Shown here: in pieces, positions 1 to 64,000 of the stretch
Layout of the letters: each line of letters opens with the position of its first letter
Position numbering within the stretch: the first letter of the stretch is position 1
Assembly (NCBI RefSeq): GCF_027270735.1
Contig: NZ_JAPWIJ010000002.1
Location: forward strand, 372,001 to 436,000
Length of the DNA: 64,000 nt
Direction: 5' to 3'
Source of the DNA: Rhodococcus ruber
GTDB lineage: Bacteria; Actinomycetota; Actinomycetes; Mycobacteriales; Mycobacteriaceae
Notes under the pieces: model-generated
Database searches by the model: none
What the model was told of the DNA's origin: nothing
The model's input: the letters and a program-made list of their open reading frames with translations, nothing else
Translations under genes and position numbers: made by a program

Positions 1-554
1 ATGTCGGGTGCGTACAGCGCTTCCACCGCATGTGCGACGGCGTTGATGCCGCTGGTCACCGACAGCCCCACCGGAAGGCCCGTCGTCAGCTCGGGGTCGT
101 AGAGGACGCTGCGCGGCAATACCGCTGTGTCGCGGCCGGTTTCCTTGCGTCCGTCGGTCGTCATGCCCCACACCGGCGTCATCTCCGACCCGGCATAGGT
201 GGTGGGCACGGCCACGATGGGTAAGCGGTGCTTCAGTGCGATGGCCTTCCCCAGCCCGATTGCCGATCCTCCGCCGACGGTCACGCATCCGTCGGCCCCC
301 AGCGAGACGGCCTCCGCGCTGGCTCGGGCGGCCAGGTCGGCGGGAACGTGCATCACGGCGTCCGAACGAATTCCCACACAACGATCCCCGAGGATGGATG
401 CCACTCGGTCTGCGATGCTCTTCTGGCTCGGGGAGCACAGCACCAGTACCCGGCGGAGTCCGAGGTGATCGAGTTCGTCGGCCACGCTCTCCAGAGAACC
501 GGTGCCGAATTTCACCCGCATCGGGTTGGCCTCGTAGGCGAAGGCACGGATCAT
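1..554 (-). CDS. Maleylacetate reductase (iron-type alcohol dehydrogenase family), 3' end outside window
   Basis: Family role: NAD(P)H reduction of maleylacetate to 3-oxoadipate, the last funnel step of hydroxyquinol and chlorocatechol catabolism, in the cytosol. The visible 184 residues start MIRAFAYEANPMRVKFGTGS and carry the nucleotide-binding motif VTVGGGSAIGLGKA, the VPTTYAGSEMTPVWG segment and SGINAVAHAVEALYAPD, all typical of maleylacetate reductases rather than general alcohol dehydrogenases. The reading frame is open to base 1, so roughly the C-terminal half lies outside. The ATG overlaps the stop of the upstream flavin hydroxylase by 4 bases, which implies translational coupling in one operon. 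Confidence 0.9.
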   Translation of the reverse strand, partial: MIRAFAYEANPMRVKFGTGSLESVADELDHLGLRRVLVLCSPSQKSIADRVASILGDRCVGIRSDAVMHVPADLAARASAEAVSLGADGCVTVGGGSAIGLGKAIALKHRLPIVAVPTTYAGSEMTPVWGMTTDGRKETGRDTAVLPRSVLYDPELTTGLPVGLSVTSGINAVAHAVEALYAPD

Positions 555-2338
555 CGCGACAGCACCGCGGTCAGAGCCTCGCGAAGCGCGCCTTCGAGAT
601 CGTCGATCAATTCATCGGCGCGCCAACAGATGTGCTTGTCGGGGCGCACGAGTAGCGCACCGCTCTCGGATACCTCGCGCAGCCTGGCCCAGTCGAAGTA
701 CAGATCGGTCACCTCGCGCCCCGGTCCGATGACAACGGTCTCGAGCGGCACACCGAGTTCCTCGGCGACCCTGTCCGCAGCCGACTCCCACGCCGAGCCG
801 GCGACTCCGGTGATGAGCGTGAAGCGTTCGTAGGGCGCAAGATCGAGCATCGCCCGCTTGTGCAGATGATCACCCACCCATGCGTGCGGAAGGTGGGATC
901 CGGGCAGGGTGGACACCTGGTAGTACAGATCGCTGTCTCGTGTCGGTTCCGGTAGCGCACCGTCCGGCACTATTGCCGAGGATGTGTAGAACTGACCCAA
1001 TTCCACTCCGTGGGCATTGAATTCGTAGTTCTTGGTCTCCATGGCAGCAGCGAGTGCCGCGCGCTTGGCAGCGCCGGCAGGTGTGTTCGCCTTGCGTTCT
1101 TCTATTCGTTCGATCATCTCTGCTTCGGTCTTCGCATCCGTGACGCCGAGAGCCTCGAACAGGCCCGCGAATTCACGACTGGAGCGATTGGCACGCTCGA
1201 CGATCCGCTTCGCCACCGGAGCCCGCTCCGCACTGTAGGTATCGAGCAAGGACTCACCGGCACTGCCTTTCAGCACCGCGGCGAGCTTCCACGCCAGATT
1301 GTAGGAGTCCTGGATCGAGGTATTGGAGCCGAGTCCGTTGCTCGGCGGATGACGGTGGACCGCGTCACCGGCACAGAACACGCGCCCCTTCTGCAGATGC
1401 GTGGCGTGGGCTTCGTTGTTGCCCCACAGTGAGGTTCCCGTGATCTCGACATGAAGATCCGGCATGCCCAACAGGTTCCGGACGATCTGGACGGCGGCGG
1501 CCTCGTCCACCACCGGCGGCGGCACGGCGATGTCGAACCCCCACACCACGAGCCACTCGTTCCAGGGCCGAACCATACGCACCAACCCGGCACCGATACC
1601 GCCGACATTCGATCCAGGCTGAATCACCCAGTACAGCACCGACGGTCGATGTCCGACGTATTCTGCGATGTCCGCCTTGAACGTGATGTTCATCGACCCG
1701 GCGATGTCCATCGCGCCCTCGAACGGAAGGTCGATGTCGGCCGCCACTTTCGAGCGAGCGCCGTCCGCGCCGATGAGGTACTTGGCACGGATCGTGTACC
1801 GGTGTCCGGTCAGTCGATCCATCACCGACACACTGACCCCGTCGTCGTCCTGCACGTGTGAGAGGTATTCGGTCGAGAACTGGGTCTGAGTTCCTCGCAT
1901 CGTCGCATTCTTGACGAGGATCGGCTCGAGGTAGGTCTGCGGGATGTCGACGGTCAAGCACGGCGACGCGAGCTGGTAGTCCGCTTCACGGTCGGCACCG
2001 GTTCCCCACGTACGAATCCGGCCGATCTCCTCGCCCGCGATGGACGTGCAGAACACCGTGTCGCCGACGAGTTCGTGTGCGGTCGCGTCGGCGAGCACCT
2101 GCTCGGCAATTCCCACGTCCCGAAAGATCTCCATCGTCCGTTGGTTGGTGATGTGTGCGCGGGGAGTGTTGGCCGTCCAGCGGTACTTCGTGATCATGAT
2201 GTTGGGGATGCCGAGGGTGGACAGCAGCAGGGCCGCCGATCCGCCCGCCGGCCCCGATCCGACGATGAGCACGTCGGTTTCCACCACCGAGGAATCGGGC
2301 AGTGCGGTTGCTTTCTGACCGTCGTCGAACACCGGCAT
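551..2338 (-). CDS. FAD-dependent aromatic (phenol/resorcinol-type) hydroxylase
   Basis: A 595-residue class A flavoprotein monooxygenase of the TfdB/resorcinol hydroxylase group, which inserts one oxygen into a phenolic ring using NAD(P)H. Visible motifs are the Rossmann GSGPAGGSA near residue 30, YLIGADGARS in the middle, and the FAD-ribityl motif CAGDAVHRHPPSNGLGSNTS. A C-terminal thioredoxin-like region is expected for this size. The start at MPVFDDGQ has a good AAGGGTGA ribosome site; the frame is open for 80 more codons upstream, but those lack family features. Followed by maleylacetate reductase, so a resorcinol-to-hydroxyquinol role is likely; the ring-cleaving dioxygenase is not in the window. 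The exact substrate is inferred. Confidence 0.85.
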   Translation of the reverse strand: MPVFDDGQKATALPDSSVVETDVLIVGSGPAGGSAALLLSTLGIPNIMITKYRWTANTPRAHITNQRTMEIFRDVGIAEQVLADATAHELVGDTVFCTSIAGEEIGRIRTWGTGADREADYQLASPCLTVDIPQTYLEPILVKNATMRGTQTQFSTEYLSHVQDDDGVSVSVMDRLTGHRYTIRAKYLIGADGARSKVAADIDLPFEGAMDIAGSMNITFKADIAEYVGHRPSVLYWVIQPGSNVGGIGAGLVRMVRPWNEWLVVWGFDIAVPPPVVDEAAAVQIVRNLLGMPDLHVEITGTSLWGNNEAHATHLQKGRVFCAGDAVHRHPPSNGLGSNTSIQDSYNLAWKLAAVLKGSAGESLLDTYSAERAPVAKRIVERANRSSREFAGLFEALGVTDAKTEAEMIERIEERKANTPAGAAKRAALAAAMETKNYEFNAHGVELGQFYTSSAIVPDGALPEPTRDSDLYYQVSTLPGSHLPHAWVGDHLHKRAMLDLAPYERFTLITGVAGSAWESAADRVAEELGVPLETVVIGPGREVTDLYFDWARLREVSESGALLVRPDKHICWRADELIDDLEGALREALTAVLSR

Positions 2339-2469
2339 GGGATCACCCTTCGTCGTGCCCGACTCTCGTCTCGGGACCTGAGATCGAGTGTCCTGCATCA
2401 CTCCGCGGTGTTGTCGGCAATCGTGCCGAGCTCGGCGCAAACCGACACACATGGCCGATTTCGTGAGTG

Positions 2470-3414
2470 TCACCCTGCCGATCGCATGATCACCGCGTCG
2501 CGTCGGACATCGGTTGCACGGTGGCCGAATCGGGCCACGAACGAACTCGAGAAGTACGTGGCGGAGGAGAACCCGCACGATCGAGCGATGTCCGCAATGG
2601 TCACCGGCGCATCGGAGGGTGCGGTGAGCTGGGCGTGGGCACGTGCGAGCCGCCGCTCGAGGATGTACTTGGGCACGCTGATGCCGTCGTCGGCGAACAC
2701 CCGCGACAGGTGCCGGGCACTGATCCCCACCGCGCGTGCCACCTGCGCGGCAGACAGCGATGCGTCGGGCAGGCGTTGCTCGATGAACGAACGCGCCGCC
2801 GCTCGATGCGCCGAGTTCACATTCGCGCGGGCACCGGTGGTCAGCACCGAGACTAGTTCGAGGATCGCGCGCTCGTCCGGCGGAGCCGCGTCGCGACCGG
2901 TTGCCCTTCCCACTTGCCGAGCGAGTGCCGCCGCGTACACATTGCCGCTCGGGGAGAAGTCGAACATCCTGGGGCCCACGAGAGGCGCCGCATCCGAAAC
3001 GTCCGCGAACAGCGAGCGGGGCATCTTCACCACCAGCTCCTCGAGCCCGTGGGAGAAGCCCCGCATGAAGGCTGTGTCGGCGTCGAGCAACAACCCTTGA
3101 CCCGGGCCGACGGCACGAATGCCGTCCTCCGAGTAGAAGAATGCATCGCCGACGAGGCTGAAGTACAGCATCACCGAGTCCGACGGGTGTTGCCGAATCA
3201 ACTCCGCGTCTCGTTCCACCACGTGCGAAGTTCCGACGACGCGCGCCAGGTCCATCGATCCGAGTCGTAGATTCGTTCCGGTGGCTTCGAGCTGCTTCAC
3301 CTCCAGCATGCGGCAGCGCAGCCCGATCAGAACGTCCGCATTGTGCCCCTCCCAGCGTTCGATCCGTTCCTCGTGTGGCAGATCGAGGGTGGAGAATTCG
3401 ACGGGAGCAGGCAT
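2470..3414 (-). CDS. AraC-family transcriptional regulator
   Basis: 314 residues. The N-terminal two thirds resemble the AraC-binding-like domain of aromatic-pathway activators (AraC_binding_2 type). The C-terminal about 100 residues hold the two-helix-turn-helix AraC domain, including SAAQVARAVGISARHLSRVF and the signature IADIARSCGFSSATYFSSSFVARFG. The start MPAPVEFSTL has GGAGGA about 10 bases upstream; the longer open frame upstream is poor in family features. It lies 131 bp upstream of the hydroxylase on the same strand and is the obvious candidate activator of that unit, which is inferred from position. Confidence 0.85.
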   Translation of the reverse strand: MPAPVEFSTLDLPHEERIERWEGHNADVLIGLRCRMLEVKQLEATGTNLRLGSMDLARVVGTSHVVERDAELIRQHPSDSVMLYFSLVGDAFFYSEDGIRAVGPGQGLLLDADTAFMRGFSHGLEELVVKMPRSLFADVSDAAPLVGPRMFDFSPSGNVYAAALARQVGRATGRDAAPPDERAILELVSVLTTGARANVNSAHRAAARSFIEQRLPDASLSAAQVARAVGISARHLSRVFADDGISVPKYILERRLARAHAQLTAPSDAPVTIADIARSCGFSSATYFSSSFVARFGHRATDVRRDAVIMRSAG

Positions 3415-3538
3415 GGACTCGATTGTCCTCCGCCTCTCCCGATCGCGTCTGCGATTTGCGGTCGAGGGGATGTCAGCGCCCACAATTCGCGGGCAGAGGC
3501 GGAATCCCGTCGTTGGAGACGAATAGTGGGCGGTGAGG

Positions 3539-3664
3539 TCAGTCGACGTCGATACGACTGCGTGGTGGGCCAGTGGGGGCGCTTCTTCCTCCCTCGCGCA
3601 GTGCGACCAAAGTCCATCCCGCTCCCGCCAACGACAAGGCCAATACAGCTCCAATTGCGATCAT
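3539..3664 (-). CDS. Tiny single-span membrane protein divergent from MocR regulator
   Basis: A 41-residue reading frame starting MIAIGAVLALSLAGAGWTLV, one hydrophobic segment followed by a basic, proline-containing tail (REGGRSAPTGPPRSRID). I do not recognise a family. It is supported by its clean membrane-protein composition and by sharing the 62-bp divergent promoter with the MocR gene, a typical place for a MocR target. No Shine-Dalgarno is visible, so it would be leaderless or weakly translated. It could be spurious. Confidence 0.35.
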   Translation of the reverse strand: MIAIGAVLALSLAGAGWTLVALREGGRSAPTGPPRSRIDVD

Positions 3665-3671
3665 GTGACAA

Positions 3672-3726
3672 CAATGGACTGCAATCTGCGTGAATAGTGC
3701 AGTCCAGTGTGCAACAGTGGACTGCA
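3672..3726. promoter_or_regulatory. Probable MocR operator: GGACTGCA repeats
   Basis: GGACTGCA occurs at 3676-3683 and 3719-3726 as direct repeats 43 bp apart (about four helical turns), and its reverse complement TGCAGTCC sits between them at 3698-3705. The flanks are also conserved (CAATGGACTGCA and CAGTGGACTGCA). Direct repeats plus an inverted copy are typical of MocR/PdxR operators. The last repeat touches the proposed ATG of the regulator, which fits autorepression. Confidence 0.6.
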
Positions 3727-5189
3727 TGGACTCGTACGACGCCACCGCGATCTCGGCCCCGGAGTTGGCAGCACGAATCGGCCCGTCGACCCTGCGGAAC
3801 GGATCCGGCGCTCCGCTCTACCTCGAGATCGCCGACGAGTTGCGGCGGTTGATCGAGAACGGCGAGGTATCTGCTCTGACGCGGTTGCCCGCCGAGCGGG
3901 CGCTGTCGATCAGCCTGGACGTCAGTCGGGTGACGATCGCATCGGCGTACCGGCATCTGCGCGAAGGCGGCTGGATCAGTGCCCAACGCGGCTCGGGCAC
4001 ATACGTTTCGCCGGCTGGATCCTTGCCGTCCTGGGGCTCCCTCGCCGGCGACCGTGATGCTGCGACACTGGAATTCGTCAACGCGTCACCCTCGGCCTCT
4101 CCCCTCTTGGGCGATGCGTACGGCGTTGCGGCCGAAAGGATTCGAGACCGTTTCGCCTCGGGTGGTTACGCCCCGTCGGGCCTGTTCGAGCTCCGCGAAT
4201 CCGTTGCCGCGTATTACCGTGGGCGCGGAGTACCGACCACTGCCGACAACATTCTCGTCACCTCCGGTGCCACCGACGCCATCCATGCAGTGTTGGCAAC
4301 ATTCACCGAGCCGGGTGCCCGAGTGCTCGTCGAGCACCCGACATATCCGGGTGTCGTCGAACTCGTCCACTCCCTCGGTGGCCGATGCATACCAGTGCCC
4401 ATCGACCCGGACGACACCGACGAGTTCGTGCCGGCCGCAGACCGCGCCGCACGGCAGAGCGCGCCGACGCTGGCGTATTTCATGCCCGACTTCTCCAATC
4501 CGTCGGGCGCTCGACTCCCCCTCGGCACTCGCCGGCAGTTGTCCGCGACCATGCACCGTCACGCAGTACTGACCATCGTCGACGAGGTGGCGGCCGATCT
4601 GTCCCTCGACGGAGTACCCGATATCGAACCCTTCGGCGCAGCCACCCCGGACGTCGCGACGGTGACGATCGGTTCCACGAGCAAGACAGTGTGGGGCGGT
4701 CTGCGAGTCGGCTGGGTTCGCGCCGAGGCAGATCTGCTGGCGAGAATCGCCGCAACCTATGCGCGACGCCAACTTTCGACGTCCATTCTCGATCAACTCG
4801 CTGCGGTCGAACTGATGGGCAGGTACGACGAGGTACGCCGGGTGCGCGCCGACACGTCGAGAGTTGCACGTGATCACACCGTAGCTTTGATGCGAGATCG
4901 ATTGCCTGATTGGCACTTTCGCGTCCCGGATGGAGGCCTGGCCTTGTGGTGTTCCTTACCCGACGGCATCCGATCCACTGCACTGGTCGCCGAAGCCCAC
5001 TCTCACGGATTGCTGCTGGCACCGGGATTGCGATTCGGCACGGGATACGCCTTCGACGATCATCAGCGTATTCCCTTCACCCGTTCACTGCCCGAAATCA
5101 GCGCAGCCGTGGAGATTCTTGCTCGCCTGTCCTCGGGGATCGGCCCGGCCCCGGCCATAGCGTCGAGCACACCCGCAGCAGTGGTGTGA
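3726..5189 (+). CDS. MocR-type regulator (GntR winged helix fused to aminotransferase-like domain)
   Basis: 487 residues from the ATG at 3726. Residues about 20-95 form a GntR winged helix (LYLEIADELRRLIENGE, LPAERALSISLDVSRVTIASAYRHLREGGW, GSGTYV). The rest is a fold-type I PLP aminotransferase domain with ILVTSGATDAIHAVL, YFMPDFSNPSGARL and the PLP-lysine segment IGSTSKTVWGGLRVGW. MocR proteins sense PLP or amino-acid derivatives and usually control a divergent gene. An in-frame GTG at 3690 would add 12 residues that run through the operator repeats, so the later ATG is preferred; no Shine-Dalgarno decides it. Confidence 0.88.
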   Translation: MDSYDATAISAPELAARIGPSTLRNGSGAPLYLEIADELRRLIENGEVSALTRLPAERALSISLDVSRVTIASAYRHLREGGWISAQRGSGTYVSPAGSLPSWGSLAGDRDAATLEFVNASPSASPLLGDAYGVAAERIRDRFASGGYAPSGLFELRESVAAYYRGRGVPTTADNILVTSGATDAIHAVLATFTEPGARVLVEHPTYPGVVELVHSLGGRCIPVPIDPDDTDEFVPAADRAARQSAPTLAYFMPDFSNPSGARLPLGTRRQLSATMHRHAVLTIVDEVAADLSLDGVPDIEPFGAATPDVATVTIGSTSKTVWGGLRVGWVRAEADLLARIAATYARRQLSTSILDQLAAVELMGRYDEVRRVRADTSRVARDHTVALMRDRLPDWHFRVPDGGLALWCSLPDGIRSTALVAEAHSHGLLLAPGLRFGTGYAFDDHQRIPFTRSLPEISAAVEILARLSSGIGPAPAIASSTPAAVV

Positions 5190-5220
5190 GACGCCGGCCG
5201 ACCTCCAATGCTCGACGGCC

Positions 5221-6021
5221 TCAGCGAGCCGACTTCTTCTCGTAGATCGCCATCGACCAGATGTAACCGGCCACAGTGATCACTGCGCACCAGGCAAGTG
5301 CAAGTGGCAGATTCGTACCCAGCGGCTCCCCCGCCAACAGTCCTCGCAGGGTTTCGACGAACGGCGTGAACGGTTGGTAGTCAGCGAACCATCGCAGTCC
5401 CGACGGCATCGTGTCGGTCGGGACGAACCCGCTGCCCAGGAACGGCAGCAGCAGCAACAGCATCGGCAGGTTGCTCGCTGTCTCGACCGATTTCGACGCC
5501 ATCCCCATCGCCACCGCGAGCCAGCTGATCGCGAAGGCGATGAGCAGCACCATTCCCAGAATCGAGAACCATTGCAGAGTATTGGCATTCGGTCGAAAGC
5601 CGATAGCAATTCCCACTGCCAGCACAACCACCACTCCGAGAACGGCTTGCACCGTATTGCCGAGAACGTGGCCTGCCAGAACCGCTGCTCGCGAAATAGC
5701 CATCGTCCGGAATCGCGCGGTGATTCCTTCGGTCATGTCCATCGCCACGGTGGTCGCAGTCCCACCGGCAGTCCCTGCGATGGTCATCGCAAGGATGCCA
5801 GGCATCACGTACGGCAGGTATGCAGAACGTCCGGCGGCTGGGTCCACACCGGGCAAACCTGCGCCGAGTGTTCCTCCGAATACGAAGACGAACAACATCA
5901 GGAACACCACCGGCGCGCCTATGACGAACATCGTCAAGCCCGGATACCGGCGGATGTGCAGAAGACTGCGGCGGAGCATGGTGATCGAGTCACTCATCGC
6001 GTATGTCGTTGCGTTCGTCAT
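5221..6021 (-). CDS. ABC-2 type exporter permease, DrrB-like
   Basis: 266 residues with six hydrophobic segments, beginning with a cytosolic stretch ITMLRRSLLHIRRYPGLTMF and the ABC2 signature region in the middle (GITARFRTMAISRAAVLAGHVLGN). This is the membrane half of daunorubicin-resistance-type exporters that pump lipophilic molecules or lipids outward. Its ATG overlaps the stop of the ATPase gene by 4 bases, so the two form one transporter. Last gene of the four-gene unit starting at 8385. The substrate is unknown. Confidence 0.88.
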   Translation of the reverse strand: MTNATTYAMSDSITMLRRSLLHIRRYPGLTMFVIGAPVVFLMLFVFVFGGTLGAGLPGVDPAAGRSAYLPYVMPGILAMTIAGTAGGTATTVAMDMTEGITARFRTMAISRAAVLAGHVLGNTVQAVLGVVVVLAVGIAIGFRPNANTLQWFSILGMVLLIAFAISWLAVAMGMASKSVETASNLPMLLLLLPFLGSGFVPTDTMPSGLRWFADYQPFTPFVETLRGLLAGEPLGTNLPLALAWCAVITVAGYIWSMAIYEKKSAR

Positions 6022-6959
6022 GATTCCACCTTGCTGTCGGTCCGCCCCGTCAAAGCCATGAACACGTCATCGAGGTCCGGGGTGTGGATGCTCACATCGT
6101 CGGCTGTCACGCCGGCTGCGCTCAGTCGATCCAGTACGCCCTGCAGGGTGCGGACGCTGCCGTCGGTCGGTACCGACAGCACAAGACTGTCGACGTCGAC
6201 AGGCGCATTGCCGAATGCACGGCGAGCATCGTCCAGCGTTCCGATATCGGCGAAGCGCAGTCGAATGTGGCCGCCGGGCATGCGGCGCTTCAGCTCGTCC
6301 GGGGTACCGTCGGCGACGATCCGGCCGCCGTCGAGTACTGCGACACGATCTGCGAGTTCGTCTGCCTCGTCGAGATATTGGGTGGTGAGCAGCACTGTGG
6401 TGCCGTCCGACACGAGGGATCGCACGATGTCCCACATGGTGCGTCGGCTGCGTGGGTCGAGGCCGGTGGTCGGCTCGTCGAGAAAGATCACGCGTGGTGG
6501 GGCGACGAGGGTCATGGCGAGATCGAGACGTCGCCTCATGCCACCCGAGTACGTGGACAGTGGTTTTCGACCCGCCTCGACGAGGTCGAACTGTTCGAGC
6601 AAGTCGGCGACGCGCGGCTTGGATCGCTTCGGTCCCAGATGCCGGAGTCTCGCCATCAGCATCAGATTTTCCTCTCCGGTCAAGAGGTTGTCGACCGCCG
6701 AGAACTGACCGGTGAGACCGATCGCAGCGCGGACGCCACCGGGGTCGGTGACGACGTCACAACCTGCGACGGTGGCCGAACCGCTCTCCGGCCGAACGAG
6801 AGTCGACAGGACGTGAACGGTGGTCGTCTTGCCTGCCCCGTTCGAGCCGAGGAGCGCGGTGACGGTACCGGTGCCGACAGAGAGGTCGACGCCATCGAGT
6901 ACACGTTTGTCGCCGTACGACTTTCGCAGTCCGCGGACGTGAATGGCAGATGTAGTCAT
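6018..6959 (-). CDS. ABC exporter ATPase, DrrA-like
   Basis: 313 residues. Walker A is LLGSNGAGKTT, the signature is YSGGMRRRLDLAM, Walker B is VIFLDEPTTGLD, followed by the switch-histidine position replaced by glutamine in LLTTQYLDEADELAD, normal for DrrA proteins. The C-terminal 80 residues form the DrrA-specific domain. Start MTTSAIHVRGLRKSYG is chosen because it begins directly at the nucleotide-binding domain, 16 bp after the DUF4097 gene. Together with the next gene it makes a drug or lipid exporter at the membrane. Confidence 0.9.
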   Translation of the reverse strand: MTTSAIHVRGLRKSYGDKRVLDGVDLSVGTGTVTALLGSNGAGKTTTVHVLSTLVRPESGSATVAGCDVVTDPGGVRAAIGLTGQFSAVDNLLTGEENLMLMARLRHLGPKRSKPRVADLLEQFDLVEAGRKPLSTYSGGMRRRLDLAMTLVAPPRVIFLDEPTTGLDPRSRRTMWDIVRSLVSDGTTVLLTTQYLDEADELADRVAVLDGGRIVADGTPDELKRRMPGGHIRLRFADIGTLDDARRAFGNAPVDVDSLVLSVPTDGSVRTLQGVLDRLSAAGVTADDVSIHTPDLDDVFMALTGRTDSKVES

Positions 6960-6975
6960 GGGATGCCTGTTCTTC

Positions 6976-7818
6976 TCAGCTGTGCCGGATAGCAATGTCG
7001 CCGTATCGTGTTCGAGCGCGGATCGTGACACTTTCTTCCGTCTCGTCGGGTGCGCCTTCGGGAGTGAGTTCGTTGCGAACGTGCCCGTCCTTCGATGACA
7101 AGTCGAGCCATGCCGGCACGCCTCGCTGCACACCGACGGCGATCTGGCCGTATCCGCTCTCGACTTGGACTGCACCACTGCATACTTCGTGGAGCGTGAT
7201 GCTGCCGTACGCGGTCTTCGCACTCACTGCGCCGAGTGACTTCTCGATATCGAGATCGCCGTAGGAGAGCTTGGCGTCGAGGTCGGTGCCGGATTCCCGC
7301 ACCATGATCGAGCCGTGCGACGCCTTGAGCGTCGCATCGCCGACGACCGTTCCGACTCGAATCTGTCCATGATCGGCAGTGATGTCGATGTTGCCCAGCG
7401 CCGTAGTGACTGTCGCGTTACCGTGCCCGGCACGCACCCACAGATCCTCTGCCGAATCCAATTCGACCGGGCCCATCGAACTCTTGATGCGCACGGCACC
7501 GAGATCGCCCAGGGTCCGCAGACTTCCGGCCGCGAGTTCCGTGGTGAGTCGAGATCCCTGCGGCAGTTCGACTTTCACCTCTATGGACTCGGTCGGCCCA
7601 AAGAAGCTGATGCGCGCCTTGGGGCCGATCACGGTGAGCCGTTCACCGTCGAACTCGACCTTGGTGTTCTCGGCCCCTCTGCGGTCCACGGCTTTGGACG
7701 GGTTGGTGGGCCGCACGGTGACGATGGTGTCGACACGTTCTGCCGCAACGACTTCGATGCTTCCGACCTGCAGATCGATGGCCAGGTCTATCGGCGTCGG
7801 GGTAGCGAATTCGGGCAT
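6976..7818 (-). CDS. DUF4097-family beta-repeat protein
   Basis: 280 residues built of short repeating beta strands with the pattern G-x-hydrophobic-x-hydrophobic (for example GDLDIEKSLGAVSAKTAYGSITL and GYGQIAVGV), the right-handed adhesin-like fold of DUF4097. No signal peptide or membrane segment is visible, so it is predicted cytosolic here. In actinobacteria such proteins often sit beside DrrAB exporters, as here (16 bp before the ATPase). The molecular role is unknown; scaffolding or regulation of the exporter is a guess. Confidence 0.85.
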   Translation of the reverse strand: MPEFATPTPIDLAIDLQVGSIEVVAAERVDTIVTVRPTNPSKAVDRRGAENTKVEFDGERLTVIGPKARISFFGPTESIEVKVELPQGSRLTTELAAGSLRTLGDLGAVRIKSSMGPVELDSAEDLWVRAGHGNATVTTALGNIDITADHGQIRVGTVVGDATLKASHGSIMVRESGTDLDAKLSYGDLDIEKSLGAVSAKTAYGSITLHEVCSGAVQVESGYGQIAVGVQRGVPAWLDLSSKDGHVRNELTPEGAPDETEESVTIRARTRYGDIAIRHS

Positions 7819-7896
7819 GGCGATGCCTCCCTATGGGCATGGTTGTGAAACCCTGCTCGGTGCAGAGTTACTGAAAAGCTGTGGTGGTTCGGAGGT

Positions 7897-8385
7897 TCAG
7901 CGGGCCCAGCCGGCGAAATTGTCGCCGGTACGCACCGTTCGCTGCGCAGCGCGGCGTTGTTTGGGTTGAAGAGCAGCAGCAACGGCTCGCACCAACCAGG
8001 TGTTCACGGACATGCCGTCCGACGCCGCGGCCTCGTCCACCCGCGACTTGAGCGCATCCGGCAGTCGAAGAGTGGTGCGGGATGTGCTCGTATCGTCTAG
8101 TTCGATGGTCGGAGATGCGTGCCCGTCATCTTCTGGTTCCGCCACAGGTGCCGCCACGACGAATTCGATCTCACGTCCACGGAGCCTGATGTCCACGGAA
8201 CCAGGGGCTAGGTCGCGGTTGATCTCGCCTACCGCGGCCGACAGCACGTCGAGCATCACCAGGCGCGTCGCCGCATCCATCCCGTCGACGAGTCGTTCAG
8301 CGGCGACACGAGTGTTCTCGTCTCCGGTCGCTGCCGATTCGACCAACCGACGTTGGAGATCGTTGACGTACTGCCCAAGTTCCAT
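7897..8385 (-). CDS. Ribbon-helix-helix (HicB/Arc-like) regulator heading exporter operon
   Basis: 162 residues. The C-terminal segment at about residues 100-140, TTLRLPDALKSRVDEAAASD plus MSVNTWLVRAV, is a ribbon-helix-helix DNA-binding motif. The N-terminal half (MELGQYVNDLQRRLVESAA...) is helical with a central beta part and resembles the N-terminal domain of HicB-like proteins found with DUF4097 genes. It is first in the unit with DUF4097 and DrrAB, 78 bp upstream of DUF4097. A perfect-arm palindrome just upstream (8396-8414) suggests it represses its own operon. No toxin partner is present, so a toxin-antitoxin role is unlikely. Confidence 0.8.
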   Translation of the reverse strand: MELGQYVNDLQRRLVESAATGDENTRVAAERLVDGMDAATRLVMLDVLSAAVGEINRDLAPGSVDIRLRGREIEFVVAAPVAEPEDDGHASPTIELDDTSTSRTTLRLPDALKSRVDEAAASDGMSVNTWLVRAVAAALQPKQRRAAQRTVRTGDNFAGWAR

Positions 8386-8395
8386 GGATCAACAA

Positions 8396-8435
8396 TGACA
8401 CCACCGTGGTGTCACGTCAAGCCCTGATGGTGTCA
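8396..8435. promoter_or_regulatory. Palindromic operator upstream of RHH-DUF4097-DrrAB operon
   Basis: TGACACCACCGTGGTGTCA (8396-8414) has two perfect 9-bp arms around one central base. The half-site TGGTGTCA is repeated at 8428-8435, exactly 21 bp (two turns) from its copy at 8407-8414. It lies 11 bp upstream of the RHH regulator start. RHH proteins bind such spaced half-sites cooperatively. Confidence 0.65.
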
Positions 8436-8493
8436 CTGTCGCAGGCAGCGCTCATTGTCGCAGCCAGGAGCCACGTCGTACGTCCCGCGGCAC

Positions 8494-8943
8494 TCAGGGT
8501 CGAAGAGCCTGCACGATGGCCGTGACACGCCGCTCGCGGGTGTCGTCGCGCTTGGCGTCGGCCACCGAGCGGGCATGCTCCTTACGCGTCGACGGTGCCA
8601 GCGCATCGAACGCCGCTCGGACGGCGGGATCCGCGTCCAGGGCTGCCGCCAACGCCGGCGGCACTTCCACCACCTGCGGTTGGTCGTCCAACTCGATGGT
8701 CACGTCGACGGTGTCGCCGGCCTCGACGCCCAATGTTGCGCGAACGCTCTTGTTGAGGCCGAGCAGATTCTCGCCGCCCATCCGGCCGATGCGACCACGC
8801 ACCGTTTGTCCACCGATCGTGAACCGGACCGGCGGCGTCTTGGTGGAACCGAGGGACGCAACCTGCTCGTCACTGAGCACAATTGCTGCTGCTGGGCCTC
8901 GTGATTCGAGGACCGTGGACATGCGCAGAACGGTTGCTGCCAT
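8494..8943 (-). CDS. DUF1905/YdeI-type protein
   Basis: 149 residues. The N-terminal about 90 residues form a small beta-barrel of DUF1905 type (VRFTIGGQTVRGRIGRMGGENLLGLNKSVRATLGVEAGDTVDV). The C-terminal part PPALAAALDADPAVRAAFDALAPSTRKEHARSV is the YdeI/OmpD-associated helical motif. Proteins with this pair are widespread and linked to bacteriocin or peptide protection in enterobacteria, but the function in actinobacteria is unproven. A second ATG lies 7 codons downstream and may be the true start. Confidence 0.8.
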   Translation of the reverse strand: MAATVLRMSTVLESRGPAAAIVLSDEQVASLGSTKTPPVRFTIGGQTVRGRIGRMGGENLLGLNKSVRATLGVEAGDTVDVTIELDDQPQVVEVPPALAAALDADPAVRAAFDALAPSTRKEHARSVADAKRDDTRERRVTAIVQALRP

Positions 8944-8970
8944 GCGAACAGGCTATCCGTCGAAGGTCGG

Positions 8971-9438
8971 TCAGGCCCCGGCTTCGACGATTCGCTTGAT
9001 TGCCGCCAGCGTCCGAGGGATACCGTCGAGTGCCGCCTGGCTACGAGTCTCGATTTCCTGCTGCGCGTCGTCGCCGAACTTGCGGTGGAAGTGGGCAATT
9101 CCGTCGGGTAGAAAGTTCCAGTTCTCGGTCAGGCGGGTGCCACCGTCCACCGGCTCGAGGGTGTAGCCCCAGCGGACGAAATTGTCGCCCACCACCCAGG
9201 CGAACTCACGTCCGGGTTCGGCTGCAGCCACTGTCGACACCGTTTCCCACGTGCGGCCCGGCACCACGTTGCGCCCGGTGAACGTAGATCCGACACCACC
9301 GCCACCGGGCTCGTTCCACCAGCACTTCTGGCAGATCGGGCTCCATTCACCCGTACGGGTGACGTCGGAGACGACGGCGTACACATCGTCGACCGACGCA
9401 GCGACGGCAATGGATTCGGAGAACTCGAGTGCAGTCAT
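8971..9438 (-). CDS. SRPBCC-family (START-like) protein
   Basis: 155 residues with the polyketide-cyclase/dehydrase layout: N-terminal strand FSESIAVAASVDDVYAVVSDVTRTGEWSP, central strands including TWETVSTV and FAWVVGD, and a long C-terminal helix. Such proteins bind a hydrophobic ligand in a deep pocket; the ligand cannot be told. The start MTALEFSES fits the fold exactly; the upstream extension of the frame has no family features. Divergent from the ClpP pair. Confidence 0.8.
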   Translation of the reverse strand: MTALEFSESIAVAASVDDVYAVVSDVTRTGEWSPICQKCWWNEPGGGGVGSTFTGRNVVPGRTWETVSTVAAAEPGREFAWVVGDNFVRWGYTLEPVDGGTRLTENWNFLPDGIAHFHRKFGDDAQQEIETRSQAALDGIPRTLAAIKRIVEAGA

Positions 9439-9504
9439 CTCACCATTGTCCCTCGGCGGCCGACGCAGCTGTGAGCAGAGTCGCTGCCCACAGCAGAACA
9501 ACTG

Positions 9505-9530
9505 GTGTGCAATCGAATTCGGATTCACAC
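9505..9530. promoter_or_regulatory. Imperfect dyad before the accessory clpP pair
   Basis: GTGTG (9505-9509), GAATTC (9515-9520) and CACAC (9526-9530) form a symmetric 26-bp element centred between 9517 and 9518, ending 7 bp before the proposed ATG of the first ClpP gene. It could be the site of the convergent XRE regulator at 10727-11029, which is inferred only from position. Confidence 0.35.
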
Positions 9531-9537
9531 TCGACTC

Positions 9538-10146
9538 ATGAGCGAAGCGCCTCGAATGTTCCCGCCCGAACTCCGCAACCAACTCCTCCGTCATCGAGTT
9601 CTCGTGCTCGACGGCGCACTCGACGACGACAACGGCACCGTCCTCACCACTCACCTGCTGACGTTGGCAGCCGAGAATTCCTCCGCCGACATTGCACTGT
9701 GGATTCACTCTCCGGGAGGTTCGGTTCCCGCAATGCTCGCCATCCGGGACGTGATGCACCTCGTGCCCTGCGACGTCTCGACCCTCGCGCTCGGATTGGC
9801 CTGCAGCGCTGGTCAATTCCTACTGTCGTCAGGAACGCGAGGAAAACGGTACGCCCTGCCTCATTCCCGGATCCTGATGCATCAAGGCTCCGCCGGCATA
9901 GGAGGGTCGGCCGTCGAAGTAGAAGTACAGGCCAACGATCTGAGGCACACCCGCGATACCGTTCTCGGTCTCATCGCCGACGACACGGGGCAAACACGTG
10001 AGCAGATCTTCGACGACTCTCTGCACGATCGCTGGTTCACCGCAGAGGCTGCCCGCGAGTACGGGTTCGTGGACGCGATCGTCGACTCGTTCGATCAGGT
10101 CATGCCTGCTCGACGGGTGTCCTTCGGAATGGAGATGGCCCGATGA
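9538..10146 (+). CDS. Accessory ClpP-family protease subunit (catalytic triad intact)
   Basis: 202 residues from ATG 9538 (an in-frame GTG at 9505 would run through the dyad). ClpP serine peptidases form tetradecameric chambers that degrade proteins fed by Clp ATPases. The triad is visible: Ser90 in LGLACSAGQF, His115 in RILMHQ, Asp164 in LHDRWFTAEAAREYG. It is more divergent than housekeeping ClpP1/P2 (no long conserved SPGG-SIYDTM sequence; instead SPGGSVPAMLAIRDVM). The next clpP-like gene overlaps its stop by 4 bases, so the two are translated together and probably form a mixed ring. Confidence 0.9.
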   Translation: MSEAPRMFPPELRNQLLRHRVLVLDGALDDDNGTVLTTHLLTLAAENSSADIALWIHSPGGSVPAMLAIRDVMHLVPCDVSTLALGLACSAGQFLLSSGTRGKRYALPHSRILMHQGSAGIGGSAVEVEVQANDLRHTRDTVLGLIADDTGQTREQIFDDSLHDRWFTAEAAREYGFVDAIVDSFDQVMPARRVSFGMEMAR

Positions 10147-10769
10147 GCACGTACACGATTCCCAATGTGATCACACGAGATTCCCGTGGAGAACGCGTCG
10201 TCGACGTCTATTCGCACCTGCTCAGTGAGCGCATCGTCTACCTCGGCACCGGGATCGATGCAGGTGTTGCGAACGCGATGATCGCGCAACTTCTGCACTT
10301 GGAGGCCGATTCCCCCGATCAGGAGATTTCGATGTACATCAACTGCGAGGGCGGTGACACGGCCGCCATGCTGGCCGTCTACGACACCATGCAGTTCATC
10401 GGATCACCGGTTGCCACAACATGTGTGGGCCAAGCCGTCGCAGCAGGTGCTGTGCTGCTCGCTGCCGGCGCACCAGGGCGACGCTCTGCGCTGACCCACA
10501 GCCGGGTGGTGTTGCATCAACCAGCTGCGCAGGGACGCGGCACCATTCCCGACCTGATTCTGGCTGCAGACGAGGTGGTCCGAGTCCGGGCCGAGATGGA
10601 ATCGATCCTTGCAAGACACACGGGCCGCGACGCGGCGACACTGCGCCACGACACCGACCGGGATCTGGTGTTGACGGCCTACGCTGCCCGTGAATACGGC
10701 GTCGTCGACCAGGTTCTCGAGGGGCGTCAGGCAGCCATCAACGTCGCATCTCCTCGCGACAGGTCATGA
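10143..10769 (+). CDS. Accessory ClpP-like subunit lacking the catalytic serine
   Basis: 208 residues, ClpP fold throughout (INCEGGDTAAMLAVYDTMQF, RVVLHQP, YAAREYGVVD). At the nucleophile position the consensus GQAASMG reads GQAVAAG, so Ser is replaced by Ala100 (codon GCA at 10440-10442). His125 and Asp174 remain. By comparison with cyanobacterial and plastid ClpR, this is predicted to be a structural or regulatory, non-cleaving subunit assembled with the active partner encoded just upstream. Its 3' end overlaps the convergent XRE gene by 43 bp. Confidence 0.88.
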   Translation: MSTYTIPNVITRDSRGERVVDVYSHLLSERIVYLGTGIDAGVANAMIAQLLHLEADSPDQEISMYINCEGGDTAAMLAVYDTMQFIGSPVATTCVGQAVAAGAVLLAAGAPGRRSALTHSRVVLHQPAAQGRGTIPDLILAADEVVRVRAEMESILARHTGRDAATLRHDTDRDLVLTAYAAREYGVVDQVLEGRQAAINVASPRDRS

Positions 10770-11029
10770 TGCGCAAGGCGTGAGATATCTGCCATCGACG
10801 TGCCCAATGCACCGACGACGGCCGCAAGGATCTCACTCGACGGGTCCTTGCGGCCACGCTCGACCTCCGACAAGTACTGCGGCGCAATGCCTGCGCGGGC
10901 AGCGGTCTCGGCCAGAGTGTCACCGCGAGCGTGTCTGCGCTCGCGTAGCCTTCGACCGACCACCTCGCGCCACAACGGTTCCACTACGCGCGCTGCTCGG
11001 CGCTCATCGATTCGTATGACCTCGCCCAT
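10727..11029 (-). CDS. XRE-family regulator, ClgR/PopR-like
   Basis: 100 residues with one helix-turn-helix: VGRRLRERRHARGDTLAETA followed by ARAGIAPQYLSEVERGRKDPSSEILAAVVGAL, the compact single-domain layout of ClgR and PopR, actinobacterial activators of clp genes. ClgR-type proteins are themselves Clp substrates; the C-terminus here ends in ATLMAA, and a terminal Ala-Ala is the kind of tail seen in such substrates. Convergent and overlapping with the clpP-like gene. Regulation of the accessory clpP pair is inferred. Confidence 0.82.
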   Translation of the reverse strand: MGEVIRIDERRAARVVEPLWREVVGRRLRERRHARGDTLAETAARAGIAPQYLSEVERGRKDPSSEILAAVVGALGTSMADISRLAHHDLSRGDATLMAA

Positions 11030-11074
11030 GATCGGAGCCTAGGCCTCGATTCCATGAGGTGTCGGCGATTCTGC

Positions 11075-11530
11075 TCAGAGCAGAGAGTCCGGTTTGACGA
11101 ACGTCTTCGCAAAACGCTTCTGCCAGGGCGTTTCCATGGCCCGTTGCGAGTAGTGTCGCCGGACGTAGTCGATCGCCGCATTGCCGGGCACACCGTCGAG
11201 CGCGACGAGGCACGCCAGTGCTGTGCCAGTTCTCCCCACCCCACCGGTGCACGCAATCTCGACCTTCTCGGTTGTAGAGCGGCGCAATGCTTCTCGTAGT
11301 ACCACCGCGAGCTCCTTCGAGTCGGACGGGAGCCAGAAGTCGGGCCAACGAACCCATCGGCTGTCCCAGTCGAATCCACCAGGATCTCTGCCCTGCAGGT
11401 AGACCCCGAGAGCAGGCCGTGGGCCGCCCGGCATCGGATCGCGCAAGGCGCGGCCACGAACGAGACTGCCCGACGGCAACCGCAGCACGCCCCGGCTGTG
11501 TTGATCCCACATTCGGCGCGTCCTTCCCAT
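11075..11530 (-). CDS. Protein tyrosine phosphatase-family protein
   Basis: About 151 residues from the ATG at 11530 (a second ATG lies at 11512). The CX5R phosphatase loop is CTGGVGRTGTA (Cys94 to Arg100), followed by a helix ACLVALDGVPGNAAIDYVRRHY, the usual layout of dual-specificity phosphatases. A general-acid Asp may lie in the WVRWPDFWLPSD segment about 30 residues before the loop. Small cytosolic phosphatase of unknown substrate; no partner kinase nearby. Confidence 0.78.
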   Translation of the reverse strand: MGRTRRMWDQHSRGVLRLPSGSLVRGRALRDPMPGGPRPALGVYLQGRDPGGFDWDSRWVRWPDFWLPSDSKELAVVLREALRRSTTEKVEIACTGGVGRTGTALACLVALDGVPGNAAIDYVRRHYSQRAMETPWQKRFAKTFVKPDSLL

Positions 11531-11577
11531 GCCGTTCGCGACACCTGTTTCTGCCCAGCACCGATTATTGTGCCCCC

Positions 11578-11853
11578 ATGCGCTCAGTTGTTCTTGCCTT
11601 CGCCGCACTAGGGCTCACGGTGGGTCTGCTTGCGTCCGTGTCCGGATGGGCCGGAACCCTGTACGTGGAACCCGGACAAATGAGCCGGGCCTACGCGACC
11701 ACTGCTGATATCGCCGTGCAGGTTCGAGTCGGCCTGTTCCTCGACTGGTGGACAAAAGCGCAACCCATCGTCGGTGCCGTTGTCGGTGCCGCGTTCGGCT
11801 TCACTCTTTTCCGGTGCGGCTTCCGACTGACACGCGACGGAAGGCCTGGCTGA
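11578..11853 (+). CDS. Small membrane protein, two spans
   Basis: 91 residues beginning MRSVVLAFAALGLTVGLLAS, a hydrophobic first segment, then an extracytoplasmic loop (GTLYVEPGQMSRAYATTAD) and a second span (AQPIVGAVVGAAFGFTLF) with a basic tail. No family recognised. Divergent from the phosphatase gene, 47 bp from its proposed start. Confidence 0.6.
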   Translation: MRSVVLAFAALGLTVGLLASVSGWAGTLYVEPGQMSRAYATTADIAVQVRVGLFLDWWTKAQPIVGAVVGAAFGFTLFRCGFRLTRDGRPG

Positions 11854-11869
11854 GCTGCGCGACCGATAG

Positions 11870-12601
11870 TCACTTACTCGCTTCAGGCTTCGTCCACTCG
11901 ATCGTGTGCCGAAACCCTATGCGGTGTCGCATTACCGCGCCCGGGAGCCGCTTCTCCACCAAGTGACCGATCTCGTCGAAGCTCAGCACCGGCTCTTTGA
12001 CCGGAAACGGTGGTGGCGGTGCTAAGACCGGACTCGGCCACGGGCGGTGCAGAAATCCGACCAATGGATTGGTGACGATCGAGACCGCATCCCACAGCAG
12101 ATCTTCCGCGCTTCGTGGCGGCGCGAGCCCGACGATGAGTGCGCGTCCGCCCGGCGCGAGAATTCGTTCGACATGGCGTAATGCGTCGTCCATGTCGAGG
12201 TGATGCAGGACGGCGACCATGGTCACGAGATCGATCGAATCGTCTGCCCAGGAGTCGAGTTGGCTGTCTGTGATCGACACATTGTTCACGTCGGCAGAGG
12301 TGATCTCTGCGATTCGGCGCATCTCCCAATTGCGGTCCGCCCCCGCGACCTGATCGAAGTGTGGAGCCAATGCACGCACCAGACCGCCTCGGCCACAGCC
12401 CATGTCGAGTGCTCTACCGCGCCTGTCGGGCAGGTTCGCCAGAATCCAACTGTGAAAGTAGTCGTTGTGACTCCATGGGTGTCGCTCGTTCAGCTCGCGA
12501 AGCCACTGGGCTCCTCTGCCTCCGATAAGGGACGTTCCCATTCGTCTCAGCACCACGGAACCCAGTATCCACGAGGCGCGGCGACGCCGACTCGACCACA
12601 C
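11870..12601 (-). CDS. Class I SAM-dependent methyltransferase
   Basis: 243 residues from GTG 12601, three bases after the stop of the upstream hydrolase, which suggests coupling; ATG 12541 (223 residues) is an alternative. Motif I is ALDMGCGRGGLVRAL, motif II includes SIDLVTMVAVLHHLDM, and APGGRALIVGLAPP is post-motif. The C-terminal proline-rich stretch (SPVLAPPPPFPVKEP) is unusual for the family. Substrate unknown. Confidence 0.85.
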   Translation of the reverse strand: MWSSRRRRASWILGSVVLRRMGTSLIGGRGAQWLRELNERHPWSHNDYFHSWILANLPDRRGRALDMGCGRGGLVRALAPHFDQVAGADRNWEMRRIAEITSADVNNVSITDSQLDSWADDSIDLVTMVAVLHHLDMDDALRHVERILAPGGRALIVGLAPPRSAEDLLWDAVSIVTNPLVGFLHRPWPSPVLAPPPPFPVKEPVLSFDEIGHLVEKRLPGAVMRHRIGFRHTIEWTKPEASK

Positions 12602-12604
12602 AGG

Positions 12605-13453
12605 TCAACCCAACCAAGCATCCAAGGCCTGTTTGACGAGCGATGGAGCTTCCAGCGGTGCCAGATGCCCCACGCCCGGAAGTGCGATCACCTTCGATCG
12701 ACCCGGCAACAACTGCCGCAGTCGATATGCCTGGTCGACGGGAATCCACGGGTCCTGCTCGCCCCATCCGATGGACGTGTCGCAGCGGACTCGGGGAAGC
12801 GCGTCGACGATCGGTCGCGTGTCCTCGGGCCGCAGTTCGGCGATCTGTCGGTAGAAGGCTGGCTGACCCTCGTCGGAGTTCCAGGGTTCGGTCAACATCG
12901 CCACGGTGTCTCGGTGTAGTCGCTGATGTGATGCTCCTGCAATGTATTCGGAGACGAGTGCTGCGTGCAGGGGAGCCGGCAGCGCGGCGAAAACGTCGCT
13001 GTGGTCCGCGACGAGCTGGAAGAACGGAGATCCCCACGGGTCCAGGGTCACCACGTCCCACACGAACAAACTGCCGTAGTCGCGTCCGTGTGTCAGGTGG
13101 GTTCCCAGGGCGACTGCACCGCCGATATCGTGCGCGACGACGAAGGGTCGCTCCAACTTCCAATGGTCGAGCAACATCGCAAATCGCGACATCTGGGTGG
13201 CCAGGTCGGTCCGCACGTGAGATCCCCGTGCGGAGCGGCCGTATCCCGGCATGTCCCACAGGTAGACCCGATGTCCAGCGCCGAGGTGTCGAGCGGCCTC
13301 GATCCAGACCTGTGCCGACCAGGGGGTTCCATGGCAGAACACGACGTCGGCGGATGGCACGTCCACATCGGGAGTCAGCTCGTAGGTCGCTACCGAAGCG
13401 CCGCCCACGGACACGAAGATGGGCTCCGGTAGATCGAATCTGTCGATCGTCAT
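12605..13453 (-). CDS. Alpha/beta hydrolase with Asp nucleophile
   Basis: 282 residues. The oxyanion region is FCHGTPWSAQVWIEAA. The nucleophile elbow reads VVAHDIGGAVALG with Asp in place of Ser, as in epoxide hydrolases and dehalogenases. The catalytic His is in LPGVGHLAPLEAP and the acid probably lies in IGWGEQDPWIP. A haloalkane dehalogenase is disfavoured because the residue after the nucleophile is Ile, not Trp. Divergent from the MerR gene across a perfect 20-bp palindrome, so probably controlled by it. Confidence 0.85.
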   Translation of the reverse strand: MTIDRFDLPEPIFVSVGGASVATYELTPDVDVPSADVVFCHGTPWSAQVWIEAARHLGAGHRVYLWDMPGYGRSARGSHVRTDLATQMSRFAMLLDHWKLERPFVVAHDIGGAVALGTHLTHGRDYGSLFVWDVVTLDPWGSPFFQLVADHSDVFAALPAPLHAALVSEYIAGASHQRLHRDTVAMLTEPWNSDEGQPAFYRQIAELRPEDTRPIVDALPRVRCDTSIGWGEQDPWIPVDQAYRLRQLLPGRSKVIALPGVGHLAPLEAPSLVKQALDAWLG

Positions 13454-13468
13454 GGCGATGAACGTAAT

Positions 13469-13488
13469 ACTTCAGGTCGACCTGAAGT
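13469..13488. promoter_or_regulatory. Perfect 20-bp palindrome, MerR operator
   Basis: ACTTCAGGTCGACCTGAAGT is a perfect palindrome in the 55-bp gap between the divergent hydrolase and MerR genes. Its position and length match the operators bound by MerR dimers between -35 and -10. Confidence 0.75.
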
Positions 13489-13508
13489 CAACGTGAGAGC
13501 ATCGGCAG

Positions 13509-13889
13509 GTGAAGATCGGAGAGGTTGCGCGGGAGCTCGACGTTCCGACCCATGTCTTGAGACATTGGGACGACGCCGGTGTCGTTGTGCCACAGCGCCT
13601 ACCGTCGGGCCACCGCGACTACAGCGAGGAACATGTGCGACGACTGCGAGTGCTGCGTGCCTGTCAGGGCGTCGGGATCAGCTTGGCCGATATTCGCCTG
13701 ATACTTCATCGAGACGAGCCCGAACGTACCGCAGTGATCGAAGAACAACTGGCTCGAATACGACGGCAACAAGCTCAACTCGACTACGCCGAGCGCTTCC
13801 TCGCGCACGTTGTCTCGTGCACACATGACCTGCTCACCCGATGTGCGCAGTGCAGCGAGTACTCGGCTACGCAGGTTCGATCGACGTGA
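13509..13889 (+). CDS. MerR-family transcriptional regulator
   Basis: 126 residues starting at GTG 13509. The winged helix is MKIGEVARELDVPTHVLRHWDDAGVVVP with RLPSGHRDYSEEHVRRL as the wing, then a coiled-coil dimer helix (DEPERTAVIEEQLARIRRQQAQLDYAERF). The C-terminus carries a Cys cluster (VSCTHDLLTRCAQCSEY) that might bind a metal or respond to thiols; cysteines are otherwise rare in this region. Likely controls the divergent hydrolase. Confidence 0.88.
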   Translation: MKIGEVARELDVPTHVLRHWDDAGVVVPQRLPSGHRDYSEEHVRRLRVLRACQGVGISLADIRLILHRDEPERTAVIEEQLARIRRQQAQLDYAERFLAHVVSCTHDLLTRCAQCSEYSATQVRST

Positions 13890-13901
13890 GACGGTGACAC
13901 A

Positions 13902-14861
13902 GTGACCGGCGCCGAATCTCTCTCGACAATGGGTCCGTCCATTCGAGCATGGGTGAGTCGACACCTGAACGCCGGTGAACGAATCATCGAATCCGAAACA
14001 CTATCCGGCGGTATCACCGCAGACATCCGGAAGCTGACCATCGGGACGACAGATGGATTCAGTCGGAACCTGGTGTTGCGCACCTACACAGATCCAGCCA
14101 GCGTGCTACACGCCGAGGATTCATTGCGCCGGGAAAGCGCAGCCCTGACATTTCTTTCGGGCTCGGGCGTGCCGGTTCCCCAACTGGTGGCATTCGATCC
14201 CACCGCTGCCCATTGTGAGTACCCCTCACTCCTCATGACCCATCTGCCGGGTTCGACGGTTCTCACCGACGATGGCGTGCGCGAGCGGGTCGCCCTTCTT
14301 GCCCGGCAACTCGTCGAGATTCATGCGGTGAAGGCCGAACCCAGACCCCGTGAGTATCAGGCGATGACGACTGCAGATTCCGTCGTGGTGCCCGCCCGAG
14401 CAGGCGCGAAAGTGTGGGCCGCCGCGATAGACGTATTACGCAGGCCTGTGCCGACATACGACGGACGAGTTCTGCATCGAGACTTCCAACCTGGGAACGT
14501 CCTGTTCGACGTATCGCAGAACGCCACGCCTCGAATCACCGGAGTTGTCGACTGGGCGGGGGCATCGTGGGGTCCGACGGATCTCGACGTAGCGCATTGC
14601 TCGACCAATCTTGCTCTGCTGCACGGGCCACAGTGGGGACCGCAGTTCGCCTCTGCCTACGAAGATGCCGGCGGCGTTCTCTCCGAGAGCACACGATCGC
14701 GGCAGTACTGGCGCGTGCGCGACGCGCTGGCCTGTTCCGAGGAGGTGCAGTTGTGGGCTGCCCCGTGGCGCGAAGCGGGGCGCACCGACTTGACGCCAGG
14801 CGTCGTCGAGGATCGATTGGACGCGTACATCTCCATGTTGATGGACGCGCGTGGTCAGTGA
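13902..14861 (+). CDS. Aminoglycoside phosphotransferase-family kinase
   Basis: 319 residues from GTG 13902, 12 bp after the MerR gene and possibly cotranscribed. The catalytic loop is VLHRDFQPGNVLFD (Asp base), and the metal-binding segment is ITGVVDWAGASWGPTDLDVAH. The N-lobe has LSGGITADIRKLTI and the ATP-anchoring VLRTY. Such enzymes phosphorylate small alcohols or antibiotics; the substrate cannot be told. Confidence 0.82.
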   Translation: MTGAESLSTMGPSIRAWVSRHLNAGERIIESETLSGGITADIRKLTIGTTDGFSRNLVLRTYTDPASVLHAEDSLRRESAALTFLSGSGVPVPQLVAFDPTAAHCEYPSLLMTHLPGSTVLTDDGVRERVALLARQLVEIHAVKAEPRPREYQAMTTADSVVVPARAGAKVWAAAIDVLRRPVPTYDGRVLHRDFQPGNVLFDVSQNATPRITGVVDWAGASWGPTDLDVAHCSTNLALLHGPQWGPQFASAYEDAGGVLSESTRSRQYWRVRDALACSEEVQLWAAPWREAGRTDLTPGVVEDRLDAYISMLMDARGQ

Positions 14862-15265
14862 GCTTCCAACACCTCCGCGAGTCTCTTCAGGTCTTCGGCG
14901 ACCATGCCGAGATCGCGCTCGAATTCTTCGTCACTCAGTTCGATCTGGCGGACCGTGAACAGAATTTCCGCACCATTTGGATGGCTGAGTACCCGTACTG
15001 GGTTGTTCACTGTGGTGCCGGACGGCAACGTCACGTCATGGTCGAGGACGCCGAGGTCGTTGTGTGGCACAAAGCGGACTGTCACCCGCCCCATCGGCGA
15101 TTCAGCGATCAGTCGATCACCGTCGATGGTCACGGGACTGTTCGCCAATCCTGCTGCCCATCTGGGTAAGTTCGCGGGATTCGCGGCGAACTCGTACACA
15201 TCCTCGGGTGTGCGCCTTATGACTCGACTGACGTGTCGACTTGCGACTGCGGGTTCGTGGTTCAT
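14855..15265 (-). CDS. SRPBCC-family protein
   Basis: 136 residues from the ATG at 15265: RHVSRVIRRTPEDVYEFAANPANLPRWAAGL is the first strand and helices of a START-like fold, followed by strands VTIDGDRLIAESPMGRVTVRF and a long C-terminal helix. Ligand unknown. It is 105 bp downstream of the PadR gene on the same strand and overlaps the convergent kinase gene by 7 bp. Confidence 0.78.
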   Translation of the reverse strand: MNHEPAVASRHVSRVIRRTPEDVYEFAANPANLPRWAAGLANSPVTIDGDRLIAESPMGRVTVRFVPHNDLGVLDHDVTLPSGTTVNNPVRVLSHPNGAEILFTVRQIELSDEEFERDLGMVAEDLKRLAEVLEAH

Positions 15266-15369
15266 GCCAGTGACGCTACGTACGAGGAGCTTTCGCCGCG
15301 CGGGAATCGCGCCACCAGCATCTTCACCTGAGGAAGACCGGATCAGATCGGCGCATACGTCGGGAACGA

Positions 15370-15915
15370 TCAACGACCGGTCACCCAGACGAGATTCCCG
15401 CTATCGACATCGGCGATGATCTGTTCGAGCCATTCAGCGTCGTGGGCGAGCTTCGAGCGCATGTAGTGGGCTTCGATCATGTGCAGCGGGGGAATGTCGG
15501 TCTTGCTCAGGGCGTCTTCCAGTCGGGCAACTGCGTCGCGGACCGCCGCGGCTCGCACCGACAACAACTCTCGGGCCTCCTGTTTGTCGAGTATGCCGAC
15601 ATACGCCAATGCAGTAGTGAAGGCGCGTCCTTCGATCAAATCCGAGTCCATAACCTGTCGAATCACGTTCTGCCTGAGCGCTTCTACGCCGTCGGGAGTT
15701 ATTTCGACGATTGGAGGCGTTCGGGAGTCGTCGTTTCGAATCCAGCCTTCTGCTCGAAGCCGCTCGATCAGCGTGTACACGGTGCCGTTGCGCACGGTCA
15801 TGTGCGCGTGACGAGACCTGAGCTCGGTAAAGATCGCATAGGAGTGCCGGGGTTCTTCGACAAGCAACCCAAGGATCGGAAGGACCAGTGGGTTCAGTAG
15901 AGCGTTGGTCGGCAC
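15370..15915 (-). CDS. PadR-family transcriptional regulator
   Basis: 181 residues. N-terminal PadR winged helix: LVLPILGLLVEEPRHSYAIFTELRSR, then VRNGTVYTLIERLRAEGWI and the wing PPIVEITPDGVEALRQ. The C-terminal half is the long helical dimer domain with VRAAAVRDAVARLEDAL. Divergent from the glycosidase-like gene with two identical palindromic repeats between them, so it likely represses itself and that gene. Confidence 0.88.
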   Translation of the reverse strand: MPTNALLNPLVLPILGLLVEEPRHSYAIFTELRSRHAHMTVRNGTVYTLIERLRAEGWIRNDDSRTPPIVEITPDGVEALRQNVIRQVMDSDLIEGRAFTTALAYVGILDKQEARELLSVRAAAVRDAVARLEDALSKTDIPPLHMIEAHYMRSKLAHDAEWLEQIIADVDSGNLVWVTGR

Positions 15916-15934
15916 AGATCAAGAATAGACACCA

Positions 15935-15980
15935 TGACCGTATACGGCTACCGTTCCCGAAGAGTGACCGTATACGGCTA
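15935..15980. promoter_or_regulatory. Twin PadR operators
   Basis: TGACCGTATACGGCTA is present twice, at 15935-15950 and 15965-15980, exactly 30 bp apart (close to three turns). Each contains the palindrome CCGTATACGG. The pair sits between the divergent PadR and TIM-barrel hydrolase genes, ending 10 bp before the latter's ATG. Confidence 0.75.
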
Positions 15981-15990
15981 AGGGGAATCG

Positions 15991-16929
15991 ATGATCTTCG
16001 GCATATGGCCCGGCGTGGCGAACGCAGATTTGGTGACGTTTCAGTCAGTCGACGCCCCGCCCGAGCGGGTGGACGAAACCCTGGTTGCGTTGACCGAATT
16101 GCAGGGACGTGCCGAGCAGTTCTACGTCAGATGCTTCCGCCATTTCGGCTCCGGCGTAGGAAATTTCGCGAATATCGAAGCGACCCCCGCGAACCCCGCC
16201 CAGTACGCAGGCAGTGGGCGACGAATCGACCTCGTCTGTAGCTACCAGTCCTCTGAACCGAACACCGAAGGGTTCGCGCGGTTCGTGCGGAAGGCGGTGA
16301 ACGACGTGCACGGCTGGGGCGGTGGCAAGGTTCAGATCGGCGAGGAGCTGAATATGCCTGCACCCCTCGATGGCGGTAGCCCAGGCTGCTTCGAGGCCGT
16401 CTCCGCAGCAGTGGCAGCCGCTGTCGACGAGCGCGCGAGGACAGGCGCCGATGTGCTCATCGGCGTGAACGCAGCCGGGCTTGCCGATGAGGAGTTCTGG
16501 CATCGCCTTGCCGGCTCGCTGACTCCAGCCCTGGTCGCTCAGCTCGACTACCTGGGACTCGACTTCTTCCCCGATGTCTTCCATCCGGTTCCTCTGCACG
16601 AGATTTCGGACGCGACAACCTATCTCGTGCGCACAGCACGACACCGCGCTACTGTCGCCGGCTTCTCCCCTGTCCTCCCGTTTCATGTCACCGAAACCGG
16701 GTGGCCGACCGGAGCGGGCCGGGACGAAGCCACCCAAGCGCAGATTCTCGAACTGGTCGCCGAGGCAGTCGTCAACGCGAACTGCGATGTGACGGCCTAC
16801 GAACTCTTCGGCCTGAGGGACATCGTCACCGACGACCGATGGCAGAACGAGTGGGGCGTACTTCGCGACGACTACACCAGAAAACCCGGGTTCGACGCAC
16901 TCTGCCGCCTGTTCGCACGCCACCTTTGA
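15991..16929 (+). CDS. Predicted intracellular TIM-barrel glycoside hydrolase
   Basis: 312 residues with no signal peptide. Two motifs match clan GH-A active sites: QIGEELNMP (Glu119, acid/base position) and FHVTETGWPTG (Glu235, nucleophile position). Strand-like segments LIGVNAAG and LDYLGLDFFP suit a beta/alpha barrel. The exact GH family is not recognised, and the substrate is probably a small internalised glycoside. Start ATG 15991 follows AGGGGAA. Under likely PadR control by the twin operators. Confidence 0.65.
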   Translation: MIFGIWPGVANADLVTFQSVDAPPERVDETLVALTELQGRAEQFYVRCFRHFGSGVGNFANIEATPANPAQYAGSGRRIDLVCSYQSSEPNTEGFARFVRKAVNDVHGWGGGKVQIGEELNMPAPLDGGSPGCFEAVSAAVAAAVDERARTGADVLIGVNAAGLADEEFWHRLAGSLTPALVAQLDYLGLDFFPDVFHPVPLHEISDATTYLVRTARHRATVAGFSPVLPFHVTETGWPTGAGRDEATQAQILELVAEAVVNANCDVTAYELFGLRDIVTDDRWQNEWGVLRDDYTRKPGFDALCRLFARHL

Positions 16930-16995
16930 CGTGCGCCCCGGTCAAGGCCGGACCGCCGACAGAGACGTCGTCGAAACCTGTGCAGGCTGACTACA

Positions 16996-17946
16996 TCAGG
17001 ACCTGGCAACGCCACCCTCGATGGCACGCCTGATATCCCGCGCAACAGAATTCGCGCGGCTCCAATCCCATTGAAGGGCCCCGCCCTCGGTGGACCATTG
17101 CCAACCGTCGTCGAACTCTCTGTTCTCCGTGAGACTGTCTGCCAAATCTGTCAGCATGGCGCTGATGGACAGCCAACGCGGACCGCGTTCGTCCGATCCC
17201 GACTTGTCGAATTCGGAGACACATCCATACAGCTCGCCGGGACGGGTGTCGACGAACAAGAAGTTGCCGTCCATGCCTGCAAACGGGACGAATGCAGGAG
17301 CGAAGGTGAAGGCATTTTCCCCCGCAGAGGGCGGCACCGACAACCCACGTGCGCTCCACACGTCGGCCCAGATCTGAATCATCTCTGCTCGCTCCTCGAC
17401 CATCGCGTCGAGACTCAGGAATTGGTAGCGCGGCAAGATCGCGACGAATGCGGGCCCCGAGGTATCGCCGTCGACCAGCTCGAAGAACTCGACCAGCTCC
17501 GCAGGCCACTTCTGCCCAGTCGCGGATATCGCCTGTTCGATCGATTCGGATTCGGCCCCCGAGATCGAGTTCTCCGGAAAACGCTCGTGCAGCCAGTCCG
17601 TGATGCGAGCCCACTGCTCCCGAACCGATCCCGGTCGCGTCGGATGCAGACTGCTCGACGGCATCGATCCACTGGCCCGCCGTCGGTTTTCCTCGTCGCG
17701 GATTCGTCGCTCTACGTCAGCTATGAGGTCCCCGCGAGTCTTCGAGGACTCACCGAATTCGGGTACTGGGACATGCGTCGCGCTCAATGTCGCCCAGACG
17801 GCGGCCTCCGGCCGCTCCGTGAGCGATGACAACGCGCTATCGACAACCTCTCCGAACGCGGCATCGTCGCCGTCGACATAACCGTCTCGAACCACGACCC
17901 TTGCCGCCGAATCGACCTGTGACATTGCCCAATAGACCATCAGCAC
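16996..17946 (-). CDS. SMI1/KNR4-family protein
   Basis: 316 residues. The SMI1/KNR4 domain occupies about residues 105-300: WPAELVEFFELVDGD, RYQFLSLDAMVEE, FVPFAGMDGNFLFVDTRPGELYGCVSEFD. The N-terminal 100 residues are acidic and helical. The same core phrase recurs in the protein at 59994-61379, showing that the two are paralogues. In bacteria this family includes immunity proteins of polymorphic toxins, but no toxin gene lies beside this copy. GTG 17946, ATG 17940 and ATG 17925 are alternative starts. Confidence 0.82.
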   Translation of the reverse strand: MLMVYWAMSQVDSAARVVVRDGYVDGDDAAFGEVVDSALSSLTERPEAAVWATLSATHVPVPEFGESSKTRGDLIADVERRIRDEENRRRASGSMPSSSLHPTRPGSVREQWARITDWLHERFPENSISGAESESIEQAISATGQKWPAELVEFFELVDGDTSGPAFVAILPRYQFLSLDAMVEERAEMIQIWADVWSARGLSVPPSAGENAFTFAPAFVPFAGMDGNFLFVDTRPGELYGCVSEFDKSGSDERGPRWLSISAMLTDLADSLTENREFDDGWQWSTEGGALQWDWSRANSVARDIRRAIEGGVARS

Positions 17947-18035
17947 AGCCTAAGTCCTGCCGAGTTCGCTGCTGGACCGGAGTTCGGACCGGGTCGACGG
18001 ATGGACACCTCCGGAGGGATCCTGTCGACTGATCC

Positions 18036-18083
18036 TTGAACATGTTCAAAATAGGGGCTACCGTCCATTTTGAACACGTTCAG
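18036..18083. promoter_or_regulatory. Two TetR-type palindromes upstream of 18099 gene
   Basis: TTGAACATGTTCAA (18036-18049) is a perfect palindrome, and TTGAACACGTTCAG (18070-18083) is a near copy, centres 34 bp apart. They directly precede the TetR gene at 18099 and fit an autoregulated operon. Confidence 0.65.
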
Positions 18084-18098
18084 AATTGAGGCGAATCG

Positions 18099-18770
18099 AT
18101 GGCTCGCACATCCGGCACCCGCGACAAGGTGGTCGAGGTAGCTCTACGCCTCTTTCGCGACGAAGGGTTTCACGCAACCACGATGCGTCGCATTGCCGAC
18201 GAAGCGGGCGTCTCTCTCGGGAATGCCTACTACTACTTCGCAGGCAAGGATGAGCTTGTCAACGAGCTGTACATGGTGATTCAGCGCGATCATCGCGAGC
18301 GGGCGCTCAGCGTCCTCGTCGACGGCGGATCGCTGTCCGAAAATCTTGCCGCCGTACTGCATTCCGGCCTGGACGTGATGGAGCCCTATCACGCGTTCGG
18401 TGGATCCTTCCTGCATTTGGCGTTGCCGACGAGCACGAGTTCCAGTCCGTTCTCGGAAGAATCGTCCGACGCCCGATCCATGGCCATCGATCTCATGCGA
18501 ACCACCCTGAGCGCGTCGAAACAGAAGGTTCCGGCGTCACTGAAAGACGCTCTCCCGACACTGCTCTGGATGATCTACATGGGAGTCACTCTGCACTGGG
18601 TGACCGACTCCTCGGACAACCAGCGGCGCACGCGCGTACTGGTCGACGGGCTCGTTCCCGTCGTATCCAAGGCCGTGCGCCTTGCTCGTCTCCCCGTGGC
18701 ACGGGGGTTGGTCACCGACGTGGCCGGTCTCTTGAAACGAATGACCTCGTCGGAAGGGTTGGACCAGTGA
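18099..18770 (+). CDS. TetR-family transcriptional regulator
   Basis: 223 residues. N-terminal helix-turn-helix: VVEVALRLFRDEGFHATTMR then RIADEAGVSLGNAYYYFAGKDELV. The C-terminal ligand domain is divergent. The gene ends with a 4-bp GTGA overlap with the epimerase gene, so the two are coupled, and the ligand may relate to that enzyme. Probably self-regulated through the two upstream TTGAAC palindromes. Confidence 0.88.
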   Translation: MARTSGTRDKVVEVALRLFRDEGFHATTMRRIADEAGVSLGNAYYYFAGKDELVNELYMVIQRDHRERALSVLVDGGSLSENLAAVLHSGLDVMEPYHAFGGSFLHLALPTSTSSSPFSEESSDARSMAIDLMRTTLSASKQKVPASLKDALPTLLWMIYMGVTLHWVTDSSDNQRRTRVLVDGLVPVVSKAVRLARLPVARGLVTDVAGLLKRMTSSEGLDQ

Positions 18771-19699
18771 ACGATTCACCATCGAGTGTCGTCATCTGCG
18801 GTGCCTCCGGCTATATCGGCGGCTACCTGCGTCGCTACTACGAAGAACGCGATATCCAAGTCGAGACCATCGGCCGCGGAACATCCAACGACGCAACGTG
18901 GTCCGACCATCGCAGCATTGTCGAGGTTCTCGACGGTGCCGATCTGGTCGTCAATCTCGCAGGCCGCTCGGTGAGCTGTCGCTACAACACGAAAAACGCA
19001 GACGAGATCATGTCGTCGCGAATCCAGACGACCGCCCAACTCGGGCGTGCCCTGGCTCAGGCACAGAACCCACCCGAGTTGTGGGTCAACGCCAGCACCG
19101 GAACCATCTATCGAGATTCGCGTGATCGGCCGATGGACGAGCTGTCGGGTGAGCTGGGGTCGGGCTTCTCGGTCGAGGTAGCTCGCGCCTGGGAACGTGA
19201 ATTGTTCGACGCTGATGTGGCAACTCGCAAAGTGGCGCTCCGAATGTCGATCGTATTGGGCGCAGGTGGCGGGGCCATCAATCCGATCATCGACCTGGCA
19301 CGAGTCGGACTCGGCGGCACGATGGGCGACGGCGGCCAGATGTTCAGTTGGGTGCACGTCGCGGACGTTGCCCGTGTGCTCGATCATCTCTACGACAACC
19401 GAGGCATTTCCGGCCCTGTCAACGTCGCCACTCCGTTTCCGGTGACCAACGACGAGCTGATGCATCGGGTCAGGAACGCCATGGGCCGAAGCCGCGGACT
19501 GCCGACTCCGGCATGGCTGCTGCAATTCGGCGCTCGAGTGATTCGCACCGAGGCAGAGCTGGTCTTGAAGAGCCGATGGGTGGATCCATATGTGCTGACA
19601 GACAGCGGTTTCGAGTTTCGATATCCGACGCTGGACGACGCGCTGGCCGACATCGCATCCGAGACGCCCCGAGGGTTGCTCCCCGTCGCCCTGGGATGA
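18767..19699 (+). CDS. TIGR01777-type NAD-dependent epimerase (SulA-like)
   Basis: 310 residues of the short-chain extended epimerase class: GASGYIGGYLRRYY Rossmann motif, VVNLAGRSVSCRYN, ASTGTIYRD, and the C-terminal DUF1731 region (ATPFPVTNDELMHRVRNAMGR, TEAELVLKSRWVDP, GFEFRYPTLDDAL). The catalytic role of this family is unknown. GTG start overlaps the TetR stop. Convergent with the SDR gene 18 bp away. Confidence 0.87.
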   Translation: MNDSPSSVVICGASGYIGGYLRRYYEERDIQVETIGRGTSNDATWSDHRSIVEVLDGADLVVNLAGRSVSCRYNTKNADEIMSSRIQTTAQLGRALAQAQNPPELWVNASTGTIYRDSRDRPMDELSGELGSGFSVEVARAWERELFDADVATRKVALRMSIVLGAGGGAINPIIDLARVGLGGTMGDGGQMFSWVHVADVARVLDHLYDNRGISGPVNVATPFPVTNDELMHRVRNAMGRSRGLPTPAWLLQFGARVIRTEAELVLKSRWVDPYVLTDSGFEFRYPTLDDALADIASETPRGLLPVALG

Positions 19700-19717
19700 C
19701 GGGGAGCTCCTCGATCT

Positions 19718-20473
19718 CTACACCAGCGACGCAGACAACCCGCCATCGAGGATGTAGTGGCTACCGGTGATCCACGACGCCCGGTCCGAGGCGAGGAACA
19801 ATGTCACCTCGGCGATGTCCTCGGGTGTTCCCAGTCGTCCCTGCTTCGCGGCGACCAGGTCACCGAATGGAATCTGTGTCGCGGCCTCGAAGTCCGGGAC
19901 CAAGCGATCGACCATTGCGGTATCGGCGAATCCAGGGCACACCGCGTTCACTCGCACTCCCGATGCCCGCATCTCGATGGCCGCCACACGGGTGAGCTGA
20001 ATGACCGCAGCCTTTGTGGCGCAATAGGAGCCGAGCAACGCTGTTCCGCCAACGCCGGCCAGCGACGCGATGTTGACGATGTTCCCCTTCGATTCGATCA
20101 GTGCGCCGATCGCGGCTTTCATCACCAGGAACGTGCCTTTGACGTTGACGGCGTAGATCTTGTCGAAGCTTTCTGTCGACTGCTGGAGCAGCGGTGACGA
20201 TACTTCGATTCCCGCGTTGTTGACGACGATGTCGAGTCCACCCAAGATCTCGATGGCCTGGGCGACCGCGCTCTGAACTTGCCCCTCGTCGGACACATCA
20301 CAGTTCGCTATGCCCGCAGCACCGATCTCCTGTGCCGTCTTTGCCGCTGCACCTTCGTCGATGTCGCTGACGACGACGCGTGCACCGCGCTCGATGAACA
20401 TCGTGGAGATGGCTTTTCCGATGCCGGCTCCGGACCCGGTGACGAATACTCGCTTGCCCTCGAACTCGGTCAT
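19718..20473 (-). CDS. Short-chain dehydrogenase/reductase
   Basis: 251 residues of a classical SDR: cofactor motif VTGSGAGIGKA, Asp in VVVSDIDEGAA favouring NAD(H), NNAGIE, catalytic Ser in IASLAG and the YCATKAA Tyr/Lys motif, and the C-terminal SWITGSHYILDGG. Probably oxidises or reduces a hydroxy or keto group on the CoA-activated substrate of this operon. ATG overlaps the stop of the CoA ligase by 4 bases; last gene of a three-gene unit. Confidence 0.9.
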   Translation of the reverse strand: MTEFEGKRVFVTGSGAGIGKAISTMFIERGARVVVSDIDEGAAAKTAQEIGAAGIANCDVSDEGQVQSAVAQAIEILGGLDIVVNNAGIEVSSPLLQQSTESFDKIYAVNVKGTFLVMKAAIGALIESKGNIVNIASLAGVGGTALLGSYCATKAAVIQLTRVAAIEMRASGVRVNAVCPGFADTAMVDRLVPDFEAATQIPFGDLVAAKQGRLGTPEDIAEVTLFLASDRASWITGSHYILDGGLSASLV

Positions 20474-22026
20474 GGTGTGCTTCCCTTCGATAGTGAGTGA
20501 GACATGGTGCTGCGCACTTCGGTCTTGAGGATCTTTCCCACTTTCGAGCGGGGAAGGTCGGTCCATATCTGAATCTGTTTGGGTGTCTTGATGCTTCCGA
20601 TCATTGCTTTCACGTGGGCGATCAGGTCCGTGTCGGTTGCATCCCGGCCAGGACGCAACAGCACTGCGGCGGTGACGCGTTCGCCCCACTTGTCGTCGGG
20701 CAGCCCAACGACGGCGCATTCCTTCACCGCCGGATGCGACAACAGAGCTTGCTCCACTTCGGCGGAGTAGACGTTGAACCCGCCGGTGATGATCATGTCC
20801 TTGGCACGATCGACGACGTACAGATAGCCGTCGTCGTCGAGATACCCGATGTCGCCGGTGTGGTGCCAGCCGTGTGCACCGACTTCGGCTGTCGCGTCCG
20901 GATTCTCGTGATAGCCCTCCATCACCAGAGGCCCGCGAACCACGATCTCGCCGCGCTCGCCGCGCTCGACCAGTCCACCGTCGTCGTTCATGATCGCCAC
21001 CGTTGTCAGTGGAGTCGGCTTTCCTGCCGAACTCAGTCGCTCGGTGGCGACCGATCCGTCGCTACGGAAGTGGTCGGCCGGAGCGAGCGTGGCGATCATG
21101 TTCGGTGCCTCGGTCTGCCCGAACAGCTGTCCGAGAACCGGCCCGATTCGGGTCAGCGCCTCTTCCAGTCGTGTCGGAGACATCGGCGCGGCCCCGTACC
21201 AGAGGCACCGCAGCGACGACAGGTCCGTGATGTCCAGATCCGGATGATCGAGCACACCGTAGATCACGGTCGGCGGAAGAAACGCGTGGGTGATGCCGTG
21301 TTGCTCGATGAGGGAGAGGAACTTCCCGACGTCCGGCGCGCCCATGACAACCACATGTCCACCCAGACTGAGGATGGGGAACGTCAGCACTCCAGCAGAG
21401 TGAGTCAGTGGGGCGAGAGCCAGGTACCGAGGCCGATCGCCGAAGGGATAGCTCATGAGTGCGGTTGCCGTGGAGGTCATCATGTTCTCCTCGGTCAATC
21501 TCACTCCCTTGGGCTTTCCTGTTGTGCCACCTGTGCCGGCGATCATGCACACGCCGTCCGCCGGCCGCCTGTCGATCACGGAATCGGAACCGTGTTCGAC
21601 GAGCCATCGCTCGTAAGAGAGCGCTCCTGGCACGTCGCCGTCCAGACAGACGAGCCATTCCAGCCGAGGGAGTTTTTCGCGAATGCGACCGACCAGGTCC
21701 GCAAAGGCTTTCTGGAAGAACAGGAATCGACAACCGAACAGGTCGAACAGTTGCCGATTCTCGTCCGCTTCGTTGCGTGGATTGATCGGGCACCACACTG
21801 CCCCTGCTCGCGAGATCGCGAATACACAGGTCAGCGCCAGCGGGTCGTTGGCGGAGAGCACGGCAACCCGATCGCCTGCCTCGATTCCGTTGTGCTGCAA
21901 CGCAGCGGCGATGGACACCGTGTCGTCGTACACCTGGCCGTAGTTTCGAGTGGAGTCACCGATCGTGAGACAGGGCGCATCTCGGCCCAGCGACACCCCT
22001 TTGTCGAGGTAGTCCGACAACCGCAT
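20470..22026 (-). CDS. Acyl-CoA synthetase (ANL superfamily)
   Basis: 518 residues. AMP-binding motif TGGTTGKPKGVRL, GQTEAPNM, HTGDIGYLDDDGYLYVVDRAKDMI and the C-terminal catalytic lysine in PRSKVGKILKTE are all intact, so it should adenylate a carboxylic acid and form its CoA thioester. The start MRLSDYLDK is chosen because it begins at the domain; the open frame continues far upstream without family features. Sits between the saccharopine-reductase-like gene (11 bp) and the SDR (4-bp overlap). Substrate unknown, perhaps a cyclic or branched acid. Confidence 0.9.
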   Translation of the reverse strand: MRLSDYLDKGVSLGRDAPCLTIGDSTRNYGQVYDDTVSIAAALQHNGIEAGDRVAVLSANDPLALTCVFAISRAGAVWCPINPRNEADENRQLFDLFGCRFLFFQKAFADLVGRIREKLPRLEWLVCLDGDVPGALSYERWLVEHGSDSVIDRRPADGVCMIAGTGGTTGKPKGVRLTEENMMTSTATALMSYPFGDRPRYLALAPLTHSAGVLTFPILSLGGHVVVMGAPDVGKFLSLIEQHGITHAFLPPTVIYGVLDHPDLDITDLSSLRCLWYGAAPMSPTRLEEALTRIGPVLGQLFGQTEAPNMIATLAPADHFRSDGSVATERLSSAGKPTPLTTVAIMNDDGGLVERGERGEIVVRGPLVMEGYHENPDATAEVGAHGWHHTGDIGYLDDDGYLYVVDRAKDMIITGGFNVYSAEVEQALLSHPAVKECAVVGLPDDKWGERVTAAVLLRPGRDATDTDLIAHVKAMIGSIKTPKQIQIWTDLPRSKVGKILKTEVRSTMSHSLSKGSTP

Positions 22027-22037
22027 CGGCCCATTCC

Positions 22038-23162
22038 TCAGCTGTGCGCGGTGACGATGGGCTCGAGCACCAGTCCGAAGGCGCGAAGGACGCCGAGCAG
22101 TTCCCGATGCCCGAATGCCTGGCAGCTGGACGCGAATCCGACCTTCTTCGGCGGCCCCTGCAGCAGATGCGCCGCGGCGAAGGCGTTGAGCAGCGCGGTC
22201 TGCTTGTAGTTGCAGTTGCCGTGAATCACCGTGTGCACGCGCCCGAGGGGTCCCGACGCGTACACCGAGTCCAGCGAGGTATTGATCCGCGGATTCTCCC
22301 GGGGTGGCGTCTCGCTTCGTACGGAGGCAGATACCGTGTCGATGATCTGGTACTTCTCCGCATCGGACTTGCCCTCCATCTGAGCCATTGCGGCAGAGAT
22401 GATTTGGGGTACCGCCAGCATGAGGGGTTTGTTGATGACGCCGCCGAGGGCCCGGGCGTTCGCTACTCGCGGATCGTTCTTGAACCACACCGGATGGGAT
22501 GTTCCGCCCCAGGGAAGCGCCAGGCCCAGGTCGTGCTGGCCGGGCACCACCACCTGCATGACTCCGTCGTCCGGCCATTCGACGTACTCGTTCTGCTCGA
22601 GATAGTAGGCCTTGGAGAACGCGGCGTTCGTGAGAATCGTATTGGTCGAGGCGACTGTCGGATGCCCCTTCCAGAAGACCTCGATGTCGAGGGTGTCCAG
22701 GCCCGGTGTCTCGAGGCAGATGTTCGCGGCAATCTCACCGATGCTGTACATCTGTGCCAAACCTGGTGTGAGCACCAGGTTTCGGGAGGCGAACTCGGCA
22801 CCGTATTTGGTTTCGGCGTCGATCATCCAGTCCTGTTCACCGGTGGTGTCGGTGTAGTGCGCGCCGATCTCGAGGCAGGCCTGCGCCACCTCGTGCCCGA
22901 ATCGAGAGAACGGCCCGACCGTGTTGAGGACGATCTCGGCACCACGAAACGCCTCGGCCAGGGCCGCAGCGGTGTGCTCGACCTCGACGACGTCGTGTTC
23001 GACGGTCTCGATGCCGGGCACCGCGTCGAGAATGCCTTTGACGCGGCCTTCGTCGCGCCCGGCGGCCAGGAAGGGAATGTTGTACTCACGCAGGTACTCA
23101 CAGATGAGTCTGCCGGTATAACCCGATGCACCGTAGACGACGACGCGCTTGTCCGTTGGCAT
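22038..23162 (-). CDS. Saccharopine dehydrogenase-like NAD(P)-binding reductase
   Basis: 374 residues. N-terminal Rossmann domain: RVVVYGASGYTGRLICEYL, followed by EIVLNTVGPFSRFG, the pattern of the saccharopine-dehydrogenase/trans-acting enoyl reductase family. The C-terminal half has NYKQTALLNAFAAAHLL and a final helix. Family members reduce lipid or polyketide intermediates, or have unknown roles. First gene of the unit with CoA ligase and SDR; divergent from a TetR that is its likely regulator. Confidence 0.83.
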   Translation of the reverse strand: MPTDKRVVVYGASGYTGRLICEYLREYNIPFLAAGRDEGRVKGILDAVPGIETVEHDVVEVEHTAAALAEAFRGAEIVLNTVGPFSRFGHEVAQACLEIGAHYTDTTGEQDWMIDAETKYGAEFASRNLVLTPGLAQMYSIGEIAANICLETPGLDTLDIEVFWKGHPTVASTNTILTNAAFSKAYYLEQNEYVEWPDDGVMQVVVPGQHDLGLALPWGGTSHPVWFKNDPRVANARALGGVINKPLMLAVPQIISAAMAQMEGKSDAEKYQIIDTVSASVRSETPPRENPRINTSLDSVYASGPLGRVHTVIHGNCNYKQTALLNAFAAAHLLQGPPKKVGFASSCQAFGHRELLGVLRAFGLVLEPIVTAHS

Positions 23163-23404
23163 GGAAAGTCCTCTCGTGGACGGCCCGTCCGCAGGGCGGA
23201 CCGAGTTGGGTTGCGAGTTGGAGCACCGGAGGGGACGAATGTTCATCCACCGCTCCGGCATGTGCTGTGGGTCACAGTAGGCTAGAATTTGAACAGACGT
23301 CAAGCTTTTTCTTGACAACTGTCCAGGCAGCGCGAAATGCGGTGGTTCGCAACTTCGCCGTCGGGCATACACTGGGACATCTACGCGCGGAAAGGACCCG
23401 GACC

Positions 23405-24043
23405 ATGACACAAACGGTCGATCCGCGCGCGCGTATCGAAGAGCGCGCTCGCAACAAGTTCGAGTCCAAGCGAACCGAACTGGCGCAGGCGACGCTGCAC
23501 ACGCTGGCCGAGCTGGGTTATGCGCGCACCTCGCTACGAGAGATTGCGCAAAATTCCGAGTTCTCGCACGGCGTCCTGCACTACTACTTCACCGACAAAC
23601 TCGACCTCATCACGCACGCAGTTCGCCAGTACGAGGCCATCTGCGTCACCCGCTACGACGAGGTGGTGGCCAACGCAGTCGACGCGACGGGCCTCTACGC
23701 GGACTTCGAGGCCAAGTACTTCGCCACTCTCGCTGCGGACGCCGGCATCCATCGACTCTGGTACGACCTGCGGAATCAAGCTCTGTTCGACGACTCGTTC
23801 CGTACCGAGGTGCTCGAGATAGAAGAGCGTCGGGTGGACATGATCTGGCGCGTCGTTGCTCGTTACTGCGAGCTTCGCGGAACCACACTTTCTCTCGATC
23901 GGGCGTCGGCGTACGTGCTTCTCGACGGCATCTTTCAGCGAGCCCTTCTGCACCACCTCGCAGGAAAGCCGGCCGAGATCGACGCCGCGCGAGCACAATT
24001 GCGCTCCGCTTTCACGATGGTGGATTGCTCGACGCCTCAGTAG
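23405..24043 (+). CDS. TetR-family transcriptional regulator
   Basis: 212 residues from the ATG at 23405. Helix-turn-helix: LHTLAELGYARTSLREIAQN then SEFSHGVLHYYFTDKLDLI. The C-terminal domain is of the TetR_C type found in BetI-like proteins. Divergent from the saccharopine-reductase/CoA ligase/SDR operon; the 242-bp gap contains the inverted repeat GTCAAG-6-CTTGAC at 23299-23316, which overlaps a TTGACA-like hexamer. Control of that operon is inferred. Confidence 0.88.
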   Translation: MTQTVDPRARIEERARNKFESKRTELAQATLHTLAELGYARTSLREIAQNSEFSHGVLHYYFTDKLDLITHAVRQYEAICVTRYDEVVANAVDATGLYADFEAKYFATLAADAGIHRLWYDLRNQALFDDSFRTEVLEIEERRVDMIWRVVARYCELRGTTLSLDRASAYVLLDGIFQRALLHHLAGKPAEIDAARAQLRSAFTMVDCSTPQ

Positions 24044-25245
24044 GCCCCCGGCCGGGTTCCTGTATAGATGCCCGGCACTCGAAAGCGCAGGGGCGCTTCG
24101 GCGTATTCCTCGAGTGCGTGTGCCGTCCACCCGACGATCCGGGCGAATGCGAACAGCATCTCCGGCGTGTCGGCCCTGAGCCCGAAGGCGAGGGTAAACG
24201 TGGCGAGAGCGAGATCCGAGTTGGGAAAGGTATCGAACCTGTTGCTCACCTCATCGATGATGACGTCCGCAGCAGCGATGACCGAGGGGTCCGCACCGTG
24301 CGCGGGATCGCGAAGCAATCGAAGCAGTTCCTCGGCACGAGGGTCTCGATCTGTGTAAACGACATGCCCGAACCCGGGCACTCGCGCACCGGATCTGAAT
24401 TGTGTTGCCAGAGCAGCTATCGGATCGTCGATGGCCGTCGTCAAGAATCGATACACGGGGTCGGCGGCGGAACCGTGCAAAGGGCCATCGATGCACCCCA
24501 GTCCGGCGGCGAGGACGGAATGCAGATTGGCGCGGGTACTCGCGGCCACCCGCACTCCGAGAGTCGAGGCAGCCAGACCGTGATCGGCCATCAGCACCAG
24601 CGCAGCCTGTAGCGGCACGAGTCCGCCCGGGTCGGATCGGTCGGACTTCACTGCTGTCCAGACAGATTCGGCCACAGTTGTTTCCGGCGATCCGTCGCCG
24701 AGGGCCGCCGCCACAATTGCCAGCAGTTGCCCCGCCTCGCGCACCACCGCGGCGGACCCGATGTCGAATCGCAGCGGACGGTAGGTGGACGCGACATCGA
24801 CGGCGATCCGTATGCAATCGAGCGACCGGCCATCCGGTGCCACCAGTGCTATCGCTTCTCGACATCGTTGCACCACAACAGGATCAGCGATGAACTGCAC
24901 CTCCTCCAGCATTTCCCCGGTCCAGACGAAGTGTGCAATCGACTCGAACGAGCGCGAGCTGAGCTCGACGGCATCGAGGCCCCGGTAGTACAGATGCCCG
25001 TCGTCGATCAATGTGATCTGTGTCCGAATCCGCTCCACTGCACCGATATCCGTGCGGCGGGCAGTGTCGCGGCCGGCGAGCGCTTCCACCTCGTCGACGT
25101 CGAACACACTTCCTCGCACTCCCGCCAGCCGAGTGCTCGTCAGCAGACCGCGGCTCACATAGGCGTACACCGTTTCGGGCTTGACGCCCAGACGTGCTGC
25201 AGCCTGGACGGTGGTGAGCATATTTCGACCGTCGGAATGCCTCAT
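24037..25245 (-). CDS. Citrate synthase-like protein with N-terminal helix-turn-helix
   Basis: 402 residues. Residues 10-50 are a MerR/excisionase-like DNA-binding motif (LTTVQAAARLGVKPETVYAY with VSRGLLTSTRL and FDVDEVEAL). The rest is a citrate synthase domain with its key residues: GPLHGSA, PGFGHVVYTDRDP, SDLALATFT (Asp at the catalytic acid position) and FARIVGWTAHALEEYAE. It may therefore be both an enzyme and a promoter-binding sensor. Divergent from a second citrate synthase across an inverted repeat. The ATG at 25245 follows AAAGACGG; ATG 25221 is an alternative. Confidence 0.85.
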   Translation of the reverse strand: MRHSDGRNMLTTVQAAARLGVKPETVYAYVSRGLLTSTRLAGVRGSVFDVDEVEALAGRDTARRTDIGAVERIRTQITLIDDGHLYYRGLDAVELSSRSFESIAHFVWTGEMLEEVQFIADPVVVQRCREAIALVAPDGRSLDCIRIAVDVASTYRPLRFDIGSAAVVREAGQLLAIVAAALGDGSPETTVAESVWTAVKSDRSDPGGLVPLQAALVLMADHGLAASTLGVRVAASTRANLHSVLAAGLGCIDGPLHGSAADPVYRFLTTAIDDPIAALATQFRSGARVPGFGHVVYTDRDPRAEELLRLLRDPAHGADPSVIAAADVIIDEVSNRFDTFPNSDLALATFTLAFGLRADTPEMLFAFARIVGWTAHALEEYAEAPLRFRVPGIYTGTRPGAY

Positions 25246-25259
25246 AGCCGTCTTTCACA

Positions 25260-25288
25260 TTGATTGGATCAACATTGACAACAATCAA
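25260..25288. promoter_or_regulatory. Inverted repeat between divergent citrate synthases
   Basis: TTGATTG (25260-25266) and CAATCAA (25282-25288) form 7-bp perfect arms around a 15-bp spacer that includes a TTGACA-like hexamer. It lies 15 bp before the start of the HTH-citrate synthase and 47 bp before the other one, a fitting site for the HTH domain. Confidence 0.5.
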
Positions 25289-25334
25289 CGTTAGCGCGGA
25301 TTGTGGTGGTTGACCAGCGCAAAGGAGATCAGTC

Positions 25335-26480
25335 ATGACCGTTCTCGAAGCCCCACGGGGGCTGCACAATGTCGTTGTCACCACCACATCGATCGGAGAT
25401 GTACGAGGCGACGAGGGCTTCTATCACTATCGCCAATACTCGGCGATCGAACTGGCCCTGACGGGCACGTTCGAGGATGCCTGGTTTCTGATGGTCGAAG
25501 GCCGACTGCCGAGCGATACCGAGCGCGCCGAGTTCCTGCGCGCAGTGGCTCCGCTGCGAGTGCTGCCAGGCGACGTCGCAGCCGCCGTGAAGACCGTGGC
25601 GCAATCAGGACCCGTGCAGCCTCTCTTGGCGTTGCGGACAGTGCTGTCCGGTCTTGCGGACGCGGTACCGCTGTACGAGTCATCGGAGGCGGACAAACAA
25701 ACGACGGCGTTGCACCTGTGCGCGATGACTCCGACCATTTTGGCTGCCGTACACAGGATTCGGTCCGGCGAGCAACCCGTCGAGCCGCGCGAAGATCTGA
25801 CGACGGCGCAGAACTGGCTGTTCATGATCACCGGAGAAGTGCCCGACGCCACCAGCGCCAGAGCCGTCGACCGCTACCTCACTGCCACGATCGATCACGG
25901 ATTCAACGCCTCGACGTTCACCGCACGAGTTGTCGCGTCGACGGGGTCGGACATCGCGTCCGCGGTGTGCGCCGCGATCGGTGCCTTCGCGGGCCCGTTA
26001 CACGGAGGTGCGCCGGATCGCGCCCTCGACGGGCTGGACGAAATTGCCGACATCGAATCCGCCGACGCATGGGCACGCTCCAAAATCACTGCAGGCGAGC
26101 GCATCATGGGCTTCGGTCATCCGGTGTATCGGACCGATGACCCTCGGTCGGTGATGCTGCGCGAGACTGCGCAGGAGATCGGCGGAGAGCTCATCGACAA
26201 GGCTGTGCAGGTCGAGAAGATCATCGCCGCTGCGCTCGTAGACCTGAAGCCGGATCGAAAGCTGTACGCCAATGTCGAGTACTACGCCGGCGTCGTGATG
26301 GAACTGTGCGGAATTCCGCGATCCATGTTCACCCCCACGTTCGCGTGCAGTCGGATGGTGGGGTGGTGCGCCAACATCGTCGAACAGTCCCACGACAGCA
26401 AGATCATCCGGCCGATTGCCCGCTACGACGGTCCAGTGCCTTCGGCAGTGGTGCGAATAGGTGCCGCCCAGGGCACATAA
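25335..26480 (+). CDS. Citrate/2-methylcitrate synthase
   Basis: 381 residues. Catalyses acetyl-CoA or propionyl-CoA plus oxaloacetate condensation. Motifs: GPLHGGAPDRAL, MGFGHPVYRTDDPR, MFTPTFACSRMVGWCANIVEQ and IIRPIARYDG. At the catalytic acid position the sequence is ANVEYYAG, a Glu where many citrate synthases have Asp (NVDFY); Glu occurs in some actinobacterial members as far as I recall, so activity is still likely. Start at ATG 25335 follows AAGGAGATCAGTC. Divergent from the HTH-citrate synthase. Confidence 0.88.
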   Translation: MTVLEAPRGLHNVVVTTTSIGDVRGDEGFYHYRQYSAIELALTGTFEDAWFLMVEGRLPSDTERAEFLRAVAPLRVLPGDVAAAVKTVAQSGPVQPLLALRTVLSGLADAVPLYESSEADKQTTALHLCAMTPTILAAVHRIRSGEQPVEPREDLTTAQNWLFMITGEVPDATSARAVDRYLTATIDHGFNASTFTARVVASTGSDIASAVCAAIGAFAGPLHGGAPDRALDGLDEIADIESADAWARSKITAGERIMGFGHPVYRTDDPRSVMLRETAQEIGGELIDKAVQVEKIIAAALVDLKPDRKLYANVEYYAGVVMELCGIPRSMFTPTFACSRMVGWCANIVEQSHDSKIIRPIARYDGPVPSAVVRIGAAQGT

Positions 26481-26489
26481 CCGCGCCAC

Positions 26490-26504
26490 TGCGGCGAAGC
26501 CGCA
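26490..26504 (+). terminator. Short hairpin after citrate synthase
   Basis: TGCGGC-GAA-GCCGCA forms a tight 6-bp GC stem 9 bp after the citrate synthase stop. No U-tract follows, so it is at best an actinobacterial-type terminator. Confidence 0.4.
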
Positions 26505-26638
26505 CAGAGGTGTGCCATGATGGAAAACGCGCCTCGGTGCGCAGCGGCGGTGGGGCTCGCCGCAACCGAACCTCGGTCTTCGGACCGACAACAGTCCCTG
26601 TCTCGGCAGTAGCATGTCCGCAGATAGGGAGAAGTTCG

Positions 26639-27148
26639 ATGACAGATTTCGACGAGACGCACGGCGGTACCTCCGCCGACCGATCCATGCCGGTGGACCT
26701 GGACGCTCCAGAACCGAACCGTCCACTACACCTCCAACCAGCGGCAATTGCGGCGGTAGCTCTCGGTGGACTCGTGGGCACCGGTATTCGCTACGGCGCG
26801 GAGTCCGCGAACCCGGCCGTCACCGGCTCGTTCCCGTTCACCACTCTCGTCATCAACCTCACCGGTGCGTTCATCCTCGGAATGTTGCTGGAGCGCCTCG
26901 CACTGTCCGGCCCCGACCACGGATGGCGACGCCGGATCCGGCTGTGCATCGGCACCGGGGTACTCGGCTCGTACACCACGTACAGCTCGTTCGCCCTCGA
27001 GACCGTGGAGCTGCTACGGGATAATCGTGTGGTCGCTGCCGCGGTGTACATGATCGTCAGCGTGGTGATCGGTACGTTCGCCGCCGGAGCGGGCATCGTT
27101 CTCGCGCAACGGTTCGGTACCCACGCGCACGCGGAGGAGAAGCGATGA
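26639..27148 (+). CDS. crcB: Fluoride channel subunit FluC/CrcB (first)
   Basis: 169 residues. After a polar, acidic N-terminal extension of about 35 residues come four membrane spans with the FluC signatures GGLVGTGIRYG, TTLVINLTGAFILGML, and the GVLGSYTTYSSFALETVEL segment (Phe and Thr/Ser that line the fluoride path). FluC dimers leak fluoride out of the cell. The stop overlaps the start of a second crcB by 4 bases; Gram-positive bacteria often encode such pairs as heterodimers. Start ATG 26639 follows AGGGAGAAG. Confidence 0.92.
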   Translation: MTDFDETHGGTSADRSMPVDLDAPEPNRPLHLQPAAIAAVALGGLVGTGIRYGAESANPAVTGSFPFTTLVINLTGAFILGMLLERLALSGPDHGWRRRIRLCIGTGVLGSYTTYSSFALETVELLRDNRVVAAAVYMIVSVVIGTFAAGAGIVLAQRFGTHAHAEEKR

Positions 27149-27513
27149 TCGCATTGTGGGTCGTTCTCGCCGGAAGTGCCGGGGCGGTCAGCAGATTCGC
27201 GCTCGACGGCTTCATCCGATCGCGGCTGAAGACCGAATTTCCCTACGCCACGGTGCTGATCAACATCACCGGATCGGCCGTTCTCGGTGTCGTGGCGGGA
27301 TTGGTCGCGTTCAGGTCGGCTCCGGAACAGATGCAGGCAATAGTCGGCGTCGGATTCTGCGGTGGCTACACCACTTTCAGCACCGCGAGTGTGGAGACCG
27401 TTCGCCTACTCGAACGGCGGCGCTACGGACTGGCGGCCTACAACGCCATCGGCACGGCACTCGGTACAACCGCGGTCGTCGGTGTCGCGATGGTCGCGAC
27501 GGCGTACATCTGA
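27145..27513 (+). CDS. crcB: Fluoride channel subunit FluC/CrcB (second)
   Basis: 122 residues, four spans: GSAGAVSRFALDGFIRSRL, ATVLINITGSAVLGVVAGLV, GVGFCGGYTTFSTASVETVRLL, and a final span VVGVAMVATAYI. The Asn in LINITG and the Thr/Ser-Phe-Ser track match the pore. Translationally coupled to the first subunit by an ATGA overlap; together they should form the antiparallel heterodimer that exports fluoride. Confidence 0.92.
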   Translation: MIALWVVLAGSAGAVSRFALDGFIRSRLKTEFPYATVLINITGSAVLGVVAGLVAFRSAPEQMQAIVGVGFCGGYTTFSTASVETVRLLERRRYGLAAYNAIGTALGTTAVVGVAMVATAYI

Positions 27514-27541
27514 TGAGGGTGGTCCCTCACTCTTCTCGTCA

Positions 27542-27569
27542 CCCTGAAAGCCCCAGTGGATGCTCAGGG
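27542..27569. terminator. Hairpin between convergent crcB and methyltransferase genes
   Basis: CCCTGA (27542-27547) pairs with TCAGGG (27564-27569), the second arm overlapping the stop of the methyltransferase gene. Placed between two convergent genes, it can act in both directions, though it has no U-tract. Confidence 0.4.
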
Positions 27570-28337
27570 GACCATTCGGTTGGGCTTTCTGGCCTCGATC
27601 AGAAAGCGACTGGAGTGAGCAACGAATGGTCCCTCCCTCAGCATTTGTTCGTGCAGTTCGCGCAACCGGTCGCGGTACTGCTCGACGGTGAAGCCCGGAA
27701 CCATCCAGATGACCTTGCGTAAAAAGTAGACGACAGCGCCGATGTCGTTGAACTCGATTCGTAGTGACTCGAACCGAGTGTCCACCACATCGAAACCAGC
27801 GGCACGCGCGGCTGTGCTCTCGTCCTCGTAGTGACGAGCGCGCCGAATCTCATCGGTCTGGCGGCCGAGAAAATACTCGACCAGTTCGAATACGCTCGAA
27901 TGCCCAACATGCTGAGCGAAATAGGTTCCGCCCGAACGCAGGACACGGGCGATTTCGTCCCACCACACGGTGCTGGGGTGTCTGCTCGTCACCAAATCGA
28001 ACGCGTGGTCGGCAAAGGGCAACGGTGGCTCATCGGAATCGACTACCACCACCGCTCCTCTCGGATGCAGCAGAGCAGTCGCTTGTGCGACATTCGGTGG
28101 CCATGACTCGGTCGCAACCATTGTCGGCGGGAGCGTCGACGCTCCTGCCAACACCTCTCCCCCACCTGTCTGGATATCGAGTGCGGCCTCGGCCCTCGCC
28201 AGTCGTTCTCCCATGAGCCGCTGATATCCCCACGTCGGTCGCTCTTCGGTTGCGCGACCATGAAGCCAGGAGAAATCCCAGCCGTCAACCGAAACGGAGT
28301 CCGCTTCGGCCACCATCTCCTCGAACGACCGGGTCAT
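27564..28337 (-). CDS. Class I SAM-dependent methyltransferase-like protein
   Basis: 257 residues. The SAM-binding glycine motif is degenerate (ALDIQTGGGEVLAG) but followed by GAVVVVDSDEPPLPFADHAFDLVTSRHP and IARVLRSGGTYFAQHVG, the motif II-III order of the Methyltransf_11 family. No close functional assignment. Convergent with the crcB pair. Confidence 0.78.
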   Translation of the reverse strand: MTRSFEEMVAEADSVSVDGWDFSWLHGRATEERPTWGYQRLMGERLARAEAALDIQTGGGEVLAGASTLPPTMVATESWPPNVAQATALLHPRGAVVVVDSDEPPLPFADHAFDLVTSRHPSTVWWDEIARVLRSGGTYFAQHVGHSSVFELVEYFLGRQTDEIRRARHYEDESTAARAAGFDVVDTRFESLRIEFNDIGAVVYFLRKVIWMVPGFTVEQYRDRLRELHEQMLREGPFVAHSSRFLIEARKPNRMVP

Positions 28338-28405
28338 GGTTCCAGCCTGTCAGACCGCAACCGGTGTCTTGCACGCATTTATGCAACGGTCACCGATCGA
28401 AATGG

Positions 28406-28741
28406 TCACAAGGTCTTGATCTTGGCGAACGGGTAGCAACCGATAACCACGGCGACGAAGACATAGGCTGCCAGCGCGGCCAACTCCCACGTCGTTCTTT
28501 CGCGCGGGAGGTCGAGGAACAACCACACCAGCGGAGCCAGCAGCAGAATGGCAGCGACGATGCCGCACACCACGAAGACCCTGTTCGCCTGTGCGCGTAG
28601 GTGCGGCGTGGTCTTCACCCGGTCCGGTACTTCGTGGCCGTAGTACTCCGGATAGAGAACTTTGCCTCGTATCCCGACCGACGAGCCGTAGCCGAACGCG
28701 ACTATTCCCACGATCAGCCCAAGTGCGAGTGCGGTGTTCAC
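28406..28741 (-). CDS. Small membrane protein, three spans
   Basis: 111 residues: a first span ALALGLIVGIVAFGYGSSVG, a polar loop with YPEYYGHEVPDRVKTTPHLRAQAN, then two spans (FVVCGIVAAILLLAPLVWLFL and LAALAAYVFVAVVIGCYPFA). Composition and codon use fit a real gene; no family recognised. Confidence 0.6.
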   Translation of the reverse strand: MNTALALGLIVGIVAFGYGSSVGIRGKVLYPEYYGHEVPDRVKTTPHLRAQANRVFVVCGIVAAILLLAPLVWLFLDLPRERTTWELAALAAYVFVAVVIGCYPFAKIKTL

Positions 28742-29085
28742 GACTACCCCGATGCCAGGTCTCTACCGACCATCTTCGACGGCCGATATGTCAAATTTCG
28801 TTGGCCCCTGCATATACTGCGCCACAGCATCTTTCGCTCTGTCGCCGTGCAACCGAGCTCCAGTTCATACAGTACTCGAAAGCCATCCGAAGAACGAATT
28901 CTTTTGCCGCCGTACCCACCCGGTAGCGAGCATCGACTGCAGGATCCCGCCTTTCTGGTGTCATCGGCGAGCGCCTCGATTCGGTTCGTCGCGAGAGTGG
29001 GTTTATGGCAAAGACACGCTTGGACACCAATCCCGTGACAGCATCAAACCGATCAGTCTTGATCGCCCATAGCAAGGAGCCCCTG
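28742..29085. other. Gene-free stretch of 344 bp
   Basis: No convincing gene in either strand. It must hold the promoters of the divergent membrane protein (28741) and secreted protein (29086). No clear operator or RNA motif was seen. Confidence 0.4.
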
Positions 29086-29586
29086 ATGAATTTCCCCGCC
29101 CGCCGCCTGGCTGCCGCCGCTGCCGTATCCGGCGCGACCGCCCTTGCTCTGATTGCCAACCCCGCCCTGGCTGGAGCCGCCGTTTTCGCAGGCAACGCCG
29201 AGGTGACAGCCGACGGCAATGTCATCACCGTCCAGTTCGACAACGTCAAGTCCGACGGAGTCCTCTTCGGCTGCGAAGTCTGGGTAACCGACAACCCCGC
29301 GACCACGGTGATCGTCGACCAACAATTCGTGCCGGTTGTGGGCGGATCCTTTGCCCCGGCCGTGGGCGGGACGGCTACCTACACCACGACACTGCCCGAC
29401 GGTGACTACCTTGTCGCCGCTCTCTGCAGAGACTCCTTTACCGGTCTTATTTTGACCCCCGATATCGCGCCTATCGCTTCGTTCAACCTCGGTGACGGCG
29501 TACCGGTCACCCTGGTCACGCCCCCGCCTCCCGGCGGGGGTTTCCTCGGCAGCGTGGAGATTGGGAACCTCTTCGGCAGCTCGTAG
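29086..29586 (+). CDS. Secreted protein with signal peptide, Ig-like
   Basis: 166 residues. A Sec signal peptide, MNFPARRLAAAAAVSGATAL with a cleavage site near NPALAGAAV, precedes about 130 residues of beta-rich sequence. Two cysteines (FGCEVWV and AALCRDS) could form a disulfide. The C-terminus is glycine/proline-rich (VTPPPPGGGFLG). An AAGGAG ribosome site sits upstream of the ATG. No family recognised; it resembles many small secreted actinobacterial proteins. A hairpin follows at 29610-29650. Confidence 0.75.
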   Translation: MNFPARRLAAAAAVSGATALALIANPALAGAAVFAGNAEVTADGNVITVQFDNVKSDGVLFGCEVWVTDNPATTVIVDQQFVPVVGGSFAPAVGGTATYTTTLPDGDYLVAALCRDSFTGLILTPDIAPIASFNLGDGVPVTLVTPPPPGGGFLGSVEIGNLFGSS

Positions 29587-29609
29587 CCGCCCACACCCTC
29601 ATCACCCCA

Positions 29610-29650
29610 CCCCACCCGAAGACCGACACGGACATGGGTGTCGGGTGGGG
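29610..29650 (+). terminator. Hairpin after the secreted protein gene
   Basis: CCCCACCCGA (29610-29619) pairs perfectly with TCGGGTGGGG (29641-29650) around a 21-bp loop. An inner alternative stem CCGACAC (29623-29629) / GTGTCGG (29638-29644) competes with it. There is no U-tract. Confidence 0.5.
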
Positions 29651-29749
29651 CAGGTGGCTGATTGCAGTCCGCCCCAACAAGGTGTGGTGATCGCTGGCGA
29701 GTATGCCGACTGATGTTCCATGGGTACGCACCGCCCGACGTGAACGCGT

Positions 29750-30070
29750 TCAGTGTGTACTGTTCCGCCGCAGAAGAATCCACAATCCGGCGACGAGCAA
29801 GAATCCACATGCCGCTCCGACTCCGGAATTATCCCAGCTGAAGGCCGTTGTTCCGACGACGAGGTCGCTGTCGAGATAGTGCTCGCACAATGCCACCGGC
29901 ACGGGCAACCATGCCCAGTGCGCGTCGTACAGCGTGCCGGGGATCCGCGCGCACAATTCCTCCGCACCGCCGATGAATCCCCACTCCGCGAAGGCTCCGA
30001 ACGATGCGATCAAGCCGATCAACGACAGCGCTGCGATGCCAGCGATGACCGGCGATGCAATTCTTCCCAT
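29750..30070 (-). CDS. Small membrane protein
   Basis: 106 residues. First span SPVIAGIAALSLIGLIASFG, an extracytoplasmic loop with two cysteines (EELCARIPGTLYDAH, VALCEHYLD), then a second span GVGAACGFLLVAGLWILL and a basic end RRNSTH. Cysteine placement suggests a disulfide. No family recognised. Confidence 0.6.
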   Translation of the reverse strand: MGRIASPVIAGIAALSLIGLIASFGAFAEWGFIGGAEELCARIPGTLYDAHWAWLPVPVALCEHYLDSDLVVGTTAFSWDNSGVGAACGFLLVAGLWILLRRNSTH

Positions 30071-30146
30071 CTCAGCCTCCGTTCCTGCTTCTCCCGGAGA
30101 ACTCGCCCGAAGACATTCGACCTGTCACTTGCATTGTGCTTCTTCG

Positions 30147-30716
30147 TCAGTGCGAGAGCAGGTCGGCAGTCCTGATAACTGTCGCGAATTCACCGTGCAG
30201 ATTTGTCGCCGTCATGGCCGACAGCGTCGCGGCTGGAACAGTGGTCCCGTCGAGTGCCACGCGATCGAAGGTGTGAGTGGCGTCGATGACGAAATAGGTG
30301 TCGTAGCCCAGGTTGCCCGCCATGCGCGCGGTGGTCTCGCAGCAGTGGTTTGTGGTGATCCCGCAGATCACCACTTGGTCGATAGCTTCACCCCGAAGCC
30401 AGGCATCGAGATCCGGCGTTCCGTAGAAGCTGGAGTTGACTCTCTTGCTGACCAAAAGATCTGGCGTCCCGTCGATCATCCTCTTGAACGCATGCCCCGC
30501 ACCAGTCGGCGACAATGGAGACTGCGGGTTATCGGAGTCATGTCGAACGAACACGACCGGCCATGCCTTCGACCTCCACACCCGCAGGAGCGCAGCAATA
30601 TTGCTCTCGCACGACGGGTTGTCCCGTGGACCCCAGAACTCGGAGTCGTCGAACCCGGCCTGCACGTCGACGACGATGAGGGCAGGCCGCTCGAGGCATA
30701 TCGATGGAGAGTTCAC
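30147..30716 (-). CDS. Isochorismatase-family cysteine hydrolase
   Basis: 189 residues. The Asp-Lys-Cys triad is visible: Asp17 in LIVVDVQAGF, Lys91 in VSKRVNSSFYGT, Cys125 in CGITTNHCCETT. A cis-peptide GI/T precedes the cysteine as usual. Family members hydrolyse amides (nicotinamide, carbamates) or isochorismate. Closest in style to nicotinamidase-like hydrolases, substrate uncertain. Confidence 0.87.
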   Translation of the reverse strand: MNSPSICLERPALIVVDVQAGFDDSEFWGPRDNPSCESNIAALLRVWRSKAWPVVFVRHDSDNPQSPLSPTGAGHAFKRMIDGTPDLLVSKRVNSSFYGTPDLDAWLRGEAIDQVVICGITTNHCCETTARMAGNLGYDTYFVIDATHTFDRVALDGTTVPAATLSAMTATNLHGEFATVIRTADLLSH

Positions 30717-30985
30717 ACTGTCCAGGCTAACCTCCGTCAGCCGTCGAGACCATAGTGCCGGGTGGCCCCTTACCCACCCTCGTCAGCGTTCGATCAGCAC
30801 ACGGTAGTGCGCTGCGTGATGACCGCCGTACTGCGTAAATTGTACTGAGCTGCACTGTAACTCGGCGCACTGGAACCGCAAATGACATGACTACGGGCGC
30901 TCATGCGCCTTTCGACGTGTCGAATGTCTTCATACGACAGCAATTGCCACAGTTTTCCGGGCGGGAAGGCCGACTCGACGATCCA

Positions 30986-32005
30986 TCACACGAGAACTGT
31001 CGATCTGAACTCCAACGCAGTTCGTCCGTCCGATATCGGAGCTACCCCTTCCAGCCTCAAATTGCATTGCGCTGCAAGCTCGGTCAGCTGCACGATAGTT
31101 CTCTCGCGTCCCCCGAAGCACATCAACATGAACAGATCGAAGGCCGTGCTGGTCCCCCGCCCCGCTGCTGCTTCGATCACCACTACGGCAGCGTCGGCAC
31201 CAGCGGCACGTGCACAATTCTCGAGGATGGCACGGGCGTGGTCGTCGTCCCAGTCGTGCAGTACGTCGGAGAGGATGTAGGCGGCCGCGCCCGTAGGGAT
31301 CGGATCGAAGAAGTTCCCCGCTACCGATGTAGCGCGATCCGACAACCCTGCTGCCGAAAGCCTCTTCGTAGCGGCAGCGGCCGTGGGCGGCAGGTCCAGA
31401 ACCCGACCTCGAACGGTGGGGTGCGCCTCGAGAATGGTCGCAAGCAACTGGCCGTCGCCGCCCCCGACGTCGAAGATGTCGGTAAACCGGCCCCAGTCGT
31501 AACGCTCGGCGATCTGGATGGCCTGAATCCTGTAGCGCCAGTTCATCTGCGCGTCGAACGATTCTCTCAGTTGCGGTTCGGTGTCGAGATCGGCCCAGAA
31601 GTCGCGGCCGTACCGGAGCGGATACGCCGGCGATCCGCTGACGATCGTATCGAGCAGGTCGACGAAGGCTAGTTCTGCTCTGCCCCCGGCACAACGAATG
31701 TCGAGTAAAGGCTTGATTCCCTCTGGGGCATCGGCTTTCAGCTGCTGACCGAGCCGGCTGGGGCGATACCTTTCGGATTCTGGATCCAACTCGAAGACCC
31801 CCACGGTCACCAGGTGAGCGAGCAGCCGATCGAGGGCGGGTGCGAACGCTCCGGTCGCGGCCACCAGGTCCCCGAGTGTGGCTCCGTCGCCGTCGGTATG
31901 TTCCGCAAGATCGAGTGACGCTGCCACCCTGATCGACATCGGTGTGGCCAAGTCGGCCATGGACATGATCGATTGTCCAGCTATGCCATCCCCCATGCGT
32001 GCCAA
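30986..32005 (-). CDS. SAM-dependent O-methyltransferase
   Basis: 339 residues with the layout of plant-type/antibiotic O-methyltransferases: N-terminal winged-helix dimerisation domain (IRVAASLDLAEH, LDRLLAHLVTVGVF), then FDVGGGDGQLLATILEAHP, RGRVLDLPP, GNFFDPIP and ILSDVLHDWDDDHA, where the His before Asp-Trp is the usual catalytic base. Methylates a phenolic or other hydroxyl on an aromatic metabolite, identity unknown. 13 bp downstream of a MarR gene and likely in its operon. Confidence 0.88.
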   Translation of the reverse strand: MARMGDGIAGQSIMSMADLATPMSIRVAASLDLAEHTDGDGATLGDLVAATGAFAPALDRLLAHLVTVGVFELDPESERYRPSRLGQQLKADAPEGIKPLLDIRCAGGRAELAFVDLLDTIVSGSPAYPLRYGRDFWADLDTEPQLRESFDAQMNWRYRIQAIQIAERYDWGRFTDIFDVGGGDGQLLATILEAHPTVRGRVLDLPPTAAAATKRLSAAGLSDRATSVAGNFFDPIPTGAAAYILSDVLHDWDDDHARAILENCARAAGADAAVVVIEAAAGRGTSTAFDLFMLMCFGGRERTIVQLTELAAQCNLRLEGVAPISDGRTALEFRSTVLV

Positions 32006-32018
32006 CGATATCCCACCT

Positions 32019-32516
32019 CTACCGAAGATCCACGAGAAGCTTTTTCAACAATTCTGCAAGTTGGCTTCGCTCATCCGGATTCAGTGACCTGAGCAGAGCT
32101 TCCTCGTTGGCCACATGCGCGGGCAGCGCGGCGTCCACTGCCGCAACTCCCGCCGGCGTCAGTTGCACGATGACCACCCGACGGTTGGTGGGGTCGATTT
32201 CTCGTTCGATCAGCCCTTTGTCGGTCAGCCGGTTCAAACGGTGCGTGACAGCGCCCGACGTCACCATCGCGTTGTCCAACAGCTGTCCGACGGTGAGGCG
32301 ATATGGAGACCCAGCGCGCCGGAGCGTCGCGATCAGATCGAATTCACCTGATTGCAAACCGAATTCGATCAACACTGCCTGCGTACGCTTGTCCAGAACG
32401 GACGCTGCTCGGCCGATGCGGCCGATAACGGCCATAGGACTGACATCCACATCGGGCCGCTCGGCCTGCCACTGCTGAACGATCCGGTCCACTGCGTCGA
32501 GTGCCTCGTTTGCCAT
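32019..32516 (-). CDS. MarR-family transcriptional regulator
   Basis: 165 residues: LIEFGLQSGEFDLIATLRRAG, recognition region LTVGQLLDNAMVTSGAVTHRLNRL and wing DPTNRRVVIVQLTPAG. MarR repressors sense phenolic ligands, which suits the coupled O-methyltransferase and the divergent EamA exporter. An 8-bp perfect inverted repeat (32583-32607) lies in the shared promoter. Confidence 0.9.
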   Translation of the reverse strand: MANEALDAVDRIVQQWQAERPDVDVSPMAVIGRIGRAASVLDKRTQAVLIEFGLQSGEFDLIATLRRAGSPYRLTVGQLLDNAMVTSGAVTHRLNRLTDKGLIEREIDPTNRRVVIVQLTPAGVAAVDAALPAHVANEEALLRSLNPDERSQLAELLKKLLVDLR

Positions 32517-32582
32517 CGACCCACCACCCTTCAAAACTTCAGCACTCAATTGTTTGACATTCTGCCACGCCGGTTCTACCGT

Positions 32583-32607
32583 TTAACGCTAGATAGTTCA
32601 GCGTTAA
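32583..32607. promoter_or_regulatory. MarR operator
   Basis: TTAACGCT (32583-32590) and AGCGTTAA (32600-32607) are perfect inverted 8-bp arms with a 9-bp spacer, in the gap between the divergent MarR and EamA genes. Confidence 0.75.
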
Positions 32608-32642
32608 GATTTTGCCCAGAACGTCCCGGAGATGAGCCCACA

Positions 32643-33647
32643 ATGCGGACACCTCGCATGCACACACAACCAACCGATGCTCGACGCCTCCCGCGAAACG
32701 TCGCGCCCTCGACTCTCGGATTGACGGCCGCTGCCGCACTTGCGCCCATCCTCTGGGGCACGACATACCTGGTGACCACCGAACTTCTTCCTCCGGATCG
32801 GCCGATGACGGCCAGCGTCCTGCGTGCAGTGCCCGCCGGGTTACTTCTGCTGCTCGTCGCACCGGGCATCCCCAGCAAGGGGTGGCGACTGAAGACTGCA
32901 GCCCTCGGCGTTCTCGACATCGGCTTGTTCTTCCCCATGTTGTTCGTGGCCGCCTACCGGCTACCCGGTGGAATCGCCGCCGTCGTCGGGTCCGCGCAGC
33001 CGCTTGTCATCGTCGCGATATCGGCGATCTTCGGTTGGGGACGGACGCGCCCGATCCAGGTTGGATGGGCTGCGATGGCCGTCGTCGGGGTTGCGCTGAC
33101 AGCAGGGTCCGGCGCAATCCGACTCGACGTCATCGGCCTCGCCGCCGCCGTGGTCGGGGCCGTCAGCATGGCAACCGGCGTCGCCCTTACCAAGCGCTGG
33201 GGCGTGCCACCCGACACCAGTCCGCTCAATTCCACTGCGTGGCAATTACTTGTCGGCGGCATTGTCATCTCTCCGCTGATTCCGATCGTCGACGACGGTC
33301 CATGGGCAATCGATACCGAGGCTGTAGTCGGCTATACCTGGCTCGCGGTGATAGGCGGCGCGTTGGCCTACTCGCTGTGGTTTCGCGGTGCTCGCGCTCT
33401 TCCCACCGCCAAGGTCACACTCCTCGGCGTGTTGAGTCCACTGACTGCGGCGATCATCGGTTGGGTTGCGCTGGGACAGAACATGACCGGGATTCAGTGC
33501 ATCGGTTTCGGCATCGCGCTCATAGGCTCTATAGCCGGGCAGTTCGTGCGACGTGGGCCCGACGCCGATTCGGCCGGCACCAAACACGGCTCGTCGAACC
33601 GATCTCGATTCCAACGGAATTCCTTGTTCACGTCCAGAAACAAGTAG
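32643..33647 (+). CDS. EamA-family (DMT) transporter
   Basis: 334 residues with ten membrane spans in two EamA repeats (first LAPILWGTTYLVTTELLP, second YTWLAVIGGALAYSLWFRGARALPTAKV). Transporters of this class export amino acids or metabolites. ATG 32643 is preceded by GGAGATG. Divergent from MarR and probably derepressed together with the O-methyltransferase, so a role in exporting an aromatic metabolite is plausible. Confidence 0.88.
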   Translation: MRTPRMHTQPTDARRLPRNVAPSTLGLTAAAALAPILWGTTYLVTTELLPPDRPMTASVLRAVPAGLLLLLVAPGIPSKGWRLKTAALGVLDIGLFFPMLFVAAYRLPGGIAAVVGSAQPLVIVAISAIFGWGRTRPIQVGWAAMAVVGVALTAGSGAIRLDVIGLAAAVVGAVSMATGVALTKRWGVPPDTSPLNSTAWQLLVGGIVISPLIPIVDDGPWAIDTEAVVGYTWLAVIGGALAYSLWFRGARALPTAKVTLLGVLSPLTAAIIGWVALGQNMTGIQCIGFGIALIGSIAGQFVRRGPDADSAGTKHGSSNRSRFQRNSLFTSRNK

Positions 33648-33772
33648 TGCATCCGGCTCGTGGCGTCGATTCAGGGACTGCACCCGGCGCGTCGTGAGGA
33701 CCGCTCCATAAAACGACCGGTCAGTCCGTGTCGCGCCCCTGGTCACAGCGATCGCAAACTATTGTGGCCTCC

Positions 33773-35107
33773 ATGACGTCGTCCAGCTTCATGTCACAAC
33801 GCGCCGAATCTGGACCGCGTATGCATGCCGCGCGCGAGACGCACACCACAGGCGCACGCGCACAGGTTGTTCCGAGTACCCGGGTCGAGTCCGTCCCATC
33901 CCCGCAGATGCATCGGTTCGGTACGCGGTGGCTGGCGGGGTCGGTGCTTGCAGCGTGCATCGCGATCGCAGCACATGCGTACTTCCTGGGGTGGAAAATT
34001 CCGTTCGGCATTTTCGGCAACGGAATCGACACCATCGTTTACCGGCACGGCGGCGAAGTCGTCGTGCACGGTCAGCCGCTCTACGAGTTTGCACTGTTCG
34101 ACATCGGACTACCGTTCACCTACCCGCCGTTCGCAGCATTGCTCTTCACCCCGCTGGCGCTGCTCACCGTGACGAGTGCTGTGACACTGCTGCAGGTCAT
34201 CAATGTGCTTCTGGTCTACACAACGGTAGTCCTGAGCTGGCGCACTCTCGGATACCGCAGCGGCGGAATGTATCTCGTCAGCGCGCCGATGGCGATCGCG
34301 TTCACCTGGCTCGAGCCCGTGCGCATGACCATCTGGCTCGGGCAGATCAACCTGCTGTTGCTCGTATTGGTTCTGTTCGATCTCAGCCGACGCGAGGGCA
34401 GTCGCCTGCGCGGTGTCGGTGTCGGAATTGCCGCGGGGCTCAAGCTGACCCCCGCGTTCTTCGTCCTCTACCTGCTGTCCATCAGGCAGTGGCGTGCGGC
34501 GGTTACCGCGAGTGCCACCTTCATGGTCACCGTTGCAGCAGGTTTCCTGATCATTCCCTCCGATTCCTGGAAGTTCTGGACAGCGACCATGGTCGACTCC
34601 GAGCGGATCGGTGCACTCGCATCACCGGCGAACCAGTCGATCCACGGCGCGCTGGCGCGGTTGTGGCCGGGCCATACGCCACCGTTCCTGGTGTGGTTTC
34701 TCGGTGCCGCCGTGATCGCCACCCTTGCATTGTGGACCGCTGCACGCACTCACAAAGCGGGTAAGACGTTGCTGGCGTTGGTGATCTGTGGACTCGCAAC
34801 GCCCATGGTCTCACCCTTTGCATGGGGACATCATTGGGTCTGGTGCATACCGTTGACCATCGTCGCCCTCGATTACGCGAGGCGACACCGCACGTGGTGG
34901 AGCTGGCTGGCACCGGTAGCGGTTGCCTTGCCCATGATCGCCTGGTACTTCACCGACTACCGCGGCATCAAGGCAATCGGAATTTTCATGTTCGAGGGGT
35001 CCCCCGCATTCGAGGCGGCCGTTCAGTTCACCTACCCAGCAGTGTTTTTCGCAACCATTGCCGTCACCCTGCTGTCATCGTTCCACCGCGGCACAGTGAA
35101 CAGGTGA
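33773..35107 (+). CDS. GT87-family integral membrane glycosyltransferase
   Basis: 444 residues from ATG 33773 (GTG 33728 and ATG 33791 are other options). About ten membrane spans, with the GT-C features YRHGGEVVVHGQPLYEF, LPFTYPPFAALLFTPLA (the conserved YPP), AIAFTWLEPVRMTIWLGQIN, GIAAGLKLTPAFFVLYLL and the late SPFAWGHHWVWCIP. Uses polyprenyl-phosphomannose to extend a mannan outside the membrane, as in lipomannan/lipoarabinomannan synthesis. The stop overlaps the next gene's GTG. Confidence 0.87.
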   Translation: MTSSSFMSQRAESGPRMHAARETHTTGARAQVVPSTRVESVPSPQMHRFGTRWLAGSVLAACIAIAAHAYFLGWKIPFGIFGNGIDTIVYRHGGEVVVHGQPLYEFALFDIGLPFTYPPFAALLFTPLALLTVTSAVTLLQVINVLLVYTTVVLSWRTLGYRSGGMYLVSAPMAIAFTWLEPVRMTIWLGQINLLLLVLVLFDLSRREGSRLRGVGVGIAAGLKLTPAFFVLYLLSIRQWRAAVTASATFMVTVAAGFLIIPSDSWKFWTATMVDSERIGALASPANQSIHGALARLWPGHTPPFLVWFLGAAVIATLALWTAARTHKAGKTLLALVICGLATPMVSPFAWGHHWVWCIPLTIVALDYARRHRTWWSWLAPVAVALPMIAWYFTDYRGIKAIGIFMFEGSPAFEAAVQFTYPAVFFATIAVTLLSSFHRGTVNR

Positions 35108-35862
35108 CCGTCACCGTTTCAGTTCTCGCCGATCGTCCTGATCTCGTAGAACCACTGTGGAACATGCAGTCGTCCTGGCCGACGTTCATGACCAAAGATC
35201 CGATCGGTTCGATGTATTTCGATCCCGCCGTCTTCGCGCTGTTCGCCGACCACGTCCTCGTGTGTCAGGACGAGGCAGGTGCAGTGGTCGGCAAGGCCGT
35301 GTCCATACCGTTTCATTTGCCCGACGCCACCGCGCTTCCCGCCGACGGCTGGGACGGCGCGATCAGACGCGGCATCTCCACTCGGCTCACTGGCGAGACC
35401 GCCAATGTTGTGTCGGCGCTCGAGATTTCCTTGATTTCGAGCTCCCAGGGACGAAGCCTGTCGATGACCCTGCTGGCCGCCCTTCGGGACAACGCCGGAC
35501 GACTGGGGTTCAGCGAACTCGTGGCTCCGCTCCGCCCCAACGGCAGAACCGATCTCGAGGAACCGATCGCGTCGTATATCCACCGAACTCGGCCGGACGG
35601 CTTGCCGGTCGACCCGTGGCTGCGCGTCCACGTCCGTGCAGGCGGTCGCATCGACAGTGTCGCGCCGCGGTCGATGGTTGTGCCGGGAACACTCGACGAG
35701 TGGCGGGAGTGGACGGGTCTGCCGTTCGACCGATCCGGGCCGGTGCACGTGCCGGGGGCACTGGTACCGGTGATAGCCGACGTGGAGCAGGGGACGGCCG
35801 TGTACACCGAACCGAATGTGTGGGTGCGGCATCCGACCGCTGCGCGACGCGAGGCTGGGTAA
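35104..35862 (+). CDS. GNAT-fold acyltransferase-like protein
   Basis: 252 residues starting at a GTG that overlaps the preceding stop (GTGA). The segment ISLISSSQGRSLSMTLLAAL followed by RDNAGRLGFSELVAPLRPN matches the acyl-CoA binding loop and helix of a GNAT fold, although the rest is not close to known enzymes. No signal peptide. Coupled to the membrane mannosyltransferase, but a functional link is unproven. Confidence 0.7.
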   Translation: MTVTVSVLADRPDLVEPLWNMQSSWPTFMTKDPIGSMYFDPAVFALFADHVLVCQDEAGAVVGKAVSIPFHLPDATALPADGWDGAIRRGISTRLTGETANVVSALEISLISSSQGRSLSMTLLAALRDNAGRLGFSELVAPLRPNGRTDLEEPIASYIHRTRPDGLPVDPWLRVHVRAGGRIDSVAPRSMVVPGTLDEWREWTGLPFDRSGPVHVPGALVPVIADVEQGTAVYTEPNVWVRHPTAARREAG

Positions 35863-36041
35863 CCTGAGGTGCTCGACTTCCGCTACACGGTTTGCCCGGA
35901 CCGACCTGCGTCGCCCCGACGGTTCCGGAACTGCCAGGATCGCAATCGAATTGGACGGGTGTCGACGAGTCGCAGGATTGGGACCCCTCCGTGAACTACC
36001 GATTTCCGCATACGACATCCTGACCCGAGATCGGCAAGCCC

Positions 36042-36413
36042 ATGCCCATGGACGGAGACGATGTGTCGCACGAGCTGGAGAAGATCTCCTTCACGGTGCC
36101 GGATGGCTTCGAGTTCACTCAGGGCATCAAGTATGCGGAGTTCGTGGGCCAACCCGCGTGGTCCGCTCGATTCGACGCACCGAAGGAATTGGACGGGCCG
36201 GCTATCACCGCGGCCAACCCGTCCTATCCCCCGCTCCAATCGGCCGCGTGCGGTACCGCAACGAAGACGAGCTGGACCACGCTGGGCTTCACCTGCGAAT
36301 CGGAAATGCTGTCCACGTCACGGCCGCCGCACGGAGGGGCGGACCCCGTCTCCGTGATGTTCACCAGAGGCGCGCGCGGGTCCTCCCTGTTCATCTACTG
36401 CGAGGGTCACTGA
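36042..36413 (+). CDS. Hypothetical protein, possibly a truncated gene
   Basis: 123 residues (start ATG 36042 or 36048). Beta-rich sequence with two cysteines (SAACGTAT and GFTCESE) and a third at IYCEGH. An in-frame stop lies at 36021, but the frame upstream of it also encodes a protein-like stretch (SNWTGVDESQDWDPSVNYRF), so this may be the remaining 3' half of a gene interrupted by a stop. No family recognised. Confidence 0.45.
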   Translation: MPMDGDDVSHELEKISFTVPDGFEFTQGIKYAEFVGQPAWSARFDAPKELDGPAITAANPSYPPLQSAACGTATKTSWTTLGFTCESEMLSTSRPPHGGADPVSVMFTRGARGSSLFIYCEGH

Positions 36414-36432
36414 TAGACCCGACCTCGTGCGA

Positions 36433-37164
36433 CTACTTCAGATGCCGGTCGAAGAATCTGTTTCCATCATCGCCTTCGAAGTGCGGGACGCCGGTATGCC
36501 CACCCATGTTGGCGTGCAACGTTTTCTCGGTCGAGCCGAAGGCGTCGAACAGATTCAACGCCATGTTCCTGTCGTTTCCTTCGTCGTCCCATTGCAGAAG
36601 AACTTGCAGCGGAATTCTCACCTGTTCGGCCTCGTCGAACATGGTTCGGGGCACGTAGCTACCGGCGAACAGCAGCGCCGCCGCGACGCGTGGCTCGACG
36701 GCAGCGAGTCTGACGCCGATGGCCGCCACACCTCCCGAATAGCCGACAGGTCCAATAACTTCCGGGAGAGCGAGCAGGGAATCCAGAGCGGCCTGCAACT
36801 CCGGTACCGCCTTCTCGACCAACGGAAGGACGAGTCGGTCGATGATGTCGTCGGTGACCGGCTCGCCGGCTCCGATCGCGTTTCGCAAATCTGCTCGAGC
36901 TTCCTCGGCGACGTCGGATCGCGGACGGTCCCCGCTGCCCGGTAGTTCGATGGTGGCCGCGACGTAACCCGCAGCCACCGCATGGCGTGCCCGAGCCGCA
37001 AGACGCGAATACATCATGTCCAGACCACCGGGATGGCCGATGAGAATCAAAGGTGTCGGAGCGGTGTGAAAGACCGGAGTCCACAGGATTCCGGGAATGT
37101 CGCCGAGGGTGAACTTGCGTTCGAGAACGTGATCATCGAGACGTTGTTCGGACGTGAAATGCAT
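36433..37164 (-). CDS. Alpha/beta hydrolase, dienelactone hydrolase-like
   Basis: 243 residues. Oxyanion region LILIGHPGGLDMMYSR; nucleophile elbow GPVGYSGGVAAIG with Ser; acid likely in LQWDDEGND; His in NMGGHTGVPHFEGDD. The length and FFDRHLK end resemble dienelactone hydrolase and dipeptidyl peptidase-like carboxylesterases. Substrate unknown. Confidence 0.8.
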   Translation of the reverse strand: MHFTSEQRLDDHVLERKFTLGDIPGILWTPVFHTAPTPLILIGHPGGLDMMYSRLAARARHAVAAGYVAATIELPGSGDRPRSDVAEEARADLRNAIGAGEPVTDDIIDRLVLPLVEKAVPELQAALDSLLALPEVIGPVGYSGGVAAIGVRLAAVEPRVAAALLFAGSYVPRTMFDEAEQVRIPLQVLLQWDDEGNDRNMALNLFDAFGSTEKTLHANMGGHTGVPHFEGDDGNRFFDRHLK

Positions 37165-37245
37165 GGTCGCGCCTTTCGGGAATGCTGATCAACGGCGCTC
37201 CCGGACCGACCTGCTGTCAGATCGTGCCACTTCGGAGGAGCACCC

Positions 37246-37305
37246 ATGTCGGTACTGCGTTCACGGGTATCACCTCCTCGTTCGTGTACGGCTCATAGAC
37301 GCTAA
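37246..37305 (+). CDS. Possible 19-residue leader peptide
   Basis: ATG TCG GTA CTG reads MSVLRSRVSPPRSCTAHRR and ends TAA. It has a near-ideal ribosome site (GGAGGAG at 37234-37240, 5 bp before ATG). The codons CCTCCTC at 37273-37279 can pair with that site, giving a possible switch. It precedes the PLDc_N gene by 110 bp. Strong ribosome site but a basic, low-information peptide; function not known. Confidence 0.3.
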   Translation: MSVLRSRVSPPRSCTAHRR

Positions 37306-37415
37306 CAAGCGGCACGGGCTCTTAGCCAACGATTATTCTGCCTGTCCAAAATCCGACGACCCCGCTACGATGCTCGATACAACAGACCGGATGGTCTCGA
37401 GCGTGGAGGATCCCA

Positions 37416-37793
37416 ATGCCGTACGTCGGTTTGCTGGTGATGCTGCTGTGGGTGTTCTGCCTGATCGACGTGATCACTGCCGATGACGGCGGGGTGCGAT
37501 ATCTCCCCAAGATCGTCTGGCTGCTGCTGGTGGTGTTTCTACCGTTTGCAGGATCATTGGCCTGGCTGTTCGCGGGACGCCCGATCGGCCACGGAATCTG
37601 GGGAGGCCCCGGGGGTGGCTCCGGTTACCGGCGGGCCAGCAACTCCGCGTTTCCGGAGTACGAAACGCGACCGGGTCGACAAGCTGCACAGAATCCTGAA
37701 GCCGACGCCGAGTTTCTGCGTCGCTGCCGGGAACGGGCCGAAGAACAGCGTCACATCGAGCGTGAACGTCGCAAACGCGATCTCGGGTTCTGA
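37416..37793 (+). CDS. PLDc_N-domain membrane protein
   Basis: 125 residues. Two spans (YVGLLVMLLWVFCLIDVIT and IVWLLLVVFLPFAGSLAWLF) with the phospholipase_D-nuclease N-terminal domain signature ADDGGVRYLPKIVWLLLVVF, followed by GRPIGHG and a charged coiled-coil C-terminus (ADAEFLRRCRERAEEQRHIE). Common small envelope protein of unknown function in actinobacteria. Confidence 0.85.
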   Translation: MPYVGLLVMLLWVFCLIDVITADDGGVRYLPKIVWLLLVVFLPFAGSLAWLFAGRPIGHGIWGGPGGGSGYRRASNSAFPEYETRPGRQAAQNPEADAEFLRRCRERAEEQRHIERERRKRDLGF

Positions 37794-37804
37794 TCCTCTC
37801 TCGC

Positions 37805-38557
37805 TCAGCGTGGCTGGATCGACGGCGAATCGATGCTGCCCCACCGCGAGGGCGGCAACACGATCAGACGCGCCTTGCCGATGACATCGTCGACCGGAAC
37901 AGTGCCGCCCAGTTCATCCCTGGCATGAGCTCTGGAATCTGCTGAGCCGCTCCGGTTGTCGCCCATCACCCAGAGATTGCCTGACGGCACGGTCACCGGG
38001 CCGAAACAGCGACCGGATTGCGGCGTTGTCTCGCACGTGAGCGCGTTCTCGACGAACGGGAAGTCCATGACGACGTACGGCTCGTCCAGAGGCTGCCCGT
38101 CGACTTCGACGCGACCTCGGGAGTCGCAGCACTGCACGGTCTGCCCGCCGGTGGCGATGACTCGCTTCACGAGATCGTTCTCGTCGGGCGCAACCAGTCC
38201 GGCCCATGAACCTGCGTCCTGCAAGGCCTTGGCGATCGGGTTGGTCGATCGCGTCGAGCTGTAGCCGAGGTTCCACGACGAGGTCGGTGCCTCGAAGACC
38301 ACCACATCACCGGGCTGCGGCTCTCCGAAGCGAAAGGTCATCTTGTCCACGATGATTCGATCGCCGGTGCATCCAGTGCACCCATGCAGCGTCGGCTCCA
38401 TGGACTCGGACGGAATGAAGTACACCCGGCCGACGAACGTCTGCAGCAGCACGCTCAGAACAAGCGCGACGACGACGAGGACGGCCGTCTCACGAAGCCA
38501 GGGCGGGATGCGGCGCCGTGGGGCATCGTCGATGTTGTTCTCGTTCGACATCATCAT
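37805..38557 (-). CDS. lepB: Signal peptidase I
   Basis: 250 residues. One N-terminal membrane span (ETAVLVVVALVLSVLLQTFV) then the catalytic serine Ser52 in FIPSESMEPTL, the catalytic lysine in NDLVKRVIATGGQ and the box E motif GDNRSGSADSRAH. Cleaves Sec and Tat signal peptides at the outer face of the membrane. A CTGCTG pair (HGCTGCTGD) follows the serine. It probably processes the secreted protein at 29086; Tat lipoproteins such as that at 57536 would instead use signal peptidase II. Confidence 0.93.
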   Translation of the reverse strand: MMMSNENNIDDAPRRRIPPWLRETAVLVVVALVLSVLLQTFVGRVYFIPSESMEPTLHGCTGCTGDRIIVDKMTFRFGEPQPGDVVVFEAPTSSWNLGYSSTRSTNPIAKALQDAGSWAGLVAPDENDLVKRVIATGGQTVQCCDSRGRVEVDGQPLDEPYVVMDFPFVENALTCETTPQSGRCFGPVTVPSGNLWVMGDNRSGSADSRAHARDELGGTVPVDDVIGKARLIVLPPSRWGSIDSPSIQPR

Positions 38558-38598
38558 CCTGGCAGCCTAGAGCTCGACTGTTGCGTATCGTACTGGGC

Positions 38599-38940
38599 AT
38601 GTTGTTTTTGGGCATCGTATTGACTGCCGCGGGGGCGGCCATGATGACCGTCGCGACCAGACAACTGTCGCGCGTGAACGAAGGGCACTACTTGCCCATG
38701 CTCATCGGAACGTTCGCGGTCGCGTCCCCTCCGAAGGTCACAGCGGTCCGGGTCGCGGCCCAGGCCGTCACCGTGATCGGTGCATGGACAGTTTTGATTT
38801 CCCTCTGGGACGATGGAAACGCCATGCCGTCCATGGTCGCTGGATTGGTTGCTCTTGTTGCCGCAGTAGCGGTCCCGGTCACCGTCATCACCGCTGCACA
38901 CAACAGACAATTGCCGAACTCTGATCCGCGAGATCGATGA
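38599..38940 (+). CDS. Small membrane protein
   Basis: 113 residues from ATG 38599. Three hydrophobic segments: LFLGIVLTAAGAAMMTV, VRVAAQAVTVIGAWTVLI and MVAGLVALVAAVAVPVTVITA. Divergent from lepB and convergent with the ABC-F gene. No family recognised. Confidence 0.6.
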   Translation: MLFLGIVLTAAGAAMMTVATRQLSRVNEGHYLPMLIGTFAVASPPKVTAVRVAAQAVTVIGAWTVLISLWDDGNAMPSMVAGLVALVAAVAVPVTVITAAHNRQLPNSDPRDR

Positions 38941-38954
38941 TGCCGACCCCGCGT

Positions 38955-40556
38955 CTACCGTTCACCCCCGAGGTCAACGGCATTCCAGTCGCTCAGGTCC
39001 CGAAGCATCTGTCGATCGTGTGTAGAGACCACCACCCCCGCGTCGGTTGCGTGCAGCGCCTCGGTCAATTCGTCCACCAAAGCAATGGACAGGTGATTCG
39101 TCGGCTCATCCAGCAACAGGACGTGTGGGCGGCGGGCCAGTGCGAGCGCGAGTTCGAGTCGACGTTGTTGACCCATGGAGAGCTCCCCGATTCGCTTGCT
39201 CGTCTCCCTCGATCGCAACAGACCGAGTGAGGACAACGACACCGTCGTACCACTGCAGGACCGAAAGTACTGCCCTGCCGAACATTCCGGCGGTAGCGCG
39301 GACTCTTGCCGCAGCAGTACCACTCGTGCAGCGTCAGAAATGTGAACATGCCCCGCCGTCGGATCCAACTCACCCGCCAACACCGCCAGCAGTGTGGACT
39401 TTCCCGTCCCGTTGGGACCGGTCACCACCTGCTTGCCACCCGCCTCCAGGTTCAGCGACACCGGCCCGTTCAGCCGACCCTCTACTTCGACACGGTCCGC
39501 AATCAACAGGGCGGCTCCGGATCTTGCATCGATACTCGGAAACCTCAGCCGCTGAGGGGGTTCGGGGACAGGAAGCAGCTGCGATTCCAAGTCTTCCTGC
39601 CGACGGTGCACGTTCCGGACGAGACCACCGGCGCGAGTGGCACGTTGATGCTTGTTCGTGCCCTTGTCGGGTCTCCAACTGCCGACGAGTCTGTTCTGCG
39701 CCTTGCTCAGATCCTCGCGTAGTCGGGCTGTCTCCGCCAACTGCAGTCGATGCTCCTGCTCCCACCTGACCAGCTCTGCGGCGCGCCCGGCCCGATAGCT
39801 GTCGTATCCGTCCCCGTAGACGCGCGGCCGGCCGTCCGGCGTCGGGTCGAGGTCCAGAATCTGTTGCGCGACATCGGAAATCAGCGCTCGGTCGTGGCTG
39901 ACCACTACTACGCCGCCTGCACGGGCTCGAAGACGGGCTGTCAGATAGTCGAGTCCTGCTCGGTCGAGGTGATTGGTCGGCTCGTCGAGCAGCAAGAAAT
40001 CGTGATTCCCGCCGAGCAGGCATGCCAGTCTCACCCGATACCGTTGTCCGACCGAAAGTTCGGTCAGTAGCCGAGATCTGTCGCTCACTGCGCCGAGGCC
40101 ATCGAGAGCGATGTCCACCCTTCGCTCGGCGTCCCACGCATCGAGAGACTCGACTCGCTCGAATGCGATGGAGTAACTCTGCTCGGCTCCCTTGACGCCA
40201 GTTGCAAGATCCTCCGCGGCGGCGTCGAGATTCGCCAAAGCCAGAATCGAATCGGCAACGGATTCTCGAAGCACCTCACCCACTGTCCGTTCGTCTGTGG
40301 TGACCATCTCCTGCTCGGCTACTCCGACAGTTCCGACGCATGACATGCAGCCGGAATCCGGCGTCAGCCTGTCGGCCAAGACTTTCAGGAGAGTTGACTT
40401 GCCCTGCCCGTTCTCGCCCACGATCGCCCACCGGGACGCGGCAGTCACAGCGATGTCGACACCGCTCAATACAGTTGAGGCACCGAAGGTGACAGTGATG
40501 TTCGAGGCGATGAGTTGCGCGTCGGAGCGCGCAGAAACAACTGCTGAATGTGGCAT
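38955..40556 (-). CDS. ABC-F family ribosome-associated ATPase
   Basis: 533 residues without membrane spans. Two ATP-binding domains: Walker A GENGQGKST and GPNGTGKST, signatures LSVGQRYRVRLA and LSMGQQRRLELA, Walker B LLLDEPTNHLD and LLLDEPTNHLS. The interdomain linker is rich in Arg/Lys (RPDKGTNKHQRATRAGG), as in ABC-F proteins that enter the ribosomal E site. Could be an antibiotic-protection protein or a housekeeping translation factor. Start ATG 40556 has GGAGA just upstream. The 174-bp leader carries tiny reading frames and stem-loops like drug-inducible ABC-F genes. Confidence 0.88.
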   Translation of the reverse strand: MPHSAVVSARSDAQLIASNITVTFGASTVLSGVDIAVTAASRWAIVGENGQGKSTLLKVLADRLTPDSGCMSCVGTVGVAEQEMVTTDERTVGEVLRESVADSILALANLDAAAEDLATGVKGAEQSYSIAFERVESLDAWDAERRVDIALDGLGAVSDRSRLLTELSVGQRYRVRLACLLGGNHDFLLLDEPTNHLDRAGLDYLTARLRARAGGVVVVSHDRALISDVAQQILDLDPTPDGRPRVYGDGYDSYRAGRAAELVRWEQEHRLQLAETARLREDLSKAQNRLVGSWRPDKGTNKHQRATRAGGLVRNVHRRQEDLESQLLPVPEPPQRLRFPSIDARSGAALLIADRVEVEGRLNGPVSLNLEAGGKQVVTGPNGTGKSTLLAVLAGELDPTAGHVHISDAARVVLLRQESALPPECSAGQYFRSCSGTTVSLSSLGLLRSRETSKRIGELSMGQQRRLELALALARRPHVLLLDEPTNHLSIALVDELTEALHATDAGVVVSTHDRQMLRDLSDWNAVDLGGER

Positions 40557-40561
40557 TGGAT

Positions 40562-40730
40562 CTCCAAATAGCAAGCGCACCAGAACAAGTGCGCGCGAGT
40601 TGACGGGACTGGACCACGACGGTCCGAGAAAGACAGCACCACACGACGCCGGTATTCCCGACGCTCGGCGGTGCTGACGTAGTCCGTCACTCGAAGATCA
40701 AATGCATGCTGCGACGGTAGCAAGCAGCAT
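40562..40730 (-). promoter_or_regulatory. Leader with tiny ORFs and stem-loops before the ABC-F gene
   Basis: On the minus strand, in order: a 10-codon ORF MLLATVAACI (start 40730), an overlapping 6-codon ORF MHLIFE (40707-40687), a large stem with CAGCACC/GGTGCTG arms, the hairpin GGACC-5-GGTCC at 40611-40625, and the hairpin GCGCAC-8-GTGCGC at 40575-40594. The last sits just before the ribosome site GGAGA. This order resembles ribosome-mediated attenuation leaders of resistance genes. Confidence 0.5.
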
Positions 40731-40845
40731 CGCTGGCCTGCCACCCATTTTCTGGAAGCGAGTCGATGAAGCTGTCGAATCGAGTTGAGGTTTCAGGCTT
40801 GCGATTCGAACGCCCGGTTGCCGTTGGACGCCCGGAGGTTACGCG

Positions 40846-41316
40846 TCAATGCGATGGCCTCATGTCGCCGAAGTGACCGGTTCGCCAGACGACACCGAGG
40901 TGCAGCGTCGATATCCGCCAACCATTGGACGTCCGGTCGAGGGCCGCGGTCACCACACCTCCCGCGGTGAATGCGCGATCGTCGAGGTTGCCCTTCGGTC
41001 GATCCTTCCAGATATGTATCGCCACGAGGTTCGCTCGAAACTGGGCCCGATCTTCGTCGATCGTGATGGTGTGACCGGTGACGAGGTGCTGGGTGGCCTC
41101 GAACCGTGAGAAGTTGTGGGTGTGCGTCCGCCCGATCGCTTCGGGACCGACGGTGGTGGTGTCGTCCGGCCGAATGATCCGGCCATCGTCACCGAAAATA
41201 CGACGGAGATGCTCGGTGTCGAGTTCACGATCGTCGAGGCTACGAAAGTACTCGTTGACAACAGCCAGCACTTCTTGACTGTCCGACCACCGATTCGGTT
41301 CAGCCTCACCCTGCAT
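40846..41316 (-). CDS. SnoaL-like (NTF2-fold) protein
   Basis: 156 residues from ATG 41316: VLAVVNEYFRSLDDRELDTEHL, RIFGDDGRIIRPDDTTTVGPEAI, FEATQHLVTGHTITI and the strand WRISTLHLGVVW, the cone-shaped NTF2 fold. Could be an isomerase/hydratase-like enzyme or a ligand-binding protein. Longer starts upstream overlap the hairpin at 41372 and are less likely. Confidence 0.75.
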   Translation of the reverse strand: MQGEAEPNRWSDSQEVLAVVNEYFRSLDDRELDTEHLRRIFGDDGRIIRPDDTTTVGPEAIGRTHTHNFSRFEATQHLVTGHTITIDEDRAQFRANLVAIHIWKDRPKGNLDDRAFTAGGVVTAALDRTSNGWRISTLHLGVVWRTGHFGDMRPSH

Positions 41317-41371
41317 TCCAAAAGTGTGCCTCGCGGAGATCCCGCTCGCAACGGGTACTGGCGATCGAGTT

Positions 41372-41410
41372 GGGTGCATCTGACCGCGCTCAGCGCGGTC
41401 GGATGCACCC
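41372..41410. terminator. Long near-perfect hairpin
   Basis: GGGTGCATC-T-GACCGCGC pairs with GCGCGGTC-G-GATGCACCC around a TCA loop: 17 of 18 pairs match. It starts 4 bp after the stop of the gene at 41415 (minus strand). Strong GC stem but no U-tract; a terminator or a mobile small repeat (REP-like). Confidence 0.5.
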
Positions 41411-41414
41411 GATT

Positions 41415-41627
41415 TCACTCGAGGACTTCAGAATCCGAGCGATAGGACCCATCGAGTCGGCTTCTGATGCGGCGGATGGCCCTCCAGCCCGCGGGTGTCG
41501 CGACCGTACTCACGATCGCCCCGAAGGCGACGCCCTGCGACAGCGCCGACCATTCGCCAGGACTGTCACCGAACAGCGGCCACTTGTACACAACACCCAG
41601 CACTACCAAGAAGATCACCGCACGCAA
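41415..41627 (-). CDS. Small membrane protein
   Basis: 70 residues. Span 1 RAVIFLVVLGVVYKWPLFG and span 2 LSQGVAFGAIVSTVATPAGW, then a basic tail RAIRRIRSRLDGSYRSDSEVLE. No family recognised. Confidence 0.55.
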   Translation of the reverse strand: MRAVIFLVVLGVVYKWPLFGDSPGEWSALSQGVAFGAIVSTVATPAGWRAIRRIRSRLDGSYRSDSEVLE

Positions 41628-41713
41628 CGTGTTCCCGCCTCATCACTCGAATCGGACAAATTCGACCGCTCGGTATATTGTTACCGTACCGACTGCACCA
41701 CAGAAGGATCCAC

Positions 41714-41962
41714 GTGTCGAACCAGCGAACGTTTCGCCAGTACGTGATGACCGGCCCGATGAGCAAGAAGAGCGGCGCTACTCGCAGCGACTACATCAAC
41801 GCTCTCGCATTGGCCCCCGCGGTGGCGATCGGATTCCTCCTGGCTCAACTGGTGGTCGATTTCGGTTCGATTCCCCTCGACATCGCCGTCGGATGCCTGG
41901 GCGGCGCGATCACCGGAATTCTGTACCTCTATCTCGCGTACAAGCACGACCAGCGAACCTAG
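41714..41962 (+). CDS. Small membrane protein
   Basis: 82 residues from GTG 41714, which has AAGGA seven bases upstream. After a polar N-terminus (SNQRTFRQYVMTGPMSKKSG), two spans: ALALAPAVAIGFLLAQLVV and IAVGCLGGAITGILYLYLAY, ending KHDQRT. No family recognised. Confidence 0.6.
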   Translation: MSNQRTFRQYVMTGPMSKKSGATRSDYINALALAPAVAIGFLLAQLVVDFGSIPLDIAVGCLGGAITGILYLYLAYKHDQRT

Positions 41963-42238
41963 GTCGACCGTTCGGCACGATTCATCCGAGCTGATGAGAT
42001 TCGAGGAAGCCGAGACTCGTTACCGCTATCCCCGGGCTCGATGTATCGGAAGCAGTCGTCACCCTCGACGGCGATCACATCGCGACAGTGTCCGAGAACG
42101 TCGAGCGACTGTGGACCGGTACGCGAACTGCCAACGGGCTGGGTGGCGCAGGACTCCGCGGCGGGGGATGGTTCAACCGTCTGGACTGACGGCGTCGACC
42201 GGAGCGGTGTCACCGTCGATCGATCTAGACTCCACCTC

Positions 42239-42838
42239 GTGTATCCAGATGGCGAATCTCCCGGCGGCACGATTGCCCAAACCTTGCGTGACGAGATTCT
42301 GTCCGGTCGTCGCGTAGGCGGTGAGCGGCTGGTCGAGGAGTCGATTGCCAAGGCGTTCGGCGTTTCTCGGGTCCCCGTGCGGGAAGCGCTTGCTCAACTG
42401 CAAGCCGAGGGCTTCGTCACCATCGTTCGCTATCGAGGTGCGACGGTCTCCACAACGCTGCACAAGGAGAACAAAGAACTCCTCGAAGTTCGGCACGGGC
42501 TCGAGGTGCTTGCTGCCCAGCTTGCCGCCAAGAACAGGGGTGGCTCCGTCGCGGCCGAGCTTGCTGCAGTCGTCGAGGGTGCCCGGTCGAAGTCGGCCGC
42601 CCCGGACGTGACAAGTCCGTTTCACGACCTGGTAGCCATAGCGGCGGGTAACGACCAACTGCGCGAGATGCTGGCCGGGGTCAATCGCCGGGTGGCGTGG
42701 GGTCTCGGCCACGATCCGGGCGCGTCCGTCCACGATCACGCAGCCCTGGCCGCGGCGATCCTGAACGGTTCGCCCGTACAAGCCGGTTTTTTGATGGACG
42801 AGCATCTTCGGCGCGACGAGACCCCCAGCGAGAACTGA
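42239..42838 (+). CDS. GntR-family (FadR-type) regulator
   Basis: 199 residues from GTG 42239. N-terminal winged helix: IAQTLRDEILSGRRVGGERLVEES, then IAKAFGVSRVPVREALAQLQAEGFV and the RGATVS wing. The C-terminal part is a FadR-like helical bundle (FHDLVAIAAGNDQLREML, HDHAALAAAILNG), where the Asp and two His positions suggest metal-coordinated ligand binding. Upstream of the MFS/OCD operon, which has GTATAC operators before it; likely its repressor. Confidence 0.85.
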   Translation: MYPDGESPGGTIAQTLRDEILSGRRVGGERLVEESIAKAFGVSRVPVREALAQLQAEGFVTIVRYRGATVSTTLHKENKELLEVRHGLEVLAAQLAAKNRGGSVAAELAAVVEGARSKSAAPDVTSPFHDLVAIAAGNDQLREMLAGVNRRVAWGLGHDPGASVHDHAALAAAILNGSPVQAGFLMDEHLRRDETPSEN

Positions 42839-42848
42839 CGGTGTAGTC

Positions 42849-42930
42849 GTATACAATTTTGAGGATATATCCAGTTCTTAACGTGTTCGTAGCGGGAGAT
42901 AACTGAGATGACACACTTTTTGTATACAAA
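42849..42930. promoter_or_regulatory. GntR operators: GTATAC palindromes
   Basis: TTTGTATACAAA (42919-42930) is a perfect palindrome, and GTATACAA (42849-42856) is a second, half-matching copy 70 bp upstream. The core fits GntR-family sites. They lie between the GntR gene and the MFS gene. Confidence 0.65.
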
Positions 42931-43014
42931 TTAGGCAGTCGTTTCGGAGAGTTACGAGAGGCGACTCACCGGAAACATCCGTTGCCGGTGCCTGCCAGCC
43001 CGCTGGAGCACACC

Positions 43015-44475
43015 ATGTCTGCCTCTACCTCGGAATCCGTCCCACCTACTCCCATCCCACCGAACGAGCCCACGCCGCCGGCACCCGCATCAGGACTGAC
43101 CAATGCGCTCGATCGCATCGGTTTCACCCGAGTGCAGGGTGCCGTGATCCTGCTACTGATGGCAGGGCTGTTCTTCGACAGCCTGGAGCAGAACTCGACC
43201 GGCGCGATGGGTCCGCTCATCAAGGAATCACTCGGAATCGGTAACGCTCAATTGACTCTCATCAACACGGCCACCGTGATCGGCGGTCTCGTGGGACGCC
43301 TCGTCGGCGGATACATCGCAGACCGCTGGGGTCGCCGAACTGCGTTGAGCCTCAACCTTCTCGTCTACACCCTCGGCGGTCTGATCAGCGCCGCAGCCGT
43401 GAGCTACGAGATGTTGCTCGCCAGCCGCTTCATCGTCGGCATAGGCCTCGGTGGCGAATTCACTGTCGGCTTGGCCATTCTCGCCGAACTCGTTGCAACC
43501 CGGCACCGCGGCTCACTGCTTGCGACGCTCAACATCTCGTCCGGCGGCATCGGCAATATCGCCTCGTTCGGCTTCTTCATGCTGGTACTCGGCCCGCTCG
43601 GTGGCATCCTCGGCGGCGACGACACCTCGTGGCGCTGGACCTACGTAATTCTCGCGCTGCCGGCCGTATTGGTTGTCTTCTTCCGTCGCTATCTACCCGA
43701 GTCTCCTCGGTTCCTGATGTCCAAAGGCCGGGTCGACGACGCCAACCGCAGCCTCACCCGGCTGGCCAGCGGATCGATCGCTGGACTCCGAAACCCAGGT
43801 CCCACAAAGCAATTCGTCACAGCCGACGACATTCTTCCCAGCACCGAGAAGACGTCCTACGCCGAGGTGTTCAAGGGACAGAACCTGCGCCGCACCGCCG
43901 CCGTCGGAGCCGCGTCGTGGATGTCCTTCGGTGCTCAGGTCACGCTGCTGTTCCTGATGCCCATTCTGCTGGTCTCCCGCGGCTATTCCCTCACCGACTC
44001 ACTGCTGTTCACGATGATCATGAATATCGGCAGCCTGTTCGGGGCCTGCGCAGCATGCTATTTGGCCGGACGAGTCCGTCGGCGTCCCACAGTCATGACC
44101 GCTGCGGCTCTCGGTTGCATCTCCGCCATTGCCTTCGCAACCCTGGCGAACAGCGTCGCGACCATCTTGATCCTCGGCGCAATCTTCCAGTTCTTCACCA
44201 TGATGCTCAACACGATGCTCTCGGTATGGACACCCGAGCTGTTCCCCACCTCCATCCGCGGAATGGGCACATCGGTGGTCAACGGAATCGGCAATGTCGC
44301 CGGAGCCGTCATGCCGTTCGCCGCACTGTTCTTCTTCGATATCGCCGGTGTCGCTGGTGTCTTCATGATGATCGCCGGCATGTACGTCCTCCTCGTCGTC
44401 GCCGCGAAGTTCGGCCCGGAGACCTTCGGCCGATCACTGGAGGCGGTGAACGAAAAGGAGCTCGTCGCAGCGTAA
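43015..44475 (+). CDS. MFS metabolite:H+ symporter
   Basis: 486 residues, twelve spans. Signature loops: GGYIADRWGRRTALSL between spans 2 and 3 (the MFS A-motif) and ESPRFLMSKGR after span 6, the sugar/organic-acid porter signature shared with aromatic acid:H+ symporters. The N-terminal 45 residues are Pro/Ser-rich and cytosolic. ATG 43015 follows GGAGCACACC. Probably imports the substrate of the operon; identity unknown. Confidence 0.88.
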   Translation: MSASTSESVPPTPIPPNEPTPPAPASGLTNALDRIGFTRVQGAVILLLMAGLFFDSLEQNSTGAMGPLIKESLGIGNAQLTLINTATVIGGLVGRLVGGYIADRWGRRTALSLNLLVYTLGGLISAAAVSYEMLLASRFIVGIGLGGEFTVGLAILAELVATRHRGSLLATLNISSGGIGNIASFGFFMLVLGPLGGILGGDDTSWRWTYVILALPAVLVVFFRRYLPESPRFLMSKGRVDDANRSLTRLASGSIAGLRNPGPTKQFVTADDILPSTEKTSYAEVFKGQNLRRTAAVGAASWMSFGAQVTLLFLMPILLVSRGYSLTDSLLFTMIMNIGSLFGACAACYLAGRVRRRPTVMTAAALGCISAIAFATLANSVATILILGAIFQFFTMMLNTMLSVWTPELFPTSIRGMGTSVVNGIGNVAGAVMPFAALFFFDIAGVAGVFMMIAGMYVLLVVAAKFGPETFGRSLEAVNEKELVAA

Positions 44476-44512
44476 TTCAGTCCGTCACACATCGAAGAAA
44501 GAAGTGCCAACC

Positions 44513-45433
44513 ATGACCGATTCCTTGTCCATCTCCGCTACCGCGCACGGACTGAACTACCTCCCCGAGTACTACGCCGATCACGCCGGGCTTTTCGCAG
44601 ACAACGGCCTGTCCGTCCACGCCAAGGCCTGCGATCCATGGACCGGCGTGCTCGACGACCTCGCCAGCGGCGAAGCCGATATCGCTCTCGGTGGCCTATG
44701 GGTCCCCGGAATGTATTGGGGCACATCACGACAGCTCACCGTCTTTGCACAGCTCAATCACCAGTTTCCCAAAGCCCTCGTCATGCGGGAACCGACACCG
44801 GATGGATTCGACTGGTCGTTGCTGACCGGAAAGACCGTGCTGGCTCCGGGAATCGGAGGTAGTGCACCGTACGCGATCACCGCGGGCATGATGCGTGAGA
44901 GTGGAGTCGACTCGTCTCGCACCACCTTCTTGCGGGACTTGTCGACGCCGATGTTCGTCGAACTGTTCGAGGACGGCCTGGGCGATGCGATCATTCTCGA
45001 CATCACTACCGCTCAGATCATGTCCGATCGCGGCACCGGGCACATCGTCGTCGAATACGCCGAGGTCGGCGGACTCGGACCGAACAGCGTGTACTACTGC
45101 CGCACAGATCGTTTCGAGGAACTCGAAGAGCGTCTGGTGAAGTTCGCGACAGGTCTCGACGCCGCCATGGCGACCCTCAAGGCCACCCCGGTGACCGAGC
45201 TTCAGCCGCTGCTCGCTGAGCACTGGCCCAACATCGCGATGTCGACGCTCTCTGCGGCCTGCACCAGAATTCAGCAGTCGCAGACCTGGGACACCGTTCG
45301 TATCGACGGCGACGCCAGCGATCGTTGGATGCGAATCTTGCAGGAAGAAGGCATGGTTCGCTCTGCACCGGCGTTCGCAGACCTGGTTACCTCGCGCGTC
45401 GTCGACGCAGCCGAGCTCACGGCGGTCGGCTGA
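44513..45433 (+). CDS. Cytosolic periplasmic-binding-fold protein (NMT1/THI5-like)
   Basis: 306 residues of the NMT1/THI5-like fold: LPEYYADHAGLFADNGLSVH, SGEADIALGGLWVPGM, TGKTVLAPGIGGSAPYAITAGMM. It has no signal peptide or lipobox, so it is not an ordinary ABC-transporter receptor. Cytosolic members of this fold include THI5 (HMP synthase) and 4,5-dihydroxyphthalate decarboxylase. It lies between an MFS permease and an OCD-like enzyme, so an enzyme role in a small catabolic or anabolic pathway is more likely than binding. Confidence 0.78.
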   Translation: MTDSLSISATAHGLNYLPEYYADHAGLFADNGLSVHAKACDPWTGVLDDLASGEADIALGGLWVPGMYWGTSRQLTVFAQLNHQFPKALVMREPTPDGFDWSLLTGKTVLAPGIGGSAPYAITAGMMRESGVDSSRTTFLRDLSTPMFVELFEDGLGDAIILDITTAQIMSDRGTGHIVVEYAEVGGLGPNSVYYCRTDRFEELEERLVKFATGLDAAMATLKATPVTELQPLLAEHWPNIAMSTLSAACTRIQQSQTWDTVRIDGDASDRWMRILQEEGMVRSAPAFADLVTSRVVDAAELTAVG

Positions 45434-45435
45434 CC

Positions 45436-46419
45436 ATGACACTCGTGCTGCGCCATTCGGAGATATCGGCGCTCCTCGACCGCAGTGAAGTGTTCACCGC
45501 AGTCGAGCGCGCCTTGGCCGACCTGTCCACGGGTGCCGCTCAGAATCCGGCCCCGCCGTCGATGAATGGCACCGAGGACGGTCGGATCATCCCCATGGTG
45601 GCGCAGTCCGGCACCTCCGAGCTCGCGGTGGTGAAGGTGTTGTCGGACCTGCCGGGGAACCGCGCTCGCGGCCTTCCCCGGCAGCGCTCGACCATGCTGG
45701 TGACGTCCACTCGTACCGGCGAGTGCGTCGCGATGCTCGACGGCCGGGCGATCACGGCGATTCGCACGGCCGCCGCCAGTGCCGTGGCCACTGCGCACCT
45801 CGCACGTAACGACAGCTCGGTCGTGGGCGTCGTCGGCGCCGGTAACTTGGCCGTCGAACACGTCCGTGCGCTACACGGCGTACGCGATATCGAGAGCGTC
45901 GTGGTCTGGTCGCGATCTGCGGATACCGTGGAACGGTTTCGCGAAAGCCTCGCGGACTTGGACCTGAAGATCGACCACGCCCTATCGGTCGAAGACGTTG
46001 TACGACAGTCCCATATCGTCTGCACGCTCACTCCGTCGGTCGAGCCGATCCTGTTCGGGCAGTGGTTGATCGCCGGCACTCACCTCAACGTCGTCGGCGC
46101 CGCGCCCCGTCCGAACGAACGCGAGGTCGACGGTGACGCCATGGCACAGTCGAGGGTGGTGGTGGACAGCACCGCCACAGCCCTGTCGAAGTCGGGCGAC
46201 GCACTACTGGCGATCGCCGAGGGGGCCGTCGACGAGAGCCACTTCGATACCGAACTCGGCGACGTCATTACCGGTCGGAAGTCCGGACGCTCTACCGACG
46301 CGGAGATCACACTCTTCGACTCCACCGGGATCGGACTCGAGGATCTCGCTGTTGCGGAGTTGGTCGTCCAGCGCGCCCGCGCCGCCGGAGTGGGACTCGA
46401 GCTCGATCTGACGTCGTAA
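45436..46419 (+). CDS. Ornithine cyclodeaminase/mu-crystallin-family enzyme
   Basis: 327 residues. Rossmann motif VGVVGAGNLAVEHVRAL, substrate region ELAVVKVLSDLPGNRARGLPRQ with the conserved Lys, and GTHLNVVGAAPRPNEREVD with ATALSKSGDALLA. The family contains ornithine cyclodeaminases, alanine dehydrogenases and imine reductases; substrate not determined. Starts two bases after the stop of the binding-fold protein. Followed by a strong palindrome at 46428-46447. Confidence 0.87.
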   Translation: MTLVLRHSEISALLDRSEVFTAVERALADLSTGAAQNPAPPSMNGTEDGRIIPMVAQSGTSELAVVKVLSDLPGNRARGLPRQRSTMLVTSTRTGECVAMLDGRAITAIRTAAASAVATAHLARNDSSVVGVVGAGNLAVEHVRALHGVRDIESVVVWSRSADTVERFRESLADLDLKIDHALSVEDVVRQSHIVCTLTPSVEPILFGQWLIAGTHLNVVGAAPRPNEREVDGDAMAQSRVVVDSTATALSKSGDALLAIAEGAVDESHFDTELGDVITGRKSGRSTDAEITLFDSTGIGLEDLAVAELVVQRARAAGVGLELDLTS

Positions 46420-46427
46420 CCACGTCC

Positions 46428-46447
46428 GCACACGCGCGCGCGTGTGC
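46428..46447 (+). terminator. Perfect 20-bp palindromic terminator
   Basis: GCACACGCGCGCGCGTGTGC is perfectly self-complementary and is followed by AAAAGACC, eight bases after the OCD-like gene's stop. On the minus strand the same stem would be preceded by GGTCTTTT. Confidence 0.55.
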
Positions 46448-46466
46448 AAAAGACCCGACCCACCCC

Positions 46467-46529
46467 GCACCCCACCGGCCACGCACCCCACCACCCCGCA
46501 CCCCACCGGCCACGCACCCCACCGGCCAC
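46467..46529. repeat. Tandem GCACCCCACCGGCCAC repeats, G-rich on the minus strand
   Basis: The 16-mer GCACCCCACCGGCCAC occurs at 46467-46482, 46498-46513 and 46514-46529 (spacings 31 and 16). Between and around them lie further CACCCC tracts. The minus strand has runs of four G with short spacers, so a G-quadruplex is possible. It sits between two convergent transcription units. Confidence 0.75.
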
Positions 46530-46598
46530 GCACACCACCGGCGGATGAATGCGACTCTGTTGCACTCTGACCGACTGAAACCCACATTGATCCGGATC

Positions 46599-47825
46599 TC
46601 AGGCGCGCTTCGACGAGTACATTCGCTCGTCTGCGATACGCAGCAGGTGGTCCGGGTCGGTGGTCGGTTCCCAACTCCATCCGACGCTCACCGATACCGG
46701 GATGTCGGTGCCGTCGATGTCGTAGGGGCCGGCGAGGAGGCTGCGAACTCGGTCGGCGAGGCGTTCGACTCCCTCGGCCGATTTGGCGGAGTGCAGCAGG
46801 GCGACAAATTCGTCGCCACCGATTCGGCAGGCGGTGTCCTGCGCGCGGACATTGTCGAGGATCCGGCGTCCGATGGCGGCGAGTACGCGATCGCCCACTG
46901 CATGACCGAATCTGTCGTTGATGGATTTGAAGGCGTCGACGTCCACGAAGAGCATTCCGACCGGGCGATCGCTGGACAAGTCCCGGAGACTGTTCAGCTC
47001 GGACATCAGTCGTCGGCGATTTCCCAGTGAGGTGAGGTCGTCGATGAGCAGTTGGCGTTCGAGTGTCGCCTCAGCAACTTTGCGTGCGGTGATGTCCTGA
47101 ATCTGGGCAATGATCACGTCGCCGGCCTCGGCGTCGCGCACCACGGTCGCGTTGCGCTGCACCCAGATGGTGGCACCGTCCTTGCGGATGTACCGCTTCT
47201 CGGACGCCACGTTCGTCAGTGTCCCGTCGGCCAGCCCCTTGAGATGTTCGTCGGCGAGGGGAATGTCGTCGGGATGCGTGATGTCGCGAAACGTTTTCTG
47301 CTGCAATTCTTCTGCGGTGTATCCGAGCAGTTCGCACAGGGCTTTGTTCACCTGGAGCCATCGTCCGTCGTCTGTCATCACAGCTTTGCCGATCGGGGCG
47401 TTCTCCATCGTGATTCGAAACAGTCGCATCGCGCGATCTCGCTCACGCTCGATCTCGGCGCGAGCGCTGACGTCGACGACCAACGCGGTGAATCCGACGA
47501 CAACACCGTCGACGACATCGGGCACATAGGTGGCCTGAGTGACGCGCACGGCACCGTTGACGTCGATGAGTGTCCGGTCGAACTGCTGCTGTTCACCAGC
47601 GAGCGCACCGGTGATGTAGGGCAAATTCAGTTGATACAGCGTCTCGCCGAGCAGTTCGCTGATGTGCTTACCGACCAAGTCCGCCGGTTCGATACCGAAG
47701 TAGGCGGCATAGATGCGGTTTGCGAAGACATTTCGGAGCGAGCTGTCCCAGTACCCGATCATCGACGGCAATTGATCGACGGCTCGGCGCATCACCTCGT
47801 TCGATGAATTACGCGTGACAGTCAT
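46599..47825 (-). CDS. PAS-PAS-GGDEF diguanylate cyclase
   Basis: 408 residues. Two PAS domains (first LPSMIGYWDSSLRNVFANR with AAYFGIEPADLVGK; second MENAPIGKAVMTDDGRWLQV with ELLGYTAEELQQ) followed by a PAC segment, then a GGDEF domain with the intact active-site motif CRIGGDEFVALL and LFVDVDAFKSINDRFGH. It should make c-di-GMP in response to a signal sensed by PAS. No EAL domain. Start ATG 47825; a second ATG at 47837 adds four residues. Confidence 0.9.
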   Translation of the reverse strand: MTVTRNSSNEVMRRAVDQLPSMIGYWDSSLRNVFANRIYAAYFGIEPADLVGKHISELLGETLYQLNLPYITGALAGEQQQFDRTLIDVNGAVRVTQATYVPDVVDGVVVGFTALVVDVSARAEIERERDRAMRLFRITMENAPIGKAVMTDDGRWLQVNKALCELLGYTAEELQQKTFRDITHPDDIPLADEHLKGLADGTLTNVASEKRYIRKDGATIWVQRNATVVRDAEAGDVIIAQIQDITARKVAEATLERQLLIDDLTSLGNRRRLMSELNSLRDLSSDRPVGMLFVDVDAFKSINDRFGHAVGDRVLAAIGRRILDNVRAQDTACRIGGDEFVALLHSAKSAEGVERLADRVRSLLAGPYDIDGTDIPVSVSVGWSWEPTTDPDHLLRIADERMYSSKRA

Positions 47826-47900
47826 GAACCACCCCATTTGTGACGCCGACTGCGCAACGGTACCGAAAGTTTCGACTCTCGGCCTGCAACAACCCCCATG

Positions 47901-47924
47901 AGTGCGCAAGTGCGCACATATGTG
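47901..47924. promoter_or_regulatory. ArsR-type operator before MFS-ArsR-CopC operon
   Basis: AGTGCGCAAGTGCGCA contains a direct repeat, and CACATATGTG (47915-47924) is a perfect palindrome of the ArsR/SmtB kind. It would fall inside the MFS coding region if ATG 47898 were used, which favours ATG 47937. Confidence 0.55.
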
Positions 47925-47936
47925 TACGTTGAGTAC

Positions 47937-49142
47937 ATGCTCTTCGACAACCTCGCATTCCGACGCCTCTTCACGGCGCAGGTCGTCGCGCTGATCGGCA
48001 CCGGACTGCTGACGGTGGCCCTGGGCCTACTCGCCTACGACATCGCCGGCAGCTCCGCCGGAGCGGTCCTCGGCACCGCGCTGGCGATCAAGATGATCGC
48101 GTATGTATTTGTCGCCCCCATCGTTTCGTCTCTGACGAACTCGTTCCCCCGCAAGCTCGTACTCGTCACCGCGGATGTCGTGCGGGCACTCACCGCACTG
48201 ACGTTGCCCTTCGTCGATCAGGTCTGGCAGATCTACGTCCTGATCTTCGTTCTGCAGGCAGCGTCGGCAACCTTCACACCCACCTTCCAGGCCGTCATCC
48301 CGGCGGTCGTTCCGGACACACAGCAGTACACCCGGGCACTGACGCTGTCCCGGCTCGCCTACGACCTCGAATCGCTGGTGAGCCCGTTGATCGCAGCTGC
48401 GCTGTTGACGGTGATCAGCTTTCACACCCTGTTCGTCGGGACGGCACTGGGTTTCGTCGTCTCCGCAATGATGGTGATCGGGACTCGTCTGCCGAAACAC
48501 GTTGCGGCCAAACGCAACAGGCCGACCGACGGAATCACGACATTTGTGAAAAACAATGAACTGCAGGGCTTACTGGCACTGAACACGGTCGTTGCCGCAG
48601 CCACCGCGCTGGTGACCGTCAACTCCGTGGTCTACGTTCGCGATCTGTTCGGCGGCTCGAACAGTCAACTTGCCATCGCGCTCGGTTTCTACGGTGCCGG
48701 GTCGATGGTCGCAGCACTGTTCATCCCGCGAGCCCTCAGATCTATCGACGACCACCGCCTCATGCTCACCGGCGCCGCAGTAGCCGTCGCGGGAACTGCC
48801 GCAGCAACGGCGGTCTCGACCCTGGGTGGAGGACTACCGGCCTGGATTGCTCTCGCCACGACGTGGTCGGTACTGGGCATCGGAACTTCGATGATCAACA
48901 CGCCGTCGGCGAGAATTCTGCGTCGCGAATCCGACGAGACCACTCGAACGTCGATCTTCACCGCGCAGTTCTCGCTGTCTCATGCGGCGTTTCTGATCAC
49001 GTATCCGGTCGCGGGCTGGGTGGGCGCGCAATTCGGACAGTTCACCGCAGCTGCGGTGCTCACCGGCTTGGCTACACTAGCGGGACTGTCCGCAGCACGC
49101 CTGTGGAGTCGCTCCCGTGATCCGGTCGTCGTCTCCGCGTAG
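47937..49142 (+). CDS. MFS exporter
   Basis: 401 residues with twelve spans, starting MLFDNLAFRRLFTAQVVALIG, and the EntS/MFS_3-type layout typical of siderophore or drug exporters in ArsR-controlled units (FQAVIPAVVPDTQQYTRALTLSRLAYDLESLVSP). Its partner ArsR starts 14 bp downstream. Export substrate unknown, perhaps metal chelates. Confidence 0.85.
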   Translation: MLFDNLAFRRLFTAQVVALIGTGLLTVALGLLAYDIAGSSAGAVLGTALAIKMIAYVFVAPIVSSLTNSFPRKLVLVTADVVRALTALTLPFVDQVWQIYVLIFVLQAASATFTPTFQAVIPAVVPDTQQYTRALTLSRLAYDLESLVSPLIAAALLTVISFHTLFVGTALGFVVSAMMVIGTRLPKHVAAKRNRPTDGITTFVKNNELQGLLALNTVVAAATALVTVNSVVYVRDLFGGSNSQLAIALGFYGAGSMVAALFIPRALRSIDDHRLMLTGAAVAVAGTAAATAVSTLGGGLPAWIALATTWSVLGIGTSMINTPSARILRRESDETTRTSIFTAQFSLSHAAFLITYPVAGWVGAQFGQFTAAAVLTGLATLAGLSAARLWSRSRDPVVVSA

Positions 49143-49156
49143 GGAGAAGACGTTCG

Positions 49157-49513
49157 ATGCCACCGAAGAAGGAACCGCGCATCAGTCTCGATCATGCCGT
49201 CCTACCGGACTCGGCGCGCCTCGCGACGGCAAGCGACACGTTTCGGATGCTGTCCGATCCCACCCGACTCCACATTCTCTGGCTGCTCGATCGCGGCCCC
49301 GCCGACGTCAGCGCACTCACGACAGCGACCGGAACGTCGCGTACCGCCGTCAGCCAGCATCTGGCGAAACTCCGATTCACCGGACTCGTCGAGACGCGAC
49401 GCGAGGGCCGGAACGTCATCTACCGCTTGGCCGACGGCCACCTCGCCCGTCTCGTGCGGGAGGGCCTCAATTTCGCCGACCACAAGGTAACCGGCGAACC
49501 TCCACACGAATAG
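49157..49513 (+). CDS. ArsR-family transcriptional repressor
   Basis: 118 residues with the winged helix MLSDPTRLHILWLLDRGPAD, VSALTTATGTSRTAVSQHLAKLRFTGLV and the wing REGRNVIYRL. The classical ELCV(C)D metal-binding box of ArsR helix 3 is absent (VSALTTATG instead), and there are no cysteines, so a metal other than As/Cd or a different ligand is likely. Between the MFS exporter (14 bp) and CopC gene (20 bp). Confidence 0.88.
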   Translation: MPPKKEPRISLDHAVLPDSARLATASDTFRMLSDPTRLHILWLLDRGPADVSALTTATGTSRTAVSQHLAKLRFTGLVETRREGRNVIYRLADGHLARLVREGLNFADHKVTGEPPHE

Positions 49514-49533
49514 CCACAACAAGAAAGCAACCG

Positions 49534-50091
49534 ATGAAACGCCTGGCAGTGATTGCCGTTCTCACCCTTGTCGCAACGGCACTGTCGATCGCTCCGGCGT
49601 CGGCGCACGCGGCTCTGCAGTCGAGCAACCCGGCCGAGAATGCCGTGTTCGACACCGCGCCGGACGAGGTGACCCTGACGTTCAACCAGGCTGTGGAGTC
49701 GAACTTCGCCACCGTCACCGTCATCGCACCCGATGGGATCGATTGGGCAGCATCGGATCCCGTCGTCGACGGCAGCACGGTGACGGTCGATCTCGACGGC
49801 CTCGGCGCGGCGGGCGAATACACCATCGGCTACCGAGTGGTCTCTGCCGACGGGCATCCGATCACCGGCAGCATCCCGTTCCAACTCACCCAGGCAGCTG
49901 CCGCACCGCCGGTCGCAGACCTCGACTTCACCAACGAGGCCGCAACACCCACTTCTCAGGACACAGAGGCCCGAACCGCAGCGAACACCGAAGACACCGA
50001 CAGCGGCTTCCCACTCTGGACGATCGGAGCGGTGGTGGCCGTGGTCGGTGCGGCAGGTGTTCTGTTCGCGCTGCGTAAACGCACCCACTGA
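49534..50091 (+). CDS. CopC-domain copper-resistance-type secreted membrane protein
   Basis: 185 residues. Sec signal peptide MKRLAVIAVLTLVATALSIA ending ASAHA; the mature N-terminal His that binds Cu(II) in CopC is in place (AHAALQSSNPAENAVFDTAP). A CopC domain follows, with VSADGHPITGSIPFQL containing the second His. A Thr-rich linker and a C-terminal span LWTIGAVVAVVGAAGVLF anchor it. Binds copper at the outer face. Coupling to the ArsR/MFS pair suggests a metal response. Confidence 0.87.
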   Translation: MKRLAVIAVLTLVATALSIAPASAHAALQSSNPAENAVFDTAPDEVTLTFNQAVESNFATVTVIAPDGIDWAASDPVVDGSTVTVDLDGLGAAGEYTIGYRVVSADGHPITGSIPFQLTQAAAAPPVADLDFTNEAATPTSQDTEARTAANTEDTDSGFPLWTIGAVVAVVGAAGVLFALRKRTH

Positions 50092-50126
50092 GAGCCTCGA
50101 CCAGTGCGGACGTGAGAACATGCAGC

Positions 50127-50870
50127 ATGAGCGACGGTGGGTCACGCCCCAAGTCCGACGGCCGTAAGCGGCGTTGGGAACAGCACAACACCGATCGTCG
50201 ACGTCATATCATCGCCGCCGCCATGACGGTGCTGGCCCGCGATATCGCACCCGGTGAACGGCTCACCACCGCTCAGATTTCCGCGGAGGCCGGGGTACAT
50301 CGCACCGGGCTCTACCGTCATTTCCGGGATCGCACCGATTTGGACACCGCCATTCAGCGGGCCATCTGCGACCAGTTGACGGCCGCCCTGGTCACCTCGT
50401 TCGAGTTGACCGGTACTCCCCGCGATGTGGTGCACCGTGTGGTGAGTACCTACGTGCGATGGGTTGCCGAACATCCCGCGTGGACGCGTTTCGTCGAGCA
50501 GGATGTCAGCGCCGAATCGCCCACGCCCCTCGAAGAAACCAACGCGATGCTGGCCGAGCAGTTGGAGGTGAGCGTTGCCGCGTTCCTCTCGATCGTGAAC
50601 GCGGATCTGTCACCCGAGGACTGGTCGTTGGTGCGGCCGTGGGTGGCCGGACTGGTCTCCGGATGCATGGGCGCGGTGCGTAGTTGGAGTGGGCAAACCG
50701 AATCGCGTACCGGCCTGGACCACTTCGCGACGTTCCTGGCCGACACCATCTGGCTTCAGGTCAAGGGACTCGGGGCGTCCCGCGGAATCGCGATCCCCCA
50801 AGTCCCTCTCGAAACAGTCCCTCTCGACACCGCCGGAGAAACTCAGCCGAACGACGGCTCACTGCGGTAG
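50127..50870 (+). CDS. TetR-family transcriptional regulator
   Basis: 247 residues: basic N-terminus (PKSDGRKRRWEQHNTDRRRHI), then AAMTVLARDIAPGERLTTAQISAEAGVHRTGLYRHFRD as helix-turn-helix, and a long TetR_C region (VAEHPAWTRFVEQDVSAE, DWSLVRPWVAGLVSGCMGAVRSW). Its 3' end overlaps the convergent diiron oxygenase gene by 28 bp, which suggests linked control. Confidence 0.85.
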   Translation: MSDGGSRPKSDGRKRRWEQHNTDRRRHIIAAAMTVLARDIAPGERLTTAQISAEAGVHRTGLYRHFRDRTDLDTAIQRAICDQLTAALVTSFELTGTPRDVVHRVVSTYVRWVAEHPAWTRFVEQDVSAESPTPLEETNAMLAEQLEVSVAAFLSIVNADLSPEDWSLVRPWVAGLVSGCMGAVRSWSGQTESRTGLDHFATFLADTIWLQVKGLGASRGIAIPQVPLETVPLDTAGETQPNDGSLR

Positions 50871-51811
50871 CGCGACGGCCGTCCGTCGATACCGAGAGCG
50901 CGCCATACTCGCTTCGAGACTCGGTTCATCAGTCCCAGCTCGCCGGCGAGCATCCGGACGTCACCGAAGGTGTCACGCAAGACTTTTCGTGACGAGTCGC
51001 TGTTCCACCACACTGCGTCCACTACCTCGGCGGGGATGTCGAGTTCGCGTCGCATCTGCTTGCTCGGTTTCATGATGACGTCGCACAGCAGTCGCATGAT
51101 GATCGGCGTGAGGATCGAGATCGACGCCTTCTCGAAGGGGCCGAGACGAGGAGCCTTGTACTGCAGAAACTGATGTGCGAAGCCGATGTGGCGGGCTTCC
51201 TCGGCGATGTGAATCTGCATCACGCGCTGGACCAGTGGGTGCCCGACGCTACCGGCACGCAGAACGCCCTTCTGCATGTGGTCGATCGGCTCTTCTCCCG
51301 CGAGGACGCCGACGAAGAATCCGAACGGAGCCGATCGGCTGGCGAACAGCGCGAGCACAGGCACGATCTTGCGGAACCATGCGGGTCCGCCCGGCACGTC
51401 GATGCCGATGCGGTTCACCAGTTCCTGGAACATCTGAGTGTGGTGGCACTCTTCGGTGGCCTCGTGCGTCGAGTACCGGAATTCGGGTGAGTCGTTGGGC
51501 AACGTCAGGGCGTAGTGCATGAGGCCGCTGATCAGGATCTGCTCGAACTGCAATCCCACCTTGACCATGCTGGCCTGGCGATACATGCCGATGTGGATCT
51601 GCCGGTCCAGGGGAAGTGACTTGTACCAGTCGGTGTGTCCCAGCGGGTCCGCGTCGGGCAGCACCCAGCGCGGGTCGTTGGGCACGATCGCGTACTCGGG
51701 CTCGTCCCACGGGATGTCGAGGAAGGCGTCGAAGTGCTGGTGCACCGATGCCGTCGACAGCGCATGCAAGGTGTCGCGGTAGTGCGTTCGTGAGTCGTCG
51801 ACTGCAGTCAT
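50843..51811 (-). CDS. AurF-type diiron oxygenase
   Basis: 322 residues. Carboxylate and His ligands of an AurF-like diiron centre are visible: Glu90 in QFEQILI, the pair of motifs EATEECHHTQMF (about residue 117) and GEEPIDHMQ (about 173), and HIAEEARHIGFAHQF (about 201). AurF members oxidise arylamines to nitro compounds or act as aldehyde or fatty-acid oxygenases. Start MTAVDDSRTH at 51811. Function here is unassigned. Confidence 0.85.
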   Translation of the reverse strand: MTAVDDSRTHYRDTLHALSTASVHQHFDAFLDIPWDEPEYAIVPNDPRWVLPDADPLGHTDWYKSLPLDRQIHIGMYRQASMVKVGLQFEQILISGLMHYALTLPNDSPEFRYSTHEATEECHHTQMFQELVNRIGIDVPGGPAWFRKIVPVLALFASRSAPFGFFVGVLAGEEPIDHMQKGVLRAGSVGHPLVQRVMQIHIAEEARHIGFAHQFLQYKAPRLGPFEKASISILTPIIMRLLCDVIMKPSKQMRRELDIPAEVVDAVWWNSDSSRKVLRDTFGDVRMLAGELGLMNRVSKRVWRALGIDGRPSRYRSEPSFG

Positions 51812-52005
51812 GGTGGTCCTTCCGCCTGCGTCCGAACAATGAGTACGAAGAATATGTACGCAACACAGCGTCACACATAAATCGAGTTAGTGCAACGGAC
51901 CGTCGCAGATACTCGCAGAATTCTCACCGCGAGAGAGGCTTCGCCGCACGTGCATAGAACCTCGTAGCGGGTTACGAGTTTCCGTGCACGTGCGACGACG
52001 TCGCT

Positions 52006-52323
52006 CTACAGCACCATCGCAAGGAAGCCCACGCCGACGACGATGCCGAGAATTCCGGTGCCGATAGCCAACGCCGTATCGGTGCGTTCGGCGCGCTCGC
52101 CAGTGAGATCGGGGGTGCGATCGGCCCACAGCGCAGTAGCAACGGCAATGACGCCGGCGGCGATGCCCAGCCCGGCGGCCCAGAACGAGACGATCGACAT
52201 CGCGCCGAACATGACGGCAATTTCAGTCACCTGAGCGCGTGAACGGATGCGCCGAGTCCACCACTTCGGCGGCGTATTTTCGTCCAACTCACGTGCATCG
52301 AGGTTGGAAGAGGTGACGGTCAC
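52006..52323 (-). CDS. Small membrane protein, DUF4190-like
   Basis: 105 residues from GTG 52323, placed exactly after AAAGGAG plus seven bases. A polar, basic N-terminal region (PPKWWTRRIRSRAQ) is followed by two spans (AVMFGAMSIVSFWAAGLGIAAGVIAVAT and TALAIGTGILGIVVGVGFLAMVL). Confidence 0.7.
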   Translation of the reverse strand: MTVTSSNLDARELDENTPPKWWTRRIRSRAQVTEIAVMFGAMSIVSFWAAGLGIAAGVIAVATALWADRTPDLTGERAERTDTALAIGTGILGIVVGVGFLAMVL

Positions 52324-52422
52324 TGTCGAACTCCTTTCAGACAAGAATGTGCCTCTATTTTGGCACTCAGCGGTCTAGGGTGCTAATCCCCTGGACGAGC
52401 CAACACGGAAAAGCACTATTCG

Positions 52423-52439
52423 GACCAGTTGTACTGGTC
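52423..52439. promoter_or_regulatory. Operator of the toxin-antitoxin pair
   Basis: GACCAGT-TGT-ACTGGTC is a perfect 7-bp-arm palindrome 12 bp before the antitoxin ATG. Phd/YefM antitoxins autorepress at such sites. Confidence 0.7.
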
Positions 52440-52451
52440 TAGGCTCGCCAG

Positions 52452-52685
52452 ATGAGGACGATCACCAGTACAGAGGCCAAGACGCGGCTCAATGCGATCT
52501 TGGCCGAGGTGGAGCGAACCGGCATCTCGGTCACGATCACCAACCACGGTCGGCCAGTTGCCGTCTTGACGCCCGCCCAACCGACACCGCGTGTTTTCGG
52601 TCAGCTGCGCGGCCTGGTTGTCCCGGAGTCGTTCGATGAACCCCTGCCCCCGTCCGAACTGACCGCGTGGGGATCATCGGAGTGA
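52452..52685 (+). CDS. Phd/YefM-family antitoxin
   Basis: 77 residues: MRTITSTEAKTRLNAILAEVERTGISVTITNHGRPVAVLTPAQ, the classical Phd DNA-binding fold, then a flexible C-terminus (PESFDEPLPPSELTAWGSSE) that would wrap the toxin. The ATG lies close to the palindrome and possibly to the transcript start. Overlaps the PIN toxin gene by 4 bases. Confidence 0.92.
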   Translation: MRTITSTEAKTRLNAILAEVERTGISVTITNHGRPVAVLTPAQPTPRVFGQLRGLVVPESFDEPLPPSELTAWGSSE

Positions 52686-53080
52686 CCTCGTTCCTGCTCG
52701 ATACCAATGCATTGCTGTGGCTCGTCACCGATCCGGACAGGATGTCCGACGCCGTGCGGACCACCCTCGCCGATCAGGGGAACGAGTTGGTGGTCTCGGC
52801 AGCCTCGGCGTGGGAGATCGCCATCAAGACTCGAATCGGCCGACTCGACGGCGAAACGCTCTTGTCGACATGGGCGGAGACTTTGGCAGCAATGAACGCG
52901 ACCGATCTTGCGATCGACTCCGCGGATGCATCGGCGGCCGGGCGGCTCGACTGGAATCACAACGATCCGTTCGACCGAATGATCGTGGCTCAAGCCCTTC
53001 GTCGTCGCCTCACCATCGTCACGAGCGACCGTACCGTCATCGACGGAGCGTTGACACCGACGCTCGACACCCGCGCTTGA
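52682..53080 (+). CDS. VapC-type PIN-domain toxin
   Basis: 132 residues from GTG 52682 (GTGA overlap with the antitoxin stop; GTG 52667 is a longer alternative). PIN acidic residues: FLLDTNALLWL, AASAWEIAIKTR, NHNDPFDRMIVAQAL and IVTSDRTV. Cleaves RNA, usually tRNA or rRNA, when released from its partner. Pairing a Phd-type antitoxin with a PIN toxin is common in actinobacteria. Confidence 0.92.
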   Translation: MTSFLLDTNALLWLVTDPDRMSDAVRTTLADQGNELVVSAASAWEIAIKTRIGRLDGETLLSTWAETLAAMNATDLAIDSADASAAGRLDWNHNDPFDRMIVAQALRRRLTIVTSDRTVIDGALTPTLDTRA

Positions 53081-53095
53081 CGCCTTCGCCCACAC

Positions 53096-53530
53096 TCAAC
53101 CCCACAACAATCTCTGTCCCACAGCAGCTTTCATCGGTCCCAACTCGAATGCTCTCACGTCGGAGATCATGTACGGGACGCGTATCTGCATCGCGTACTC
53201 GCGGTGTTCGAGCAGAACCTCGAGATGTGTGTCCGACGCCCCCTCGGCGGTTGCGTCGGACACGATGGCGTACGACCGCACGTCCACGGCGGCGGCTCGC
53301 AACAGATCGACGAGAGGGTTACGCACCACGACGCTCGTCTCCGTCGCACCTTCCGAACGAGGGGACGCGAGTACGCGCTGCCCGAGGGAGATGTGATTGA
53401 CGACAGCCACCGGGTCGAGTCCCCAGTTTTCGCCGATTCGTTCTGCGGCGATCTCGACACACACGTCGAGTAGATCGTCGAAATCTTCTTGGCACTCGGC
53501 GCTCGTCACTTCTCGCCACTTCGTCATCAT
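53096..53530 (-). CDS. Hypothetical protein
   Basis: 144 residues (start ATG 53530, second ATG 53527) with GGGGG upstream. Alternating helix and strand: QEDFDDLLDVCVEIAAERIGENWGLDPVA, VVRNPLVDLLRAAAVDVRSYAIVSD. Tandem-free, no signal or span. No family recognised. Convergent with the toxin gene. Confidence 0.55.
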   Translation of the reverse strand: MMTKWREVTSAECQEDFDDLLDVCVEIAAERIGENWGLDPVAVVNHISLGQRVLASPRSEGATETSVVVRNPLVDLLRAAAVDVRSYAIVSDATAEGASDTHLEVLLEHREYAMQIRVPYMISDVRAFELGPMKAAVGQRLLWG

Positions 53531-53694
53531 CGAAAACCCCCATCGTCGGTCTGCTGCCCCCACTACTTCGACGGCGGCCGACGGCACACGGTTCCCAAAA
53601 GTCGTACATTCGTGCCAGTTTTACTGCCCGCTGGCGACAGTTCCCGCAAGACGGAAGTGCCGGTGGGCTCGAACGGGCCTCGACTAGACTCGCG

Positions 53695-54576
53695 ATGCAG
53701 GAAGGGGAGAAAGCAGGTCGTTGCGTCGTGGAGGATCACTGGTACCGGCGCATATTCGCCTCCAGCCCCGTGGCCCAGGCTCTCTCCGACGCCGACGGAT
53801 TGTTCGTCGACGTCAATACCGCCTACTGCGAACTCGTCGGCTTGTCCTCCTCGGAACTGCTGGGTCGATCCGCGACGGTGCACACTCACCCGGACGACCT
53901 CGCACTCCACAGCAGCGTCGAGGATCTGATGGCCGCCGGGACGGCCGCGGACAAATCAGTGAAGCTCGAAGTGAGGTTCGTCCGGCCGAACGACGAGATT
54001 CGCTGGGTCCTCCTGACTCTGGTTCCTTTCACCGGCCCGTCCGATGCCGAATGGACGCTCGCTGCCGCTCTCGATATCACCGAACGAAAGGAAGTCGAGG
54101 ACGGCATCCTGCGTGCGTCCCGAACAGATCAGCTGACCGGGGCACTCAACCGTCGCGGGTGGTCGGACTACGCGGTGTCCGTCGTCGACGGCGATTCGGT
54201 CGACACAGCCGTCGCGGTTCTCGATCTGGACCACTTCAAACAGTTCAACGACAACTTCGGCCACGCAGCCGGCGATGCATTGCTCCGAGACTTCGCGTCG
54301 ACTGCCCGTCACTGCATCGGCGACGATGGGCTGCTAGCACGATGGGGCGGAGAGGAATTCGTGATCACTCTCCGCAACTGCGATCGTCGTGGCGCTCTTC
54401 AATCACTCGAGGCTCTTGCCGCCGCCACCGCGACTTCAGGGGTGACGTTCTCCGCCGGGTACACGGTCCAGCGACCCAACGAAGGTCTTCGCAACACACT
54501 CGACAGAGCCGACGCACTGATGTTTCAGGCGAAACGCGCCGGCCGCAACCGAATGGTCACCGACGCACCTCGCTGA
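53695..54576 (+). CDS. PAS-GGDEF diguanylate cyclase
   Basis: About 293 residues (ATG 53695; GTG 53728 and TTG 53719 have as good a ribosome site). PAS domain: SSPVAQALSDADGLFVDVNTAYCELVGLSSSELLG with VHTHPDDLALH, PAC around LAAALDITERKEVEDG, then a GGDEF domain with the active GGEEF form (ARWGGEEFVITLR) and VAVLDLDHFKQFNDNFGHAAGD. Produces c-di-GMP. Second such enzyme in the window. Confidence 0.9.
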   Translation: MQEGEKAGRCVVEDHWYRRIFASSPVAQALSDADGLFVDVNTAYCELVGLSSSELLGRSATVHTHPDDLALHSSVEDLMAAGTAADKSVKLEVRFVRPNDEIRWVLLTLVPFTGPSDAEWTLAAALDITERKEVEDGILRASRTDQLTGALNRRGWSDYAVSVVDGDSVDTAVAVLDLDHFKQFNDNFGHAAGDALLRDFASTARHCIGDDGLLARWGGEEFVITLRNCDRRGALQSLEALAAATATSGVTFSAGYTVQRPNEGLRNTLDRADALMFQAKRAGRNRMVTDAPR

Positions 54577-54678
54577 CACCCAGAGTGCAGCAGAACTTGC
54601 CGATTCAGCAATATTACTTGCCAGATGCATGTCCGGGCTGCCACTCTGACGTCACACACGACCACGAAAGGCCATGGA

Positions 54679-55296
54679 ATGACGCACGCCTTCGACGAGA
54701 ACTACTGGGAGCACCATTGGGATGACAGAACATCCCACACCGTCGCAGCGAATCCGTACCTCGTGGAGGAAACAGCCGGATCGAGGCCCGGCACCGCGCT
54801 GGACGCAGGTTGTGGCGCCGGAGCCGAAGCGATCTGGCTTGCCGGACAGGGCTGGCGAGTCACCGGTGCGGACATCTCCGGTGCGGCCCTGACCACTGCG
54901 GCTGAGCAAGCGACGAGGGCAGGAGTCGATGTCACCTGGATCGAAGCCGATCTGACGAACTGGAACCCGACCGAGCGGTGGGATCTGGTGATGACCCACT
55001 ACGCGCATCCGTCGATTCCGCAATTGGACTTCTATCGACACATTTCGCAGTGGGTGGCACCGGGCGGTTCGTTGCTCATCGTCGGGCACCTCCACGACGG
55101 CGGGCATCACCACTCACACGGGAGCGACGAGCAGCCGCCGCACGAGGCCACCGTCACCGCGAAAGACATCACCGCCCTGTTCGACGCCTCCTGGCGCGTC
55201 GACACCGCAGCTGAACGTTCCAGGACGGTAGCCGGCACCGGTGTGCACTCGAAGACGTTGCGCGACGCGGTGGTTCGGGTCACGCGTCGGATCTGA
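54679..55296 (+). CDS. Class I SAM-dependent methyltransferase
   Basis: 205 residues from ATG 54679. Opens FDENYWEHHWDDR, then motif I TALDAGCGAGAEAIWLA, WRVTGADISGAALTTA and MTHYAHPSIP, as in thiopurine/tellurite resistance-type or Methyltransf_25 proteins. A His-rich loop GHLHDGGHHHSHG sits after motif III and could bind a metal. Function unknown. Confidence 0.85.
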   Translation: MTHAFDENYWEHHWDDRTSHTVAANPYLVEETAGSRPGTALDAGCGAGAEAIWLAGQGWRVTGADISGAALTTAAEQATRAGVDVTWIEADLTNWNPTERWDLVMTHYAHPSIPQLDFYRHISQWVAPGGSLLIVGHLHDGGHHHSHGSDEQPPHEATVTAKDITALFDASWRVDTAAERSRTVAGTGVHSKTLRDAVVRVTRRI

Positions 55297-55313
55297 TCCG
55301 GCGTCGCAGCGTC

Positions 55314-55823
55314 TCACTGGATCGCATCGAGTCGGTAGTGGCGCGAGTGCGCACCGTCGTAGAACTCCTCCGTGTACTCGGTGAAACCGACGCGTTCGGC
55401 TACTCGGCCCGAGCGTTCGTTCGCCACATTCACGCTCGCCACCAACGGAACCCACGGGAGCGTGCGGGCGCGCCAGTCCACAATTGCTTGTGCCGCCTCC
55501 GCTGCGTAGCCGCGGCCCCACACCTCGGGGCTGAAGCGGTACGCGAGGTTCAGCACACGTTCGTCGTGAAAATCACGAACCCGAACCCCTGCCAGCCCAA
55601 TCACGTCCGGGCTGGCACGGGTGCTCACCGCGCAGTACCCGTACCCGTGTTCTGTCCAGTGTGCGAGCCACGAGTCGACCAGGAGGTCGACCTGCGCGAC
55701 GTCGGGCGGGTCCGACTGGAACCGGGTCGTGCGGGGATCGGTGTGCAATTCCACCATCGCCAGTCGATCCTCGTCACGCAGGGGACGCAGGATCAGCCGG
55801 GTAGTTTCGATGTCGGTGAACAC
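55314..55823 (-). CDS. GNAT N-acetyltransferase, RimJ/RimL-like
   Basis: 169 residues from GTG 55823: FTDIETTRLILRPLRDEDRLAM is the classical start, with LAYRFSPEVWGRGYAAEAAQAI as acetyl-CoA loop and VASVNVANERSGRVAERVGF near the end. Acetylates a protein N-terminus or small molecule. Confidence 0.87.
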   Translation of the reverse strand: MFTDIETTRLILRPLRDEDRLAMVELHTDPRTTRFQSDPPDVAQVDLLVDSWLAHWTEHGYGYCAVSTRASPDVIGLAGVRVRDFHDERVLNLAYRFSPEVWGRGYAAEAAQAIVDWRARTLPWVPLVASVNVANERSGRVAERVGFTEYTEEFYDGAHSRHYRLDAIQ

Positions 55824-55932
55824 AACCGCAAAGTTAGCGTTCCTCCGCGAGATTGCCCACGTGGGACGCCAGCTCACCGAGTGCCCGAGTCGACGCCGCG
55901 AGCTGGGCGGGCTCCGTCAGGCGTGACCGACC

Positions 55933-56229
55933 TCAACGATCGATGGTGACGTTCGGCCACGGCGGCCGCCTCAGGACCGCCGCACATCCCAACGTCGCAG
56001 CGATGAGGCCGGTGAGCGCACCGATCAGGTGGATGCGGCCCATATCCACAGCTGGAGTCCACGTCGCCGTGCCGTCGGTGATGGTGAACAACCCTACGGC
56101 GGTCTCTGCTCCCCGAGTCGATCGACGCGATACCGGCAGAACGGTCGTGCGGTCGTCCACCCTGACGGTCTCGCCGTACTGCATGGCCGACGGGCTGAAC
56201 ACGTCGGGCAAGCGTGAGGTCATGTGCAC
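55933..56229 (-). CDS. Small hypothetical membrane protein
   Basis: 98 residues: a polar, beta-rich first part (YGETVRVDDRTTVLPVSRRS) and a single span RIHLIGALTGLIAATLGCAAVL near the C-terminus. No family recognised. Confidence 0.5.
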   Translation of the reverse strand: MHMTSRLPDVFSPSAMQYGETVRVDDRTTVLPVSRRSTRGAETAVGLFTITDGTATWTPAVDMGRIHLIGALTGLIAATLGCAAVLRRPPWPNVTIDR

Positions 56230-56328
56230 TCCCGGAGTCGACGGACGGACATCGCGGTCAGACTACTCGTGCACAGACGCATCCGGACGTTTCCGAATGT
56301 CGCCGCCCCTTCCGCTTCTCGGCAGTAC

Positions 56329-57357
56329 TCAGCCGACGTTGTTGACGGCGGCTGCGAGACCGTCGACGAGAGTCGGAAGGAAGTAGGGGATCGACAACGC
56401 CGTCGGGCCTACTGCAGCTCCGGCTTCCTGGCCGACGAATCCGGCGACTGCACCTGCGGCGACCGCCGGAATCTGGCGCGAGACAGGCGAATCGACGAAT
56501 TGTTGCAGGGCGTCGTCGGTGTCGACCTGAGTGAACACCACGTCAGCGTCGATTTTCGAGATGTTCTCCGCCGAGACGGTGGTCGAGTACGTGGCGTCGT
56601 CGGTCGCGAGGTCGGTCACCGATGCAGGCGAGACGAAGCCGAGGTTCTCGAGCAGCTCCACCCGAGGATCGGAAGGCAACAGTAGGTAGTACACGTCGGC
56701 GGCCTCGGACACGTATGCGATCGATCGGCCGTCGAATTCGGGATGCCGTGCACCGGCCTCGCTCACCTGCCGGTCAAGATCGGACACCAGATCGCGGGCT
56801 CGATCCGGAACGCCGAGAACAACGCCCGTGGTGGTGATGACATCGCGCCACGGCGTCGACCACAGCTCTTCGGGCGGGGCGACGACGGGAATCCCGGCGT
56901 CGGTCACCGCGTCGTATTCGGCTTGGGTCAGACCGGAGTGCGGGGCCAGCAGCACATCGGGATCGGCGGCGAGCACCTTCTCGACCGTCAAGGCGTTGGT
57001 GACGTTGTCGAGCAGAATCGGTGCCGGCTCGCCGCTCGCGTCGATCGCGTCGGATATCCACGGGTAGATCAGATCGTCTCCGCCGCCGTATTCGGCAGAG
57101 GGCATGGCCACGGGTACGACGCCGAGGGCGAGTACCGCGTCGGTGGTGCCGAAGCCCCAGGTCGCGACCCGTTGAGGCACATCGTCGAGGGTGGTCTCGC
57201 CGTACATGTGTTGCACGGTCAGCGGGAACGAGCCGGTGGAAGATTCCGCGGTCGGAGCCTCGGCGGTATCGGAGGAACTGCAGCCTGCGAGTGCGATGGA
57301 TGCGGCCACCGCTGCGGTGAGCACGGCAGCGAATCGAGTAGTTGCGCGGTGAGTCAT
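56329..57357 (-). CDS. Iron-siderophore ABC transporter substrate-binding lipoprotein
   Basis: 342 residues. Lipobox LAGC at Cys26 marks a lipoprotein anchored outside the membrane. The FepB/FecB (PBP type III) fold is indicated by VPQRVATWGFGTTDAVLALGVVPVAM, KVLAADPDVLLAPHSGL and a long central helix (DRARDLVSDLDRQVSEAG). Delivers Fe-siderophore to a FecCD permease, which is not in the window. An imperfect IdeR-like iron box lies 30 bp upstream. Divergent from the Tat-exported dioxygenase. Confidence 0.9.
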   Translation of the reverse strand: MTHRATTRFAAVLTAAVAASIALAGCSSSDTAEAPTAESSTGSFPLTVQHMYGETTLDDVPQRVATWGFGTTDAVLALGVVPVAMPSAEYGGGDDLIYPWISDAIDASGEPAPILLDNVTNALTVEKVLAADPDVLLAPHSGLTQAEYDAVTDAGIPVVAPPEELWSTPWRDVITTTGVVLGVPDRARDLVSDLDRQVSEAGARHPEFDGRSIAYVSEAADVYYLLLPSDPRVELLENLGFVSPASVTDLATDDATYSTTVSAENISKIDADVVFTQVDTDDALQQFVDSPVSRQIPAVAAGAVAGFVGQEAGAAVGPTALSIPYFLPTLVDGLAAAVNNVG

Positions 57358-57386
57358 GAATGTCCTGTATGTCGGCGATCGGACTT

Positions 57387-57405
57387 ATAGGTTAGCCTTA
57401 GCTTC
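57387..57405. promoter_or_regulatory. IdeR/DtxR-like iron box
   Basis: TATAGGTTAGCCTTAGCTTC region: aligned with the mycobacterial IdeR consensus (TTAGGTTAGGCTAACCTAA), 13 of 19 positions match, including AGGTTAG. It lies 30 bp from the binding lipoprotein start and 131 bp from the dioxygenase start, so it most likely governs the lipoprotein. Confidence 0.55.
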
Positions 57406-57535
57406 CCTGGCGATCGCCACCACCCCGTTCGGCTCACAGGAACCTTCCAGCGAGGGTTCAGCGTCCTCACCGGAACGTCCCAGAGTATTGGCATTACCGA
57501 AAAGAACCGATGCCATCTCTCGAGGAGATCCGACG

Positions 57536-58567
57536 ATGACCCCAATTCCAGAGCCCACCAACACTTCTGCCGGACCGACCTACGAGGGACGACTGCTCGA
57601 TCGCCCCAACGAGGAAGTGGTCGATCAGGGTGCCGGGTTCGATATCACCACCCTGATCACTCGCCGTCGCATGCTCAGCATCGTCGGTGCCGGGGCAGGA
57701 GCGTTTGCACTCGCCGCCTGCTCCAGCACCTCCAGCGCCGGAAGCAGCACCACCACAGCAGCTTCCACGACGTCGAGCGGCGGAAGTGTTACCAGCACAA
57801 CCGCTTCCACGACGACGGCTACGGCGAGCGCAACGAGCGAAATCCCCCAGGAAACCAACGGCCCCTACCCGGCCGACGGCTCCAACGGCGTCAATGTTCT
57901 CGAAGAATCGGGGATCGTGCGCAACGACATCACCTCGAGCCTCGACGGGGGCACCACAGTCGAGGGAACGCCACTCTCGTTCACCTTCACACTCACCGAC
58001 ATGGCGAACGACAATCGACCGTTCGAGGGTGCGGCCGTGTACGTGTGGCAATGCGATGCCGAAGGCCAGTATTCGATGTACTCCGAGGGCGTCGAGGACG
58101 AGACGTACCTGCGCGGTATTCAAGCTGCCGGTGCCGACGGTGCGGTCACGTTCGAGACCATCGTTCCCGGCTGCTATTCCGGTCGCTGGACCCATATGCA
58201 CTTCGAGGTCTATCCCGATGCTGCGTCGGCAACCAACGCGGACAACGCCATTGCCACCTCGCAGGTCGCGTTCCCTCAGGACATGCTCGACGCGATCTAC
58301 CAGCTCGACACCTACCCGAGCTCCGCGAAGAACCTGGCCCAGCTCGGCAGCCTCGACAACGACAACGTGTTCGGCGACGGCTACGACCTCGAGATGGGGA
58401 CGTTCTCGGGCGACCCCACCTCCGGTTACGTCGGATCGTTGGCCGTGGCCATCGACACCGCCACCGAACCCGCCGCAGGTGGCGGAGCAGCACCTGGCGG
58501 AGGTGGTGGTCAGCCTCCGATGGGCGGCGGCACTCCCCCCGCAGGCGGACCGGCACCCACCAACTGA
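57536..58567 (+). CDS. Tat-exported lipoprotein with intradiol dioxygenase domain
   Basis: 343 residues. After about 42 cytosolic residues comes a twin-arginine signal (TRRRMLSIVG) with a hydrophobic stretch ending in the lipobox LAAC, Cys62; a Ser/Thr-rich linker follows. The intradiol ring-cleavage domain has all four Fe(III) ligands: Tyr179 (EGQYSMYS), Tyr214 (PGCYSGR), His220 and His222 (WTHMHFEV). A Gly/Pro-rich tail ends the protein. Cytosolic iron loading explains why folded export by Tat is required. The tatA-tatC-tatB genes follow 25 bp downstream. Substrate presumably a catechol outside the cell. Start ATG 57536 follows GGAGATCC. Confidence 0.88.
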   Translation: MTPIPEPTNTSAGPTYEGRLLDRPNEEVVDQGAGFDITTLITRRRMLSIVGAGAGAFALAACSSTSSAGSSTTTAASTTSSGGSVTSTTASTTTATASATSEIPQETNGPYPADGSNGVNVLEESGIVRNDITSSLDGGTTVEGTPLSFTFTLTDMANDNRPFEGAAVYVWQCDAEGQYSMYSEGVEDETYLRGIQAAGADGAVTFETIVPGCYSGRWTHMHFEVYPDAASATNADNAIATSQVAFPQDMLDAIYQLDTYPSSAKNLAQLGSLDNDNVFGDGYDLEMGTFSGDPTSGYVGSLAVAIDTATEPAAGGGAAPGGGGGQPPMGGGTPPAGGPAPTN

Positions 58568-58592
58568 CCAACCCACCACCGAAGGAAACACC

Positions 58593-58787
58593 ATGTTGCA
58601 CAACCTCACCGGATGGCACGCCCTGATCGTTCTCGCCATCCTGCTGCTCGTGTTCGGCTCCACCAAACTCCCGTCACTCGCCAAGGGCGTCGGCCAGTCG
58701 ATGCGCATCCTCAAAGACGAAGTGCGCGAGGAGAAGACAGTATCGACGCCGGACGACGCTGCGGTTCCTTACCGACACGCGTCATGA
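58593..58787 (+). CDS. tatA: TatA-family translocase subunit
   Basis: 64 residues: span LTGWHALIVLAILLLVFGST then KLPSLAKGVGQSMRILKDEV, the hinge and amphipathic helix of TatA. Forms the size-adapting part of the twin-arginine translocase. Only 64 residues, shorter than typical TatA, with a charged tail. RBS GAAGGAA. ATGA overlap with tatC. Confidence 0.9.
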   Translation: MLHNLTGWHALIVLAILLLVFGSTKLPSLAKGVGQSMRILKDEVREEKTVSTPDDAAVPYRHAS

Positions 58788-59581
58788 CCGCGGCCACCGC
58801 CGCGCGAGCTCTGCGGGGCACCATGCCCCTTGCGGGGCACATGCGCGAGGCACGACGCCGCGCGATCCGCGCGGCGGTGTCCCTGCTCGTCGGTATAGCC
58901 ATCGGGTTCGCCCTCTCCGATCGAATTCTCGACATCCTGCGCGCACCCGTCGAGAAGCTCGCACTCACCCGGGCAGCCAGCCTGAACTTCGACACTGTCA
59001 CGGGCGCTTTCGATCTCGAACTGAGGATCGCATTGTTCACCGGCGTGATCGTGTCGTCTCCGGTCTGGTTGCGGGAGCTGTTCGCTTACCTCACACCCGG
59101 CTTGACGCGTCGCGAGAAGAAGTACGTGTACGCATTCTCCGCCGCCGCAGCTCCACTGTTCTTGGCCGGGTGCATGTTCGGGTTCACCATCTTCCCGCGC
59201 ATGGTCAGCGTCCTTGCCGGCTTCTCCTCCGACGAGGACAGCACCATCCTCAACGCCTCGTACTACGTGGACTTCGTCATGAAGATCGTGTTGGCGACCG
59301 GAATCGCCTTCGTCCTTCCGGCATTGTTGGTGATGCTCAACTGCCTCGGCATCCTCTCCGCACACAGACTGCGCAGCAGCTGGCGGCTCAGCGTCGTCGC
59401 CATTGCGCTGTTCAGCGCGCTGGTCACACCCGCCGCCGACGTCCTGTCCATGTTCCTCGTCGCGCTACCGATGGCCACCCTGTTCGGTGCGGCTGTTGCG
59501 ATCACCGAGGTACACGACAGGCGAGCTGGCAGGCGCGCCCTGACACCCCCGAAACCGGAGCTCACATCATGTTCGGCTTGA
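58784..59581 (+). CDS. tatC: TatC twin-arginine translocase receptor subunit
   Basis: 265 residues, six spans. MPLAGHMREARRRAIRAAVSLLVG corresponds to the TatC N-terminus LxxHLxELRRRL, with H then E retained (HMREARRR). The PGLTRREKKYVY loop matches the conserved PGLxxxE signature, and FYVD-like segment SYYVDFVMK and LVTPAADVLSM are also typical. Receives the RR signal of substrates. Divergent from housekeeping TatC, so an accessory copy. Confidence 0.9.
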   Translation: MTAATAARALRGTMPLAGHMREARRRAIRAAVSLLVGIAIGFALSDRILDILRAPVEKLALTRAASLNFDTVTGAFDLELRIALFTGVIVSSPVWLRELFAYLTPGLTRREKKYVYAFSAAAAPLFLAGCMFGFTIFPRMVSVLAGFSSDEDSTILNASYYVDFVMKIVLATGIAFVLPALLVMLNCLGILSAHRLRSSWRLSVVAIALFSALVTPAADVLSMFLVALPMATLFGAAVAITEVHDRRAGRRALTPPKPELTSCSA

Positions 59582-59982
59582 CCTTCGAAAAACTGTTCCT
59601 CGTCGCGATCATCGCCGGGTTCGTCCTCGGCCCCTCGCGCCTACCCGGATATGCACAGCAACTCGGACGGGCCGTCCGCTCTATTCGACATTTCATCGAC
59701 ACCACCCGCAGCGCAGCGGAGGACGAGATGGGCGTTCCGCTACGGCGCTCCGAATGGGAGACGATCGACCTACGCCAATACGACCCGCGTCGAATAGTCG
59801 CCGACGCACTACGTGAGACGGATGCCGCCCCGAAGACCGAGTGGCCGGACGAGGTACTCGCCGAGGCCACCCGAGTACGGCCCGGTCAGAAGTATCTGAT
59901 CACCGGGCCGGCGTCGCATCCGCGCCGGATTCTCCTCGACTCACTTTCCGAGGACGACCCCCGCCGCGTCGCCGCGCAGTAG
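59569..59982 (+). CDS. tatB: TatB/TatA-family translocase subunit
   Basis: 137 residues. N-terminal span FGLTFEKLFLVAIIAGFVLG followed by PSRLPGYAQQLGRAVRSIRHFI, with the Phe-Gly and Pro hinge of TatA/B proteins and a long cytosolic tail (EWETIDLRQYDPRRIVADAL) typical of TatB-like size. It overlaps tatC by 13 bp. Completes a tatA-tatC-tatB unit with the dioxygenase. Confidence 0.85.
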   Translation: MFGLTFEKLFLVAIIAGFVLGPSRLPGYAQQLGRAVRSIRHFIDTTRSAAEDEMGVPLRRSEWETIDLRQYDPRRIVADALRETDAAPKTEWPDEVLAEATRVRPGQKYLITGPASHPRRILLDSLSEDDPRRVAAQ

Positions 59983-59993
59983 ATTCGGAGATT

Positions 59994-61379
59994 GTGAACA
60001 CGGCGAACATTGCGGTCCCCGATGGTTGGTACACGTTGGTGTCGACCGGGTACGAAGCACACGGGGTTCCGAGTCCGACATCGGTTGTGGCAGCATCGGA
60101 TTTCGGCGTAAACGTCAGTGCTGCCCGACCCGGCCAGGTCTCGGTGACCATCGAAGTCGCGTATCGCCCTCCGACCGATCACGTTCCGAAGGGGTGGACC
60201 CTCGAAGCGTCCGGGACGTTCGTTGCCGCAACGCTGTTGCGCGTCGAGACCCCTGACGGCATCGTTCACGATGAGTTCCCCGACTTTGCGCAGATCATCC
60301 TGCCCTCCGAGATGACGTATCGAATGTTTCGACGGTTTCGGGACGACACCGGCCTCGAACAGCATCTCTTCGAACTCACGCCGGCGATGATTCTCGACGC
60401 GAAAGGACGACCCGCGCGCTTCGAGACAACCCAGCACGCCCAACCGGACCCCGACGACGTCACAAGGTGGGAAGTCGCGTGCCCCACGTCGACACCCGGC
60501 GCGTCCGTCATGATCAACGGGGTCGGGACCGATCGAGCTGAGGCGTTGCGCGCGGTCGTCGACAACGGCGTGAGCCTGTTGCACAGGGAATCACCCGACG
60601 CGGGGCCGTTGTCGCCGGTTTTCGTGGCCTTGGGTGGGGAGTTCGCTTGGGTCAGGGGTTTCGGCGATTCGACGTTGTCGAAATCGGACCTCGCGCAGCT
60701 GGTACTTGACGGTATCGCGGGTGAACGGCGCTCTGCCGTGGAGCGCGCGGCTGCTTTTTCCACCCGTGCGTCACGCCCGCCTGTCAAATATTCGACGCAA
60801 CCATCGAGTGTGACGGAGCAATGGAATCGGGTTGCTGATTGGTTCGACGCGAATCTTCCGAACTACGTCATCTCGGGTGCCGACGAGACGCGTATTGCCG
60901 ATGCCCAGAGGCGAACCGGCGTGGAGTGGCCGAGCGAGCTCATCGAACTGTTCCGGTGCGTCGACGGCCTCCCGCGTACGCCATGGATGGCAATGTTCCC
61001 CAAGTACGAGCTGTTCGGTCTCGACGCGATGCTCGACGATCGAGAAATGATGACCGACATCTGGCAGACCGGCGATGCCGAGAACGATCCCGACCGGGTG
61101 ATCTCCACGACCGCGGGTGAAGCCGCGTGGACCTTCGTCGACGAGTTCATCCCGATCGCAGGAATGGACGGCTACTTCCTGTTCGTCGACACCCGCCCGG
61201 GCGAGTTGAACGGCTGCGTGACCGTCTTCGACAAAGTGAACTCCGACGATGCTGGGCCACAATGGCTTTCCATCAGCGCTCTGCTCGACGATCTTGCAAC
61301 CAGCCTCGAAACAGGAACGCCGTTCGACGGAGGGTGGAATCACGCAGTTGTCGACGGGCGTCTGGAGTGGGACATCTGA
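59994..61379 (+). CDS. SMI1/KNR4-domain protein with a large unknown N-terminal domain
   Basis: 461 residues from GTG 59994 (RBS GGAG six bases upstream), 11 bp after tatB. Residues about 1-240 (DGWYTLVSTGYEAHGVPSP, YRPPTDHVPKGWTLEAS, ELTPAMILDAKGRPARFE) match no family I know and are beta-rich. The C-terminal about 190 residues are an SMI1/KNR4 domain (QWNRVADWFDANLPNYVISG, FIPIAGMDGYFLFVDTRPGELNGCV) paralogous to the protein at 16996-17946. No transport signal. Possibly cotranscribed with the Tat operon. Confidence 0.75.
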   Translation: MNTANIAVPDGWYTLVSTGYEAHGVPSPTSVVAASDFGVNVSAARPGQVSVTIEVAYRPPTDHVPKGWTLEASGTFVAATLLRVETPDGIVHDEFPDFAQIILPSEMTYRMFRRFRDDTGLEQHLFELTPAMILDAKGRPARFETTQHAQPDPDDVTRWEVACPTSTPGASVMINGVGTDRAEALRAVVDNGVSLLHRESPDAGPLSPVFVALGGEFAWVRGFGDSTLSKSDLAQLVLDGIAGERRSAVERAAAFSTRASRPPVKYSTQPSSVTEQWNRVADWFDANLPNYVISGADETRIADAQRRTGVEWPSELIELFRCVDGLPRTPWMAMFPKYELFGLDAMLDDREMMTDIWQTGDAENDPDRVISTTAGEAAWTFVDEFIPIAGMDGYFLFVDTRPGELNGCVTVFDKVNSDDAGPQWLSISALLDDLATSLETGTPFDGGWNHAVVDGRLEWDI

Positions 61380-61458
61380 GGACTTACCGCCCGGGATTGC
61401 CTGCAGGTAGAACGGCGAAAGAGGGACGTTGGGTAACACAGTCCGGCATGATGTAGCG

Positions 61459-62481
61459 ATGACCACCAGCGTCTTGGCTGCTTCGGAGTCGGGTGTGTCC
61501 GCAATTGCGTTGTGGACCTTGATCGTTGTGCTCATCGCTGCCGTCGGCGCTGCGTGGGCGGCGCTGAGTGTGCGTCGGGTCGGCGCGAACGAGGACGTCA
61601 TTTCCCGCGAGGTGGCGGCGCTGCACAATGCTGTCGATCGTCAGGTTCGCCAGTCGAGCGACAACGACTCGTGGAACCGCGACCAGGTGACGGCGCGATA
61701 CCAAGAGCTGCTCTTCGCACTGTCGAATGTCGATCGTGTTGTGGCCGAACAGATTTCCGCAGCAGTGATCTCGACACCGGTAGGCGATCTCGCCTCTGCG
61801 ACACAGGCATTGAACAAGGCCTACGACCAACTGAACCTGGCACTCACCGCGACCCTGGTGGTTGCTCGCAGACGCGTCCACCCACTGGCTTTGGAGCTGT
61901 CGACGGGCATCGATCGCCGGGTGTTGGCCCCGCTGGCACCCGAGGCCGGTATTCCCGCTCCCGCACACGAACGCCTGCAGAGCGAGCATGCGTACATCAC
62001 CAGAATGCACTCGTTGTTGCTCACTGCGATGCGCGCCGATCTGGGTCTACTCGATCCCAGCGCCGAGGCCACACTGATCTTCACCACGAAGGAAGTGGAA
62101 TCGGGTGTGCTGGCGGATCGGTCCACGGCAGCCGGGTGCAGCGGAGTGCAGCTGATCGATCTGCTCAAGGATTTCGGTGTGACTCCGCTGCTCGGTGCGG
62201 CGGACGACTACGTGATGTTCGACGCCCTGGTGGCCCAATGCGAGGAGCTCTACAGCGCCGTGAGCCCGAACTTCCAGGCGGTGCTGCGGCACATCGGCGA
62301 CGAGATCCATCTCGCCATCAGGCCTGACCTCACCGATGCACGACTCGACGAAATCTACGACATCGCCGTCCGTCTGGTCGAGGCAGGACTACGTGGAAGC
62401 ATCCACCGCAGAGACGGATTGGACGGCAGCAGCCTGTTCCTCATCGACCCGACGCATAGAGCAGGCGTGGATCGGGTGTAG
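61459..62481 (+). CDS. Membrane-anchored helical protein of unknown function
   Basis: 340 residues. One N-terminal span (ALWTLIVVLIAAVGAAWAAL) followed by a long helical cytosolic region with coiled-coil features (REVAALHNAVDRQVRQ, AERLQSEHAYITRMHSLLL) and IHLAIRPDLTDARLDEIYDIA. No family recognised. Resembles membrane-anchored helical proteins of phage-defence neighbourhoods only in outline. Confidence 0.6.
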   Translation: MTTSVLAASESGVSAIALWTLIVVLIAAVGAAWAALSVRRVGANEDVISREVAALHNAVDRQVRQSSDNDSWNRDQVTARYQELLFALSNVDRVVAEQISAAVISTPVGDLASATQALNKAYDQLNLALTATLVVARRRVHPLALELSTGIDRRVLAPLAPEAGIPAPAHERLQSEHAYITRMHSLLLTAMRADLGLLDPSAEATLIFTTKEVESGVLADRSTAAGCSGVQLIDLLKDFGVTPLLGAADDYVMFDALVAQCEELYSAVSPNFQAVLRHIGDEIHLAIRPDLTDARLDEIYDIAVRLVEAGLRGSIHRRDGLDGSSLFLIDPTHRAGVDRV

Positions 62482-62782
62482 CGAGCGCGAAACGCTCCCC
62501 TCATGCGCGAGGTCGGGGTGCTATCGTGCCATTCGCTCTAGCTATAGGACGTGCTTTGCGGTACGAAGCTGGATTGGGTGGCTGCGTCGCTCGATGCCGC
62601 CGTCCCCTGGCAACTGTGACCATCATCCAGCTGCTGGTGCGGGCGTTCGTCAGGACGCGCGAGCACGCGGCCCTGCGCGCAACGACAGCAGCAGAGGCTT
62701 TCGGCAGCGGTGACCGCTTTAGATAAGCCGATATTGCAACTCACCGTCCATAGGTATCCGGGGGACACGGCGCTTAGTTGAC
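62482..62782. other. Gene-free stretch of 301 bp
   Basis: No convincing gene or repeat. It marks the transition from normal to lower-GC DNA. No tRNA-like cloverleaf was recognised. Confidence 0.4.
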
Positions 62783-63595
62783 TCACACTGCCAAGTAACT
62801 GGTTACAAAATCGGTGGTCTCGGATTCCAGCAGGGCGGAAGGGAGGTCGGGATGATGAATCGTCTGCGGAGTGGGAACCACCCGCAACCGCGACCCAAAT
62901 CGCGATTCAAGCTCATCCGTATCGATCGCCCGCCGAGTCACTTCATCATCGAGCAGCACTACGCAGAGAACTGCACTGTCGGGGACGGTCACACTGAGCG
63001 AAGACCGGACCTCGAAAGTCAGCGCGCCGGAGAACGGCCGTACACGCCCGAACCATCTTTCGGTACACGCCTTGTGAATAGCCGAAGTCAGATCGTCAAG
63101 TTCCAGGGAGGGGCGCGGACGTTTTCCAGGACGGAAATAATCCATTGGATCCTCGTAACACTCATCTAGCACCTGACTGAAGTCATGCTCAAGACTTGAG
63201 ATAGGCCGCAGGGCAGCGCGAAGTTGCTCGCGGGTGAAGCCAGGAAGGTACTCGCGTGGCAGGCTGCCCTCATTCCAATGGTAAAGAACTTCGCCAATGT
63301 CGAAAGGCGCAAAAGACCATTGTCCGGCATCAACGCCAGATGACGTTTCCAGTATATTTCGATCAAGAATCAACGCAACTCGACCCCGACCACGAAGAAG
63401 TGGATCATCTGGATTTCCGAAATTTCGCCTCCCGGGTCCAAGATAAAAGGAAACGCTTCGGCCTGTTGCACTTTCAATTGAGATCTGTTTGCCACTCGAA
63501 ACCCAGGCCGACAACGCACGAGTTCCAGCAACAAATGAAAGTGGCGACCGCTTTGCAAGCCTACTTATTTGATTGCGTCTATTTTCAAGGGTCAC
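62783..63595 (-). CDS. Hypothetical protein in lower-GC DNA
   Basis: 270 residues starting MTLENRRNQISRLAKRSPLSF. Middle segments FYLGPGRRNFGNPDDPLLRGRGRVALILDRNIL and FDIGEVLYHWNEGSLPREYL suggest a globular cytosolic enzyme-like fold, but no family is recognised. The 5' half is clearly less GC-rich than the rest of the window, so it may be acquired. Divergence and context give no function. Confidence 0.65.
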   Translation of the reverse strand: MTLENRRNQISRLAKRSPLSFVAGTRALSAWVSSGKQISIESATGRSVSFYLGPGRRNFGNPDDPLLRGRGRVALILDRNILETSSGVDAGQWSFAPFDIGEVLYHWNEGSLPREYLPGFTREQLRAALRPISSLEHDFSQVLDECYEDPMDYFRPGKRPRPSLELDDLTSAIHKACTERWFGRVRPFSGALTFEVRSSLSVTVPDSAVLCVVLLDDEVTRRAIDTDELESRFGSRLRVVPTPQTIHHPDLPSALLESETTDFVTSYLAV

Positions 63596-63660
63596 TCAAA
63601 TCCACGCCTCCCCGTTAAAGATGAATAATCTTTCAAGCAAAGTACCGTTCCATCAATCTA

Positions 63661-64000
63661 TCAATAAATAGAGCTGAACGAATACGGAATATCTTTGGCG
63701 TCGAGGGAGGCTTTGAACTGATCTGGGTTATCCGGAGTGTATAGCTCCGTAGGGAAGTTCACAATAACTGCGTCAACGAGTCCGATATTTCGAATTGCAT
63801 GATACACACCCTCAGGTATGTTAATTATCATGCGATTCCGCTCATGCAAGAATACCTCGAAAACTTTCTGCGCAGTTGGCGAATCTTCACGACAATCAAA
63901 CATCACGAGCTGAACTTCGCCTGACAGCAGAAACAATCGGTCCTCATGGCTGTAGTGGACTCCCCAGCCCTTGACCATTCTCGGACGAATCGTAAAAAAG
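63661..64000 (-). CDS. dTDP-4-dehydrorhamnose 3,5-epimerase-like cupin protein, 5' end outside window
   Basis: The visible 112 codons continue past the window edge (…FFTIRPRMVKGWGVHYSHEDRLFLLSGEVQLVMFD). The TIRPRMVKGWGVH segment with its His, then EVQLVMFDCRED and NIPEGVYHAIRNIG, are the RmlC-type cupin motifs used in nucleotide-sugar epimerisation. AT-rich codons compared with the rest of the window. Likely part of a surface polysaccharide cluster to the right. Confidence 0.82.
   Translation of the reverse strand, partial: FFTIRPRMVKGWGVHYSHEDRLFLLSGEVQLVMFDCREDSPTAQKVFEVFLHERNRMIINIPEGVYHAIRNIGLVDAVIVNFPTELYTPDNPDQFKASLDAKDIPYSFSSIY

Follow-up and report, generated by a model that had tools for sequence, protein, structure and literature searches.

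The window, the whole 64-kb stretch of DNA analysed here, contains two adjacent clpP-like genes and a convergent gene for an XRE regulator (Table 1). Both ClpP products gave whole-domain matches to Pfam CLP_protease (PF00574; cut-off 20.2 bits), with 176.5 bits (E 6.3e-52) for ClpP3 and 207.7 bits (E 1.8e-61) for ClpP4. The source genome has four ClpP matches, which form two pairs, so the genes in the window are an accessory pair besides the housekeeping clpP1P2, as the initial annotation had proposed. Judged by the best solved relatives, ClpP3 is ClpP1-like, and ClpP4, whose relatives include actinobacterial ClpP2, is ClpP2-like. ClpP4 fell short of the NCBIfam cut-off in all 10 ClpP-type models listed for it.

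Table 1. Features of the accessory clpP locus, in window coordinates
Feature	Position	Strand	Remarks
clpP3-like gene	9538-10146	+	202 aa; Ser90-His115-Asp164 intact; pocket Ala53/Trp55/Leu75; presumed cutting subunit
clpP4-like gene	10143-10769	+	208 aa; Ala100/His125/Asp174; pocket Ser63/Tyr65/Phe85; presumed docking subunit
clpP4 codon 100	10440-10442	+	Ala, nucleophile missing; motif GQAVAAG
clpP3/clpP4 overlap	10143-10146	+	ATGA, 4 bp; identical spacing in 147/209 modules
PopR-like XRE regulator	10727-11029	-	100 aa; convergent; C-terminus LMAA (Ala-Ala tail)
Candidate operator array before clpP3	9465-9497		PopR-box-like 9465-9479 (2 mismatches) and 9483-9497 (1 mismatch to TCTGCYNNNRGCAGA); includes 27-bp dyad 9468-9494
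PopR-box-like candidate operator before regulator	11070-11084		TCTGCTCAGAGCAGA; 0 mismatches to TCTGCYNNNRGCAGA; overlaps last 10 bp of neighbouring ORF 11075-11608
26-bp imperfect palindrome	9505-9530		Probably the dyad of the initial annotation; conservation hardly above flanks

An intact triad in the first ClpP, an alanine at the nucleophile of the second, a 4-bp coupling overlap and a 43-bp overlap with the regulator had all been described before. The residues were verified by position and by joint alignment, and both overlaps are present, the larger being shared by the clpP4 and XRE ORFs at 10727-10769. A catalytic ClpP peptidase (S14) requires Ser-His-Asp, which ClpP3 has and ClpP4 does not. 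The earlier description of ClpP4 as ClpR-like was not borne out. ClpR has lost the whole triad, and ClpP4 lacks only Ser, keeps His and Asp, and has actinobacterial ClpP2 among its best solved relatives. The idea that ClpP3 lacks an N-terminal axial loop was dropped, as the housekeeping P1 of the same genome is similarly short. A promoter and terminator scan of 9400-11150 found none, and there is no tRNA within the 64-kb window.

The regulator and its candidate operators

The regulator scored 63.9 bits against the NCBIfam ClgR model (NF041677, an equivalog), which is under the 170-bit cut-off and the second best of eight matches in the genome. The best match sits elsewhere and is also under the cut-off; because it is the stronger of the two (143.5 versus 64 bits), we rejected the possibility that the regulator is ClgR itself. 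Together with PopR-like boxes and an Ala-Ala tail, the score upholds the earlier label of ClgR/PopR-like. The C-terminus is AA in 202 of 212 regulator-linked modules, and the regulator is convergent in 209/209.

The PopR box reported for S. lividans is TCTGCC-3N-GGCAGA (PMC9775585). The site before the regulator is the sole mismatch-free match to TCTGCYNNNRGCAGA within the window. When up to two mismatches are allowed, 12 matches were found against 7.7 expected, and as many occurred in 6 of 100 shuffles, so at this threshold the boxes are not rarer than chance in the window as a whole. Across modules, such sites occur before clpP3 in 166/209 (4.6 per kb), before the regulator in 111/209 (2.2 per kb), and in the clpP3-clpP4 coding part in 69/209 (0.47 per kb). 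The initial annotation had pointed to a 26-bp dyad before the pair. It is probably the imperfect palindrome at 9505-9530, and it is the second dyad, of 27 bp, that alone stands out in conservation. The mean majority-base share among 19 genus loci (L024 was left out of this comparison) was 0.89 for 9465-9497, compared with 0.79 for the 26-bp palindrome, 0.77 for 9498-9537 and 0.71 for 9430-9464. The 26-bp palindrome was therefore rejected as an operator, since its conservation barely exceeds that of its flanks. Gene order, operators and regulator tail identify the locus as the PopR-clpP3-clpP4 module of Streptomyces.

Triads and docking pockets across loci

All accessory loci were retrieved by similarity to an Ala-type ClpP4 query, which biases the proportion of broken triads in the set as a whole. 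After removing 17 protein-identical duplicates, 282 loci became 265, of which 30, taken from the listed housekeeping matches, serve as the housekeeping control. A further 23 accessory loci were left out because the regulator was absent from the fetched stretch, which leaves 212 non-redundant modules with a linked regulator. Counts with a denominator of 209 leave out L076, L223 and L246, and L034, a housekeeping locus that had entered among the accessory matches, was removed. The class-wide sample consists of 89 loci fetched out of 123 matching genomes, 71 of them regulator-linked once duplicates were removed. In the 23 loci without a regulator, ClpP4 was SHD in 11, AHD in 11 and SDD in one, and ClpP3 was SHD in all 23; some of these may be second housekeeping-type pairs, such as L217, which also matched the housekeeping search.

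Alanine occupies position 100 in all 20 intact genus copies found, encoded by three different codons (GCA 12, GCG 7, GCT 1). The median dN/dS was 0.029 for ClpP4 (105 pairs) and 0.034 for ClpP3 (121 pairs). As judged from these alignments, Ala100 is no accident, being present in every intact genus copy under strong purifying selection. Two genus members (G028 and G029) have clpP4 only as fragments. The initial annotation had called for a survey of the alanine in orthologues and had named Ser-bearing orthologues as refuting its reading, a result that was obtained only in part. The alanine held throughout the genus, but other lineages carry Ser, and a few Ser-bearing copies lie beside or inside the Ala group (L069, L112, Kribbella L060, L080, L081 and L090). 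Of the 212 modules of the biased sample, 165 have a broken ClpP4 triad and 47 have SHD; therefore, inactivity is not required everywhere. The class-wide sample alone gave 50 broken and 21 intact.

The routes to a broken ClpP4 include replacement of Ser by Ala, Gly, Trp, Glu or Phe, of His by Gly, and of Asp by Thr, Asn or His. A tree was built with 101 of the 209 modules, each standing for one cluster defined by 88% identity and triad, plus five outgroup rows; on it, ClpP4 triad combinations changed at least 27 times and ClpP3 was invariant. Overall, ClpP3 is SHD in 209/211 modules; the remaining two (L223 and L246) are frameshifted, with ClpP3 split over two frames, and clpP3 is absent from the stretch of L076. 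In the housekeeping control from the class sample, P2 was SHD in 30/30 and P1 in 28/29. By residue identity, the predicted split into an active and a dead subunit is wider than the initial annotation had it, reached by several mutation routes and widespread among actinobacteria. Among the 138 regulator-linked ClpP4s without Ser, His was kept in 135 and Asp in 124, a retention not accounted for by simple decay of the active site. Four of the 212 ClpP4s are SHN, and these may be active in complex, by analogy with Listeria ClpP1 and its Asn172 (PMC9765437).

The docking pocket shows the opposite asymmetry. ClpP4 has Tyr65 in 209/209, and its position 85 is F, Y or H in 209/209 (F or Y in 179), and the window ClpP4 has the ClpP2-type pocket residues. 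ClpP3 has the Tyr in 52/208 and the third aromatic in 8/209, and in the window the residues used in ATPase docking are replaced. The Streptomyces-type ClpP3 retains the Tyr in 15/16 and misses only the third aromatic. In housekeeping pairs, Tyr and the third aromatic were both found in 30/30 P2s, and in 28/29 and 25/29 P1s, respectively. AlphaFold models (20 and 18 rows) had mean pLDDT values of 54.8 and 52.9 and were too poor for use. The raw tables leaned towards an association of a broken ClpP4 with an HQG motif or with ClpP3 pocket loss (HQG accompanied 66/71 broken and 13/30 intact ClpP4s). A phylogenetic test with only four usable pairs showed no such association.

A proposed division of labour and its alternatives

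In S. hawaiiensis, ClpP1 with ClpP2-S131A is reported to be fully active, with ATPase docking only via the ClpP2 pocket (PMC9765437), and M. tuberculosis is reported to show the same docking asymmetry (PMC4416901). Inactivating either subunit in M. tuberculosis hardly slowed protein degradation (PMC4416901); therefore, catalysis is not one-sided there. In the window pair, all cutting is probably left to one subunit, and its nucleophile-less partner is probably the docking ring; the residues are observed, and the assembly and activity of a ClpP3/ClpP4 heterotetradecamer are what we infer. The reading that we consider likely is a spare Clp core with divided labour, in which ClpP3 forms the ring that cuts and ClpP4 a catalytically dead ring for docking, under the control of a PopR-like activator. 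The two subunits would be co-produced, and one ClpP3 heptamer would stack on one ClpP4 heptamer, by analogy with bacterial ClpP1P2 pairs. Peptide cleavage would be confined to the ClpP3 ring, and the ClpP4 ring would provide the dock for the cell's Clp ATPases and act as a structural partner that activates ClpP3. The activator is predicted to bind the boxes that lie 40 bp before clpP3 and 40 bp before its own gene. Housekeeping ClpP1P2 would degrade the activator via its Ala-Ala tail, so failure or blockage of ClpP1P2 would switch on the spare core.

The strongest competitor, to which we give somewhat less than an even chance, keeps the same complex and makes the inactivity functionless. The sites of the docking ring would never have been needed and would have been lost by drift. 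The many different substitutions and the occasional Ser copy within the Ala group fit such relaxed selection, as does the report that S. hawaiiensis ClpP2 bears Ser131Ala without cost (PMC9765437). However, the housekeeping ClpP2, whose docking role is the same, is SHD in every control locus, and drift does not readily account for the near-constant His of Ser-less ClpP4s or the uniform Ala of the genus. It would also leave the pocket loss in the other ring unexplained. Outright decay of clpP4, or a sequencing error at the Ala codon, is scarcely credible. The fragments in two genus members might suggest it, but we rejected both error and pseudogene given 20 genomes, three Ala codons, the dN/dS of 0.029 and a pocket kept in 209/209.

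It is improbable that ClpP4 or ClpP3 mainly poisons or modifies the housekeeping rings by joining them. S. hawaiiensis ClpP-ADEP is reported to do so, disrupting ClpP1 and pairing with ClpP2 (PMC12607617), and hybrid cores are conceivable here because ClpP4 is ClpP2-like and ClpP3 ClpP1-like. Against this, clpP3 and clpP4 stay together, mostly with the 4-bp overlap, and the identity matrices of the two proteins are correlated (r 0.77, whereas the best of 500 permutations reached 0.09), a correlation to which shared ancestry contributes. The opposite defects of the two subunits also complement each other. Still less probable are heptamers that mix active with inactive subunits, the ClpR-like model of the initial annotation. 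They are compatible with the sequence, and Synechococcus ClpP3/R is reported to form mixed 3:4 rings (PMC4673316). However, bacterial ClpP1P2 pairs, including that of Listeria, are reported to stack two separate homoheptamers (PMC8182300; PMC4673316), an analogy that leaves the mixed ring unsupported here. The retained His and Asp of ClpP4 also differ from ClpR, and the split of the pockets would suit separate rings. We regard it as very unlikely that ClpP4 cuts by another nucleophile or a composite site. The retained His125 and Asp174 would fit such a site, but the replacements include Gly, Trp, Phe and Ala, the Streptomyces-type group has even exchanged His for Gly, and the motifs around position 100 in Ala-type loci have no shared substitute Ser, Thr or Cys.

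A broader version of the divided-labour reading, in which the PopR-controlled core evolved repeatedly across Actinomycetes, by different chemistry, into a one-sided machine, is one that we hold tentatively, at a little under even chances. ClpP4 would have been selected to be dead with a dock, and ClpP3 selected for its triad with the dock lost. If so, inactivity of the docking ring would be adaptive, for example by affecting product size, by avoiding self-processing before assembly, or by blindness to ADEP-like and Ser-targeting inhibitors. Streptomyces ClpP3P4, so far seen as an ordinary backup protease, would be included through its loss of the catalytic His. The reported ADEP insensitivity of Streptomyces ClpP3P4 may be explained in part, because the ADEP-binding pocket is altered in ClpP3, where the third aromatic is absent.

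Most known examples of catalytically dead ClpP subunits come from cyanobacteria and plastids. In these modules, the predicted dead state is reached by several substitutions in a large non-photosynthetic group, with a known type of regulator and opposite losses in the two subunits. This natural series of intact, Ser-less, His-less and Asp-less ClpP4s beside a near-invariant ClpP3 makes it testable why heteromeric cores keep or drop the sites of one ring. In the literature searched, we found no statement that the ClpP4 of PopR modules lacks catalytic residues, although papers on S. lividans from 2000 and 2004 may contain it. A 2008 survey of serine proteases reported 21 inactive Clp-like proteins among 121 (PMC2605481), and some of these ClpP4s may be among the 21.

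Comparison with known Clp systems

The module resembles PopR-clpP3-clpP4 of Streptomyces, which is reported as an accessory clpP pair beside clpP1P2 that has a ClgR-type activator of its own and palindromic boxes of the TCTGC type (PMC9775585; PMC9765437). A copy on a plasmid of S. fungicidicus (L127) has the gene order and orientation seen in the window, and its regulator ends in LAA. The window ClpP4 is without Ser, whereas that of L127 has Gly for the catalytic His. The same Gly is present in 15/15 fetched genomes (16 matched) of group g52, which we take as Streptomyces because L127 falls within it.

Like the housekeeping ClpP1P2 of mycobacteria and Streptomyces, the window pair joins a ClpP1-like and a ClpP2-like subunit. 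In the housekeeping core, the ATPases are reported to dock on the ClpP2 side, and ClpP2 catalysis is dispensable in Streptomyces (PMC9765437; PMC4416901). Unlike that core, in which both subunits are SHD, the window pair splits the residues for catalysis and docking between its subunits. ClpP4 shares with cyanobacterial and plastid ClpR the position of a catalysis-less paralogue beside an active one. It differs in keeping His and Asp and in being ClpP2-like, whereas ClpR lacks the triad and is reported to mix within rings (PMC4673316). Listeria ClpP1 and ClpP2 likewise form a two-ring core with one weakened-triad subunit. In Listeria ClpP1, Asn172 stands for Asp and the subunit is reported to be activated in the complex (PMC9765437), whereas in the window ClpP4 the nucleophile itself is gone.

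The accessory clpP pair and its conservation in the genus

The initial annotation had placed two adjacent clpP genes in a 4-base overlap and a convergent XRE gene sharing 43 bp with the second; both arrangements are borne out by the ORF coordinates listed below. The catalytic residues it had assigned, including Ala at the nucleophile of the second product, fall in the same three columns of a joint alignment of both proteins. ClpP3 and ClpP4 each match Pfam CLP_protease over almost the full domain length. An ordinary second clpP pair lies on another contig of the same genome, and both of its subunits are Ser-His-Asp in the joint alignment. The nearest named loci to the window module come from Rhodococcus sp. 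and Rhodococcoides fascians.

Features of the clpP3-clpP4 locus, its candidate operators (mismatches to TCTGCYNNNRGCAGA) and neighbouring genes
Feature	Position	Strand	Remarks
ABC-2 transporter membrane protein and ATPase	5221-7818	-	adjoin a DUF4097 'toastrack' protein
Candidate box	9465-9479		two mismatches; before clpP3
Candidate box	9483-9497		one mismatch; 40 bp before clpP3
clpP3-like gene	9538-10146	+	Ser90, His115, Asp164
clpP4-like gene	10143-10769	+	Ala100, His125, Asp174
XRE regulator gene	10727-11029	-	convergent to clpP pair
Candidate box	11070-11084		perfect match; 40 bp before regulator start codon
Protein-tyrosine-phosphatase-like gene	11075-11608	-	PF22784, PF00102; before regulator, same strand; last 10 bp inside its presumed operator

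Thirty-seven genomes of the genus were surveyed and grouped by ClpP4 identity to the window copy. The window-type pair was found in 20 (90-100% identity) and a second pair, type B (56-58%), in nine (G004, G006, G007, G009, G017, G025, G031, G034 and G036), while two carry clpP4 fragments only and six have neither pair. No genome among the 37 has the Ala type and type B together. In all nine type B pairs both subunits have a complete triad, and the adjoining XRE gene is more distant. At E ≤ 1e-15, the regulator was detected in exactly the 20 pair-bearing genomes and the two with fragments. The reading of the second subunit as catalytically dead fits all 20 genus orthologues, which have Ala100 (as GCA, GCG or GCT), but it does not extend to all relatives, since 47 of the 212 regulator-linked ClpP4s are Ser-His-Asp (SHD). 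Median dN/dS at dS 0.05-1.0 was 0.029 for ClpP4 (largest 0.13; 105 genus pairs) and 0.034 for ClpP3 (largest 0.09; 121 pairs).

The two clpP4 fragments (G028:C1:1222186-1222693 and G029:C31:294992-295440) each adjoin a shortened regulator match, and the whole module seems to be decaying in these genus members. In Rhodococcus sp. H36-A4 (loci L024 and L052), residues 5-36 of ClpP3 are read in one frame and residues 32-198 in another, a frameshift or assembly error in a single genome.

Triads across the class

Orthologues were gathered from four sources: the family of the window genome, its class, named genomes and plasmids. Once identical proteins had been removed, 235 accessory loci were left, and the 212 whose fetched stretch includes a regulator form the basis of the triad counts. 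Written as the residues at the Ser, His and Asp sites, the commonest ClpP4 triads were AHD (107), SHD (47), SGD (15) and GHD (13), a share of broken triads that is biased because the query throughout was an Ala-type ClpP4. Rarer combinations were SHT (5), GHE and SHN (4 each), and WHT and EHH (3 each), and ADD, GND, GHQ, AQD, WHD, SHS, EHN, SGE, FHN, SHH and GHA occurred once. The class-wide sample alone (394 genomes searched, 123 matching, 89 loci fetched, 71 regulator-linked after duplicate removal) gave 50 broken and 21 intact. Of the 211 regulator-linked modules that have a ClpP3, 209 carry SHD in it, and in the other two (L223 and L246) clpP3 is split over two frames. Among the 30 class-wide housekeeping loci, P2 is SHD in 30/30 and P1 in 28/29, the exception (L286) having Glu for the catalytic Asp (SHE).

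The catalytic His is present in 135 of 138 ClpP4s without Ser, and a structural or allosteric role for it is possible. In Streptomyces-type ClpP4 this His is Gly, both in L127 and in all 15 genomes fetched (16 matched) from the class group taken as Streptomyces. The module also occurs on records filed as plasmids, from Embleya sp. NBC_00888 (L125), Tsukamurella tyrosinosolvens (L126), Streptomyces fungicidicus (L127) and Prescottella equi (L128). The L126 neighbours obgE and proB look chromosomal despite this filing, and the L128 ClpP4 has two triad residues gone (Gly, His, Gln).

A ClpP4 tree was built from 101 representatives and five housekeeping rows after the three columns of the triad had been excluded. 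Triad residue combinations require at least 27 changes on it and intact versus broken at least six, counts in which loss and regain are indistinguishable. Separate groups were recovered for His to Gly (SH-aLRT 99), Ser to Gly (98), a large Ala group (98), Asp to Asn, His or Ser, in part combined with Ser to Glu (98), and Ser to Trp, Phe, Ala or Gly accompanied by changes at Asp or His (97). Intact lineages are interspersed among the broken groups, though none lies between this last, mixed group and the Ser to Gly group. The ClpP3 triad is invariant in the same representatives. The tree was built quickly, and poor support at 45 of its 103 inner branches makes the count of losses uncertain; the occurrence of several chemistries of triad loss is certain. 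Six copies inside or beside the Ala group have Ser at the nucleophile (L060, L069, L080, L081, L090 and L112; hosts Actinomadura hibisca, Nocardia jejuensis and Kribbella species). These, of which L069 and L112 are inside it, are possibly regains. The four Kribbella copies have no regulator on the fetched stretch.

The docking pocket, the regulator and its candidate operators

A study of S. hawaiiensis places the pocket that binds ATPase loops and ADEP at Y76/Y78/Y98 of ClpP1 and S94/Y96/Y116 of ClpP2 (PMC9765437), and these positions were mapped onto the modules by distance from the catalytic Ser. In the window, ClpP4 has Ser63/Tyr65/Phe85 versus Ala53/Trp55/Leu75 in ClpP3. The Tyr is kept in 209/209 ClpP4s, whose third residue is F, Y or H in 209/209 (F or Y in 179), versus 52/208 ClpP3s, with an aromatic third residue in 8/209. 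Housekeeping subunits have the Tyr and an aromatic third residue in 28/29 and 25/29 (P1) and 30/30 and 30/30 (P2). Taken with the triads, these counts suggest that the subunit without catalysis kept its dock and the catalytic subunit lost at least part of its own. The ClpP3 change is also present where the partner ClpP4 is intact, and the tree-corrected test for a link between the two losses had very few pairs. Of the 16 modules with His to Gly, 15 have a ClpP3 that keeps the Tyr, and no ClpP3 among them has an aromatic third residue.

Among the ClgR-type proteins of the genome, the regulator scores second (64 bits), behind one encoded elsewhere (143.5), and it falls below the ClgR equivalog cut-off. 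It ends in LMAA, and 202 of 212 module regulators end in Ala-Ala. In Streptomyces, two C-terminal alanines are the likely signal for degradation of ClgR and Lon by ClpP1P2, and PopR is likewise degraded, according to PMC9775585, which gives the PopR target as TCTGCC-3N-GGCGAATCTGCC-3N-GGCAGA. The box before the regulator is the sole perfect TCTGCYNNNRGCAGA match in the 64-kb window; sites allowing up to two mismatches are no commoner there than in shuffled sequence (12 versus 7.7). Among 209 orthologues, such boxes lie upstream of clpP3 in 166 (4.6 per kb) and of the regulator in 111 (2.2 per kb), compared with 69 (0.47 per kb) for a coding-part control. Within the region before clpP3, conservation across the genus is highest over the array of boxes. 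The spacing in the window is 18 bp; the S. lividans sequence has 15 bp, as do two sites in nine of the 28 orthologues listed.

A probable division of labour and known systems

The best explanation, which we consider probable, is a PopR-type core with a cutting ClpP3, a docking ClpP4 and a regulator degraded by ClpP1P2. ClpP3 and ClpP4 would form separate rings with the ATPases on the ClpP4 side, and the split of labour seen in ClpP1P2 would have been made permanent. Published accounts describe such a split: Streptomyces ClpP1P2 retains full activity after Ser-to-Ala in ClpP2 and docks its ATPases via ClpP2 alone (PMC9765437), and in M. tuberculosis chaperones bind the ClpP2 side only and active ClpP1 with inactive ClpP2 gives full processing (PMC4416901). 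Two points count slightly against this explanation: ClpP3 of the Streptomyces type has lost the pocket only in part, and inactivating either M. tuberculosis subunit hardly slows protein degradation (PMC4416901). ClpP3P4 is described as an ADEP-insensitive backup made once ClpP1P2 stops degrading PopR (PMC12607617).

In the open-access literature searched, we did not find descriptions of repeated triad loss in PopR-module ClpP4, Gly for the catalytic His in the Streptomyces type or partial dock loss in ClpP3. The PopR module, dead ClpP subunits and dispensable ClpP2 catalysis are already known, and the natural ClpP4 variant series allows a test of whether selection favours inactivity or simply tolerates it.
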